Of a stretch of DNA of 64,000 bases, positions 1 to 64,000 are shown piece by piece (position 1 is the stretch's first letter; every line of letters begins with the position of its first letter). The stretch lies in assembly GCA_020152595.1 (NCBI GenBank), contig JAIGNY010004520.1:3859858-3923857 (forward strand). Direction: 5' to 3'. A model generated the notes under the pieces. The model was not told where the DNA came from, did no database searches, and worked only from the letters and a program-made list of their open reading frames with translations. Origin of the DNA: Chiridota heheva (lineage: Eukaryota > Echinodermata > Holothuroidea > Apodida > Chiridotidae). A program made the position numbers and the translations under genes.

Positions 1-199
1 TATACAAGACAGACATTGTACATGTATGCACCTAGTCTAAACTGTTTGAAACCTAAGCTTACTAAAACTAGTATACTAACTTTCCTTTTTTTTACTCATA
101 CTTTGTGTCCTCTAGAAGGATTTTTTGCTGGCTGAACTTACTCAGCTTCAGATATACCTGTATGTCTTATATCCTATAAATCTCTTAAGAGGATCTACT

Positions 200-319
200 G
201 TTTGTTTGTTTGATGAGGTCTTAACGGCACCACGACAACGAAGGTCAAATTGTGCCTGAGAGGTCAGATCATTTTAGAGGTAGTAAGGAAAGAGACCAGG
301 GGAAGAATGAGAGAAATTC
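200..319 (-). mobile_element. 5'-truncated I-type LINE, 3' end only
   Basis: The + strand starts with GTTTGTTTGTTTGATGAGG and continues into the conserved 3' UTR block of the RNase H-bearing LINE seen in full at 17.3-22.5 kb. About 115 bases match the copy at 50,465 without a difference that I can see. The left end is the microsatellite tail, so the element reads on the minus strand. TCTAC occurs at both edges and may be a short target duplication. Confidence 0.85.
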
Positions 320-846
320 TACATGATGAAATAACTCTCTTTGGGAGGAATGGTCCATCAATCATTCATGGGCATTGCACAAATTCCTCCAGGTATATAA
401 TGCATATTTATTTCTAGGGTCAACCAAAGACTAATCTGTTCCACTTCACTACAAAGGAGTTTTGAGGCTTCAGCCACAGATGAATGACCTATTGTGTATG
501 GTGTAACAACAGCTGGTTGGTAGCAAGTGAACTGTGAAGAGACTCTCGGGTTAGGTGTGGATTACCCCTGATTTTGAGAAAACTAAGGGTGTTGGGTTGG
601 AGAAGCCCAAGGGATAAAACTTCTTAATGATTCAGTGTCAAATATATCTATCTTTAAAAAGGGGACAATAAAAGAAACGACTTGGTAAAAATTGTCCAAA
701 ACCCTTATTCTGTTGAGAAATTCAAAGAGTTATATTAGATTTCTGTAGAAACGGCTAAAATCAGACTAGCAGTGGCATCACATACACACATTCATCCAAA
801 GACTTTTGCTTTCTATTAAAATATTTTCTGAGTTTTACTAAGTTAA

Positions 847-1429
847 AGGGCCACGTGCCCCAGAATAGAGGACTTAGGTACTTAAACATTCCGGTATCAT
901 CTCGCTGAGCGCTTGACATGTCAATGTCATTGGTTCTGTTTTTCTTCAGTCTCTGTTCAACTGGTACAGAATCACTAACACAGCGTAGAAAGTACAACTT
1001 ACAGACTTACTACAAACAAGGCCTAACGCTAGGCCTTACGACATTACAGTGACAACAAAGTTACAAAAGTTGGCAAACGGACTTAATTTGGCAAAATATG
1101 ATCGCTACTGCAATGGATCTAAAGGAAATTTTCTAATATACCCAGTTCAACTACAAAAGACGCCAAGATTTCCCCCCAAAAATGATTAATCCTAGGCGTG
1201 AAAACTCGATAGCTAAGCAGTTTGTTTGTTTGTTGCTTCCATACACAATCGCCGAAGCGATAAACTGTACGAAATCGGCTGAGGTCATCAGTCATTTCAG
1301 ATTTGAATATTCATATCAGAGATGCTCCGTGCATGTGTGTTAGACTAGTGTATGGAATAAATGCGAGTCTCGCAGAAAATCAAAGAAAGCGGACGTGGCA
1401 GCGCCCTCTTTTCTTGGGCACATGGCCCT
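847..1429. mobile_element. TTAA-flanked MITE (piggyBac-like)
   Basis: The ends are inverted: AGGGCCACGTGCCCCAGAAT on the left and the complement of AGGGCCATGTGCCCAAGAAA on the right. TTAA flanks both sides (843-846 and 1430-1433). The inverted ends match over about 25 bp with three mismatches. The 583-bp interior has no transposase. A TTAA target is typical of piggyBac-class elements, so this is probably a non-autonomous member. TA-target mariner-like insertion is an alternative reading. Confidence 0.65.
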
Positions 1430-1436
1430 TTAAACT

Positions 1437-3075
1437 TACACCAATTGTTAATGACAAGAGAGAAGTAAGATTAATCAGCCCCTTTACAAATTGATGAATT
1501 ACTACTGAATGTTTCGAAACATTTTTATCAATTGCTGAGATTAGGCGGTGACATATAATGCACAGGTAGAAACATGAACAATAGGGCAATTAAGATATAT
1601 ATGTCAATTATTGCGATATTGTTTTTGCTATGACATCAGACATACCCTGACCAACATATCATGATATGCCATTTTCACAATTTGTGAAACAGAATTTCAG
1701 AAACAGTTCAAATGAATGAGATTTTAAGTGAATATTTGCAGCATATTATGCTCCCTTTCTATAGCTCTTATGTTTGATGCGGAGAAATGAAGACATGCTG
1801 AAAACCTATTAAAACCTTCTACATTTAGAATCATAACATAAATATTGCGATTGATCAAATTTCTATGGAGCACTTACTTGCATTGTCATGACCAGTGCAA
1901 CAAATCCGTGTAATGCACGGCTTTTGACTATTTGGTTTAATCCATTTTTACAACAAGTGAATTTCTTTCTTAACAAAGTGAAAAAATTGAATGTAAACTT
2001 TGCTCAATTTTCATTTTTTTTTTGCTGTTTTTTTAATGCATTTGAAAACAATCTTACACGGAAATTTTATAAAAAGATTAATGTTATATGCAGTTTATCT
2101 GCATATTTAATGCACGGTTCAAAAAACTTTGCACTCGCAAATGGCCCTCCTACAGTTGGGTCATTTCACCCGGGCCAAAGTGCTTAGCCCCGTGCATTTA
2201 ATACACATATAAACTCTCCGCCTCTACATTAATCCATTAATCTTTAAAATAATGATATATCGCAATATTTTTGTGCATGGTAATCGATATCTCATTAAAC
2301 TATATTATCGCATCCCTAATAAACACCAGAACAGGATAATTATGCTTTCCCCAAAAAGACAAAATATCTAATGGACTATTCCATTATGGATAAGACCCTC
2401 CCATGTACCTCAAGCTTTGCTCCCTTCAAAGATGGCATAGCTTCACTCACATTCTGGTTCAGTCGCCTTCTTCGTCCCTCTCCGTTCCCACCAGTTCTTC
2501 CTTCGATAATTATTGCAACAATCTGACAGAAAATACATCAAACTTTGTATTATATCACTTGTGTGTACACAGACAGCTTCTTGTAAGACCCACTTTAGCC
2601 TGGCTGCGGTTTTAACTCTTTAACCCCCAAACATTGTATTATTCGACTTTTGGAGTATCCTTTATTTAGAAAATTACTTGTGGGACTTCCCCATTTCTCA
2701 TAGGGGTGATTTTCATATCATTAAAACCCCTCTGTGATTCTTTCACATTTTTACCATTTCTAAATATGGGTAATATTGGGTTTTTCAGAGTAAATTACAA
2801 GAAGGAGATTTCAATGAAAATCCAAATTTAATTTCAGTACTTTCACACCCTATTCCAACAAGAAAGTACAAAAGCACAAAGATATTTTTGAATTAATGAA
2901 CTTGCATATCTAATTAGGTAATTTGCATATATTTGAATATTGCAGTAAAAATCATATCAATGGAGACTTGGCCTTTAAGGGTTAAATCATCCCAAAGTCA
3001 TTTTGCAACACAATTTCTTTAACTGTCTGAATCCAAAGGAACACATATAATTCCTTCTGTATAAACATAATTGAT
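1437..3075. other. AT-rich intron or 3' flank, no gene recognised
   Basis: AT-rich sequence with no conserved domain. The motif AATGCACGG recurs around 1,912, 2,110 and 2,190, in both orientations, without clear element boundaries. Confidence 0.4.
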
Positions 3076-4077
<1,002 letters not shown>

Positions 4078-5065
4078 AGACAAAATTAGTTGTTGCGCTC
4101 CTAATCCCCTTCTTTGTTTGTTTGTTTGATGAGAGCTTAACAGCACCACGACAATGAGGGTCAAATTGTGCCTGAGAGGTTAGATCATTTTACAGGCAGG
4201 AAGGAAAGGAAACAAGGGGAGAATAAGAGAAAAAACAAGAACTAAAAGTCAGAAAGCTGGAATCGAGAGAGGAAGTGCATGGGTGAAAAAACAAAGTAGA
4301 GAGAGGGGTGGAAGAGGGGGACTAAACATGGTTGTAGAGGGAAGCATGATGAAAGAAGGAGATCATTTGATCCGGAGGGTTTTTCTGGAAAACTCAGCAA
4401 TTGAGTTGTGGGGAGCAAGGGAAGCTCTAGGAAGGTTGTACAGCGGGCAAGCAAGGAGAATGTGATGGACTGTGAGGGTGCAATGGCAATTGTTGCAGAG
4501 GGGTTGTGGGAGCCAATAAGGAGGTGGGAGTGAGTGGGGTGGGAGTGAGTGAGGTGGATGTGACCTATTCTAAGACAATATTCTAAGGTAATATAAACGT
4601 TGTAGACACAAGAGAGGTTGTTGATGGTAAGTTTCAGCTGAATGGTGGGCTGGATGACGTGAAGTTTGTTATCAATTTGGGAGTCCCATGAGGTTTGCCA
4701 GCGGTCACGAACAAGGGAAGCGATAAGCGGTTTGATGTCAGAAAGGGTTTTGGGAAATAGGGTAGGGGGAGGTTAAGGGCAAGCTTAGCCCCTTGTGATT
4801 CCGCCCCAATGTTGAACTTAAAGAGGTCATCCCAGGACACTATCATTTCACAAAACATTGAAAAGGGGTACAAGGGGAAAAGTGCCACAAGAATTTTGTC
4901 CATGATCATTATCGAACAACATTAGTTGTCGCGTTCTTAAGTCCCTTTGTATCCCGCCTCAATAATGGCCTTGAGAAGGATCATCCCAGGACACTCTTGT
5001 TTCAAGTAACATTGATATGAGGTACAAGGGGGGAAAGTGCAACAAAAATTTTGTCCAGGGTTATA
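4078..5065. repeat. Two-copy ~150-bp tandem repeat split by a LINE
   Basis: Copy 1 (4,078-4,112 plus 4,789-4,910) and copy 2 (4,917-5,065) share TTAGTTGT[TC]GCG, CATCCCAGGACACT, GGTACAAGGGG and AATTTTGTCCA in order. The LINE at 4,113-4,788 interrupts copy 1. CCCCTT occurs at both of its edges (4,106-4,111 and 4,789-4,794). Confidence 0.7.
4113..4788 (-). mobile_element. 5'-truncated I-type LINE, 3' UTR plus end of ORF2
   Basis: It starts with the GTTTG tail and the conserved 3' UTR block, then runs back through the C-terminal Cys/His motif region and part of RNase H. It stops at AAGCTTAG, inside the RNase H segment that is complete in the 17.3-kb copy. It is diverged and not open. The minus strand carries the element in sense. 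CCCCTT at both edges is a likely target duplication. Confidence 0.85.
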
Positions 5066-5940
5066 GATGTACACTACATGATTTACAATGCATGAAAGGG
5101 AAGGCAGCCAAAAATCAAAAGTTTGGTATTGCAGGTCGGAGGTTGCATTAGAATTTTGTCTAGTGTATTTGGTTACGACGAGTCCTTGATTTTCGGCGTA
5201 TTTTGTCAATTTGCCGTCGTATGTACAGGGCACTCTGTAATGTACAGCTTACAAATATTGGTAACACACACACACTTGAGTAGGCCTGCCTTGCTAAAGT
5301 GAATGAAAATTGCACTTAAATTTACCAAAAAACATTAAAAAATCGGACTATTATTATCATAAAAAATATTAAGAAAAAGTTCATACCCAATCCTTGTATA
5401 ATGTTGATTGCAAATCATGAAATTTGGGTTAACAATCCCCACAAAAATAAAAAAATACTTTTATTTATTGTATCCAAACTTTCATGAGGTTTTAGTAAAC
5501 TTTGACCAATTTTCAACAATAATATACTATTCAGATCTTAACACACCTACTTCTTTCTAGTATAGTAACTTGAATTGCAGATTGTGATCACTTTACAGAT
5601 ACACGATCAACACAATACAGGAGGAAAGTAGACTCCTAGCTAATAATATCGTTGACAATTAACAGCCTGCATTCAAAACAACATCAAACTTTAGTGTATG
5701 TACATCATGCATAGGGCCTATGTACTAGCCTATATATGTTTATATACAGTACTTGTACAGGCATGTTAAATCATTCGGCCATTAGTCTCATAGTTGTGAC
5801 ATTTTTCTTTTATTTATGAGAAATTCAAAATCATTTTTGTGTAAAATAAAACTTTCAATCGCATCAGAGAGGTAAGATGTTCATGATTTTGATTTAAATA
5901 AATGAGAAACTTTGGCGTAAAATTTCACATGCTATATCTA
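5066..5940. other. AT-rich spacer, no gene recognised
   Basis: No domain or splice-consistent exon seen. There is a short CA run at 5,263-5,273. Confidence 0.4.
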
Positions 5941-5943
5941 GAT

Positions 5944-5974
5944 CTTACCACACAGGTTGTACCTGTGTGGTAAG
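5944..5974. repeat. Perfect 13-bp inverted repeat, 5-base loop
   Basis: CTTACCACACAGG is followed by TTGTA and then the exact complement. It abuts the LINE fragment on the right. It could be a hairpin end of a small element or chance. Confidence 0.8.
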
Positions 5975-5984
5975 AAATTTCAGC

Positions 5985-6179
5985 CATAGCGTAATATATG
6001 ACAAATTTGTTGTTAACGCGAACCCTGTTGCAGGTGGGGCAGAAAGGTTTGGCAGAGCCTGATAAGAGATAGGGTTGTGTGAGAAAGGAATGGTCAAGAT
6101 TTATACGGGTAATGACAACTTCTTCTCTGCAGTGGTGATTTTGTATGGGAAATATGACTCTGACTGTTACCTGTCTCAA
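5985..6179 (-). pseudogene. LINE ORF2 C-terminal fragment (I/Jockey type)
   Basis: The minus-strand translation contains HSFLTQPYLLSGSAKPFCPT followed by CNRV. This matches the layout of the segment just after RNase H in I/Jockey-group LINEs, where a ...RIGH..LTH..LL.....C..C block precedes the terminal zinc motif. The wording differs from the LINE family at 17 kb, so it comes from another family. Only about 60 residues are preserved. Confidence 0.5.
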
Positions 6180-6454
6180 GATTCCAGAAATGTGTGAAAT
6201 ACAAATCCCTCACTCTACAGCTGAGTGTTCAATAAACTATACAGAACAAGGTTGAGAATTTACAAAAGTGGAGAATTGCTGGCAAAGCAGAGTTTAGGGA
6301 TATACAACCACATTCCCCAACCATGCCCTGTTCCTAACCTCTCTAAAAACAGCACTTCAAAACTTCTGAAAACTGAAGGCAGAAACTACGTTATTAATTT
6401 AGAATCCCTTTAGGAAAGTGGGAGGAGGGGGGGGGGCAGGTCCCCATGTCCTGT

Positions 6455-6530
6455 CCTCCTGCACAACAGGAATAATGTCCCCATGTACTACAGGAATAAT
6501 GTCCCCTTGTACAACAGGAACAATAATCCT
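6455..6530. repeat. 24-bp minisatellite, about three copies
   Basis: The unit resembles GGAATAATGTCCCCATGTAC plus TACA, with drift between copies. It sits in the intron just below the membrane exon. Confidence 0.7.
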
Positions 6531-6573
6531 GATAAAGAGTAAACATGAGACAATGACATTTAGAAACACATAC

Positions 6574-6852
6574 CTTTTGTTTATTATGATACATGATGTA
6601 TGTCGCCATGATCAGAATAATGGCTGTAAGGGAGTACGCCATAAAATGGCTACTAGTCGAGCCGTCCAGCTCATCAAACTCTTGTTGAAAGGTATTGGGT
6701 TTTGCGTTTGGTACCTGTTCATATTTTGCATTCAATGCCTGTTCATCATTCAGGTTGACACTCTTATCTTCTTCTGGAATAACTGGGGGAATCCCTCCAA
6801 AATTTAAGAACTGGTCTTCGGTTCCTTTGCTGGAGCTGTAATCGTCCGAATC
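6574..6852 (-). CDS. TGN38/TGN46-KCT2-like protein, membrane exon
   Basis: This 93-codon exon encodes an acidic luminal stem (DSDDYSSSKGTEDQFLNF near its start), a juxtamembrane stretch, and one transmembrane helix around HFMAYSLTAIILIMATY. The helix ends with the basic stop-transfer residues YHNKQK. The SSHF.AY...A.L....Y..YHNK.K arrangement is the hallmark of the trans-Golgi network protein TGN38/TGN46 and its relative KCT2, type I membrane proteins that cycle between trans-Golgi and plasma membrane. The acceptor is ...TTCAAG|GAT and the donor is AAAG|GTATGT; both junctions are phase 0. In the family the next exon carries the cytosolic tail with a YQRL-type sorting signal. I did not find it between 1 and 6,573, so the last exon is missing from view or lies outside the window. 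Confidence 0.8.
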
Positions 6853-7206
6853 CTTGAAGTACCGGAGGAAAGATAAATTGTGAATTTATGTAACTGTGGA
6901 GGTCAAAAGGTTAGGCAGTCCTGTGTCTTCTATTCACCTTGGAACTGAGTAGTACTGTACAGCCATTGTGTACGCAAAAATTGCCACTTCCAAGCTCATC
7001 ATCAAAGTCTACAATAAAGGCTGTCTCCACCAGCCAAACTTTCAATGGTGCCAAAACTGAGTTATACATATTCATTAGATAAGCTATGGATATTCATTAC
7101 GTGTGCATTAAACTAAGTCAATTATGTCTATACAATATAAAAGATAGGGTAAAGGAGTCTTATTCTATTCAGGAGATCTACAATTTAAAGGTGTATGGAC
7201 ACGTAG

Positions 7207-7396
7207 AGGTAGAAATTAAGGGATAATGGACGTCAGCTTTCCAGACCATCCCGTTGCCGCGGGATATTGGACAGTTGAATGACTTTAGCTGACGAGCAGA
7301 TAGGCGAGTCTGCGGGGGATATCGACGGTACAATATCCCGCGGAAACAGGATGGCAGCAAAAGCTGTAAGTCCATAATCCCTGTTCATTCACACCT
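7207..7396. mobile_element. Fold-back element with ~63-bp inverted arms
   Basis: Left arm 7,207-7,269 and right arm 7,331-7,396 are inverted copies. The inner 24 bp (CCATCCCGTTGCCGCGGGAT and on) match with two mismatches, and similarity continues outward through GGGAT[AT]ATGGAC. The spacer is 61 bp. There is no coding potential, so this looks like a small fold-back MITE in an intron. Confidence 0.65.
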
Positions 7397-7399
7397 ATT

Positions 7400-9020
7400 C
7401 ATATTTCAAATTTAGAAGCAATTAATAAACAGGGGATGCAATATTTTCTTCCATAGAGAAAATTTTAGAACATAAATTTACCACCGAAAAAACTGAGATC
7501 AGCAACTACCCTAGGACAAAGTTGAACAACCCACTATGGCTTATTTATAATCATGAGTACACGCGCGAGTCTGAAGCGGTATGCCATGCACAAAATACAT
7601 TTTCTTTTAATGCGCGCAAACTTTCTTATGCTTACAGTGTACATGCTGTACTCATCGTGTTCGGTACACGTAATATTTGTTTGTTTATGTTCAAATCCAA
7701 GTTCCCAGTCTCCAAGATAAAAACAAATTTGAATGGAATTGTTAGAAAAATAGTGCGTATGTGCATTGTGATTTATACCTAGTAAGCACAAAAATTTCAA
7801 CATAAAGATTCCTCTGTACGCACGCTACATTACCTTTCAGCTTAATAGGCATAGGAAATTACAAACTAGTTTTGTACATAATGAAAATGAAAGGGCAAAT
7901 TTTTGTGAATGAAATTTTTTTTTAGTTCGTTTCACCATGCAATTTGCTTTTACAAGTATGGCACTGCACACAAATGCGTACATATTTCAAATGAAATTCA
8001 GTATTGTGCACCGTACACAAGTTTTTACTAGCTTCATATACGCAAGTTACCTACTCATTGATACCCATTACTTGCAACCAAGAGTGTCATTCTGATTGGT
8101 GAATTCTAATAGATATTTGATTATTCATAATTTTTTCCTACCAACCTCGATATAGGTTTATTCATTTATCCAACATGACAAAGTCCATATATCATGAAAT
8201 AATAGACTATGCAAATTAGGGGTGTGTCACCTCCCAACCAATTACATTGCAGGAAAGAAACTTAGGCATGAATGAACATTGGGTAAAGAGCTTTAAAATC
8301 TCTAGTGGCAAAAGATGTCATCAAAAGTCATTGGAAATTGACCATTTGATAGTGTTTTTGATCTCAAACATTAATATGCAAATTTATGCAAATCTGTGAT
8401 GTATTATTACAGGGCGACCTTGGTATCCTTCCTTTCTTTAGACATTTATGGTACAACAAATTCTTTAACTAAAAAAATGTGAGTCTTTACTCCCAATCTA
8501 ATACTAGCAGGAATAGAAATTTCCTATCATGCCTTAGATTTAGGAAGGAAATGTTAAGAAATACATCAAGATTTTGAGCTTTCTGCCTTGTCATACATTA
8601 CAAATTTAGCATTTATTAAAAATTGATCAAACTTTGATGGATGGAACTGTTTTTGTTCATTAATGGTCTTGTGTCACCATGTGTTGATGTATTTTGAATA
8701 TTTTTCAACATATCATCATTTCTGATGTTTGGGATGCATACCACTCTTACAGACAGAGGCGGAAATGGCCTGACAAATTTTGAGGGGAGTGGTGCAATAA
8801 TATGGACCATATAATACTGCAGCTCGAGTTTCCATGTGTTTTGAAAGTTCTGTTTCTTTTTTTCCCTTTTTTTCTTCGGTGGTTGTTGTATCCAAGAATC
8901 AACTTAGAATTTACCACGTCCACCCCATAGAAGCACTACTTTTATTACGTATAAATATACTTCTCTAGGAGTCATAAGAATTAATACACATTTGCAATAC
9001 ATGGAGAAAAAAATCATGCT
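7400..9020. other. Intron sequence, no gene recognised
   Basis: AT-rich sequence between the membrane exon and the acidic exon at 9,024. I see no protein domain and no clear repeat boundary. Confidence 0.4.
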
Positions 9021-9023
9021 TAC

Positions 9024-9094
9024 CTCATCCTCAGAGTCGTTTTCTGACAGGTCGCTTTCCTCTGAATAGCTATCCTGATCGTTAAGATCTGAGT
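9024..9094 (-). CDS. TGN38-like protein, acidic exon
   Basis: A 71-nt exon in the minus strand with strong splice sites: TTATTAG|ACTCAG at the acceptor and GATGAG|GTAAGC at the donor. It starts in phase 1 and ends in phase 0, which fits the exon at 12,966 before it and the membrane exon after it. It encodes about 24 residues, almost all Asp, Glu, Ser or Asn (SDLNDQDSYSEESDLSENDS), typical of the acidic luminal stem of TGN proteins. Both other frames fail when carried into the membrane exon. Confidence 0.75.
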
Positions 9095-9179
9095 CTAATA
9101 ACAGAAAAAACAAAATTCTCTGATCCAAACTTCATTTTCAAAAAGTTGATTGTCAAAATAAGAATATTTCAAGATTTTG

Positions 9180-9400
9180 TATATTAAGCTCTGCCTACCT
9201 ATTAATATGCATATATCACTACCAAAAACACTAGGGCACATCTGCAGACCATGGGATATCTGTGTACAAAATATGACATAAATCCAGTTTACCGTTCTTG
9301 AGATACCATGCTTACAAGCTCTTTTCAACAACATCATGTAAAGCCTCGCCCACTGTGCATATTAATGAAAATGGTCATTGGCTTCACTGATAAACGTAGA
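9180..9400 (-). repeat. Inverted relic of the ~300-bp repeat family
   Basis: Reverse-strand copy of the unit with a cacagat..cccatggtctg.agatgtgcc core, also found at 9,640-10,310 and 13,360-14,557. Landmarks are the complements of CAGAC[CG]ATGG, ACCGTTCTTGAGATA and GGCTTTACATGATG. It is a single degenerate unit. Confidence 0.65.
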
Positions 9401-9639
9401 CATTTGAGACTCTGTCCTCTTTAACTCCAAAATTACCCCTCCTGGGCAAACATACTACAAATTATTTAATTTTGAAGTTTCTGTTATAAACATCCTGCCA
9501 TTCCTTGTCAGTTTACATACTCCCATTATCTGAGAATCCATTTATCATATTTACAATTTTCTATGAATATTCTTTTCTAATCCTTTATGGAACTGTGGTT
9601 TCTATATGGGTCAAGGGGCCATTTCTTGGTTAACATAAT

Positions 9640-10310
9640 GGTTTTGTTTGTTAGTGCCTGACGTTCATGATTTAAAAACGTTGAATTTCTTTAAAATGCG
9701 TAGTGGGTGGGGCTTAATATGGTTTTGTTTAAAAGAGCTAGTAAACACAGTATCTCAAGAACGGTAAACTCATATTTAGTACACAGATAGCCCATGGTCT
9801 GTAGATGTGCCTTAATTTTTTGTGGTGATATCATGCATATTAAGAAGTGGGCAGGTCTTAAAGTGAAAATATTGAAAAAGTGATAAATGAGCAACTGTAT
9901 ATCCCTTTTGCGTCATATTGGGCATGAAAATTTTGTTGGTTATATACTGTATCTCATGAACGATATACCATATTCATGCTATACCAGTACACAGATGGGT
10001 CATGGTCTGTACATACAGTATGTTCCTATGTTGTGAGGTGGCAAAGGTGGGGCTTACTGACAAATTCTTGAGGTAGAATAAATGAGCAAATTTTTGCATC
10101 ATACGTGCTATGCCATTGATATTAATTATTGTGCAAATGCTAATGTTGTCAACATTTTTAGTGATCTACATGGTGGGTGTAGCTTATGAATATAATATCA
10201 TAAAAGAAATATTTCATGATGCAATAACGTGACAGTTAATACAAATTTCACAATTCAATCAGCTTGTGAAAAAAAGCATCAGAACCACAAAACCTTTTGG
10301 TTCTGGTTAA
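9640..10310 (+). repeat. Two degenerate units of the ~300-bp repeat family
   Basis: Contains AAAAGAGCTAGTAAACACAG, TACACAGATAGCCCATGGTC and GTGGTGATATCATGCATATT, matching the array at 13.4-14.6 kb. It ends with GCATCAGAACCAC, the counterpart of that array's right terminus. Confidence 0.7.
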
Positions 10311-10739
10311 TATATGACATGAATATAAAGGAAACATCAACACTACATAAGAAAAGTTTCAGTTCTAATTGTCATTTTCAAGCATTACATTAAAAATTAT
10401 AAGAGTATTTCATTAATCACAGAATCATATGACCTTCCTGAATAACCCACCCATGTGAATGCATTTCCACCAAAGGATATCCCAACCAGGGCGTTATGGC
10501 ATAAAACATTACTTTTATCTGTCCTGATTTTTTTAAATAAGATGAATTACTTCGCTCAGGTTAGTGCTATGTCACAGCTCTTCAACAACTATCATCATTA
10601 TTATTATTTGGCCTTTCTGAATGGCTATGGAATGTCACTCATCTCATTATGATTTATTTTCATACTGATTGAATGATTGTAGAACCAATTTTGACTTTAT
10701 ATTCATAATATACCTAAGGGTTTAGTATGAAGAGCTTTA

Positions 10740-10988
10740 TTAAACAGAATTAAAACACTTTACTTCATTTTCAGATTGTTGGTTCCTTCTAGTTTGCTCA
10801 GTTTTTATAGTTCTTATGCTTTTTGTGTGATTTGGGATTTTCTTCACTTGCCTGGCGCACTCGTTACAAACAGGCAGGACAACTTTGTATTCTATCACAA
10901 GCTCTTGTGGGCGATGGGCTTCATATTTTCCGCAGTAACAGCAACAGGGAGAAGTGGTTGCCACACCATTTTGTAAGGAATTGTACAA
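10740..10988 (-). CDS. Possible zinc-finger-like exon or transposon remnant
   Basis: An 82-codon open frame with a paired Cys layout: CCCYCGKYEAHRPQEL, then VVLPVCNECARQ about 20 residues on, followed by a Lys/Arg-rich tail. CxxC...CxxC pairs of this type occur in treble-clef-like fingers and in some transposon proteins. The acidic-exon reading frame of the TGN-like gene does not need it, and no splice sites clearly bound it. I do not recognise the family. Confidence 0.3.
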   Translation of the reverse strand: MYNSLQNGVATTSPCCCYCGKYEAHRPQELVIEYKVVLPVCNECARQVKKIPNHTKSIRTIKTEQTRRNQQSENEVKCFNSV

Positions 10989-11079
10989 AGGGTAGGGATT
11001 TTTGAAAAGTGAAAAAACACTTTATTTTAGGGGTGGCGGAGGAAGGCAAACAAACAATTGTATTAGGCCATGTTCTCTA

Positions 11080-11182
11080 TCATGTTTCTGACCATGGTAA
11101 TACTCCTTTAATGTATGTTTTTGACCATGGTTATACTCCTTTAATGTGTGTTTCTGACCATGGCACTACTCCTTTAATGTTT
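11080..11182. repeat. 33-bp minisatellite, three copies
   Basis: The unit is near TTTCTGACCATGG followed by TAATACTCCTTTAATGTATG. The period is a multiple of three, so it stays open in frame by chance. Confidence 0.85.
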
Positions 11183-11479
11183 AACATCTTTTAAAAATAA
11201 GACCAACCCTTGACATGATTTTCATCTACTAATTATGACTGTGTTGCAGATCGATCAATAAGTCACCATGTTTGCACAGTGAACATAGTTTGATAATAAA
11301 CAATGATCAATATCATTGTGTAGAATTGAAAATTTTCAATTACTTATTATTCACACACTGTGTACTAGTGACATCTGGCAAGGCATTTACTTGATATAAC
11401 AGTAGGGAGAGATCATTTACAGGGATATTCTCATGAATCTGCATTTTCATATATATGAAATATATATGATGAAGGACTA

Positions 11480-11738
11480 TGTTTGTTTGATGAGAGTTTA
11501 ACGGCACCACAACAGCAATGGTCAAATTGTGCCTAAAAGGTTAAATCATTCCAGAGGTAGGAAGTAGAGTAAACAGGGGGAGATTGAGAGAAACACGGGA
11601 ACTTAAAGCCAGAAAGTTGGGATCGAGATAGGAGGTGTATGGGTGGAAAAATAATGTAGAGAGAGAAAGGGTGGTGAAGGAGGACTGAATATGGTTGTAG
11701 AGGGAAGCATAGCAACAAAATGAGATCAAATGGTTTAA
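11480..11738 (-). mobile_element. 5'-truncated I-type LINE, 3' UTR fragment
   Basis: Begins with GTTTGTTTGATGAGAG and the TTAACGGCACCAC block, and ends near AATGAGATCAAATGG. It covers the 3' UTR and the last few ORF2 codons only. It has the same orientation as all other copies in the window. Confidence 0.85.
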
Positions 11739-12539
11739 AATTTACTGAAAACCATGCAAACAGCAAAAGGTTACATCAAAGCCAGTTAGAAATTGACCAT
11801 TTTCTGTCGTGGTCCTCAGGGCACAACATGACTAGTATTGTAATCTATATGCTCAAAATTTTGCCATCTTTGATACCCTCCCTTAAAATATTTTTAGAAT
11901 AATTACAACGTTCATAACTCAAACTAAAGATTTGGATAATTTTGAAAAAATATATAAAATAATTTTACAGAGTAGGAATCGAGAGGTAGTAAAAACGATA
12001 CAAATATATACAAGAAAACCCCTTAAAAAGGGCTGTCGTAGCATCTTTTGTTGTATGTTAATAAAAAAAACAGTGACGTGTCTCATGGGGAAATTGGGGG
12101 CTTAGCCTCTCCCTTACCTCCCAAAATTCTGTCGAAGCCATAAATATAATTAAGTAAAACATCAATTGAACCATGTGTGGCATTTTTTGCAATCAAGTAA
12201 GCTATCGTTAATTTTGGACCAAACCTTAAACAGTTTGCACCAAAAATCCACCCATGTTCAACCAAACATCTTTCATTTTGGCCCCAAAATCTTGACCCAA
12301 AAATCTGCACTTTTGGATAAAAAGCTTTCAGGCTTTTAGCAAAAAATTCATTTTTGGACCAAAATTTTCAAGAGCCACAATCTAAAATATAGAACCAAAA
12401 ACCTTTGGATAAGGAGGTAAAATTCTTATTATAGGGGCGGGCCATGAGCACATGGGAGCCATAATGAATTTTAACAGCAATACAATTTTAAAATAGGTCT
12501 TATATCTTATTGCCCACGCTACTTGGGAGAAATCATGGA

Positions 12540-12800
12540 CAAATTTTGGGCATTCTCCTTAAATTTACAAGAATTTTTCTTCCTTTTAGAAAATTTTCCT
12601 CATTTTCAGGAAATTTTCTTCAATTTTAAAACATTTTCTTTATTCTTCGAAGATTTTCTTCAATTTCTGCAAAATTTCCATGAATTTTAAGCAAATCTGT
12701 CAATTTTCCGAAATCTCCTTCATTTTCTACGGAATTTCCTGCATCTTCTTCAATTTCCGGAAATTTTTCTTTAATTTCCAGGAAAATTCTTAAATTTCTT
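12540..12800. repeat. Degenerate TTTTCTTCAATTTC-type repeat
   Basis: Pyrimidine-rich short motifs (CTTCAATTTC, GGAAATTTTC, CATTTTC) recur every 25-30 bases. Similar runs lie at 60,690-60,830 and around 62,880-63,030. Confidence 0.55.
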
Positions 12801-12965
12801 TTGCAGCCAGCGAATGGTAGGTGTGTCGCGGTCGAATGCCTGAAATTATCATTGGGTCCCTGGCCTAAAGTTTGCAAATCGCTGCTTTCAGGGACACTTC
12901 CAAGCCCTAATTGTTCTACTTGTTTCTATAGGTATTCAAACTTTTTCATGAAAAGAGGAACTTAC

Positions 12966-13014
12966 CTTCAGAAAATTCACTATCACTTCCAGAGTCAGAT
13001 GATTTTTCTGATTC
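12966..13014 (-). CDS. TGN38-like protein, short acidic exon
   Basis: A 49-nt exon bounded by AATTTGTAG|GAATC and CTGAAG|GTAAG, both good splice sites. In phase 0 it encodes ESEKSSDSGSDSEFSE, and it leaves one base for the exon at 9,024, whose phase fits. The Ser/Asp/Glu content matches the acidic stem. The phase does not fit the exon at 33,012, so an exon may be missing between them. Confidence 0.7.
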
Positions 13015-13359
13015 CTACAAATTAAGAGAAAAAAAAAGAGACAAAAGATTGACTTTTAGAGAAGATGAAGCCAAAGGTGAGGGTGGGTTGGGAAAGGAGG
13101 GGGGGGGGGGGTAGGGTTGAAGCTATTAAAAAAGCACTTGCACTTTAAAAATCCTATCGCCCTTTGATCTTACCCATGACCTTTAGCAGGCCTTGGGCCA
13201 CACAATGTGTAGCTCATATGCTAGGCCACCCATATAGTATGTTCGCGAATAATCATTGTAAAGTTTTACTAAACATTTTGAAGAGTAGTGAGCAATAAGC
13301 AATTAATCGCTAATCGTTGACAGCACTAAGGGTTATTATACTGTAAATAATACATTTGG

Positions 13360-14557
13360 GGTTCCGATGCTAATAGCATAAGAAACCTATGTGGTCATGC
13401 TGGTGTGTTTATGTATGTATGTGTGTGTGTGTGTCTATAGCAGCAAGCTTGTTAACGCCACATCTCAATGATACACTAGATTAATATCATATGTGGTACA
13501 CAGATAGCGCATGATGTGTAGATGTGCCCTATTGTTTTTGGTGATGATGTCATGCATATTAATGAGTAGGTGGGGCTTAATGTTAAAATCTTGAAAAGCA
13601 TGTATATTAAAAATCACATGTCTGTTTCACTTCATATTTAGTATAATTATGTTAGCTGGTGTGTACGTGTTTATGTAATAAAAACGTTGAAATTCATCAA
13701 TATGTGTAGTGGGCAGGGCTTAGCATGGTTTTGCTGAAAAGAGCTTGTAAACACAATATTTAAGGAACGATAAACTGGATTCATCTCATATGTGGTAAAC
13801 AGATAGCCCATGGCCATATATATGCCCTACTGGTTTTGGTGGTGATGTCATGCATTTCCATGTGTAGGTGGGACTTAATGTAAAAAATTCAAATGCTCAT
13901 ACTTTAACAACTACATGTCTGTTTTGATTCATACTTGGTATATTTATGTTGTTAGCCAGTGTATACATATTCATAGTATGAAATTGTTGAATATCATTCA
14001 TTTACATAGTGGGCGGGGCTAAATATGGTTTTGCTGAAAAGAGTTGGTAAGCCAGTAACTGAAGGACAATACATTGAATACACACCACATGTGGTGCACA
14101 GATAACTTATTGTCTGTTTGTGTGCCCTATTGCTCTGGTGGTGATGTCATGCATATTGTTAAGTAGGGGTGGGGGGTGGGTGGGCTTATAAAGAAAAAAA
14201 TCTGGAAAAAGTGATAAATTTATAGCAACCATATGTCCGTTTGCATCATACTTGCATGTTATTTGTTGGTTATTGTGTACATGCTTATGTTGTCAACAGG
14301 TTATATCACTGATGTGTGCCTTAATGTGAAAATGCTCTAAAAAATTTGTAAACACATCACACTCATGTCATAAGTGGTACACAGATGCATTTTGGTCCGT
14401 ATATGTGACCTACTCTTTTGGTAGTGAGGTCATATAGGTGGGCCTTTATGTAAAATTCTTTTAAAATAGTGATAAATGTGCAACCGTATGTGTTTTACAT
14501 CATACAGTTAATATAAAACTTGAAATTCAACTAACAATGAAAGAAGGCATCGGAACC
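13360..14557. mobile_element. ~1.2-kb element: tandem ~300-bp units with 11-bp inverted ends
   Basis: Four degenerate units can be counted from the CACAGAT..C landmark at about 13,500, 13,799, 14,098 and 14,381, giving a period near 300 bp. The block opens with GGTTCCGATGC and closes with its exact complement GCATCGGAACC. Related units lie at 9.2-10.3 kb. No ORF is present. It may be a non-autonomous element built from tandem units, or an array whose inverted edges are chance. Confidence 0.6.
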
Positions 14558-14559
14558 AC

Positions 14560-15540
14560 TTCACATTTTGGTTTTCTGGTTTGAAAGGAGGGTAAAATTA
14601 GCAACAACTTTTTCCTACAAGAAAACAATTATGAAATGGAACAAATAAATGGCCATGGTATTTGACACTTGGTCAGCTTTTTGAAGATTTTACCAGCTGT
14701 GATAAATATTTGCAAGTATGGGGATGGTGTTTGTGTAGGGGAATCACCCTCACCCAAATCTCTGTCGAAAAGCAAGAAAGCACCCACCAATATTGCCTAA
14801 TGGCACCACATTTTCAGTTTCTAAAGTATCTCAAATTATGAAAGCAGACCTTAGAGAAAGGGCTTATAGAGGGAAGTATATACAGAAATAGGGAAGTATA
14901 TACAGAAATAAGGTAGCAGGGGCAGATAATTTCAAATTACTTGAGCTTTGAAAGATGCATTAACATTTTCATTTGTACTACAAGTTTTAAAATATCTATG
15001 AGTTTTCCCAGATATTTTAAGACAAAAAAAGATAACCCAGTAACTCAGAAAACATGTAAAACCTAGCAGTCTTTATAGCTACAACACCTCTTTTAGTTCT
15101 ATCAATTGAATAACAAAGAAGGGAGAGGCCCTGATTTGCCAATGTCAATGAAAGAATGCCATTCAACCCCCCCTTTCCTACCTGTACCCTCCCCCAGCCC
15201 CTACACATTCCCAGAACTACATCCTAGATTGCAATACAACTTCCAAATAAAAAAAAATTGTGTGTCAAGCAAAGTCAAGAAGCATAACAAATGTACAATA
15301 ACATTTAAGCAAAATCATGCAAAACAATATTGCTTAACGTATGACAAACTAGATAATGGAAACAATACAAATCCCCTCACCGCTAATAATACGTATTCCA
15401 GACTGTCCCACATTTTATTCCAACCTGTCCCAAATGTCATCCCACGTCTATACTCCATGCAATCATACCTGAAAACCAGATACTGTATGTCATTCCACCA
15501 CTTGCATGATCCACATGCCATCACAACTGAAATCCAGATG
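14560..15540. other. Intron sequence, no gene recognised
   Basis: Includes a duplicated 21-mer at about 14,871-14,912. The plus-strand open frame at 15,106 is low-complexity and runs into the minisatellite, so I do not call it a gene. Confidence 0.4.
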
Positions 15541-15569
15541 ACATCCCACCACATGCCATTGCCCCCTGT

Positions 15570-15715
15570 CCCACATGTCGACCCACCCTGTTTCACATGC
15601 CTACCTACCCTGTTCCACATGCCAACCCACCCTGCTCCACATGCCAACCCATCCTGTTCCACATGCCAACCAACCCTGTTTTACATGCCAATAAACCCTG
15701 TCTAACATGCCGATA
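15570..15715. repeat. 22-bp minisatellite, about six copies
   Basis: The unit is near CCACATGCCAACCCACCCTG plus TT, with increasing drift toward the right edge. Confidence 0.85.
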
Positions 15716-16009
15716 CACATGACCAACATCCCACTATACCCTGCCCTACATAAAATTCCTCCCTGTCCCACATGACCTCATCCTAATTCCTTCAGCTACT
15801 TTATCATCATGTCATCTTCTACAGTACTCCACATTGTGCTCATTGTTTATATTTCCTAAACTCCTAATTTAACATTCTTTAGAAGTGAGGATACTTTTAT
15901 TTGCTTCTTTATTTATGGCAAGACAAACATTTGATTGCTATTTATGTCAGGAATGTCAATATCATAACAAAACTAGGAATGTGAAGTTCATAAGCCATAT
16001 ACTTTTGAT

Positions 16010-16144
16010 CTCAGGTCAAACATATTGCAGGAAGTACACACTATACCTCACCATTAAGTGTGAACAATGCTATTCACATATACTGTATGATCATTTGTTT
16101 AAGCAAAATCATCATGCCCACTTTAATTCAAAAGATATCATTTG
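16010..16144. repeat. Left remnant of the 31-kb tandem array
   Basis: CTATACCTCACCATTAAGTG, ATGATCATTTG and CCACTTTAATTCAAAAGATA match the units at 30,950-32,695 in order. The array was therefore continuous before the 16.1-30.9 kb material was inserted. Confidence 0.75.
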
Positions 16145-16412
16145 TTTACCCCGCTCAGCGTAGTAGGGATATTACGAGAGTTATACTTACCTTCCATGCT
16201 ATTAATATGCAATCTGGTCCATAACCTGATTCTAACGCACCGCTAATCGACCTTTACAATGTAGTAACCAGCCCAGCCCTGACCTCCATAATACCTCTAA
16301 TAACCCTTACTTAACATTTCACTGAGGCCTGAATGAGAGGGGAGGCGGGCCGGTACGCATGGAAGGTAAGTATAACTCTCGTAAATATCTCCGCTACACT
16401 TAGCGGGGTAAA
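16145..16412. mobile_element. 268-bp MITE with ~55-bp inverted ends
   Basis: The left end TTTACCCCGCTCAGCG... and the right end ...CTTAGCGGGGTAAA are inverted copies over about 55 bases, including ACGAGAGTTATACTTACCTT. Its core (from ACCTTCCATGC through TAACGC and TAATACCTCTAATAA) matches the right terminus of the large element at 30,810-30,946. It is therefore probably a deletion relative of that element. I could not resolve a target duplication. Confidence 0.7.
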
Positions 16413-17509
16413 TTTACTTCAAGTTATACCTTACCTTCCATGCTATAAATATGCAATCAGATTGCAACCGAGGAACGGAAGGGAGTTCAGGCCGAAGCTC
16501 AATATTCAAAAGGCTGGTCATAAAATCAATCCTTACTTAAAGGATTAGCATCCATATTTTCTTAAAGACGAAAAACCTCTGAGCAGGAGTTTACTCAAAA
16601 GAAGTAAACCACTCCTAGTTACAGTCAAACCGAACATGTCACTACCCTTTGACAGTAACCGGGGCAAACGTCCATGAATCTGAGTAAGAAACTCAGAAAA
16701 CCTGCCTTTCGAAAGAGCATCCAGACATGATATAAACATCATAATAGTGTCTAAAATAATGCAACAAAACTCACCGAGTTCATCCACGAGATGGAACCGT
16801 CTAGTAAAACACGATTGGGAATAAAACGTGTGTTAGCTCAAAGGAATTGAAGAATTCCCAAACCAGGGAAAAAAAATTGTCAGCGTGCAACTTTGCAAGA
16901 GCAAAAGTTAGCAGGGTGACACAATCTTCGTAAAGTAAGTGGAGCAAAAAACAAGGGAATAAAAGTGACATGTGTTTACCCAAACGGCTACACGAAATAT
17001 CCCGTAAAAAGGGAACATGCCTCGAACCCGAGTGCATACCCTGGCTGTTCCATGAACAGTACCGACTATTTTAAGAGATTGCTTATGGATGATCCATCAG
17101 AGAAAAGTGTCATCGCAACACAGTACGAGATCTACGTAACAAAAAGAAGTAAGTAAATGCAATGCTGAACATCAGATGCACACTTATAAAAGCAACTCCA
17201 AAGACGCCAGACGGGGCACCATACCCCTTTCTCTCGTAAGTCCAGTGGCCACAAGTCAGTGATCATTGACCCAACTTGTTTGTTTGTTTTTTGTTTGTTT
17301 GATGAGGGCTTGATGGCACCACGACAGCAAGGGTTAAATTGTGCCTGAGAGGTTAGATCATTCTAGTGGTAGAAAGGAAAGAAAACAGAAGGAAAATGAG
17401 AGAAATACAAGAACTAAAATTCAGAAATATGGGATCGAGAGAGGAGGTGCATGGGTGAAAAAACAAAGTAGAGAGAGGAGAGGGGAGGGGGGGAGGTGGA
17501 AGAGGAGGA

Positions 17510-20500
17510 CTAAATATGGTTGTAGAAGGAAGCATGATGAAGGAAGGAGATAATTCTATCCGGAGGGTTTTTCTGTAACTCAGCCATTGAGTTGTGGGGA
17601 GCGAGGGAAGCTCTGGGAAGATTGTACAGGGGGCAAGCAAGGAGAACGTGATGGACTGTGAGGGTGCAATGGCAATTGTTGCAGAGGGGCTGGGGGGAGC
17701 CAATAAGGAGGAGGGAGCGAGTGAGGTGGGTGTGACCTATTCTAAGACGAGTAATATGAACGTTGTTGACACGAGAGAGGTTGTTGATGGTGGGTTTGAT
17801 CGGAATGGTGGGCTATGTGACGTGGAGTTTGTTATCAATTTGGGAGTCCCATGAGGTTTGCCAGCAGTCACGAACAAGGGAAGCAATAAATGGTTTGATG
17901 TCAGAAAAGGGTTTTGGGAAATGGGGTAGGGGGAAGTTGAGGGCAAGCTTAGCGGCTGCATCAGCCATGTCATTGCCAGGGATGCCAACATGGCTGGGTA
18001 TCCAGAAGAAAAGAATACTTTTCCTGCAGAAAGGAGTTTCCGGAGGAGGTAGGATGTGAAGTTATCCCATTTAAGATTGAGTAAAGAAGTAAGAACAGCT
18101 TTGGAGTCGGAGAAGATGGCAAAGTGGCTGAGCGGACAGTAATAAAGTTGGGGGCGAGGAGGATGGCCTTTGCCTCGGCTGAAAAGATGGACGAGTAGTC
18201 GAGAAGTCTGCTACTGAGGGTGATGTCTTGGATGACGGCAGCAGCAGCTGTCTTGTTGCCTTCCTTGGAGCCATCAGTATAGATTGAGGTGTATTTGACA
18301 GTTGGTCTTTGATTTGGTTATAGAGATTGATAGAGAGGTTAGGGTGGGTTTAGGTTTTGTGATGAGTGAAGAGGCCCAGGTGGATAGAAGGGAGGGGGGT
18401 GGCCCAAGGAAGAAAAGTGGGTCGGGAGAAGGTGCCAAGAATGGTGGGGTTGATGACGAGCTGGAGGAGGTCCAATTTAATGCGTAAGCTAAAGGGAGGG
18501 GATAGGGTTTTAGTCCTATCAAAGAGGGTGGAGAAATTGAGGTTTCTAATGAGGTTGTAAACAGGGTTGTGGGTATTGGTGAGGACTCTAAAAGCTTAGG
18601 AGAGGCTAAGCTCTCTACACCTAAGTAGAAAGGGGGGTTCATTGGCTTCAACATAAAGGCTGGTGATTGGGAAGATCCTGTAGGCACCCAGACAAAGCCC
18701 GAGGGCTTCATTTTGGATGGTGTGATGTGGTTGAGGTATGAGTTGTGAGCGACACAGTAGACAATATTGCCGTAGTCAAGCTTGGCACGAATGGTGAGCC
18801 TGAAGATTTTGAGGAGAGCATGGTGGTTCCCACCCCAAGTGGTGTTGGAGAGGAGGCAGAGAAGGTTGAGGGAGATGTTGCATTTCTGTTTCAGGTTGGT
18901 GATGTGTTGCTTGTAGGAGAGCTTGGGGTCTAGAGTTAAACCCAGGAACTTTGTGTGTTCAACTTTAGGGATGTGATTGCCATTGAGCACAAGGTTCGGG
19001 TTGGGGTGGAGGTTGTTGAAATGACAGAAGTGCATGCAGATTGCCTTGTCTTTGAAGAATTTAAAACCGTTATTGTTGCACCAGACTTACAGCTGGTTGG
19101 GGCTGAGTTGGAGTCTATTTTCGAAGCTAGAGGAGGAGTAGAAGATGGTGAAGTCGTCCACGTAGAGGGTAGGTTTGATGTTGTCCGCGATGTCATTAAT
19201 GCTCAAGTTGAAGAGAGTGGGGGAGAGGATGCTGCCCTGGGGGATGCCTTCTTCTTGGGGGTAGGGGTTGGAGAGGGTGTGGCCAATACGAAGTTGAAAT
19301 TGCCTGGGTGAGAGGAAGTTTTGAATAAAGATAGGGAGGTGGCCTATGGGGTTAATGGTGTAAAGTTTGCGGATAATGCCGTATTTCCAAGTAGTGTCAA
19401 AAGCTTTCTCAAGGTCAAAAAAGATGGCAATGAGGTGTTCCTTTTTTGCAAAGGATTCCCGGATAGCGGTGTCGAGCGTAATTAACTGGTCTAGGGTATT
19501 GCGGTGTTTCAGGAAGCCGCTTTGGTGAGGAGAGAGGATTCTGTTAGTCTCAAGGAACCAGTTTAGTCTCTGGTTAATAATCCTTTCCATAATTTTACAC
19601 AGACAGCTAATAAGGGCGATGGGGCAGTAACTGGAGGGGTCGGTACTGTCCTTCCCCGGTTTAGGGACAGGGGTGACAATATCTGTCCTCCAGATAGGGG
19701 GAAAGGAGTGTGAGGACCAAATGTGGTTGAGGATGGTGAGTAGGGTAGTGGTGGCCTTGTTGGGAAGGTGTTTTAGGAACTGGTAGGGGATGTTATCTGG
19801 GCCCTTGGAGGTGCAGACAGCATCGTGGATGGCTTGGTTTAATTTAGAAAGGGTGAGAAAGGTGTTGTAGCTCTCAGAGTTGTCAGAGGGAAAGAAGATA
19901 CTCCGGGCTTCATTGCAAGCTTTTTTGGTTTTGAAGGCATTGGGGTACTTGGCCGAGAATGAGATATTGCTGAAAGAGGTGGTGAGGTGGTTAACGATGT
20001 CTTTTTTCGTTTTGAGAAGGTTTATTCCAGGAGAGATGGGAGACTTGCCCACCCTGCCATGGAAGCTGTTAACCATTCTCCAAATCTTCTTAGTGTGGGT
20101 GTTGGTGGTGAGAGAAGAGATGCAGTTGTTCCAAGTGTTGTTTCTGTCCTTGATAGTGTGCCTGGCCTTGGCACTGCTGATGCGAAAGAGGTTGAGGTTG
20201 TGGGTGGTCGGTTTAGTTTTGAAGTTCCTAAGGGCCCTTTTCCTGTTCTTGATGGCGGTTTTGCAGTCATCAGAGAACCAGGAGTTAGGGAGGGAAGGGG
20301 GAATTATGGGGTTTGGAGGCTTTAAGAATAGAGCACGTGGCGATGTTGATAAGGATATTACTAAAGTTTGACATGGGATCCTCACCCTCGAGAAGATAGG
20401 GGGAGAGGTGTGAGCCACAGAGGGTTTCAAAAAGGGGCCAGTCAGCCTTCTCGAGGTTCCAATTGGGGGTGTTGTCAGTGGGGGTTTGAAGGTTGGCGTG

Positions 20501-21296
20501 TATAAGAAGAAGGTAATGGTCACTACCACAGAGATCAGCAGTGACCTTCCAGCTAAAATCAAGGAGGAGGTTGGGGGAACAGATAGACAGGTCAATACAG
20601 GCAAGAGAGCCTGTGGCAGGGTGAAGGTAGGTCGGGAAGTTAGTGTTGAGCAAGGAGAGGCTGTGCTGTTTTACATGAGCTTGCCTCTGGAGGTGGTGGT
20701 ATTGGAGCCACACAGGGGGTTGTGGGCATTGAAGTCACCAAAAAGGATGAAGGGGGAGAGGAGCTGAGAGATGAGGTTGTTAAGGCTGCTTGGCTGAATG
20801 TTGGCGTTGGGGGGATAGATAGATATTGAGTGAAGGTTTTGTGGAGGGAGATAGACATACAGATGGCCTGAAGGTCGGTGTGCATATGAATAGGGCTGTG
20901 TAGGATATCGTGTCTTACGAGAATGGAGACGCCCCCACAGGCCCTGTCGGCGTCCACTTGATGTTCGTGATAGCAAGCAAAGTTGTTGAGGGAATAATGG
21001 TCAGTGGTTTTCAAAAAGGTTTCTTGTAGACAGAAGACGATCGGGATGAGGGTGGTGGCCAGAAGGTCAATTTCTTCAGAATTGGCCTTAGGGCTCCTTA
21101 TGTTCCATTGTATAATGTTGTGAATGTTATTGTAATTGTTTATGTTGCATGCCATAAGGAGGCAGGGGGTTATCTTGAGGAAGATCTGTTGGGTCTGAGT
21201 TGGTTTATTTTTTCTTTGGATCTGTCCCTGTTTCTTTGGGAGCGCTTGTTTTTGAAAGTTGGACGAGAAGTATGTTAGGTAATCGAACAATCCCAT
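17510..21296 (-). pseudogene. I-type LINE ORF2 (endonuclease-RT-RNase H), frameshifted
   Basis: Domains in order on the minus strand are as follows. AP-endonuclease: IIQWNIRS, LQETFLK, FGDFNAHN and GSDHYLL, about 21.1-20.5 kb. Reverse transcriptase: PVPKPGKD, FFDLEKAFDTTW, GIPQGSILSPTLFN and the catalytic YVDDF, about 20.1-19.1 kb. A thumb region with KFLGLTLDPKLSYK. RNase H: YTDGSKEGNK, SAEAKAI and VGIPGNDMADAA, 18.3-17.9 kb. A terminal CNNCHCTLTVHHVLLAC motif. Catalytic residues survive, but the frame shifts near 20.75, 20.5 and 19.1 kb and again in the RNase H part. ORF2 in such elements nicks target DNA and copies the element RNA into the nick. Confidence 0.85.
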
Positions 21297-21309
21297 TTTC
21301 TCTTTCGTG

Positions 21310-22464
21310 TCATATGTGTGAGTTTGGATGGTGGACTATTTGTTGACTGGTTGTTTGTTGGTTTGTTGTTTTGATGTTTGTTAGCCAGGTTGGCTTGAGT
21401 TTGATGTTTGATGGCATTAGAGGTGTTGGGGTAGGGGACGGCGAGAGTCTTACAGGAGGAAGGAAGGTTGGGGAGAGAAGTGGTGGTGGTGGAGGTGGTT
21501 TGAGTAATGGGTGTGGTTGGGTTGTTGGCAATGATGATGGGCTTAGGACTGGGTAAGAAGAGCCAGGTGAGGTCGGTTTGGGTATGTGAATCAGTTTTAG
21601 TTGTGTTGGGGGAGGGGGGAATATTGGTGTTAGAGGAAACTACGCTTGAGTAGGATGGTTTAGTGTGGAGAGAAGCGAGAAATTGCTTCTTGACCTCCAG
21701 GTAAGAGATGTTCCAAGTGGGGCAGTCTTTTGAGAAGGAGGGATGGTTAGCTGGGTAAGAACCTTCGCAATTGGTGCATTGTGGTGTGCTGGTGTAGGAG
21801 GTGCTGTCATGGTCCAGGGCTCCACAATTGCAATTGCCACAGCGCGCTTGGCTGCGACAGGAAGTTTTTCCATGGCCATACCTCTGGCACTTATGACAAC
21901 GGAGGGGGTTAGGAATATAAGGGATAACTGGGATTCTCAGGTAGCCAGCAGTGATGTGGGAGGGTGTGGTTGGTGTGGAAAACGTCAGGAAGATGATATT
22001 GGAAGGTGTTTCGGCACCGTCTCTCTTGAGGACGAGACGTCAGGCTTCAGTAACGTGTTGATTGGTAAGTCCTCTAAGAGGTCTTCATCGGTCAGGTAGG
22101 CTAGGTCTCTGGTTCTGACCACACCTTTGCTGGAGTTTAGGGAATGGTGGGGGGCGACTGTAATGTCAATACCGGTATTGGCTAGGGTTTTGTTGGTGAG
22201 GAGGGTGGTGGCTTGAGTGTCCCTGGTGCAGTGCACCAGGAGATCGCCGGATCTGAGGGTGGAGACCTTGGGGAGGGTACCGACAAGGCTTTGGAGCGCC
22301 ACGTGAATTATAAAAGGGGAATTTCTTTTCAAACTATCTGGTTTATTGGTGGCCTGTATTATTAGAATTTTGGGGACTGGGGCTGAAGAATGGTCAACAA
22401 AGGTTGCAGGTGGGTCACAGGGAGGGGAGGGAGGGTGAAGGTCAAGGCAGAAGAGTTTTGTCAT
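21310..22464 (-). pseudogene. I-type LINE ORF1 (gag-like, CCHC zinc knuckles)
   Basis: The minus-strand frame from 22,464 encodes a nucleic-acid-binding ORF1 protein. A knuckle reads CHKCQRYGHGKTSC, followed closely by CGNC and later CTNCEGSYPANH with a distal FSKDC. The tail is rich in Thr, Pro, Asn and Ser. ORF1 proteins package the element RNA. A frameshift lies near 22.0 kb, because the N-terminal part ends in another frame than the zinc knuckles. The end of ORF1 is close to the start of ORF2. Confidence 0.8.
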
Positions 22465-22829
22465 GATGGAAAAAAACCAAGGGCCAAGAGACCTGAGGCA
22501 ACAAGAAAAAAAAATAACGGAACTACTATGGGAAAACCACTATATAAGGCGCGAAAGTCTGGTCAGAACGGAAGGGGGAAAAAACGATTTCACCAAAAGC
22601 AGATGCCCATCCACAGAGATGAATCCTGGAAAATGAAGATATAAAACAAAATTTAGGTGGTAAAGTGCAAGGTAAAATGAAATGGAATGAAAGGTGAAGA
22701 CCTCACTCAGCCCGGGAAAGACAAAAATCGTCCCTGACCAGAAGTCCGTACAGGAAGTCTGCAAAAGTTTAGAGCAGCTGAGGGAACCGCAGATGGCCGA
22801 ACCAAGTGAGAGTTACCAGTCGTACATCC

Positions 22830-25265
22830 AATGCGAAAGGCGGAAAACGTAACTCACATAGTAAGTTCCTTCGAAAATGAATGCCTCGACTCCGAAACCA
22901 GTGGGTCAGAAGAAAGAATGCAGAGAATCGATAGCGGACTGACCTACGTCCAGGAGGCTGAAAAAGTCCAGATCATTCTGGTCACCGAAGGGAAGCACGC
23001 CCAACCTGTAGGAGTCCCACTGAGGCGAGACGAAAGATCCGTGATCATGTTCTCTTAGCCCGAGAGGTGAGTGGCTTTAAGGCTGACAAAGTTTTTCATG
23101 GGCCGAGACGAGAGGAAGGATTCCAGAAACTCCTCGACTCTGCTTCTCTCTGTCTGAATAAGAGAGACCACCACAGAGGTGTAAAGTCGGTGCGTATCTG
23201 AACTGCTTTGCTCGGCACTAGCAGTAAAAATGCCCCGCATACTGCCTGTGAAAAAAGCCAAGTACCTGCCCAAGTTCCTGTCATTGGGAACATATGGAAT
23301 GTGCCCTCTACCCCGTCCAAGACGCATCCGTCACCACTGAGGTGAAGGTCTGATGGGTGGAAACTTTGATCTGCATGACAGGTGGGAGTGTTCGCACCAC
23401 CTCTAAACGTTGGTGGTCACCGTCTGAAGGTGTGAAGCGGGGGTACCGAGGTATCCTAGGAGGGACTGCCGAAGGTCTAGCAGAAAGGGGCGTAGATTCC
23501 ACGTGTGAACTTTGCACATGGAGACTATGTACACCAGACTGACGAAGCGGACTAGCACCTCAGCTAGTTTCTAGCTAAAGACGTTCGCAGAGAGGTGAGG
23601 AAAGTCGATATCTCCTTCACGGCTAGACCTCTCTCTTCTGGCAATCATAAATGGCCTTGTGTAAGTCATGGTCACTTTACCACGCAGATGTGCTGCTGGT
23701 GTGTACCATTAATTCCGTTTGTATCTATTCACCACGGAGCTGCGTAACTAGTGGTTAAGTGTGGAAGACTACCGCCGTCTTCAGTACGCGTCCCGATATG
23801 AGAAACGATTGCGGAACTCTGTAGTATATGGCTACGATCCGCTTTATCATGCAGCTGTGCTGCTGGTGGGTACACTTCCAGGTTTACCGTACTTTGTACG
23901 TTATACCGTGTAGGGTCTGTGGGGCCGTAACGGCCCATTCACCGGAGCTGTGTAAACTTTAGCTACGATACCGTATGGACCCTTAGGGTCCAAACTACGG
24001 AACCATATGGGCCGGTAGAGTTTACCTATGGAACCGTATGTTTAAGTGGACCCGTAAAGCCATGGCCCGAGCTCGTGACCTCATGTCTTGAAGCTAACAG
24101 GCCCTTCAATGGGCCTGCAAAACCGTGGTACTCCCGGGTTTACCGTACGTTGTACACTAACCCGTATTAATCTCCTTATAGTTTAGCGGAACATCACACT
24201 CAACGCGAAAGTATGTTTAGGGTAGTTCGAACGGTCATGGTAACTACGAAACAAGAATTATATAGCTATGGTGATGCTATATCTCCTGTGGAGATTGTTT
24301 TATCACTTGACCGCCGAGCTTCTTAGCTAGTGAGGTCAACTTCCGGGTTTATCATACATTTTACATTATCCCATTCAAAAACTATGGAGCCGTATGGACC
24401 CATTCACCAGAGCCATATGGGCCCGTAAAGCTTGGAAACGGGCCGTATGTATCCGTACGAGGCGATGAACCAGGCCATGGAGCCATAAGGACCCATACAG
24501 AGCCAATCACCGGAACCGTAGGGCCATATCCCGGACCCATTCAATGGACCCGTAGTTATATCGTAGGTTGTACGTTCAAAAGCTATGGAATCATACAGAC
24601 CCGTTCACTGGAGCCGTATGGATCCATAAAGCCTATTAGACTCGTAGCATAATCTGCACGCGTAACACGTAAGATAGATGTCTCCGGAGCGTAACTTAAC
24701 AAAGCACTTACACACGACGCATCGCGGGATATTCTGGGTGCATAAAGCACTGACACTCGGGGACCTGTCCTTCGTATCCATGATACTGGTGCTAATTTTT
24801 GCAGAACTATGGCGTTAAACGCGGAAATTTTTTCTAAGAAAGTTCACACAGCGGTGGAATTGCGTAGCTTATGGCTACGGTAAGAAGAAGAAATAGCTCT
24901 CGTGATGCTATACTTCTTGTGAAGATTGTTTCTTTATCACCTGACCATATATGTTCATAGCTAGTGGGTCTGTACCCGGGTTTATCGTACGTTGTACGTT
25001 AACCCTTTCAAAACTATGGAGCCTTACGGACCCGTTCACCGGAGCCATATGGACCCGTAAAGACTAGGCACGAGGCCGTATGGACCCGTAAAACTTTGTT
25101 ATGGGTCCATACACTAGGCACCTACCGACAGTAGCGTCGAGACAGGGCCCCAAGGAGGGGGGGGGGGTTAAGTAAGTGTAAGTTAACAAAGTAGACTACT
25201 GCCTCAGACCTCCGCGGCTCAGTAGCGAGGAGCCCTGGGTCATGACGTAAGTAGTAAACTTTGAG
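22830..25265. other. GC-richer interior of the composite element, degenerate repeats
   Basis: Base composition changes sharply here. From about 23.7 kb the phrases CCGTATGGACCCGTAAAG, CCGGAGCCATATGG and GGTTTACCGTACGTTGTACG recur many times. A longer degenerate unit of roughly 630 bp is visible: TAGCTATGGTGATGCTATAT near 24,261 and its relative near 24,888. A short minus-strand piece near 23,320 reads TSVVTDASWTG, which vaguely recalls retroelement RNase H, but nothing around it supports that. I see no gene. Confidence 0.5.
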
Positions 25266-25332
25266 AGACTATAATGATTTTTATTTATATCGCTTCTTGG
25301 CGTCTAAAAAGTAAAAATATATAAAACAAACG

Positions 25333-25334
<2 letters not shown>

Positions 25335-25408
<74 letters not shown>

Positions 25409-25475
25409 TACATACAAACATACATATATATATATATACATATATACATACATACATACATACATACATACATAC
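25335..25475. repeat. (TA)n/(CATA)n microsatellite
   Basis: Mixed TATA and CATA/TACA runs immediately left of the Jockey-like LINE. The same CATA/TA type forms that LINE's 3' tail at 29,800. Confidence 0.95.
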
Positions 25476-25499
25476 AAAGCCCCGGCCCCCAACAACCTT

Positions 25500-26640
25500 C
25501 TAAAGTAGTGGTTCTGGATGAGAACAGAACCAACATTGTTTACTCCATTAGGGAGCGTTTTGTATTATTCTTGGAGTGCCCTCCAAGTACAAAGACTCTC
25601 GAGGTCAGTAGAGTATTGGCTAATTATAAACCAAACCCAGGTATAAAGAGTATCTCATGTATTAAACATGGCACATTTAAGTTATATCTAAACTCACCCG
25701 CTGACTTAAACAGACTCCTCACAAGGTGGGATAAGAGCGAATTTGGTAAGTCTACCCTCTCGTATCCCAGAGCTAATACATCTAAATCAATCTCACTAGT
25801 AGTTAAAAACGTGCCCCTTGACTTTGAGGATAAAGACTTCCTTAACGAAATTAAGAAATCTGAAAGTTCGGTTACCGGAGCCAAACGTATTATTTCTCGT
25901 AACACTGGCAATGCCACAACTCTTATCCGCATTTGGTTGTCGGACTCTTCTAGAACAGAACATCTAATTTCAAATGGTATTTTTGTTCAATTATTGCATT
26001 TCAATGTTGTTCAATCTAATGATTTCGTGAGAGTCACTCGCTGCTTTAAATGTCAAGGCTTTGGCCATCAGGCTAGCAACTGTGTCGCTGACACAAAGTG
26101 TAATATTTGTGCGGTAATCATTCTTTTAAAGATTGCCCATCAACTATAAATAAAAATGCACCAACTGCGTGCGCGAACATCCAGCATCAGATAAAACTTG
26201 CCCAGTATTTCTAGAAGAGTTCGACAAGGCCCGCTCTAAGGCCAAATCTAAAACTGAACCTAAACACGTAAGCGATCCTATCATGTCTTATGCTAAGGCT
26301 GTATCTCAAGAAATTAAAGTTAATACCGAAAAAATCATAAAGAAATTATGGATCAGTCTAATAAAATTCAAACAGAAGTAGAAAATAACCTCACTCCTCT
26401 CATTTCAAGTATTTTATCCAAAGTTATAAAAGAACTGGTGGAGAAAGTTTTTATATTTATTGCCGATCTTATGGATAAGTTTCGTTCAACTGTTGGCTTG
26501 TCCCAAACTCCCACTTCAACTATTTCAAATCTCTGTGTTCAGGTGGCCTCAGAACATCTTAAAGGTATTATTTCGAGCGACTTTCTTAAATCCTTCTCCA
26601 TCGGTGACGGAGATTTGTATCTAGATTCAGTGTTCTAGTG
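25500..26640 (+). pseudogene. Jockey-like LINE ORF1 (zinc-knuckle gag-like)
   Basis: The frame starts within or just after the microsatellite. An N-terminal segment leads to an RNA-recognition-like stretch ([16 protein letters not shown]), then [15 protein letters not shown] and CNICA, a CCHC knuckle pair. The frame breaks right after the second knuckle (about 26,110) and continues in fragments to 26,640. No upstream start is clear, since the open frame runs back through the TA repeat. The role would be binding element RNA. Confidence 0.75.
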
Positions 26641-26714
26641 CTTTCGTTTTTGTTGTGGGTTGCTTGGAGCATCATTTGCATTATTTTTCACATACCTACA
26701 CTTTTCTGTACGCT

Positions 26715-29455
26715 ATGAAAATAAGCCATTTTAATTGTAAATCCATCACAAATAAATCAGACGAAATTATTGACTTCCTTTTATCTAATAACATTTCCGT
26801 TGCAGGTTTTAATGAGACTAGACTTAAATCCTCTCATAACTTTTATATTCCAGGTTATAATTTGATTACAACTGTAAACCCCAATGGTTATTGGGGTTCT
26901 GCGATTGCAGTTGACAATAATTTATCATTTAAAATTATTGATAAGGTTTCTGATATTTTCGAACTTATCGCCATTTCACTTTCAACTCCCGATATTCCTG
27001 ATTTACTGGTAATCTGCTTATATCTACCCTGCTCTTACAAATCTTTCCCCACTAATCTGATAAACAGACTTATCGCAAAGTATAGTTCCTTTATTATTAT
27101 TGGCGATTTTAATGCTAAACACTCTCTTTGGTGGGATTCCTATGATTCCCCAAGGGCATCGATATTGTTGACTTTATACTAAATAACAACATTAAACTCA
27201 TTAATGATAAATCTCCTACTTTTTTCACGTTAACACAACGTAAACCCTGTATCCTCGATTTATGTTTACTTAGTAATAGTCTTTACTCTCACTTTGCGTT
27301 TTTTCAGGTTGGACCTGGTCTCGATAGTGACCATTTACCAATTACCTGTAGTCTCAATTGTAAAAACGTTGTTACAGTTTCGACCGACTACCCTGATTTT
27401 ACTCGAGCTAACTGGTTAGGTTTCTCTTCAGCTCTGGATTCGAGTATCGATAATTTAAGTTGTAAATCTTTCGATATTGGCACGCTTGACACTTTGGTTT
27501 CTTTCATTACTTCCTCAATTAACTCGGCCAGTTCCAAGTTCATCCCAACTAAGTCTTTCGTTGGCAATACTAGGAAGCATACCATTTTACCTCAGTATAT
27601 TATACATTTAATCAAGTTTCGTGAGGCGTTTACGTAGAAATTATAATAAAAATAAGTGCCCTTACTTAAACATAATATTAATGTAATTAGAGAAAAATTA
27701 GTACTGAAATTAAACTCTTCAAAAATCAGACTCTTTATAATAAATGTATTAAACTGGACCATAAATCTGACAGTCGTCATTTCTGGAAAAGCATTAACAA
27801 CCTTCTAAATAAATCTAAATCTAAAAATAACTCTACTCCTTTACATTATAATAACTCTACCTACTCTACTGATCTCGAGAGATGCAAGTGTTTTCGAATG
27901 TATTTTGACTCTGTCCTCTCCACGGGCCGCTCTGATAATTTCTTTGATGATCATCATTTTAATTATATTAACAATTTTGTCAGAAAAAAGAATTTTTCAA
28001 ACCTCTATTCAAAGTTTAAGTGCGAGAGAGGTGACAAACATTATTTACTTAATTCTGTTTCAGTTTTAGAATTGAAAAAGCTCTTAAAAATACTACACAG
28101 ACGGCCCCTGGGGGGGATGGAGTCACTTACCTTCATATTAAAAAGTGTTCTTTAAAATTTAAAGCTTTTCTTTGCCAACTTTACAGTATTTGTTTTAATT
28201 TTGGTATTTTTCCTATAAAGTGGAAATCTGGGCATGTCATCCTTATACCTAAGCCGGGAAAAGATCGCTCAGATCCGAAAAATTACAGACCTATTACTCT
28301 TTCTTCAGTACTCAGTAAACTTCTCGAGAGGGTCATCTGTTCTAGGCTTACCATCTATCTTAACGATATTAATTTCTTTAATAATTTTCAAGCTGGTTTC
28401 CGTTCAAAATTCAGTACCGCAGACCAGATAGCCAAGTTGTCTCATCATATTGCTTTAAACCTTTGTAAAAAACATTTTGTGTATACTGCCTTTTCGATGC
28501 GAAAAGGCTTTCGACAAATTATGGCATAATGGTCTTCTTTATAAGCTAAATAAGATCTCCCTCCCGGTAAAATTTATTCGCTTAATTGCAGACTTTTTAT
28601 TTAACAGGCAAATTCGTTTTAAAGTTAATAATGTTTTTCTGATCCTTTGCTCGTGAATAAGGGCACCCCTCAGGTAGCCCCTTAGTCCACTTCTGTTTTT
28701 AATTTTTGTAAACGACATTTCCTAACCCATCTTCTGATTACATTTATATTTCTCAATATGCTGACGACTTGGCTGTCTGGTCGTCGGCCATTAATATTCT
28801 TGCCGCAAGGGACGACTTGCAATACTATATTAACCTACTTCAATGCTGGTGCAGCAAGTGGAGATTATTCCTTAACCCGTCTAAATCACATTCTATTGTT
28901 TTCTCTACGCCGTCCTGTTTTAATCCCAATCTTAGTTTTTAATGATACCGTTATTCCAAATTATAATTCAGTCAAGTTCTTGGGTATCACGTTTGATACT
29001 AGATTTAATTTTAAACTGCATTTTGAAAGTTTGTTTAAGGAACTAAAAATTCGCACTTCCCAATTATATACTGTCTGTGGGACAGCTTATAATCCCAGAG
29101 CTCCATCGTCTTCAACCTTAATTTTGTATACTAGTCTTATTCGTTCACTCATTGAATACTCCTTTATTGTTTTCCCTCTACTCTCCAAAAGTAACGTTGT
29201 AAATTAGAGCAAATTCAAATTAATGCTCTAAAAAATTATTTTTCACATACCTCGTTGGGTTTCACCTGTTGCACTTATTGATCTTCACTCTCTTCCCAGC
29301 GTTCAATCACGGATTGATTCACTTCTTGTAAATTACTGCAAAAACCGTTTAGAAACTAATAATCACTTTATAAAAACCTGTATTCTTGATGAACAGTTGA
29401 TCCTCTCGCATCTCATTGAGCCTAGCGTTAAAGGCCCGTTCTCGGTGCCTCTTAT
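26715..29455 (+). pseudogene. Jockey-like LINE ORF2 (endonuclease-RT), frameshifted
   Basis: It starts at MKISHFNCKSITNK. Endonuclease motifs GFNETRLK, IIGDFNAKHSLWW and SDHLPIT lie at 26.7-27.35 kb, with a frameshift at about 27,160. RT motifs follow: LIPKPGKDRSDPKNYRPI (28.24 kb), a frameshifted FDAEKAFDKLW equivalent (28.5 kb), GTPQGSPLSPLLFLIFVND with a break (28.66 kb) and QYADDLAVW (28.76 kb). A thumb region with VKFLGITFDTRFNFK ends near 29.2 kb, and C-terminal remnants run to about 29,455. The YADD catalytic box is intact. Confidence 0.8.
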
Positions 29456-29837
29456 TTAGTTTCCCTTGGCCTAGCCTTGTCATTCTTCTTATATTTTTTA
29501 TTCTATCTGGTGTTACTCCTATGTTTCCACCCTGGGAATGGTTGGTATGGTGCTTATTTATAGTTACCATTTGTAGTTTTCCTGGGGTGGGGTGGCTCTG
29601 AAACGACTCCTTTTGTGTTCACGTTTACTTGTGTGTCCCCTGGCTGTTGTCAGGTTTTGTTTTATCGTGTGGCCTTTGGCTACCCTTTTCCGTGCTCCTT
29701 CCTCGCACATTTTTTTGCGCTTGTTTATTTTTTGTTAGACTTTGTAGCACGGCCTGCAGCTGTGGAACCCAGTCATTAAACTAAGTCAGTTTCGTCGTCA
29801 TACATACATACATACATACATATATATATATATATAC

Positions 29838-30809
29838 TTACACCAAAACTCCAAACTTCCCTGTGGGGGTGTACTTACGGCCCTTACGTGGGCGAAACGG
29901 GACTGCAGAAGACGTCAAACATAATGAGGCAAGCCACAGCAATTTTGTACACCATAAAAATAAATAGAAGATTTTCTATGTGATAAATATTTTAAACCCA
30001 AGAAAAAGCATGAAACATAAAAACTTAAAAACGCAGGGGTGACGTGGAAAATACGAACCACTGTTAACTTAGTGTCTGTGGAGATGAAAAGAAACAGTTA
30101 TTCTCCTGCAAGGGGGAGGCCAGGGAGACCTACCCATGGTCTCTCCAGCGCCCTGTAAATCAAGCTCATAAGTCAAAAACTTTGTTTTAACTATACAGCA
30201 AGCAAGAAAAATGAAGTCACAAAATTCAATGTAATATAAAAGAATAAATAGGCTCTCTTGTACTAGATGTAGCTCCTTGGAGCTGAAAAAAGCCAACTCC
30301 TTGCTTACCCTGTGGATACCACAACCTCCTGCGCATGCGCCAACATCGAAATGAGAAGTTGGCCTAATGCATAGGAGAACCTGCATTGAAGATATCCTAA
30401 CATGGTAATACAAAGCATAGTATAACACTAGCTTATCCTCGTGGTAGGGCGGGGCTTAGGGTGAAAAACACTCAAACCCAAGGTCCTCTAAACAGGCACA
30501 CAAGGTGCTTTAGGGACTAAAACGCCCGCCTTGAGAATGGGACTCTCTTAAACTAGCCACCTGCTTTGTACGGATGAAAGTAAAAATTTAAGCGTAAGTT
30601 TAATAGGAAAATCCTGCGAGTTGGATCGAAGACTTCGTGTCCTGTGGCTATCTTGTCTTACCTTAGAAAACTCCTAAAGGTAAACAGCAAAGGTGAAAGT
30701 GTATAAAAACCAGTGTGGTGAAGCTGCAGAAGAGAATTTTTAAAGAAAAATGGTGAAATTTTTTAGCAATGTTTCAGCGATGTTGTGATAACAACGCACT
30801 GAAAAGAAG
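29838..30809. other. Interior of the composite element, no gene recognised
   Basis: Right-hand residual part of the large insertion. It contains TTCTCTTCTGCAG and AAG|GTAAGAC splice-like signals on the minus strand (about 30,658-30,745), but the 62-nt span between them has no frame compatible with the TGN-like gene. Confidence 0.4.
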
Positions 30810-30949
30810 TGAGGGTTTATTAGAGGTATTATGGAGGTCAGGGCTGGGCTGGTAACTACATTTTGAAGGTCGGTCAGAGGTGCGTTAGAATCAGGTCATG
30901 GACCAGATTGCATATTTATAGCATGGAAGGGAAGGTATAACTTGAATAC

Positions 30950-32695
30950 AAATATTTTCATTGCTAAACAAATAGGCTTATTATTATGCACACACAATCT
31001 CCCACCCATTTCAATTGAACAGTACCAATGCCCTCTACAACTGAACCAAATAGCAAGCTATTATCTCAGGTTAAATATTTTGTATGCAAGTCTATTGTTA
31101 TGCAAATAATCTACTTAATATGCACACTACACCTCACCACTAAGTGTAGACAATGGTCTTCACATACATGATCATTTGTGTAAAACAAAATCCCCACTCC
31201 CACTTTAATTTAGGAGATATCATAGGTACAAATATTTTCATTATGCAAATAAACTAATTAGTATGTACACACAACCCCAAATCATGCTCATTTGAACAGT
31301 ACCCATGTCCTCTACCCCTGTAACAAGTTGCAAGTTATCATCTAAGCTTAAATATTTCATGCAAGTCTATTGTTATGTAAATAATCTAATCAATATGCAC
31401 ATTACACCTCACCATTGAGTGTAGATAATGGTATTCACATATAAGATCATATGTGTAAACAAAATCCCCACTCCCACTTTAATTTAAGACATATCATAGA
31501 TACAAATATTTTCATTGCTATGCAAATAAGCTAATTACTATGTACACACAACCCCCAAATCATGCTTATTTGAATAGTACCCATGTCCTCTACCCCTATG
31601 CCAAGTTATATGAATGTACATCATTCCTAAATTAGGTTATGCACTCATGAATGTTAAACATTTTGTATAAGTTTGTTGTTATGCAAATAACAAAATTAAT
31701 ATGCACACTTCACCTCAACATTAAGTGTAGACAATGCTCTTCACATATATGATCATTTTTGCAAACAAAATCCCCACATCCACATTAATTTAAGAGATAT
31801 CATAGATACAAATATTTTCATTGTTATGCAAATAAACTAATTAGTATGAACACACAACCCCTAATCATACACACTTGAACAGTACCCCTATGCTAAGTTA
31901 CATAAGTGTACACCATTCATAACTTAAGTTATGAAAACTTTAACCAAAACTTTGAGCTGACAAATATTTTCATAGTTATGCAAATAAGCTAATAAGTATG
32001 CACACACAACCCCGTAATAATGTTCATTTGAACAGTACCCATGTCCTCTACCCTTATGCCAAGTCAAATGAATGTACACCATTCATAAGTTATGAAAACT
32101 TGAACCAAAACTTTAACTTAAAAAATATTTTTATTGTTATGCAAATAAGTTAATTAGTATGCACGTACAACTCCCAATAATGCTCATTTAAACAGTACCC
32201 ATGTCCTCTACCCCTATGCCAAGTCACATGAATGTACACCATTCATAAGTTTTAAAAACTTTAACCAAAAAACTTTAACCAAAACTTTAACCTGACAAAT
32301 ATTTTCATTGTTATGCAAATAAGCTAATTAGTATGTACACACAAATCTCCAATCATGCTCATTTGATCAGTACCCATGTCCTCTACCCCTATGCCAAGTC
32401 ACATGAATGTACTGTACACCATTCATAACTTAAGTTATGCGCTCATGAATGTTAAACATTTTATACAAGTCTATTGTTATGCAAATAACATAATATGCAC
32501 ACTTCACCTCAACATTAAATGTAGACAATGCTCTTCACATATATGATGAAATTTGTGCAAATAAAATCCCCACATCCACTTTAATTTAAGAGATATTATA
32601 GACACAAAATATGTCGTTGTTTTGCAAATAAGCTAATTATTATGCACACACAACCCCTAATCATGCTCACTTAAACAGTACCCATATGTCAAGTT
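30950..32695. repeat. Tandem array, long (~275-308 bp) and short (~155-173 bp) units
   Basis: Unit starts at CAAATATTTTCATTG are near 30,951, 31,229, 31,502, 31,808, 31,962, 32,124, 32,297 and 32,605. The short units lack the half containing CACCTCAACATTAAGTGTAG. Nearly every unit carries the octamer ATGCAAAT, often twice. A remnant lies at 16,010-16,144 beyond the composite insertion. Confidence 0.85.
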
Positions 32696-33011
32696 AAAAA
32701 ATGTATAGTTCCTGTGGTTATAATCGCGAAATAAAATGTGGGAAGATTTCGCAGGAAAAATCTTTTTTGTATAGATTTCTTGAGTAAGCAACAGTTTATG
32801 TGGTAAATACCGCATGTGCTCTAACCCCTTCACACCCCATGTAATTTTCTGTCACAATGTTTCGTGGGGAAAAAATTTGACACCTTTATTTAGAACCGTA
32901 GGAACATTTATTATTAATTCCAACACTGTATGGAAGTAATCCAATCAAAGTAATGGCAAGAATAAAAGTCAATTTTTAAATGAAATACAAACTTGTTGAA
33001 TGGTAACTTAC

Positions 33012-33045
33012 CTCGTCAACTGCTGCACCCTTCCGGTTTCAGCTT
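33012..33045 (-). CDS. Possible 34-nt exon of the TGN38-like gene
   Basis: TTTTTGTAG|AAGCTG and GACGAG|GTAAGT are good splice sites. Entered in phase 1 from the exon at 40,286 it stays open (AETGRVQQLT) and leaves two bases. The next known exon at 12,966 needs phase 0, so either a further exon lies in the repeat-filled 20 kb between them or this is a pseudo-exon. Its composition is not acidic like its neighbours. Confidence 0.4.
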
Positions 33046-33059
33046 CTACAAAAACAAAT

Positions 33060-36000
33060 AATTCTCATTTCAAGAATAAAACAATTGATTGATATCATTA
33101 TTGAAATTGATCAATACCTCTATCATAATACATTAAACCGATAACTAATATTGATATCATGATCGACATTGACAGATGACTAATACTGATATCATGATCG
33201 ACATTGACAGATGACTGATATTAATATCATGATCGACATTAGAAATGACTGATATTGATATCATGATCGACATTGACAGATGACTAATATTGATATCATG
33301 ATCGACACTGAGAGATGGCTGATATTGATATCATGATCAACATTGACAGATGACTGATATTGATATCATGATTGACATTGACAGACTAATATTAATATCA
33401 TGATCGACATTGACAGATGACTAATATTGATATCATCACCGACACTAACAGATGACTGATATTGATATCATCACCGACACTAACAGATGACTGATATTGA
33501 TATATCATGATCGACAATGATAGATGACTGATATTAATATCATGATCAACATTCATTGATGACTGATATTGATATCATGGATTGACATTTGATAGATGGC
33601 TGATACTGATGATCGACACTAATAGGCTGATATTGATATAATGATCGACAGTGATAAATGGCCGATATCAATATCATGATGGAAATTGATAGATGGCTAA
33701 TTTTGATATCTTGATTGACATTGATAGATGACTGATATTAATACCATGATCAACATTGATAGGTGATTGTGATTGATATTGAGAGATATAACATGGTGAC
33801 AGATGACTGATATTGATATCATGATCAATGACAGATGAGATATTGTGATGACTGATATTGATATCATGAAGGTCAAATTGTGCCTGAGAGGTCAGATCAT
33901 TTTAGAGGTAGTAAGGAAAGAGACCAGGGGAAGAATGAGAGAAATTCAAGAACAAAAGCCAGAAAGCTGTGATCGAGAGAGGAGGTGCATGGGTAAAACT
34001 GATGGTTGTAGAGGGATGGCTGATATTATCTGGAGGATTTTTTAACATGGGATCGAACGTGTTGGATTTGACAGATGACTGATATTGATATCATGATCGA
34101 CGAAGAAAGGTTGTTGATTTGATCGGGATTGTGGGCTGGATAACATGGAGTTTGTTATCAATTTGACAGATGACGGTTTGATATTGATATCATGATCAGG
34201 GATGCCAACATGGCTGGGTATGACAGATGACTGATATTGATATCATGAGCCTTTGAGTCAGAGAAAATGGCAAAGTGACTAAGAGACGACTGATATTGAT
34301 ATCATGATCGACATTGACAGATGACTGATATTGATATCATGATCGACATTGACAGATGACTGATATTGATATCATGATCGACATTGACACATGATTGATA
34401 TTGATATCATGATCGACATTGACAGATGACTGATATTGATATCGTGATCGACATTGACGGATGACTGATATTGATATCATGATCGACATTGACAAATGAC
34501 TGATATTGATATCATGATCGACATTGACAGATGACTGATATTGATATCATGATCGACATTGACAGATGACTGATATTGATATCATAATCGACATTGACAG
34601 ATGACTAATATTGATATAATGATCAACATTGACAGATGACTGATATTGATATCATGATCGACATTGACAGACTAATATTAATATCATGATTGACATTGAC
34701 AGATGACTGATATTGATATCATCACTGACACTAACAGATGACTGATATTGATATCATCACCGACATTAACAGATGACTGATATTGATATCATCACTGACA
34801 CTAACAGATGACTGATATTGATATATCATGATCGACAATGATAGATGACTGATATTGATATCATGATCAACATTCATTGATGACCGATATTGATATCATG
34901 GATTGACATTTGATAGATGGCTGACACTGATGATCGACACTGATAGGCTGATATTGATATCATGATCGGCACTGATAAATGGCCAAAATTAATGTCATGA
35001 TGGACATTGATAGATGGCTGATATTGATATCTTGATTGACATTAATGGATGACTGATATGGATACCATGATCAACATTGATAGGTGATTGATATTGATAT
35101 AATAATCAACAATGACAGGTGACTGATATTGATATCATGATCGACACTGAGAGATGGCTGATATTGATATCATGATCGACATTGACAGATGATTGATATT
35201 GATATCATGATCAACATTGATAGATAACTGATATTGATATCAAGATCGACACTAAAAGATGACTGATATTGATATCATGATCGACATTGACAGATCACTG
35301 ATATTGATATCATGATCGACATTGACAGATGATTGATATTGATATCATGATCGACATTGACAGATGACTGACATTGATATCATGATTGACACTAGTAGAT
35401 GACTGATATTGATATCATGATCGACATTGATAGATGACTGATATTGATATCATGATCGACATTAATAGATGACTGATATTGATATCATGATCAACACTGA
35501 TGATGATTAACACTGATAGATGACTAATATGATCTGATATAGATGATATATATGATCAACACTGATGATTAACACTGATAGATGACTGATATTGATATTA
35601 TGATCGCTATGACAGGTGACTGATATTAATTTCATGATCAACATTAATAAATGACTGATATTGATATCATGATTGACATTAATAGATGACTGATATTGAT
35701 ATCATGATCAACACTGATAGATGACAGATATTGATATCATGATCGACATTGATAGATGACTAATATTGATATCATGATCGACATTAATAGATGACTGATA
35801 TTAATATCATGATCGACATTAATAGATGACTGATATTAATATCATGATCAAAATTAATAGGTGACTGATATTGATTTCATGATTGACATTAATAGATGAC
35901 TGATATTAATATAATAATAAACACTAATAGATGACTGATATTGATATCATGATCGACATTGATAGATGACTGATACTGATATCATGATCAACAATTTCTA

Positions 36001-36230
36001 ATATTAAAATCACGATCGACAATCTCTGATATTACTATCATGATCGACATTGATATAAGACTTTGATATCATATCTGACATTGATACCATGATCATTATT
36101 GATAAATGACTGATACTGATATCATGATTGATTTTAATTCCATCATTGATACCAAGATTAATATTACTTATGACTCATATCAATATCACCATTGATATTA
36201 ATATCCTTATTAATATTAATCATCTTTAGC
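33060..36230. repeat. 35-bp satellite array (~3.2 kb)
   Basis: The consensus is near GACTGATATTGATATCATGA followed by TCGACATTGACAGAT. The unit is internally self-complementary around TGATATCA and ATCATGAT. The period is 35 bp through the homogeneous core (34.3-35.9 kb), and units decay at both edges. I estimate 80-90 copies. A LINE-satellite mosaic interrupts it at 33,868-34,293. Confidence 0.95.
33868..34293 (-). mobile_element. I-type LINE slices interleaved with satellite units
   Basis: LINE pieces appear in the same order as in the copy at 50.5-51.3 kb: 50,506-50,637, about 50,680-50,700, about 50,725-50,743, 50,809-50,822, 50,934-51,006, 51,053-51,062, 51,142-51,165 and 51,274-51,311. 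Satellite units of roughly 10-35 bp stand where the intervening LINE sequence should be. The first piece (about 130 bp) matches the 50.5-kb copy without a visible difference. About 805 bp of LINE is compressed into 425 bp. Confidence 0.85.
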
Positions 36231-38182
36231 TAACCAAATCACTGATTTATGAACCTCTTGATAGTGGTGGATTGTACTACTGTATGTCGAAATTAAGAAG
36301 TGTCCTATTAAACATGTGTTTGTGCAAGCAGTTGGTGAAGAGGCAATTTCTGCAGTTAAAAGGTTATCACCCCTTAAATGCAGTGGTGGATTCCATGGTG
36401 GCCTGTAGTAGAGTGTGCACAATCCAGGTTTATAATATATTAACCCCTTGGCTGTTATCAAGGTTTGCAAGCACATGACTTGCAGGGGAGTACATTGTGT
36501 TAAGTACAAGTACTGTATATACTCAAGTACTATAAGTCTGGCAAAAGTTTATGATAGCCTGAAATCAGATCACTGCTGCTGTAACATTAATAGCAGTAGC
36601 AATATACACAAATAGCTAGCATATAAGGGTGATGCCAAACCATGAGTGGATACCCATGCTATCATTTGGATGAGTACAGTCCCAAATTATTCTGAATACT
36701 TCCTTACTGTACATCCAGGACCGTGGAGAACCAGGACAGGCCCAGGGACAATTATTTTGCCGGGCCCCCCTTTTTGGCAGTTTTGACAAAGCTGATTATA
36801 AGTGATACGGTACCATGATTTCTGTGAAATGGGGACAGATTTTAATATTTAGTGCACAATAAAAAAAAAACATAAAAAATTCATATTTTCCCTAGTCCCA
36901 AAATGGCCCAGACCCCAGGGCTGCAGCCCCTACCCCCGTTCCTTCTCTCAACGACCTCTCTTAATATGTTGTTTGGTTTTTGTGTAATTCTATTTGAAAG
37001 AGCATACATACTTTTTTTAGAGCCAATTTGGTACAAAAATCAGGTTGATTTCATATTCCGTTCAGGAGATATGGATTTTTAAAGATTTCCCAATTGCATT
37101 TTAAAGTTTCTGTACAGTATGATGAATTTGTGATTGATGTCATAGAGGCAATTCCATCGCAAATGTTTATGTATTTCTTTGAACGTTTGTTGTTTCTGTA
37201 TGATTTGAACAAATTTTCAAAAGTTATTGAAGTAGGGTATATTTGGCAATGTATATAAATACCTAAGTTTCATCAATTTATTTTTCTAGCAGGTTTCACT
37301 AATAAAAAGGATGATAGATTTTAATAAAATACATCAACTTTGTGGGAGAATGTGTTGCTGTGCTGTCATACTAAGCCTTCTCCTATTCGTTTTTTTTTTT
37401 TCTTTTGTGAACCTTAAAATTTAAATATCTCCTGGTAGGAATAACATATCAACATGATTTTTGTACTAAATTGTTTCTAAGTTTTTTCTTATGAAAGGCT
37501 GTGAAAAAAACATGGGAATATTCCTTTAATAGTGTAAAAAATACTGTATGTTATCATTATTATTGCACTCATTAATACAGCGCCTCTCCTGTGGATCCAG
37601 GCGCTTTACAATAAAATTGATAATACATAAAAAAATAAGCTCTTAATATACAACATCAAAAAGTAAATAAAATGCATGAATGAATTGCATTTTTGTCTGA
37701 ATACCAAAAATGGCAGAATTTGGTGTTTTTCTTTCTTCACTACACCCTCCCCACCCCCTAATGCCCAAGGTAGAAAAGGTTGATCAATTCCACTGTCGTC
37801 GCTCCCTCAGAGAATACCCACCCACCATCAATGCTGAAAATAGGCAATCATTACATGTACAGTATGTATGCAGGGGGTGGGTGCTAAGTTACATTTGGTA
37901 AGGCAAAATCGTGCTAAGATACAAAACATCACCAAATAAAATATATAACTTTTGAAACGAATGGGGGGTGGGGCTCCCCCATATCCCACCTACTAGTACG
38001 CCTACAATCTAAATCATAATATGGCCAGTCCAACCTGCTACACAGGTAAGCTATCCCTATCACTTCCATCCTATGGCGGGATTTCATCACGTGACTCTAA
38101 TTCAACTAATTCAATATAGCCTAAAACAGAAAATTGGGAACACTTGAGGCAACTTCCATACATATTTTTTATCCAAGCTGCT
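36231..38182. other. Intron sequence, no gene recognised
   Basis: AT-rich. The segment near 37,575-37,615 (ATACAGCGCCTCTCCTGTGG ... GCGCTTTACAATAA) resembles an interspersed repeat end seen in many marine invertebrate genomes. This is recollection, not a comparison. Confidence 0.35.
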
Positions 38183-39480
38183 TATAGACCTTTTCAAATC
38201 TGAATCGGCAATTTCCGGATAAGTTATTCAAATAATGTCACATGACCAAGATTTGCGTGTCCATAATGGACCAATCGTATACTGGAGGAATCTTATTGAC
38301 CAATAAAATACAGGAGGAATCTTGGCCGTCTGCACAATTCACACACGGTATGGGACCAAGCGTATGAAAAAATGTTTTCAAGAGCACATATCATACGTGC
38401 GTTATACATGAAGAACATATTGCTGCTTACATTTTTTTCCTCAAACCTGCACCTGATTGGTTGGGAAACAAAGGAAAATGTCTCCCAACATTTGATTGGT
38501 CGATGTACTGAAGAAATCACTTTCGGCTAAACTCGGTTTGAAAAGGTCTATAGACCTTTTCCAAAACGAGTTTAGCTGAATGCGATTCCTTTAGTACTTG
38601 GACCAATGGGGATTTTCCCTTTGTTACCCAACCAATCAGCTGCAGCTGCTGCATGAATATCTTCATGTATAATGCAAGTATATAAAGAGATTTCATTACG
38701 TGACTTTAGTCATCTGGAAGCCATTTTGCTGGGAAAGCATTGTTGCGTTTTACACGTCTTCACACAGCTCAGTCACATCACATGTACAACAAACATACTG
38801 CCTGGTAACCTATATACCAGTACCAGTTTAGCGAATTTTATTGTTTTTGTTCACGGCGGCGATTTTACTTCATGTTTTCCTAACGTTTTATGTATTCACA
38901 AGGTGTATGAAGAGTAACTTTTACGTGAACGCCATCTGATTGTTCATTAAACGCAGACAAAGCCTACATACCTGGCATAAAGTGCTCACTGCAAATCCTA
39001 GTGTGAACCGAAGGTTGAAAGACATTGCGTCGTACAGCAGAAACCCACTTAAAACGCTGATCAGGATCAGATGGAAATTAAGACAACATCTTTTTATTCT
39101 CCGGCACACGTCTATTAATGCAACCAATGGCACAGCAGGATTCCGGCATAATGATCTTATATAACAACATGCAAGTGTTTGTAAGTCTAAATAAGTGTAC
39201 AGCAGACAATCATTCTTGCCCGACAAAAGGGCGATGTAAACAAAGTCACGTGACCTAGTGACGTCAGCTAAAACACCCTAATATGAGCATTTAAAGCCAT
39301 TTTTCCATATCTTTGGTTCCATGCAGTGTGTGAATTGTGGAGACCACCAAGAATCTCCCAGTTTTTCATTGGTCGATAAGATTCCCCAGTATACCATTGA
39401 TAGACACATCAAGTTTGGCCATGTGTCATTACTTAAATTACTTTTCCAGAAATTGCCGATTTAGATTTGAAAGATCTATA
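38183..39480. mobile_element. Two inverted MITEs sharing one end: ~1.3-kb palindrome
   Basis: Element 1 (38,183-38,552) has inverted ends TATAGACCTTTTCAAA. Element 2 (38,549-39,480) starts with the same terminus and is an inverted copy of element 1, with about 560 bp of extra interior (38.7-39.3 kb). The centre AAAAGGTCTATAGACCTTTT is a perfect palindrome. Landmarks paired across the centre include CCCAACCAATCAG and AATCGGCAATTTC / GAAATTGCCGATT. The interior of element 2 has no ORF of note. Confidence 0.8.
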
Positions 39481-40285
39481 TTTCAAGTCAGGTACAGTAA
39501 ATCATGATTTATAGCAATTATATACATAACGAAATCAATGGATGCATTCGGTAAAAAGGCAGATTGCACTTTATAAGGCAACGATCAACGGGTAAACAAT
39601 AAAAGCACAAAGAAAAAAACAAGAAAAGCACAAAGGAAAATATTTGCATATAGGTTGTCAATGTTCATACCAAAACTATAGGCCTAATGAATAATCACGC
39701 AAAAATCGAAGTCTCTAAATTGTTATAGGTAGAACCCCAGAACAGTCAAATCTGGCCTGAATTTGGTATGTTGTGTTCAAAGTGCTTCATGCTACATGAC
39801 ATACCCTTTGGTCCATTTAATCATGTATTGCAAAAGCTGTCTGGATGACAGCAAGCTCGACTATACAAAGCTTAGATGAATGGTGAGTTTGTTGGGTACA
39901 GTATGCAGCAATGAGGCAGAGAAATTTGGATTATAAATCATTCTAACCTTGGAGGAAATACACCAAATGCAAATTGAAAATTCATGAAAATATTCCTTTA
40001 AAAGGTGCACAGAGCTGTAAACTTGCCAATTTCAACAAATTCTTTCATGGTCTTTGATGGACTTCCATGCATACTGTGAGATCACATTAGCTTCTAATCC
40101 ATCATAGACATACAGATTAATAATTGTTACTTGAAAACTAAAACAATATCAATGACTTTATATCAATATTTCTTCAAAAAAGTGGAAAAGATACTTTAAA
40201 ATTAAGCAGGCGGGAGCAGTAAAAGGATCAAACAAATTGATGACAAAAAAGTGCATATTGCAAGAAATGAAAAGGAGCAGTTTAC
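39481..40285. other. Intron sequence, no gene recognised
   Basis: AT-rich with no domain or repeat boundary. Confidence 0.4.
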
Positions 40286-40990
40286 CTGAGTTATAGGAAG
40301 ATTCATCATCTTTACCAGCTGAAGGTAAAATACTTTCAGTTTCCGAAGGACCATCATTAGGACTGGCATCTCCATTTGGTTCATCTAAATCTTTAGAGTT
40401 AGGATCATTTATAACCTCCCCAGAATCAAGTTTAGAATTTTTAACATCATCATTGGCTGTATTACCCCCAGTTTCGGGAGTTTTCGGGCTAAGCAAAGCA
40501 CCCGCAGGGTCAGAATCCTCAATTGTGGGATCTCCACTCGCAGGATTCGTCTTTACATCCTGAGGGTCATCTTCCCCATCCAAGGGGACAATTGGAGAGC
40601 CATGGGCATTCCCTCCACCTTCAAGTCTACTGTCGTAACCCTCAGGCATTGGAACAAGAGGATCAGCTGCATTGGCTTTGGGGTTATTTTCAACAACCAC
40701 AGCCCTATCCCCATCACCAGTAGGGGAACCCTCAGCAGGTGGCATATTGGGTGGATTGTCAGCTTCAGGGGAGAGTTTACCATCACCAGCAGGAGAGGAA
40801 TTAATGTCAGTATTAGTTGTACCATGGTCTTTGCCAGTTCCTTCTTCATTTGATGTCGCTCCTGCTTCAGTTAATTCTTTAGCATCATCTGTCACTTCGG
40901 GTGGCGGTGGGTTAGGTGAATCTGGATGAATTTGCTCTGCAGTTCCAGTATCAGTCTTCTTATCATTTACTGCAAGTAAATTTTGATTTT
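40286..40990 (-). CDS. TGN38-like protein, long acidic luminal exon
   Basis: A 705-nt exon with acceptor GTCTTCCAG|AAAATC and donor ACTCAG|GTAAAC, phase 1 at both ends. The phase-1 G from the preceding exon makes the joining codon GAA. It encodes about 235 residues of low-complexity acidic luminal sequence, rich in Pro, Asp, Glu, Gly, Ser and Asn, with no cysteine and few hydrophobic residues. Short phrases such as PNPPPPEVTDDAKEL and TETESILPSAGKDDES-like stretches are typical. Vertebrate TGN38/46 also have a long, fast-evolving, heavily O-glycosylated luminal repeat; here the repeats are not regular. The frame stays open across the whole exon while its neighbours are full of stops. Confidence 0.8.
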
Positions 40991-40999
40991 CTGGAAGAC

Positions 41000-42725
41000 A
41001 AAATGGTATTTCATGCATGAATAACTAAAATATCCAGAAATGAAAATTGTTAAAACAAAATTACCAATGGAATTTAAGTTCTAAAGCAAGAAAACTAGTC
41101 TTAAGTTGTGAACAAGATTTGCTGATTTCACCAAATTTGAGGATTCAATTTCTTAAAGAATTTAATTACTTTAAAAACTCAATGCAGCAGCAATATCAAG
41201 ATAAGATTGTGTGTTTCACCCTTATTTATTCTCCATACTAATATAAAAGAGCTACATGAATAAAAAGTTATAAGAGATTGAAATTTCTAAAATAAAGTTT
41301 GAATATTCACAAACACATGTAATAAATCTGGCAACGGTTTATGGGCAAGTAGACACAACATATATTTAAAGCAAAATGTTTTTAAAATGTAAAAAAAACC
41401 CAATAAAATCTCATGAAGACAAATCAAAAATGCAATATGCATCACAAAGCAATAGACATCCCTTTGCCACTAAACATTTGTCACACACACACACACACAC
41501 TTGTACAGACTGTCAAATGAGAACTACTGATTTTTACCATACAAACGTGGACCACAAGTGTAAATATTTATACTTGCAAACGAGGACCCACACCTGAGTT
41601 AACACCTTCTAACCGATGACATACTTCCAAACGTGGACCTACATTTAACAACAATGGCATTGGAGTGTCCTTATTTAAAAAGTGGACTACCTTTAAATTA
41701 ATCCATTATTAAAATAAAGACACCTTTTGATTTTTGAAGTACTGTGGTACCGTTAAAACAACAAAGGACATTCTCGTTTGGAGGGGTGTACTCATTCAGG
41801 TGGTGTTTTGTCAGGGAGGGGGTTCTCGTTTGATGGTATTTACAAATACACAAACACACAACTTACAAGCATTTCCCCTCCCAACCCCACACTCACTTTC
41901 CAATCTCCCTCAGAAGTATCCAGTTTCCACTTGTTCTCACCAATTCTTCCATCTCACATTTATAGTATCATGCCATCTAAGGACTCGTCCACCCACAATT
42001 CCTCCCTCTAAAATAAATCCCTCATCCTACCCTGGGATCAAAATCCTACACACCCGATCCCACACATGCCCATCCACCATTGCATAACAATGTTTTAGAT
42101 ACCACCTTTCACAGACCTTATTTGAAAGGGGATAAAAAATGTATCAATACCAGCTTTTTTCATTGTTACAGTGCACACAGGAATGTACAGTATGTTGTAA
42201 CACAATATTTAAATTCTATTTTTGTATCATTTACTGTATATAAATCTATTGCCTTTATAACTCTCATCAATTTCAATCCAGACAAGAAATTTAAAAACAA
42301 GGCATCACAAAAGAGACGGTCATTTCCAAATTTCTAAAACAGATCTGCTGAGATTACTTTTCAACCAAAATAGGTATTGCTACATGTCAATGAACCTTCA
42401 AACTGAATAACTTTGACTTGACGATCTTTTCAACATTTTCACTAAGCCAGGGCATTCCACTATTTTTGGTTGGCGTGTACCCATCTATCTAGAATTGCGG
42501 GTACTCGTGGCACCATAGGTACAAAAACTTGTGCTGTTACAACATGGCTCTATTACGTATCGATTTTCGTGGAGAAAAATATCGCGATATATTGCCATAT
42601 CGCGATACTTTTCAAGGAAACTGACTCATGACGCAAATTGGTAATATCACTATAAACGTTACTTTTTTATGATAAACACAAGAAAAAATATTTGCAGATC
42701 TAGCAGACGACATAATCACGTGACT
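41000..42725. other. Intron sequence with a (CA)n run
   Basis: A CA microsatellite lies at 41,482-41,500. Otherwise AT-rich, with no gene recognised. Confidence 0.5.
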
Positions 42726-42730
42726 ATTAT

Positions 42731-42828
42731 GTTCATCATGCGTTGCATCATGCGTTGCATCATGCGTTGCATCATGCGTTGCATCATGCGTTGCATCATG
42801 CGTTGCATCATGCGTCGCATCATGCACA
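42731..42828. repeat. 12-bp minisatellite, about eight copies
   Basis: The unit is GCATCATGCGTT, nearly perfect, with one C/T change in the last copies. The period is a multiple of three, so it reads as a short open peptide repeat in both strands without evidence of coding. Confidence 0.95.
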
Positions 42829-42829
42829 T

Positions 42830-43531
42830 ATTTGGTAATTCAGTCAACGTGACCATGAATCATCCAAGTAATAGCCTGAGAGGCATGTTCTGGGCCAATT
42901 TTTTGTTCTTTTTGCCAACTTACATCGGAATGTGCCATTGCAGGGTGACGGAGCACAATTTCTAATCAGTTTTTTTGTTTCACAATATCATTGCAAGTTT
43001 TTAATGGTCTAAACTTGACTTTTAGATTTAATATCGTAACGTTGGAATTGAAACATACGAAGTAGTCTAGCCTACATGTAGTTGCGCGAAAATTTCTTAA
43101 TTGAAAAATAGTTTTTGGTATCACTATATGTCGCGAGAGGCACATTTCATGTTGTGGGAAAAGAGATATCGCGATAATCAACAAGTCATGACAGCACTAA
43201 CAAAAACAAAGTCTAAGTGTTGAATAATTTCTTTTGAGTTGGATCGTGTACAGCATATAACATCAAAAAATACTCATATGAAAAAAAAGCCATCTGGAAA
43301 TATCAAAAATAATGATATTTAAGAGTAAGAAAACAGAACAAAATTTAAGACCCAATATCCATCCAGTATTTGTTGGGTTCCTTCAAGAATTGTGACAGAC
43401 ATAGGATATAGCAAAGTTGACACTGCATATCTAACTATACCGAACAAAATAGAACGATTTTTAACACATAACATCATACATTTGTGAATTAAAAAATACT
43501 TGAAAAATGTTACTGCTGAAAAAGTACTTAC
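42830..43531. other. Intron sequence, no gene recognised
   Basis: AT-rich spacer below exon 2 of the TGN-like gene. Confidence 0.4.
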
Positions 43532-43717
43532 CTTGATAATGCTGAAGTAAAAATGCAAAGTCATTGCAGAATAACGGACTGGCAGCGCACATTGCATTGC
43601 ACTGTTCAGTATTCATTATAGGTTTAGTGTCTGAATTCACAAAGTTTGTAGATAAAAACTTGCAGGAACTTGCAGGATCTTTTAAAAATGATTTGTACTG
43701 AGCTGAATCTACAAATC
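43532..43717 (-). CDS. TGN38-like protein, second exon (Cys-rich luminal)
   Basis: A 186-nt exon ending CATTATCAAG|GTAAGT, an excellent donor in phase 1. Entered in phase 1 it encodes GFVDSAQYKSFLKDPASS and on to EQCNAMCAASPLFCNDF, carrying four cysteines. Together with two cysteines in exon 1 this makes a six-Cys luminal segment, probably disulfide-bonded. I do not know such a segment from mammalian TGN38. The acceptor is AAACCCAG|GATTTG, giving a first intron of only 71 bp. This junction is inferred from the frame change between the two exons. Confidence 0.65.
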
Positions 43718-43788
43718 CTGGGTTTTACAAGAGTAAAAGCCATTGACAAGAGTATAATAATAAAGACAAATGTACTGCATCAGCAGAC

Positions 43789-44077
43789 CATGCGGATTAT
43801 TATTGCCGGTAACTTGAGATAAACAAAATTGATCAAACGCTGATTCTTCCAAGACATTTGCATCTAATACACTCCTCGTGAAAATATTCGGCGACGGTAG
43901 TGCACACTTTTTCAAGTATTCAAAAGTTTTGGTGTAACTGTCTGGACCAAAAAAAATTGCATAATCAGGAACCTCTGCAGAGCTTTTATCATCTTCAGCG
44001 TTGATCTGACTGTGAATGCCAGTGAAAGAAGTTATCAAAAAAACAGTTATAAACAGAAATACTCTCTTGGATCCCAT
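43789..44077 (-). CDS. TGN38-like protein, first coding exon with signal peptide
   Basis: It starts at ATG 44,077-44,075. Residues 1-23 form a clear signal peptide (MGSKRVFLFITVFLITSF then TGIHSQ), with probable cleavage near Ser/Gln 23-24. A luminal part with KKCALPSPN and FDQFCLSQ follows. The exon is proposed to end at CATG|GTCTGC (phase 1), because the downstream homologous frame requires it. If the 71-bp intron is not real, the open frame runs on to a stop at about 43,709. No TATA box is evident just upstream. The signal peptide agrees with the type I topology predicted from the membrane exon. Confidence 0.7.
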
Positions 44078-44711
44078 TGTAAAGTGATTTTTTAAATCTT
44101 CGCCGGAATAACTGCACGCTAGTTCAAGTCTAAGATTATGAATTCAGGGTCGGAGGTCAGCTTTTATTTCATCAGCCCAGATCTTGACTTAATCCATTCT
44201 GTATGTGGAAGAAAATTGAACAAAAGGATATGAAAACCGAAAAAAAAACAGAAATGTGAAAAAGTGGTCAATATAATAACTGCCCCACCACGAAATCTGG
44301 TCTTCCCAACACAGTGAATAAACATGAAAGTGAGCGGCAGAAAAAATTAAAAAGGTAATCATGTGCTGATGTCAACAAGTTCATACCACTTCATTATACA
44401 GTATATGAACTTTGTACAGTATCCAAGGATTAGATCAGTGGTCAGGGATCGACAAATCAACCAAACATCAACTTGCCTACCAGGCAGGAGTATCTAAATT
44501 TGTGGTTGTCCTGTAAACAAGGCGACCTGTGGAAATTTATCCATCTGGGTAGGTAAAGTACTGTACAGTAAGACTTATGGTTGTCCCAGGCAACTGGATA
44601 TCAATGATATGTTGAACATTGTCACTCACGTTCTCTCATAAAAAAGGAGTGCATTTCTATAAATAAGCACTCTGGTATGAAAGTCATTTTAATAAAATAA
44701 TTAAAATTGAA
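44078..44711. other. Presumed promoter/5' flank of the TGN38-like gene
   Basis: No TATA box, CpG-rich island or other core promoter element is obvious. The part 44,447-44,690 is a diverged copy of the repeat found at 45,150-45,440 and 49,478-49,760 (TATCTAAATTTGTGGTTGTC, AAGTA..AAGACTT.TGGTTG). Confidence 0.45.
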
Positions 44712-45098
44712 ATGTTTGTTCGTTTGTTTGTTTGATGAGGGCTTAACAGTACCACGACAACGAGGGTCAAATTGTGCCTGAGAGGTTAGATCATTCCAGT
44801 GGTAGGAAGAAAAGGAAACAGGGGGAGATTTCAAAAACTAAAGGTCAGAAAGCTGTGATCGAAAGGGGCATGGTTTAAACAGAAACAAAGTAGAGAGGGG
44901 GTGGAAGAGGAGAATTAAATATGGTTGTGGAGGGAAGCATGATGAAGGAAGGAGATCATTATATCCGGAGGATTTTTCTGGAAGAACTCAGCAATTGAGT
45001 TGTAAGGAGCGCGAGAAGCTCTGGGAAGGTTGTACAGGGGGCAAGCAAGGAGAACGTGATGGATTGTGAGGATGCAGTGGCAATTGTTGCAGAGAGAA
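44712..45098 (-). mobile_element. 5'-truncated I-type LINE (copy A)
   Basis: GTTTGTTTGTTTGATGAGGG tail, 3' UTR and the terminal CNNCHC.LT..HVLLACPLYN segment of ORF2. It stops at GTTGCAGAGAGAATT, the same breakpoint as the copy at 49,029, as expected for a duplicated insertion. Confidence 0.85.
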
Positions 45099-45725
45099 TT
45101 TAAATGCATTTTACTTTATGATATGGAATATGGAGTACACACAACTAAAATTTTGACAAATCAACAAAAAATCAATTTGCCTGCCATACAGGCAGGAATA
45201 TCTAAATTTGTGGTTGTCTTGAAAGTAAACAAGGTTGCCCCGTGGAAATTCTTTTAACATGTACGTATATTGTGCAATGCAAATTTTGCTGAAAACTAAT
45301 CTATCCATCCGGGCAGGTCAAGTAAGACTTTTGGTTGTCCCGAGCAACTGGATGTATGATTTGTTGAATACTTATCACTCATGCTCTCTCATACAAAGAG
45401 TACATTTCCATATGTGAGCACTTTAAGTCATTTAAAATACTTTGATATGATATGGAATATAAAGTATGATATGGAATATGGAGTACACACCACTAAAAGT
45501 TTTGAGCTTGGGTATGAATAGTTTCTATGAATAATTTGACCCCAAAAAATGGGAATTTAAGAAAAAGTGGAAAAACATCATGATATTTGATATGGTATAC
45601 TGTAGTACAGTACTTCAGTAAAATCATGCTAAGAATTCAAAAAATCACCGTACAAAAGAAACAAATTCAAAATAAAGTGTTTACATACACCATGTTGTAT
45701 AGGTTACATATTAATGTCAGATCTT

Positions 45726-45895
45726 GGTTTGATTTGTTGATGTTTAACGCCACCACGAAAGTCAGAGTCAAATGTGCCAAGATGGTGATAAAACCAAGGT
45801 GCTTGAGTTAGAACAGAGAGCAAAGGAAGGTGGGATAGAATAGAGGGAAGTGGGGAGGGATGGGGGAAGGTGGATAAAGGAAAGGAGTTAGGGTA
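45726..45895 (-). mobile_element. 3' end of a related LINE family (copy A)
   Basis: GTTTAACGCCACCACGAAAG and GTCAAATGTGCC parallel the main family's TTAACGGCACCACGACAACG and GTCAAATTGTGCC, but the rest is different. It is therefore a sister family in the same orientation. The counterpart in copy B is at 50,056-50,245. Confidence 0.55.
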
Positions 45896-45934
45896 ATCAA
45901 ATCTTGTTCATACTTGTAACATCCAAGCTTTGAT

Positions 45935-46292
45935 ATTATTATTCTTCATACTCAAACTCCTTCGTTCTGAATCTCTTGATTTAGAGTATGAACGATTAAA
46001 ATGGATAAATTCTTGGTTAATTGACAGATCACAAAGATTTGTTGTTAATGGTGAAGCATCTCCATGAGAGAAAGTTACAAGTGGTGTTCCTCAGGGTTCT
46101 GTATTGGGTTCACTTCTTTTCTTAATCTTCATTAATAATAATGATGTTTTCCTTGGCTCCAGGATTTGTAGCTTTGCTGATGACACTAAGCTGTACAGGA
46201 TTGTCAATGATGCTAGGGATGCTTCACTTTTGCAAAGTGATCTGGATAGTTCCTAGGTCCCAAATGTGGCAGATGTCATTCAATGTTGATAA
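45935..46292 (+). pseudogene. CR1-like LINE reverse transcriptase relic (copy A)
   Basis: The plus-strand frame reads [38 protein letters not shown] and ICSFADDTKLYRIVND, followed by WQMSFNVDKC. FADDTKLY is the catalytic box wording of CR1/L2/Rex-type LINEs. Stop codons interrupt it. The copy continues after the inserted fragment as CTVIHFGQSKFG near 46,680, and after the TIR element only beyond copy B, at 56,393. Confidence 0.75.
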
Positions 46293-46674
46293 ATGCAGCA
46301 AAGTTCAAGTGTTCAAATGCATGAGAAGCATTTTGAACATCAGATGGCCATATGTTGTTTCAAATGATGAATTATTGAGATTTACTAAGAGAATTAGCAA
46401 CAAAGTCAAAATGAGAAGATGGAGGTGCATTGTGCATGTATTACGAATGAAAGGACAGCCACTACATGACAGCATTGACATGAAAGCTAAAAGGGAAAAG
46501 GAAAGTAAGATGCCAAAGAACGACATGGAGAAGAACGGTAGTGAAGGAAAGAGAAGAGCTAGGGTGGAATTCTTGGAATGAAGCCAGACACGTTGCCAAA
46601 GACAGGATACATTGGAGAGAGTACACTGGAGCCATATGGGACGCATGGCCTAAAGAGGACAGTGAGTGAATGAA
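46293..46674 (+). mobile_element. RTE-like LINE 3' fragment nested in the CR1 relic (copy A)
   Basis: Encodes VSNDELLRFTKRISNKVK, MRRWRCIVHVLRMKGQPLH and a C-terminal W-rich end, wording typical of RTE/BovB-like C termini. The tail is TGAATGAATGAA. AAATGCA..AGT at both edges (about 46,291 and 46,678) suggests a target duplication. The open frame to 46,581 is chimeric, not a gene. Confidence 0.65.
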
Positions 46675-46959
46675 TGAAATGCACAGTTATTCATTTTGGT
46701 CAAAGTAAATTTGGATTAAATTTTCACGGTTTTGGCTCTTCTTAAAACTGGCGGTTTCTATAACAACCTCCGGTTTAAACCTACAAACCAAGTATTTTCA
46801 AACTTTTTGTAAACAAAACTCAGAAAGCAACAAAGTGCATTAACCCTACCCATACTGCTATTGTTCTATCACTTTTTCATTATTGCAAGTACAGTATGTT
46901 ATGTAAATAATGCTGAAAATCAGAACGGAGGACTTGGTGAATAAACTACACTTACAAAC

Positions 46960-47345
46960 TTGTTGTTAGAGTGTAGCGTGATTTTATTAATCCATTTTGA
47001 TTAATAAACTTGTATGTTGTTAGAGTGTAGCGTGATTTTATTAATCCATTTTGATTTATAAACTTATATGTTGTTAGTGTGTAGTGTGATTGTATCAATA
47101 GAGTGTAGCGTGATTTTATTAATCCATTTTGATTAATAAACTTGTACGTTGTTAGTGTGTAGCGTGATTTTATTAATCCATTTTGATTAATAAACTTGTA
47201 TGTTGTTAGTGTGTAGCGTGATTTTATTAATCCATTTTGATTAATAAACTTGTATATTGTTAGTGTGTATCATGATTTAAGCATCCATTTTGATTAATAA
47301 ACTTATATGTTGTTAGCGTGTAAAGTGATTTTATTACTCCATTTT
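46960..47345. repeat. 54-bp minisatellite (copy A), about six copies
   Basis: The unit is near TTGTTAGTGTGTAGCGTGAT followed by TTTATTAATCCATTTTGATT and AATAAACTTGTATG. One unit is shortened around 47,085. The copy-B array is at 53,885-54,305. Confidence 0.9.
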
Positions 47346-47582
47346 GCCCTCAAATATGCCAATTTTGACTCCAGTCTATGTCTGAAGGCATAAACCAACT
47401 CCAACTGTAGTATGCGGTGGGAAAAATCCCCTTGCTAATTGCAACACAACAATAATTTGATTACATAAATCAGTAACATAATTGAAGCAAAGAGAAAAGA
47501 AAATGCCCGCTAATTAGCATGAACAGTATTGCCCCACTCCCCACCAAATCCATATTTCCTTCATCAAAATTAAAGTTAAAAG

Positions 47583-47670
47583 TTTGTTTGTTTGTTTGAT
47601 GAGGGCTTAACGGCACCACGACAACGAGGGTCAAATTGTGCCTGAGAGGTCAGATTATTCTAGAGGTAGG
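47583..47670 (-). mobile_element. Very short I-type LINE 3' end (copy A)
   Basis: About 85 bp: GTTTG tail, TTAACGGCACCACGACAACG and the GAGAGGTCAGAT block only. Counterpart at 54,541-54,630. Confidence 0.8.
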
Positions 47671-49028
47671 AGCTGTACTTTCAGCAATATTAATTTGACT
47701 CATGGTTTGATATCAATCCAAATTACTTTGTATTCTGTAAACCCACTTTGTGGTCTTTTGTTTCGGAAGGTTTTTGATCATGGCAGAATTCAGTCGTGCA
47801 ATACACTTTAAGCTATCAACTTTGAAAATAAAAAAATAAAATTTGGTTCAACATTGTGTTTCAAACATTTAGCAGTGATAAACAATATTTTCATTGTCAT
47901 TCAGTAATCATGTTTAATGAAAAATAAATGTGTATCTGAACATTCTTTTTCTGGATGCATTTATAGAACAATGTATAGAAACAATATCATTCATATACTG
48001 TATGTATGTTAATAAGCTATTACCTAGAGCATCCACAAAGAATTTATATAAACCAGCTACACTTCGAACTAATGATATCATTTTTAGTGAGTCCCCAAAC
48101 CAAGCAATAAACATATGAAACGTCCAATATACACAACACGTGACAGCGATGGAAGTTTGCATTGCTAGCACTTACAGTAATATGCAATGAATGGCAGAGC
48201 GTTTCCAAAGCTGAAAGTTACAGTAAATGGGGTTGAAATGTATATTTCTTTTCATATTTGAACAGTTTTGACTGGGTTCAGTGTTTAGAAATATATTTTT
48301 CACATGTACATGTCACGGGGGCATGGAATTCAAATTATTCAGAAAATTAAGTCATTTTTTCTTGACGATCATTTTTTCTTGACGATCATATCATGAATAA
48401 TTATCATACAAAGTGACAAAAAACAAGTGGATATTTCATTTCTGTTGGACATCAATATACCGTAGTGATTTTTCCCTTCCTCGTTAATTATCATTATCTT
48501 ACGATTTTTAGCGACGGTTTTTTCCAGCAGAAAATTGCAATTCTCCCACTCCAAAAACCTTAAAAATAAAAACAAAAAACTTAAAAACAAGTTTGATCTT
48601 TATCCTAGTTACCAGGGTGGCACTTGATTTAAGGAGCTGTTGACAGGTCCCTGCTTAAATTAAGAACCTTACCAAGTTGAATGGAACTAACACACTGTAG
48701 TGCTTAACTATAATCATGGAGGTACATGTACAGTTGAAATGACTGTCTAGGTTTCGTAAGTGCATAAATTTCAATCATTTTTGTGTTTTTATGTTTGATT
48801 ATCTTCTTGGTATCAATTAATTTGTATTTGTGACATTGTAAACCTTAACCAAAAGCATTTCGTTCACAAAAGTGATTAAATAATGTTTTTACATTACCGA
48901 TACCCAAATGTAGTAAATGTTTCAGTCTTTGTGTGTACAGTATATGGTATTTTAATACTCATTCATAAAATCTGAAGAACAGTGCCAGTTCTCATTGGAT
49001 AAATAAATGAGAGGGTGTGTTTTAGACC

Positions 49029-49425
49029 TCGTTTGTTTGTTTGTTTGATGAGGTCTTACAGCACCACGACAACGAGGGTCAAATTGTGCCTGAGAGGTCA
49101 GATCATTTTAGAGGTAGGAAGAAAAGAAAACAGGGAGAGAATGAGAGAAATTTAAGAACAAAAGTCAGAAAGCTGTGATCGAGAGAGGAGGTGCATAGGT
49201 GAAACAAAACAAAGTAGGGAGGGGGTGGAAGAGGAGAATTAAATATGGTTGTGGAGGGAAGCATGATGAAGAAAGGAGATCATTATATCCAGAGGATTTT
49301 TCTGGAAGAACTCAGCAATTGAGTTGTAAGGAGCGCGAGAAGCTCTGGGAAGGTTGTACAGGGGGCAAGCAAGGAGAACGTGATGGATTGTGAGGATGCA
49401 GTGGCAATTGTTGCAGAGAGAATTT
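49029..49425 (-). mobile_element. 5'-truncated I-type LINE (copy B)
   Basis: Same truncation point as 44,712-45,098. It sits exactly at the junction between the two duplication copies. Confidence 0.85.
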
Positions 49426-50055
49426 AAATGCATTTTACTTTATGATATGAAATATGAAGTACACACAACTAAAATTTCGACAAATCAACAAAAAATTAAT
49501 TTGCCTGCCATGCAGGTAGGATTTAATATCTAAATTTGTGGTTGTCTTGAAAGTAAACAAGGTTGCCCCATGGAGATTCTTTTAACATGTACATATATTG
49601 TGCCATGCAAATTTTGCTGAAAACTAATTTATCCATCCGGGCAGGTCAAGAAAGACTTTTGGTTGTCCCGAGCAGCTGGATGTATGATTTCTTGAATACT
49701 TATCACTCATGCTCTCTCATACAAAGAGTACATTTCCATATGTGAGCACTTTAAGTCATTTAAAATACTTTGATATGATATGAAATATAAAGTATGATAT
49801 GGAATATGGAGTACACACCACTAAAAGTTTTGAGCTTGGGTATGAATAGTTTCTATGAATAATTTGACCCCAAAAAATGGGAATTTAAGAAAAATTGGAA
49901 AAACATCATGATATTTGATATGGTATACTGTAGTACAGTACTTCAGTAAAATCATGCTAAGAATTAAAAAAATCACCGTACAAAAGAAACAAATTCAAAA
50001 TAAAGTGTTTACATACACCATGTTGTATAGGTTACATATTAATGTCAGATCTTGG

Positions 50056-50245
50056 TTTGGTTTGTTGTTTAACGCCACCGCGACAGTCAGAGTCAAATGT
50101 GCCAAGATGGTGTTAAAACCAAGGTGCTTGAGTTGGGACAGAGAGCAAAGAAAGGTGGGATAGAATAAAGGGAAGGAGGGAGGGAAGGAGGGAGGGATGG
50201 GGGAGAGAAGGTGGATAAAGGAAAGGAGTAAGGTAATCAAATCTT
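50056..50245 (-). mobile_element. 3' end of a related LINE family (copy B)
   Basis: GTTTAACGCCACCGCGACAG and GTCAAATGTGCC. The GGGAGGGAAGGA purine run at 50,173-50,197 is expanded compared with copy A. Confidence 0.55.
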
Positions 50246-50254
50246 GTTCATACT

Positions 50255-50464
50255 TGTAACATCCAAGCTTTAATATTAATATTCTTCATACTCAAACTCC
50301 TTCGTTCTGAATCTCTTGATTTGGAGTATGAACGATTAAAATGGATAAATTCTTGGTTAATTGACAGATCACAAAGATTTGTTGTTAATGGTGAAGCATC
50401 TCCATGGAAGAAGGTTACAAGTGGTGTTCCTCAGGGTTCTGTATTGGGTCCACTTCTTTTCTTA
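50255..50464 (+). pseudogene. CR1-like RT relic, left half (copy B)
   Basis: Contains the [15 protein letters not shown] and [14 protein letters not shown] wording, then is cut by the LINE at 50,465. It resumes at 53,042 with VFLGSRICSFADDTKLYRIV. Copy B keeps GPLLF, where copy A has GSLLF. Confidence 0.75.
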
Positions 50465-53041
50465 TTGTTTGTTTGTTTGATGAGGTCTTAACGGCACCAC
50501 GACAACGAAGGTCAAATTGTGCCTGAGAGGTCAGATCATTTTAGAGGTAGTAAGGAAAGAGACCAGGGGAAGAATGAGAGAAATTCAAGAACAAAAGCCA
50601 GAAAGCTGTGATCGAGAGAGGAGGTGCATGGGTAAAACTAAAAACAAAGTAGAGAGGGGGTGGAAGAGGAGGATTAAATATGGTTGTAGAGGGATGCATG
50701 CTGAAGGAAGGAGACTATTTTATCTGAAGGATTTTTTTGGAAGAACTCAGCAATTGAGTTGTGGGGAGCGAGAGAAGCTCTGGGAAGGTTGTACAGGGGC
50801 AAGCAAGGAGAACGTGTTGGATTGTAAGGATGCAGTGGCAATTGTTACAGAGGGGTTGGGGAACCAATAAGGAGGTGGGAGTGAGTGAGGTGGGTGTGAC
50901 CAATTCTAAGACGGGTAATATGAACGTTGTCGATACGAGAAAGGTTGTTGATGGTGGATTTGATCGGGATTGTGGGCTGGATAACATGGAGTTTGTTATT
51001 AATTTGGAAGTTCCATAAGGTTTGCCAGCGGTCACGAACAAGAGAAGCGATAAGCGGTTTGATGTCAGAGAGGGTTTTGGGAAAAGGGGAAGGGAGGAGG
51101 TTAAGGGCAAGCTTAGCGGCTGTATCAGCCCTGTCATTGCCAGGGATGCCAACATGGCTGGGTATCCAGAAGAAAAGAACACTTTTCCTGCAGAGGGTGG
51201 GAGAAAGAGTTTCCGGAGGAGGAGGTGGCAGGTGAGGTTATCCCATTTAAGATTGAGTAATGAAGTAAGAACAGCCTTTGAGTCAGAGAAAATGGCAAAG
51301 TGACTAAGAGGAGAGTACTCAATAAAGTTGAGGGCGAGGAGAATGGCCTTAGCCTCGGCTGAAAAGATGGATGAGTGGTCAGGAAGTCTGCTACTGAGGG
51401 TGATGTCTTGGATGATGGCAGCAGCAGCTGTCTTGTTGCCTTCCTTGGAGCCATCAGTATAGATGGAGGTGTAATTTGAGAGTTGGTCTTTGATTTGGTT
51501 GTGGAGATTGATGAAGAGATTAGGGTGAGTTTGAGTTTTGTTATAAGTGGAGAGGTCTAGGTGGACAGAAGGAGGGGGGGTGGCCCAAGGCGGAAAAGTG
51601 GGCCAGGAATAGGTGCCGAGAGTGGCGGGGTTGATGCCAAGTTGAAAGAGGTCTGATTTAATGCGTAAGCTGAAGGGGGCGATAGGGTTTTAGTCCTATC
51701 AAAGAGGGAGGAGAAATTGGGGTACCTAATGAGGTTGTAAACAGGGTTCTGAGTGTTGGTGAGGACTCTAAAAGCATAGGAGAGGCTAAGCTTTTTACAT
51801 CTAAGTAGAAAGGGGGGTTCGTTGGCTTCAACATGAAGGCTAGTGATTGGGGAGGTCCTGTAGGCTCCTAGACAAAGCCTGAGGGCTTCATTTTGGATGG
51901 TGTTAATGTGGTTGAGGTATGAGTTGTGAGCGACACAGTAAACAATATTGCCATAGTCAAGCTTGGCACGAATGGTGAGCCTGAAAATTTTGAGGAGAGC
52001 ATGGCGGTTCGCTCCCCAAGTAGTGTTGGAGAGCAGTCGGAGGAGGTTGAGGGAGCTATTGCATTTTAGTTTCAGGTTGGTGATGTGTGGCTTGTAGGTG
52101 AGCTTGGGGTCTAGAGTTAGACCAAGGAACTTTGTGTTTTCAACTTTAGGGATGCGATTCCCATTGAGCACAAAGTTCGGGTTGGGGTGGAGGTTGTTGA
52201 AATGACAAAAGTGCATGCAGACTGTCTTGTCTTTGGAGAATCTAAAACCGTTATTGTTGCTCCAGACTTGCAGCTGATTGAGGCTGGTTTGAAGCCTATT
52301 TTCAACAATAGGAAAGCTAGGGGAGGAGTAGAAGATGGTGAAGTCATCCACGTAGAGGGTACGTTTGATGCTGGGGCCAAGGTCATTCCCGATGTCATTA
52401 ATGCTCAGGTTGAAGAGAGTGGGGAGAGGATGCTGCCTTGGGGACGCCCTCTTCTTGGGGTACGGCTTGGAGAGGGTGTGGCCAATACGAACTTGGAACT
52501 GCCTGGGTGAGAGGAAGTTTTGAATAAAGATGGGGAGGTGGCCTCTGAGGCCAATGGTGTGAAGTTTCGGGTAATGCCGTATTTCCAAGTAGTGTCGAAA
52601 GCTTTTCGAGGTCAAAAAATATGGCAATGAGGTGTTCCTTTTTGCAAAGGATTCCCGGATAGCGGTGTCGGCGTAATTAACTGGTCTAGGGTATTGCGGC
52701 GTTTTGGAAGCCGCTTTGGTGAGAGAGGATTCTGTTGGTCTCGAGGAACCAGTTTAGTCTCTGATTAATGATCTTTTCCATAATTTTACAGAGACAGCAA
52801 GTAAGGCGATGGGTCGGTAGCTGGTGGGGGGCGGTGCTATCCTTCCCGGTTTAAGGACGGGGATGACAATAGCTGTCCTCCAGATAGGGGGAAAGGAGTG
52901 TGAGGACCAAATGTGGTTGAAGATGGTGAGTAGGGTAGTGGTGGCTTTGATGGGGAGGTGTTTCAGAAACTGATAGGGGATGTTATCTGGGCCCTTGGAG
53001 GTGCAGCCAGCATCGCTGATGGCTTGGTTTAATTCAGAATG
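50465..53041 (-). mobile_element. I-type LINE inserted in copy B, 10-bp TSD
   Basis: TCTTTTCTTA at 50,455-50,464 is repeated at 53,042-53,051, and copy A shows the empty site at 46,110-46,125. The element runs from the GTTTG tail back through RNase H into RT, and is 5'-truncated near SELNQAISDAGCTSKGPDNI. The insertion post-dates the duplication. It is much less decayed than the 17.3-kb copy in the thumb and RNase H part. Confidence 0.9.
50695..53038 (-). pseudogene. Partial I-type LINE ORF2 (RT to RNase H)
   Basis: The longest piece is open from 52,627 to 51,557 and contains RRTLYVDD-like (TLYVDDFTIFYSSPSF), KFLGLTLDPKLTYKP and TIQNEALRLCLGAYRTSP, that is, RT box C, thumb and connection. 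RNase H follows at 51.45-51.1 kb (TDGSKEGNK, SAEAKAI, VGIPGNDRADTAAK), and then RLRIGHTHLTHSHLL with CNNCHC. The N-terminal endonuclease is absent because of 5' truncation. Frameshifts near 52.55, 52.75 and 51.55 kb inactivate it. Confidence 0.85.
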
Positions 53042-53215
53042 TCTTTTCTTAATCTTGATTAATAATAAAGTTTTCCTTGGCTCCAGGATTTGTAGCTTTG
53101 CTGATGACACTAAGCTGTACAGGATTGTCAATGAAACCAGGGATGCTTTACTTTTGCTAAGTGATCTGGATAGTTCCTTGGTCCCAAATGTGGCAGATGT
53201 CATTCAATGTTGATA
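53042..53215 (+). pseudogene. CR1-like RT relic, right half (copy B)
   Basis: Continues VFLGSRICSFADDTKLYRIV and NETRDALLLLSDLDSSLVPN after the LINE insertion. The RTE-like fragment follows. Confidence 0.7.
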
Positions 53216-53607
53216 AATGCAAAGTTCAAGTGTTTAAATGCATGAGAAGCATTTTTAAGATCTGATGGTCCTTTGTTGTTTGAAATGATGAATTATTGAG
53301 ATTTACTAAGAGAATTAGCAACGAAGTCAAAATAAGAAGGTGGAGGTGGATTGGGCACGTATTACGAATGAAAGGACAGCCACTACATGACAGCATTGAT
53401 ATGAAAGGCGAAAGGGAGAAGGAAAGTAGGATGCCCAAGAACGACATGGAGAAGAACGGTAGTAAAGGAAAGAGAAGAGCTAGAGTGGAATTCTTAAAAT
53501 GGAGCCAGACACGTTGCCAGAGACAGCATACATTGGAGAGAGTACACTGGAGCCATATGGGATGTATGGGACGCATGGCCTAAAGAGGACAGTGAGTGAA
53601 TGAATGA
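53216..53607 (+). mobile_element. RTE-like LINE 3' fragment (copy B)
   Basis: Same chimeric fragment as in copy A (RRWRWIGHVLRMKGQPLH here without the Cys/Val changes of copy A). It ends with the TGAATGAATGAA tail. Confidence 0.65.
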
Positions 53608-53884
53608 AATGCACAGTTATTCATTTTGGTCAAAGTAAATTTGGAATAAATTTTCACGGTTTTGGCTCTTCTTAAAACCGGGCGGTTTCTATAACAACCT
53701 CCGGTTTAAACCTACAAACCAAGTATTTTCAAACTTTTTGTAAACAAAACTCAGAAAGCAACAAAGTGCATTAACCCTACCCATACTGCTATAGTACTAT
53801 CACTTTTTCATTATTGCAAGTACAGTATGTTATGTAAATAATGCTGAAAATCAGAACGGAGGACTTGGTGAATAAGCTACACTA

Positions 53885-54305
53885 ACAAACTTGTTGTTAG
53901 AGTGTAGCGTGATTTTATTAATCCATTTTGATTAATAAACTTGTATGTTGTTAGAGTGTAGCGTGATTTTATTAATCCATTTTGATTAATAAACTTTTAT
54001 GTTGTTAGTGTGTGGTGTGATTGTATTAATCCGTTTTGATTAATAAACTTGTACGTTGTTACAGTGTGGCGTGATTTTATTAATCCATTTTGATTAATAA
54101 ACTTGTATGTTGTTAGTGTGTAGCGTGATTTTATTAATCCATTTTGATTAATAAACTTGTATGTTGTTAGTGTGTAGCATGATTTTATTAATCCATTTTG
54201 AATAATAAACTTGTATATTGTTAGTGTGTAGCATGATTTTAGCATCCATTTTGATTAATAAACTTATATGTTGTTAGCGTGTAAAGTGATTTTATTAATC
54301 CATTT
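53885..54305. repeat. 54-bp minisatellite (copy B), about seven copies
   Basis: Same unit as in copy A with one more full copy. An 18-residue repeat reads open on the minus strand simply because 54 is a multiple of three. Confidence 0.9.
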
Positions 54306-54540
54306 TGCCCTCAAATATGCCAATTTTGACTCCAGTCTATGTCTGAAGGCATAAACCAACTCCAACTGTAGTATGCAGTGGGAAAAATCCCCTTGCTAAT
54401 TGCAACACAACAATAATTTGATTTCATAAATCAGTAACATAATTGAAGCAAAGAGAAAAGAAAATGCCTGCTAATCAGCATGAACAGTATTGCCCCACTC
54501 CCCACCAAATCCATATTTCCTTCATCAAAACTAAAGTTAA

Positions 54541-54630
54541 AAGTTTGTTTGTTTGTTTGCTTGTTTGATGAGGGCTTAGCGGCACCACAACAACGAGGGT
54601 CAAATTATGCCTGAAAAGTCAGATCATTCT
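54541..54630 (-). mobile_element. Very short I-type LINE 3' end (copy B)
   Basis: Counterpart of 47,583-47,670 with an enlarged GTTTG tail (GTTTGTTTGTTTGCTTGTTT). Confidence 0.8.
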
Positions 54631-56392
54631 AGAGGTAGGAGCTGTACTTTCAGCAATTTTAATTTGACGCATGGTTTGATATCAATCCAAATTACTTTGT
54701 ATTCTGTAAACCCACTTAGTGGTCTTTTGTTTCGGAAGGTTTTTGATCATGGCAGAATTCAGTCGTGCAATACACTTTAAGCTATCAACTTTGAAAATCA
54801 AAAAATAAAATTTGGTTCAACATTGTGTTTCAAACATTTAGCAGTGATAAACAATATTTTCATTGTCATTCAGTAATCATGTTTAATGAAAAATAAATGT
54901 GTATCTGAACATTCTTTTTCTAGATGCATTTATAGAACAATGTATAGAAACAATATTATTCATATATGTATGTTAATAAGCTATTACCTAGAGCATCCAC
55001 AAAGAATTTATATAAACCAGCTACACTTCGAACTAATGATATCATTTTTAGTGAGTCCCCAAACCAAGCAATAAACATATGAAACGTCCAATATACACAA
55101 CACGTGACAGCGATGGAAGTTTGCATTGCTAGCACTTACAGTAATATGCAATGAATGGCAGAGCGTTTCCAAAGCTGAAAGTTACAGTAAATGGGGTTGA
55201 AATGTATATTTCTTTTCATATTTGAACAGTTTTGACTGGGTTCAGAGTTTAGAAATATATTTTTCACATGTACATGTCATGGGGGCATGGAATTCAAATT
55301 ATTCAGAGAATTAAGTCATTTTTTCTTGACGATCATTTTTTCTTAACGATCATATCATGAATAATTATCATACAAAGTGACAAAAAACAAGTGGATATTT
55401 TATTTCCGTTGAACATTAATTATTCCGTAGTGATTTTTCCCTTCCTCGTTGATTATCATTATCTTACGATTTTTAGCGACGGTTTTTTCCAGCAGAAAAT
55501 TGCAATTCTCCCACTCCCAAAACCTCAAAAATATAAACAAAAAACTTAAAACAAGTTTAATCTTTATCCTAGTTACCAAGGTGGCACTTCATTTAAGGAG
55601 CTGTTGACAGGTCCCTGCTTAAATTAAGGGCCTTACCGAGTTGAATGGAACTAACACACTGTAGTGCTTAAGTATAATCATGGAGGTACATGTACAGTTG
55701 AAATGACTGTCTAGGTTTCGTAAGTGCATAAATTTCAATCGTTTTTGTGTTTCTACAGTATGTTTGATTATCTTCTTGGTATCAATTAATTTGTATTTGT
55801 GACATTGTAGACCTTAACGAAAAGCATTTTGTTCCAGAAGTGATTAAATAATGTTTTTACATTACCGATGCCCCCATGTAGTAAATGTTTCAGCCTTTGT
55901 GTGTACAGTTTATGGCATTTTAATACTCATTCATAAAATCTGAAGAACAGTGCCAATTCTCATTGGATAAATAAATGAGAGGGTGTATTGGCTTGTCCCA
56001 GGGTTGCATTTTCTTTTAAGTTGAATCCAACCAGGAATACTTTTATAGACAAACTATCTACATTTTTATCGCATTGAAGTTTGGATAAAAACTTACATAG
56101 TGGGTTATGTTTTTAAACAATATACTTAAGATCTTTGCTTTCACTTTTAATTTTTTTAAATTCAACAAACATTGATCTAATCATACATCAGTTAGTTACA
56201 GTAAATACATGTAGAACACATTTTCAATAACAAAATACATACATTTTCTAATAAAAAATGATCTTAAGGGAAGAAAATATCAACTTTTTTTATTTTCACG
56301 GTTTTTTGGTTTTGAAAAAAACATAAAACCAAGTATATTTATAAACATTAGTAACCGGTTAAGACTGGAAAACCGGTCTACCGTGAAACTTT

Positions 56393-56960
56393 AATTTGGA
56401 TTACTTCATAAATGGTTCAAATCTTGGTTGTGTTGATCAAGGAAGGGATCTAGGTGTTGTCATAACTAGCAATCTGAAGCCTTCTAAACAGTGTGCTTTA
56501 GCAGCTGCAGGGGAAAATAGGATGATTGGAAGAAATTTTTGTTTTCTTGGTACAGAGGTTGTTCTTAATTTGTATAAGCAGTTAGTCAGGCCTCACCTTG
56601 AGTATGCTATTCAGGTTTGGAATCCCTTTTATAAGAAGAATAAGTTCATTTTGGAGCAGGTTCAGCAAAGAGCCACAAGACTTACAGTATTACGGAAGTA
56701 AGGAAACTCTTTTTCAGAATCTAGGTTGTTGCATGTTTCAGCCACTATAATTCTCATGTGACACGTGGTAACAGTTTGAAGTTGACCAAAGAGTTCTCAC
56801 GGATAGATATTCGGCGTTTTAGCTTTCAATAAGTGCTTAACTTTCGCTAAGAGTTGTTAATGAGTGGAATAATTTGCCAGAGTGGATAGTAAGCTCCAAT
56901 TCTGTTCTTTACTAACTCTAGGCATCTTTTATCTTTTTATTTTTGTTGTGATGGTGGTGG
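56393..56960 (+). pseudogene. CR1-like LINE RT, C-terminal part
   Basis: Reads LDYFINGSNLGCVDQGRDLG, VVITSNLKPSKQCALAAA, LYKQLVRPHLEYAIQVWNP and LEQVQQRATRLT, the thumb and C-terminal wording of CR1/Rex-type LINEs. It is the continuation of the relic that stops at 53,645, separated by the TIR element. A frameshift follows at about 56,700, and remnants (VVNEWNNLPEWIV-like) continue to about 56,930. Confidence 0.75.
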
Positions 56961-57236
56961 TGTTAGTTTGGGGTTTTTATGGCGTGACTAACCCTTCTTA
57001 GCCCGTTATATTGTTATGTTATGTTACATACATAATTCATTTACAAACTTGAGCATAGTCAATGGGCTTCAACCTTTTTTTTTTGCCCCAAAATTGATTT
57101 TTGACAGGAAGACTTTCATACTTAATCTTAAAAATCAGCACACTGAAACTTAAATTCGTTTTACACATTGGAAATATCGTAGTTTTGCTATTCTATTTAA
57201 AGAATACAAATTTTTCATTTAAAAACAAAGTTTTAA

Positions 57237-57468
57237 AGGAACACTAGGCCAAAAAGTGAGGGCGCTTGTTTTACAAATTTCACAAAAATATTATCCACAA
57301 AAGAGCGATAAACTTCATGCCTCAATTGCCCAAAGACAACGTAAGGGCAAGAGGACTCAAATATTCATATTCACCAGAAAATTGCTATACCAATGCTTCC
57401 TAGATCAGCATTCAATTTTTTTGGGAACCTCCTAAAAATACGCCCTCACCTTTTGGTCTAGTGCTTCT
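57237..57468. mobile_element. 232-bp MITE with 28-bp inverted ends, TTAA flanks
   Basis: AGGAACACTAGGCCAAAAAG on the left pairs with the complement of AGAAGCACTAGACCAAAAGG on the right, continuing through TGAGGGCG. TTAA is present at 57,233-57,236 and 57,469-57,472. Same target as the element at 847, but different ends. Confidence 0.8.
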
Positions 57469-57472
57469 TTAA

Positions 57473-59320
57473 GACATTTCTAGGGATCGTCTAGACAAAA
57501 TTGTAGCATGCACATAAGCAATGTTTCCAACCAATGATAAGATAGAATGCTTGCATAATGAAATGATTGACATATTTTAAGTGCATATCTGCATCCTCTG
57601 TGCAGTCTTGAGCATATGAACACACCATGGTGCATCCTACGTGCCTTACTTAAGTATGACACATACAATTTATATGTATAACATTATTAACAAGAGACCA
57701 AGAATACGTTGAGGTAGCCAAGTTCGAACATTTATAATAGTGCATAACAAGTTAACAACGTAATTGTCACATCTTGTAACAACGGCGCATTGCAATTTTT
57801 TTATATCTAAGCCTATTTTGGCCCCTCCCTTTTGCAGGTTGTACGCGCGCGTTTGCAACATTAGTTGCATTTTTACCCTTTCATACAAAGAAGTCGGGAA
57901 ATCCTCCAAAACGTAAGTTGAAATAATAAAGTTTCTTAGTTCATATATGTATGGTTACATCAGGAAAAAGTTGAGGGCATCAGTGTTAATTTTCATGTAC
58001 TTTTGAGACCACTGTACAGTAGAGGTTATGTATTAGCAATCGTGTATACTAGAGGGTGACCCCATGAGGCCTATAGGGCTCACCCAAAACAAACGATAGG
58101 CATACTTATATATCAACAGGAGAAAACACAATTTTTTGACTAAAATTGCATATACAGTGTAGCCCGCCCTCAACTAAAAACTCACAGAAATCTAATTATT
58201 GTCCAATTTGCCATGATATTTCAGCAAAAGAAAAAAATCCTGCACCCCGGAATGGCTGAAATTGACGAGGGAAAAAGCTTTTCAATCAGTCGTTGGTGTG
58301 TTTGAAAATCATTGCATTTAAAACTTCACCAACAATCTGACATTACGAAAACAATGTTGTTTCGTTAATGATATGGAAATATGTCAAAAATTTCAAAAAA
58401 GCAATGACTCACTTATGTATTTCATTTAAAAGAACTTGGGTCGCTAAAACACACCAAACGACTGATCGAATACACCTACACAGAGCTGAAAATACCCAAA
58501 GGTTTTGTTACTTATATGACTTAATGGTGCAGATGAGAGTGCGTGTGCGCAAACAGCTGTTTTTTTTTCTTTCCTGTTTTCAGCAATCCTGTGGTGCGAA
58601 ACTTCTTTTTTTGGGGGTGAAAATTTGTAACATTAGGCATAACGTTAGGCCTATAATAGTTATGAAATCATTTCCCATCATTTCGCCGTAATTTCTTTTT
58701 TTCACTTTAACCCATATCTGTATGTTGACATTGTGTGATTTCTGTTGTTTACTGATCTGCGGACTCACAAAGCTTATGGTTTTTTCTATTCATGCCATTG
58801 GAGATGAAAGACAACATTTTTGGCAGAACTTTTCTCAACTTTACAAAACTTCCCTGAGAATATTCTTCACTAGAATATTACAAATCTGTTATCACTATCA
58901 CTAGGTTCACAACAGAGTTATCGTTTATTCACAAAAACCTGCAGTTTAAAACTTATTTGGAAATGGTAAAATTGATCTATTTCTGTGAGACTTTTGTTTA
59001 GCCATTTATAAGAGCAGAACTATATTTTGTTGATTGTTTATAAGGTCAAAGTTTGATAAAAATCGTTTACTTGTTAGTTGAATCTATTTAAATGTGCACA
59101 AGTTGTTAGCCAATTAGCTGTACGACAACCATAGATGTTATATGACGTTGAACATAAACAATTAGCCTATGAGTGACAAAAACTTTTGAAGGTCTGATTC
59201 GGAAAAACTGTTTTGCCAAAAACAAGCATTAAAGGGTTTTCTAATTTTGTCTTGTTGAACACTAACATTAAAACAACTACAAAGAACTATATATAAGAAT
59301 TAAAACAAAAAAAGGTACAT
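57473..59320. other. AT-rich intergenic sequence, one small inverted repeat
   Basis: No gene recognised. ATCAGTCGTTGGTGTGTTT near 58,285 and its near-complement at 58,447-58,466 form inverted ends of a possible 180-bp element. Confidence 0.45.
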
Positions 59321-59830
59321 AGGCCTAGGCCTAATATTATATTATAAGATGGCAAGCTTGGAGCGAAATTGCCCCATTAACTATGGGCCTCAGTTTTGTA
59401 GCTACATCATGTAGTAAGTATCAACACACATTCACCTTTAAATGCATGGAAAGTGTAATATAACCCACTGTAGGCCTAGGCCTACATGCCACCAGCAGGC
59501 CTGTGCCAAAAAGTGTATTGTGGGATATAACTAATAATATTGCTAAGCCTAGGCCTATGAAATTTGGAAAGTCTGACATTCAATAGGCATGTGTGAAATT
59601 ATGTTGGTCGAGAAATCACGAAAAAAAGAGTTTTTCTTCCACTGACCGCAACGGGTGAGTTAAATAGGCCAAACGTTAGTGGACTGCCATAAAAACGCCA
59701 GTAGTTACTGGTTTATAGTAACGTTCAGACATTAACTTTAAGTTTAGGCCTAACGTTAGGCTAGGCCCAACTTAAACTAACGTTAGGCCTTCCACAACAC
59801 GTCTACAGTCTAGGCTACAACAAACTCCTT
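59320..59830. repeat. AGGCCTA / AACGTTAGGCC motif cluster
   Basis: AGGCCTAGGCCTA and TAACGTTAGGCC occur at least six times in about 500 bp, partly palindromic. They also occur near 1,020. Confidence 0.6.
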
Positions 59831-61530
59831 TTTTATACTTTGTCAAATAATATTTAAAATGATCGAAACAACGAAACACATTTCTCTAATACCTCTCCGT
59901 TTTTTCTTAGGCTTATAATACTTTACCTGCAATTCTGCCAAATTTCGCAAAGATTTCTACTGCTTCCTTCGTCTAAACATGAAACTTTTCTCTCTGCCAA
60001 CGTAATGAAGCCAAGGTGACGTGTTTCGCTTTTTTCGCTGAACTGGTTATGATGATATCATCACCTGAAATAGTTTAAAGGGCGCCAGTTTAGATACTAA
60101 TAGTATATACAATCACACCTATCATGATCTACAATCTTGGACAATACTGTTGGGACACTTAACAGCTTCCCGGAAAGTTTGTATGATAATTCAAATATTT
60201 ATGTACAGGTATTTTCAGCCCCCCCCCCCTTCCCCCTCCCTTCCTCTCCCCTCCCCCTTCCCCTTTCCCGCTCCCTTTTCATCGTTGTCGAAATATTTCT
60301 TATTCATTTCACCTACATTGAACGGGGGTGTCCCAACGAGTTTTGTCGAATATTGTAGATCTAATACTTCCCAATTTCCAAAACCATGATGGTCCAAAAT
60401 TTCGAAGGGATTTTGAAGGGATATATTCTTTCAACTGTGGCGTATTCAGTGGGGGTTGGGGGTGACTTCCCCCCAGCTCCTGGCGAAATTCCATCAGTGA
60501 AATGTAAATAATGGAATATATCAGTGCAGTATACATATTCTGCAAATAAATTGTGATAATAAATTTACAAAAATAAATCGCCAAAATAATTTTGGGGCAA
60601 TATTTTTATTTTTATTTGATGGAGGGGGAGGGGGGGGGGGTGAATTTATCCCCTAATTATTATTTTTTTCTTCGGAAAATTTGTCAGGCAATTTGATTCC
60701 TTTTAAACTTTCCTTCATTATTGGAAAATTTCATTCGATTTTCGGGACATTTTCTTCAATTTTCAGGATTCTATTCTTTATTTTTGAGAAAATTTTACTC
60801 AATTTCCTTCAAATTTGGGAAATCAATTGCAATATTAAAAAAAAGTGCAACATGTTTTACCAAAATTTGAAATAATTTTACTTCATTTTTACAATTGTAT
60901 GTTAAAATCCTTTCCCCACCGTTCTTTTATCTATGGGTACAGCTTTTTCCTGTAATTACCGTTTGCGCCCCTGGTACCGAAAGCTGAATACGTTGCTGTC
61001 CACACAATTCAAAAAGTCTGGACACTATTTGAATGTTGCATTTTCATACATTCAAAAGTTTTCATAAGATGTTGCAAATATTACTCAAACATTCCTAGTT
61101 TTGTAAGTGTCCACGACAATCCTTCTTCTTAAAGAACATTGCTGCATGGCAAAAATTGGGTTTTAATTTGCTGTTGGAACACCATTCTAGACAATGATAG
61201 TTTCTTACTCAATGTTGAATGCTGAGTTGAAGATCTTAGTTTATTATTTTTTATCTAAATATATTAATTTCAAAGGGTTATTTTTTAAAATATATATATA
61301 TAGGGTCAAAAACTCATCACTGTGGGGCAATCAAGATAAATGCGGGAGGGGATACATATTCCCAGGGGTGTCGGAAGGAAGTCGGGGCAAGGGGGGGGGG
61401 GGCAGAAAAGCAAGTGAGGGCACTTTTTTTACAGTAATTTAGGGGCTCTTTTCATTTATAAAAAAAGGCACTTTTTCAGTTTTCAAAAAAGTGGGAGAAC
61501 GTGCCTCGGTTCTTACACATATGGTTTAGG
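59830..61530. other. Non-coding, possible untranslated exon near 59.94 kb
   Basis: The minus strand contains GAATTGCAG|GTAAAG at about 59,940, a good donor, downstream of a moderately GC-balanced stretch that could be a 5' UTR exon. Low-complexity runs (C-rich 60,220-60,270; TTTTCTTCAATTTTC type 60,690-60,830) fill much of the rest. Confidence 0.35.
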
Positions 61531-61694
61531 CATAGGCGGGATTTAGGGGAAGCAGGGAGCACTTGCCCCACCCCCACTTTTTTCCAAATGTATACTTTTT
61601 GTATGGTGATTTTTTGTATCTTAGCGTGATTTTCCCCACCCACTTTTAACTCCCCCTCCCCCTCGCAAATTTCGGTAAGCAAATCCCGCCTATA
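61531..61694. mobile_element. 164-bp MITE, hAT-like
   Basis: Inverted ends CATAGGCGGGATTT and complement of TATAGGCGGGATTT. Flanking octamers GGTTTAGG and AGTTTGGG differ at two positions, which fits an aged 8-bp duplication. Confidence 0.55.
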
Positions 61695-61892
61695 AGTTTG
61701 GGATTGGGGAGTTAGGAACAGTGGCCTAGGCTTTTGAAAACTATATGAAAGACGTATAGACATTCTTTAATTATGTCAAATAAATACTAAATATATGTTA
61801 CATTTTGTATACACCATGTAGGATTTGCGAGTGAGTGGATTTGTATTTGTTTTTAAGCGTCTAGAATTACCTAGAATCAGTTCATGTAACTT

Positions 61893-62033
61893 TAAAAAGG
61901 GCACCTCCTACCCCGTCCACCCTAACTTATAAAAGGGCACCTCCTGCCCCGTCCTCCCTAACTTTCAAAAGGGCACCCCCTTCCCCGCCCGCCCTAATAT
62001 TCAAAAGGGCACCTCCTTCCCCCTTCTCCCCCT
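61893..62033. repeat. 36-bp minisatellite, four copies
   Basis: The unit is near AAAAGGGCACCTCCTGCCCC followed by GTCCTCCCTAACTTTC. Confidence 0.85.
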
Positions 62034-62514
62034 TACTCTAGGGGGTGACTGCCCCCTTTCCCCCGTGGTTCCGACATTGCTGCATTTCCACGCCAATTAG
62101 TATGTTAAAAAAGGCTATGCTGCAAAAGGTTATCATCAATGTTCTTACGGGATAAAATACAAGTTTAGATTTTTCTGGTGGTGTTGAAGAGAGGGGGAAG
62201 GGGGGAGGGGTGGCAATGCTTAAGATATATAAGATGGTCTACATTATATATTGGCATGATCGGCTTTAAGTGTATCTCATCTAGTCATAGTCAGGGCCGT
62301 TTTTCCAAAAATTGTCTGGGTCTGTCGAGTAGACCCAGTCCGACCAATGCAGCCATGTTGCTGAATGACGGAACTTTCAACAAAGAAAGAAGAAAAGACT
62401 ATATTAGTACTTCACTCATTGTGCAGAACTGGCCATGGTAGCTAGAAACAAGTCAATAAAATCGATTCCATAGGAATAATTGGAAAAGAGGCTATTACAC
62501 AATAATAACATCGT

Positions 62515-62712
62515 CAGTGGCGGCGTTATGGGGACATTTAACTGCCCCATACGAGATCGCTTTGCCCACCCCACACTTGTCCCCAGAAAAGTTTGTAATA
62601 AGTGACATATTTTTACAATTGATAGACTTCCCCCATGAGACAAAATTGCCCCTCTCTTGACCCCCCCCCCCCCCCTCCCGCCTTCATGACCAAAGTCCTG
62701 GCGCCGTCACTG
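62515..62712. mobile_element. 198-bp hAT-type MITE
   Basis: CAGTGGCGGCGTTATGGGGA on the left pairs with the complement of CAGTGACGGCGCCAGGAC on the right. Flanking octamers AACATCGT (62,507-62,514) and AACATAGT (62,713-62,720) are an 8-bp duplication with one change. CAGTGGCGG ends are typical of hAT elements. Confidence 0.8.
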
Positions 62713-62720
62713 AACATAGT

Positions 62721-63275
62721 CAGTCCCAATCACAATTGGAACCATTTCATCCTTATCGACAAAGTGAAGTAGCCTTACAGGCAATGCAATACAATCTTAC
62801 TGCAGGAGGCACAGTATCACTTATGGGCAACAGTCACTTGGGGTAGAACCATTTTTTAATGGTTATTAGGGCTAAGCAATTTTCTTCCATTTTCGGGATT
62901 TTTTTTTTTTAAATCTTCATAAAATTTTGTCAAAACTCTTTTCAAAGTTACACAAACTTCTAATATTTTTTTAGAAAGTTCCAAAAATTTACGAGGCTTC
63001 CAATACTTTGATCTCAAGTTTCCTTCATTTTTTAGCTGATAATTTTACCTCCCAACCGGGAAAGTGAAATCAGTCTCCTTCTCCTCCCTCCCCCGCTTCT
63101 TATAGCACCTCGGGTACAGCCATTTCCCGATAATTTCCGTTCGTCCCCCTTTCTCACACGGCCCCGCTGCACAAAAAGCTAAATACGCCACTTATTTTCC
63201 ATATTTATTTCTAGCATTTTGTATTTATTTATGGTGAATGTATAACTTTGCAACCCCTCCCATCCCTCAACCTCC
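62721..63275. other. Non-coding, low-complexity
   Basis: AT-rich with TTTTCTTCCATTTTC-type runs, and no gene. Confidence 0.4.
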
Positions 63276-63589
63276 TCACACTTGCGGTGGGCAAGTCTCA
63301 CTTATATATCTTAATATTTCTTTAATTAAATCAGGCAAGTTATTCAAAAACGTTTGTGTTCCAAAACTGGACTTTCTGGCCTGCAGTGGAAAGCGGTAGT
63401 GAGATAAACACTGCACAGTAGGCCCTTGCAAGGCGTGTATACAGCCCGTGGCGTTGCCGAAGGGTTGAGTAAATCTGAATCTTAATCTGAATAGGTTAAG
63501 TCGGCAAAAATCCTTCAAGAGGACATGAACGCCAACCGAGCGTAAAAAGCATGAGTAAAAAAAATATATAGAAAGAAAAAAAAAACTAA

Positions 63590-64000
63590 TTAGCAATACA
63601 AGTGTTAGTAAGTTTAGCTTTGAAACAGATGAGACTTGGTGCATGTACAATGTCTGACGGTAAAGCATTCCAATCCTTTAGTGTGTGAGGGAAGAAACAG
63701 TGTTTATATACATTTTTTTTTAGCATAGGGAACCTGGAAATTAAGGTTATGATTATTTCTTAATTTGTTATGATGGTGGGGATAAGTTCATCTTTATTGA
63801 TGGCGACAAGATTGTTATTGATTTTATATAGTATATGTAGCCGGGTGTTGTATCTTCTTGTTTTTAGCAGGGTCAATCTAATTTATGAAGCATATTTTTT
63901 ACACTAGATTTATAAGAGTAGTCTGCCATACAGAACCTGGCTGCTCTTCTTCGACAGTTCGAATAGATTCAAGTTTATCCACATCGCACTGGTGATGGGG
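63590..64000 (-). pseudogene. LINE ORF2 C-terminal fragment (CR1/L2 type), cut by window edge
   Basis: The minus strand reads RNNHNLNFQVPYAKK, then after a frameshift in an A run HTLKDWNALPSDIVHAPSLI and CFKAKLTNT. The F.....DWN.LP..IV.A.SL..FK..L pattern is the conserved end of CR1/L2-like RT proteins. Upstream parts toward 64,000 are degraded and continue outside the window. Confidence 0.7.

What the first reader, a model, noticed from the sequence alone, without database searches (positions are those of the whole stretch)
33868..34293. LINE sliced in collinear order through a 35-bp satellite
At least eight pieces of an I-type LINE, 10 to 130 bp each, follow one another in the LINE's own order. 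Satellite units of similar size replace the missing stretches, and joins often fall at short shared words (GATG, GATTT, TGA). The long piece matches the copy at 50.5 kb without a visible difference. Random decay cannot give this. Either it is a consensus artefact from merging a satellite haplotype with a LINE-bearing haplotype, or a true patchwork made by repeated template switching or gene conversion.
Basis: seen in the sequence. Interest (0 to 1): 0.75.

Follow-up and report, generated by a model that had tools for sequence, protein, structure and literature searches.

The report
LINE–satellite patchwork, probably assembly artefact

Summary
At 33868-34283 eight slices of a young RNase-H-type LINE (minus strand; homologous to 50507-51308) follow one another in LINE order among 35-bp satellite. 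The fit scores 169.5; 80 unrelated or shuffled decoys reach at most 76. LINE slices total 300 bp of 802; satellite fills only about 116 bp. The LINE did not come from the 50.5-kb copy, which differs at two sites from the mosaic and from every informative family copy checked. Best reading: a consensus artefact. Reads with a LINE in the satellite and reads without it were merged along one alignment graph. For it: both sequences advance together, satellite nearly in register; 12 of 12 joins share a base; indels cluster in the satellite just before the LINE; a second locus shows slicing in a different satellite with deletions fading away from the array while mismatches stay flat; simulated mixed-read consensus makes such mosaics; no second haplotig seen among scored matches. 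Against: no raw reads; the simulation does not predict which slices survive and, unlike the data, also raises mismatches near the LINE. A real template-switching patchwork remains possible (about 0.12).

The parts
33088..33779 (+). 35-bp satellite, left block, similar to about 34400-35085 (87% over 33088-33869 against 34400-35175)
   Evidence: TRF array 33140-35993, unit GATGACTGATATTGATATCATGATCGACATTGACA; self-alignment
33780..33867 (+). disturbed satellite next to the LINE: 8 indel events at 33780-33841, mismatches at the background of the array; may hold remnants of the LINE 3' end
   Evidence: alignment to the duplicate block; LINE-end remnant only by eye and by a 6-bp match
33868..34000 (-). 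LINE piece 1 (= 50507-50639, 133/133)
34001..34014 (-). LINE piece 2 (= 50679-50692, 13/14)
34015..34025 (+). satellite fill, phases 0-10 (read as LINE at the higher switch cost)
34026..34042 (-). LINE piece 3 (= 50720-50736)
   Evidence: 17/18 over 34026-34043
34043..34054 (+). satellite-like fill, weakly assigned
   Evidence: at cost 5; 34044-34054 assigned to LINE 17426-17436 at 10/11
34055..34067 (-). LINE piece 4 (= 50810-50822, 13/13)
34068..34099 (+). satellite fill, phases 29-25, 32/32 to the consensus unit
34100..34115 (-). LINE piece 5 (= 50935-50949, 15/16)
34116..34162 (-). LINE piece 6 (= 50957-51003, 46/47), after a 7-bp LINE skip
34163..34196 (+). satellite fill, phases 29-5, then about 4 extra bases, then phases 6-23; by eye the extra bases may belong to a 9-bp LINE word
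   Evidence: the 9-bp word was not tested
34197..34220 (-). LINE piece 7 (= 51141-51164, 24/24)
34221..34247 (+). satellite fill, phases 30-21, 27/27 to the consensus unit
34248..34283 (-). LINE piece 8 (= 51273-51308; match runs to 34285 = 51310)
34284..36203 (+). satellite, right block (34300-34700 is 96% to the consensus unit)
50464..53039 (-). nearest long relative of the LINE in the window; 3' end at about 50464, shorter at the 5' side than the copy at 17.3 kb; 10-bp target-site duplication TCTTTTCTTA seen by eye

Best explanation
The patchwork is most likely a product of assembly, not a molecule. One version of this locus (one haplotype, or some copies of the array) carries a young LINE inside the 35-bp satellite, probably an insertion of about 850 bp or more in minus orientation; the other version is plain satellite. 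The assembler kept one contig and built its consensus from both kinds of read. When LINE reads and satellite reads are threaded through one alignment graph they share short words by chance, and the consensus path hops between them at those words. Such a path must move forward along both sequences, so it gives LINE slices in LINE order and satellite close to register, joins with shared bases, dropped LINE stretches, and a zone of extra indels around the LINE. Shown: the mosaic, its order, shared bases at joins, the indel cluster, and a second locus with the same pattern in another satellite. Inferred: heterozygosity of the LINE, mixed reads, and a graph- or alignment-based consensus step.
For: Order and significance of the LINE slices. 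Satellite stays near register: six satellite-LINE-satellite passages (cost-5 segmentation) lose 43 bases in all, P=0.0076 for random re-entry; four passages at cost 7 lose 29, P=0.027. Joins: 12 of 12 share at least 1 base, P=0.00045. Halo: against the duplicate block, 8 indel events fall at 33780-33841 and 6 in the preceding 660 bp, while mismatches stay at background (9 in 33720-33819, 2 in 33820-33868; elsewhere 3-11 per 100). Second locus L006/L009 (contig C2179): the same LINE family in ordered slices with words of a different, about 70-bp satellite between them; in the rest of that LINE deletions per 250 bp run 7,7,8,4,4,4,0,0,0,1,4,2,1,1,1,0 outward from the array and mismatches stay flat (34:18 against 10:24 with the cut chosen after seeing the bins, Fisher P=0.0018). 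L005, inside a 40-bp satellite, has six deletions of 4 bp or more in about 230 bp of LINE with 3 mismatches. Simulated partial-order consensus of LINE and plain reads gave at least 3 LINE blocks in 18 of 72 runs and at least 5 in 10 of 72; 4 LINE plus 6 plain reads at 13% error gave 5-7 blocks, with 206-295 LINE bases without and 99-196 with 5 extra satellite units. In 90 further runs with the LINE in the minority 87 had at least 3 LINE pieces. The locus appears once among scored matches. The LINE family is young: the best 40 of 1137 candidates are 99-100% identical over 436 bp, so unfixed insertions are plausible.
Against: No raw reads, coverage or assembly method were available, so heterozygosity and read mixing are inferred. 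The simulation does not predict which LINE parts survive (r=0.03 after the first block, shift P=0.31); its register keeping (mean skip 14.0, uniform 17) and join overlap (1.19, 69% of 1162 joins with a shared base) are weaker than observed; and in it mismatches rise toward the LINE too (0.3 to 2.4 per run and bin, indels 2.1 to 4.6), whereas the data show indels without extra mismatches. Simulated pieces were read with an order-forcing model, so they do not test order; in the first, cruder run 8 of 12 consensuses were flagged as out of order, for which one repeated 11-mer in the LINE part may be the cause. In one search, 54 of 72 runs had fewer than 3 blocks. The kept LINE parts at L006 resemble those here (r=0.46, run-permutation P=0.007); L006 was found by similarity to the mosaic, which biases this, but a cause in the LINE itself is not excluded. 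LINE L053, with tandem arrays on both sides, and L071, with one on the left, are continuous, so tandem context alone does not cause slicing. The first piece is 133 bp without an error.
Confidence: 0.8

Rival explanations
1. True patchwork in DNA: during repair or replication a polymerase switched repeatedly between a LINE-bearing and a LINE-free satellite template (microhomology-mediated break-induced replication or iterative synthesis-dependent annealing), each time re-annealing a little further along both templates.
For: Ordered slices; 12 of 12 joins with shared bases, mean 1.83. Very short templated inverted duplications, most about 5-34 bp, are reported at yeast breaks (abstract start of PMC11724301 in the listing).
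Against: Needs about 12 LINE/satellite switches in about 420 bp that advance along both templates; does not by itself explain the indel cluster or the deletion gradient with flat mismatches at L006/L009, nor the recurrence in unrelated satellites.
Confidence: 0.12
2. Internally deleted LINE variant: a LINE lineage that already lacked several stretches inserted into the array, and satellite bases fill the gaps by alignment chance or later mutation.
For: Similar stretches are missing at L006 (r=0.46); L004, L005, L007 and the mosaic lack parts of the LINE about 28-56 bases from its 3' end.
Against: Satellite pieces of 32 and 27 bp without a mismatch sit in the gaps, and another satellite does so at L006; 0 of 30 copies taken in coordinate order are in three or more ordered blocks.
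Confidence: 0.05
3. Ordinary decay of an old LINE in a satellite array by nested deletions and array turnover.
For: Array turnover is evident: the left and right blocks are duplicates at 87%.
Against: The LINE slices are nearly free of substitutions (133/133, 38/38, 24/24) and the score is far above the 80 decoys.
Confidence: 0.02

Closest known systems
Mixed-haplotype consensus error in long-read correction or assembly (partial order alignment, heaviest-bundle consensus)
   Same: Consensus built from reads of more than one haplotype distorts the true sequences. Passages of PMC9636371 (VeChat) seen say that consensus-based correction masks variants of lower-frequency haplotypes, and that VeChat itself builds partial order graphs and uses the heaviest-bundle algorithm in its second cycle.
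   Different: The passages seen speak of masked variants, not of a LINE-satellite patchwork; that such a patchwork can result is shown here only by simulation.
Microhomology-mediated break-induced replication, chromoanasynthesis, templated insertions
   Same: Short templated pieces joined at microhomology (abstract starts of PMC13065848, PMC8421209 and PMC11724301, listing).
   Different: Here two templates advance in parallel through the switches, and a cluster of indels lies beside the site.
Chimeric LINE insertions by template jumping during reverse transcription
   Same: Different sequences fused during LINE copying; tripartite chimera in Magnaporthe (title and abstract start of PMC2104539, listing).
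   Different: That chimera, by its title, has three parts; here eight small LINE slices alternate with genomic satellite.
RNase-H-bearing non-LTR retrotransposons (I group, group name recalled)
   Same: RVT_1 (E 1.5e-10) and RNase H (E 6.5e-5, 23.6 bits, just under the curated 25.8) on the minus strand of the relative at 50.5 kb.
   Different: Clade placement was not tested by a tree; the mosaic itself is not a member but a cut copy.

Membership tests
Mixed-read consensus artefact | Path is monotone along both source sequences | tested here: met
   LINE order under free jumps for pieces of 13 bp or more; satellite near register, P=0.0076 at cost 5 and 0.027 at cost 7; two small satellite re-phasings inside fills were not counted as passages
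Mixed-read consensus artefact | Joins at bases shared by both sources | tested here: met
   12 of 12 joins, P=0.00045
Mixed-read consensus artefact | Extra indels around the site without a matching rise of substitutions | tested here: met
   33780-33841; deletions at L006/L009. The simulation itself also raised mismatches
Mixed-read consensus artefact | Locus present once in the assembly, no separate haplotig | tested here: met
   14 of 14 candidates scored; 40 of 4831 and 40 of 3044 scored; only the locus itself matches the unique parts of the flanks, other rows match a dispersed repeat; the tool skips very common words
Mixed-read consensus artefact | Simulated consensus predicts which LINE parts survive | tested here: not met
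   r=0.03, shift P=0.31; not a strict requirement, as the real software is unknown
Mixed-read consensus artefact | Raw reads show LINE-only and satellite-only molecules and no mosaic molecule | not testable with these tools
   no reads held
MMBIR / templated insertion | Microhomology at junctions | tested here: met
   does not distinguish it from a graph path
MMBIR / templated insertion | Single molecules carry the junctions | not testable with these tools
   no reads held
RNase-H-bearing LINE of the I group | Reverse transcriptase and RNase H domains | tested here: met
   on the 50.5-kb relative; RNase H slightly below the curated cut-off
RNase-H-bearing LINE of the I group | Placement in the I clade by phylogeny | not tested

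The most novel reading that the evidence does not exclude
The mosaic is a real molecule: a LINE-bearing and a LINE-free satellite array exchanged strands dozens of bases at a time, with a polymerase hopping between two paired templates and advancing along both. The recurrence at L006, and perhaps L005, in unrelated satellites would then mean that young LINE insertions in tandem arrays are a hotspot for such parallel template switching.
Probability: 0.12. Interest if true: 0.75.

Novelty: not a real feature. Interest (0 to 1): 0.22.

Why it matters
If it is an artefact, it shows how collapsed heterozygous insertions in tandem arrays can leave convincing but false patchworks in a reference, with a recognisable signature: two monotone tracks, shared bases at the joins, and extra indels that fade away from the array. 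Anyone who reads microhomology patchworks or satellite-embedded element fragments from assemblies should screen for it. If it is real, it would be direct evidence for repeated parallel template switching in satellite DNA.

Tried and rejected
Copying from the LINE at 50.5 kb was rejected: the mosaic reads TTATC and ATCTGGAGG where the 50.5-kb copy reads TTATT and ATCTGAAGG; the copies at 17 kb and 4 kb share TTATC, L002 has both mosaic states, and so have 29 of 29 loci L014-L042; of the 30 loci L051-L080, 24 have the mosaic's state at each site, none the other state, and 6 hold neither form of TTATC/TTATT. Chance was rejected. Exact search of one satellite word in viral and bacterial/archaeal collections found 0. 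A test whether simulated retention predicts the kept LINE parts failed (180 of 240 runs used, those with 10-75% of the LINE kept); kept parts beyond the first piece are AT-richer (41.9% against 49.0% GC; shift P=0.014 for smoothed GC). The similarity of kept parts between the mosaic and L006 is noted but biased by how L006 was found. In the listings of paper searches I saw no title or abstract start about such a LINE-satellite patchwork; these are capped lists. Only passages of PMC9636371 were read. The species was not identified.

Full report
What is there. The window is the last 64 kb of a 3.92-Mb contig (C3646) in an unnamed 1.10-Gb assembly of 3744 contigs. A 35-bp satellite runs from 33.1 to 36.0 kb. 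Inside it, 33868-34283 alternates between satellite and slices of a LINE. The LINE lies on the minus strand; its relative at 50464-53039 encodes a reverse transcriptase and a weak RNase H match. Eight slices, 300 bp in all, follow the LINE from position 50507 to 51308 (switch cost 5). For slices of 13 bp or more the order appears even when the alignment may jump anywhere; a few assignments of 11 bp or less to other LINE places do not follow it and look like chance.

Is it more than chance? For 34001-34293 the true LINE scores 169.5, 40 Markov shuffles 72.0 on average and 76.0 at most, 40 other window segments 69.7 and 72.5; block-shuffled LINEs average 130.1 (n=10, highest 151.5) and the block-reversed LINE 105.5. 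So both the slices and their order matter. Of 8 control stretches of the array 7 used no LINE and one used 5 bp.

Satellite fills sum to about 116 bp against about 500 bp of missing LINE, so they are not of equal size. The match to the copy at 50.5 kb is not special: L002 matches 135 of 135 bases, the best 40 of 1137 candidate copies are 99-100% identical over 436 bp, and one 19-mer occurs 3565 times with no hit for the reversed control. At two sites the mosaic has the family state and the 50.5-kb copy its own: 29 of 29 loci and 24 of 30 loci carry the mosaic's states, none the other. The LINE here is therefore a separate young copy.

Two tracks that both move forward. Satellite phases stay nearly in register through the LINE pieces: at switch cost 5 the six losses are 14, 4, 4, 3, 6 and 12 bases, sum 43, P=0.0076 for random re-entry; at cost 7, where 34001-34067 is read as LINE, four losses of 8, 3, 6 and 12 give P=0.027. 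At 12 of 12 LINE/satellite joins of the cost-5 reading at least one base is common to both sources; mean 1.83 against 0.71, P=0.00045. A path through an alignment graph of two sequences must look like this. A template-switching polymerase could share bases at joins but need not advance along both templates.

Halo. The left satellite block has a duplicate at 34400-35175. Between them 6 indel events fall from 33120 to 33384, none from there to 33779, and then 8 at 33780-33841, directly before the LINE; mismatches stay at background, 9 in 33720-33819 and 2 in 33820-33868 against 3-11 per 100 elsewhere. Several of the 8 events lie close together and may reflect fewer changes.

A second and perhaps a third place. 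The first genome search also returned L006 on contig C2179. There the same LINE family is cut into ordered slices, and words of a different, roughly 70-bp satellite sit between them. Further into that LINE, deletions per 250 bp fall from 7-8 to about 0-1 over 1.5 kb, with a small rise to 4 further on, while mismatches stay flat; 34 deletions to 18 mismatches in the first 1.5 kb against 10 to 24 beyond, P=0.0018, with the cut chosen after seeing the bins. I know of no mutational process that makes such a gradient; a consensus in which LINE-free reads are mixed in near the array could. L005, inside a 40-bp satellite, and L007, an older copy beside a 58-bp satellite, are also rich in deletions; their satellite patches are short (4 bp or less among the LINE pieces) and prove nothing. 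These places were found by similarity to the mosaic and are not an unbiased sample. Of 30 copies taken in coordinate order from contigs C1-C3 (of 3565 hits), none was in three or more ordered blocks, two (L072, L079) had one internal gap, L061 and L065 were the richest in gaps (29 and 33 bases), and L053, with tandem arrays on both sides, was continuous. Slicing is rare.

Can mixed reads make it? I simulated noisy reads of satellite with and without the 846-bp LINE part and took a partial-order, heaviest-bundle consensus. Of 72 runs 18 had at least 3 LINE blocks and 10 at least 5; with 4 LINE and 6 plain reads at 13% error the three runs without extra satellite gave 5-7 blocks and 206-295 LINE bases, the three with 5 extra units 5-7 blocks and 99-196 bases; 300 are observed. 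In 90 runs with the LINE in the minority 87 had at least three LINE pieces and 69% of 1162 joins shared a base. Results against: across 180 selected of 240 runs the retention profile does not match the kept LINE parts (r=0.03 beyond the first piece); the simulation keeps the satellite register less well than observed; flank indels rise toward the LINE but so do mismatches, unlike the data; and a crude first run flagged 8 of 12 consensuses as out of order, perhaps through one repeated 11-mer. So the simulation shows that the mechanism can work, not that this exact software made it.

Is the locus collapsed? The array has no second copy at high identity (elsewhere at most 71% over more than 150 bp, and two stretches under 100 bp at 78%). 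The unique part of the right flank (36205 to about 36965) and of the left flank (about 32708-33085) match only this place among the scored candidates (40 of 3044 and 40 of 4831). One consensus seems to stand for all versions of the locus.

Judgement. The pattern is real in the file and not chance. A mixed-read consensus explains order, register, joins, indel cluster and recurrence together; a biological patchwork explains the joins and, with effort, the order. I put the artefact at 0.80 and a real patchwork at 0.12. Reads would decide.

Noticed in passing
window 50425-53075 and 46085-46150: The LINE at 50464-53039 has, by eye, a 10-bp target-site duplication (TCTTTTCTTA) and lies in the second copy of a tandem duplication whose first copy (44718-49021) keeps the empty site.
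   Followed up: partly
L006/L009 (contig C2179), L005 (C503), L007 (C304): Other copies of the same LINE family with several deletions inside or beside unrelated tandem arrays; L006 shows satellite words between ordered LINE slices.
   Followed up: partly
LINE positions about 28-56 from the 3' end in L004, L005, L007 and the mosaic: All four lack part of the same stretch just inside the LINE 3' end; cause unknown. No tandem repeat was found in L004.
   Followed up: no
mosaic 33868-34283 and L006 1282-1640: The LINE parts kept at the two places are similar (r=0.46, run-permutation P=0.007), though L006 was found by similarity to the mosaic.
   Followed up: partly
L053: A continuous LINE copy with tandem arrays on both sides, a useful control.
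   Followed up: no
window 33088-33869 and 34400-35175: The satellite array contains a duplication at a distance of about 1.3 kb with shared unit variants, 87% identical; the mosaic lies at the end of the first copy.
   Followed up: partly
window 25325-29207, + strand: A second LINE-like element in several frames, with a weak zinc-knuckle match and endonuclease and reverse transcriptase matches.
   Followed up: no
window 31883-32710: A 160-bp-period tandem repeat; the stretch 32440 to about 32707 next to it belongs to a repeat family found on many contigs.
   Followed up: no
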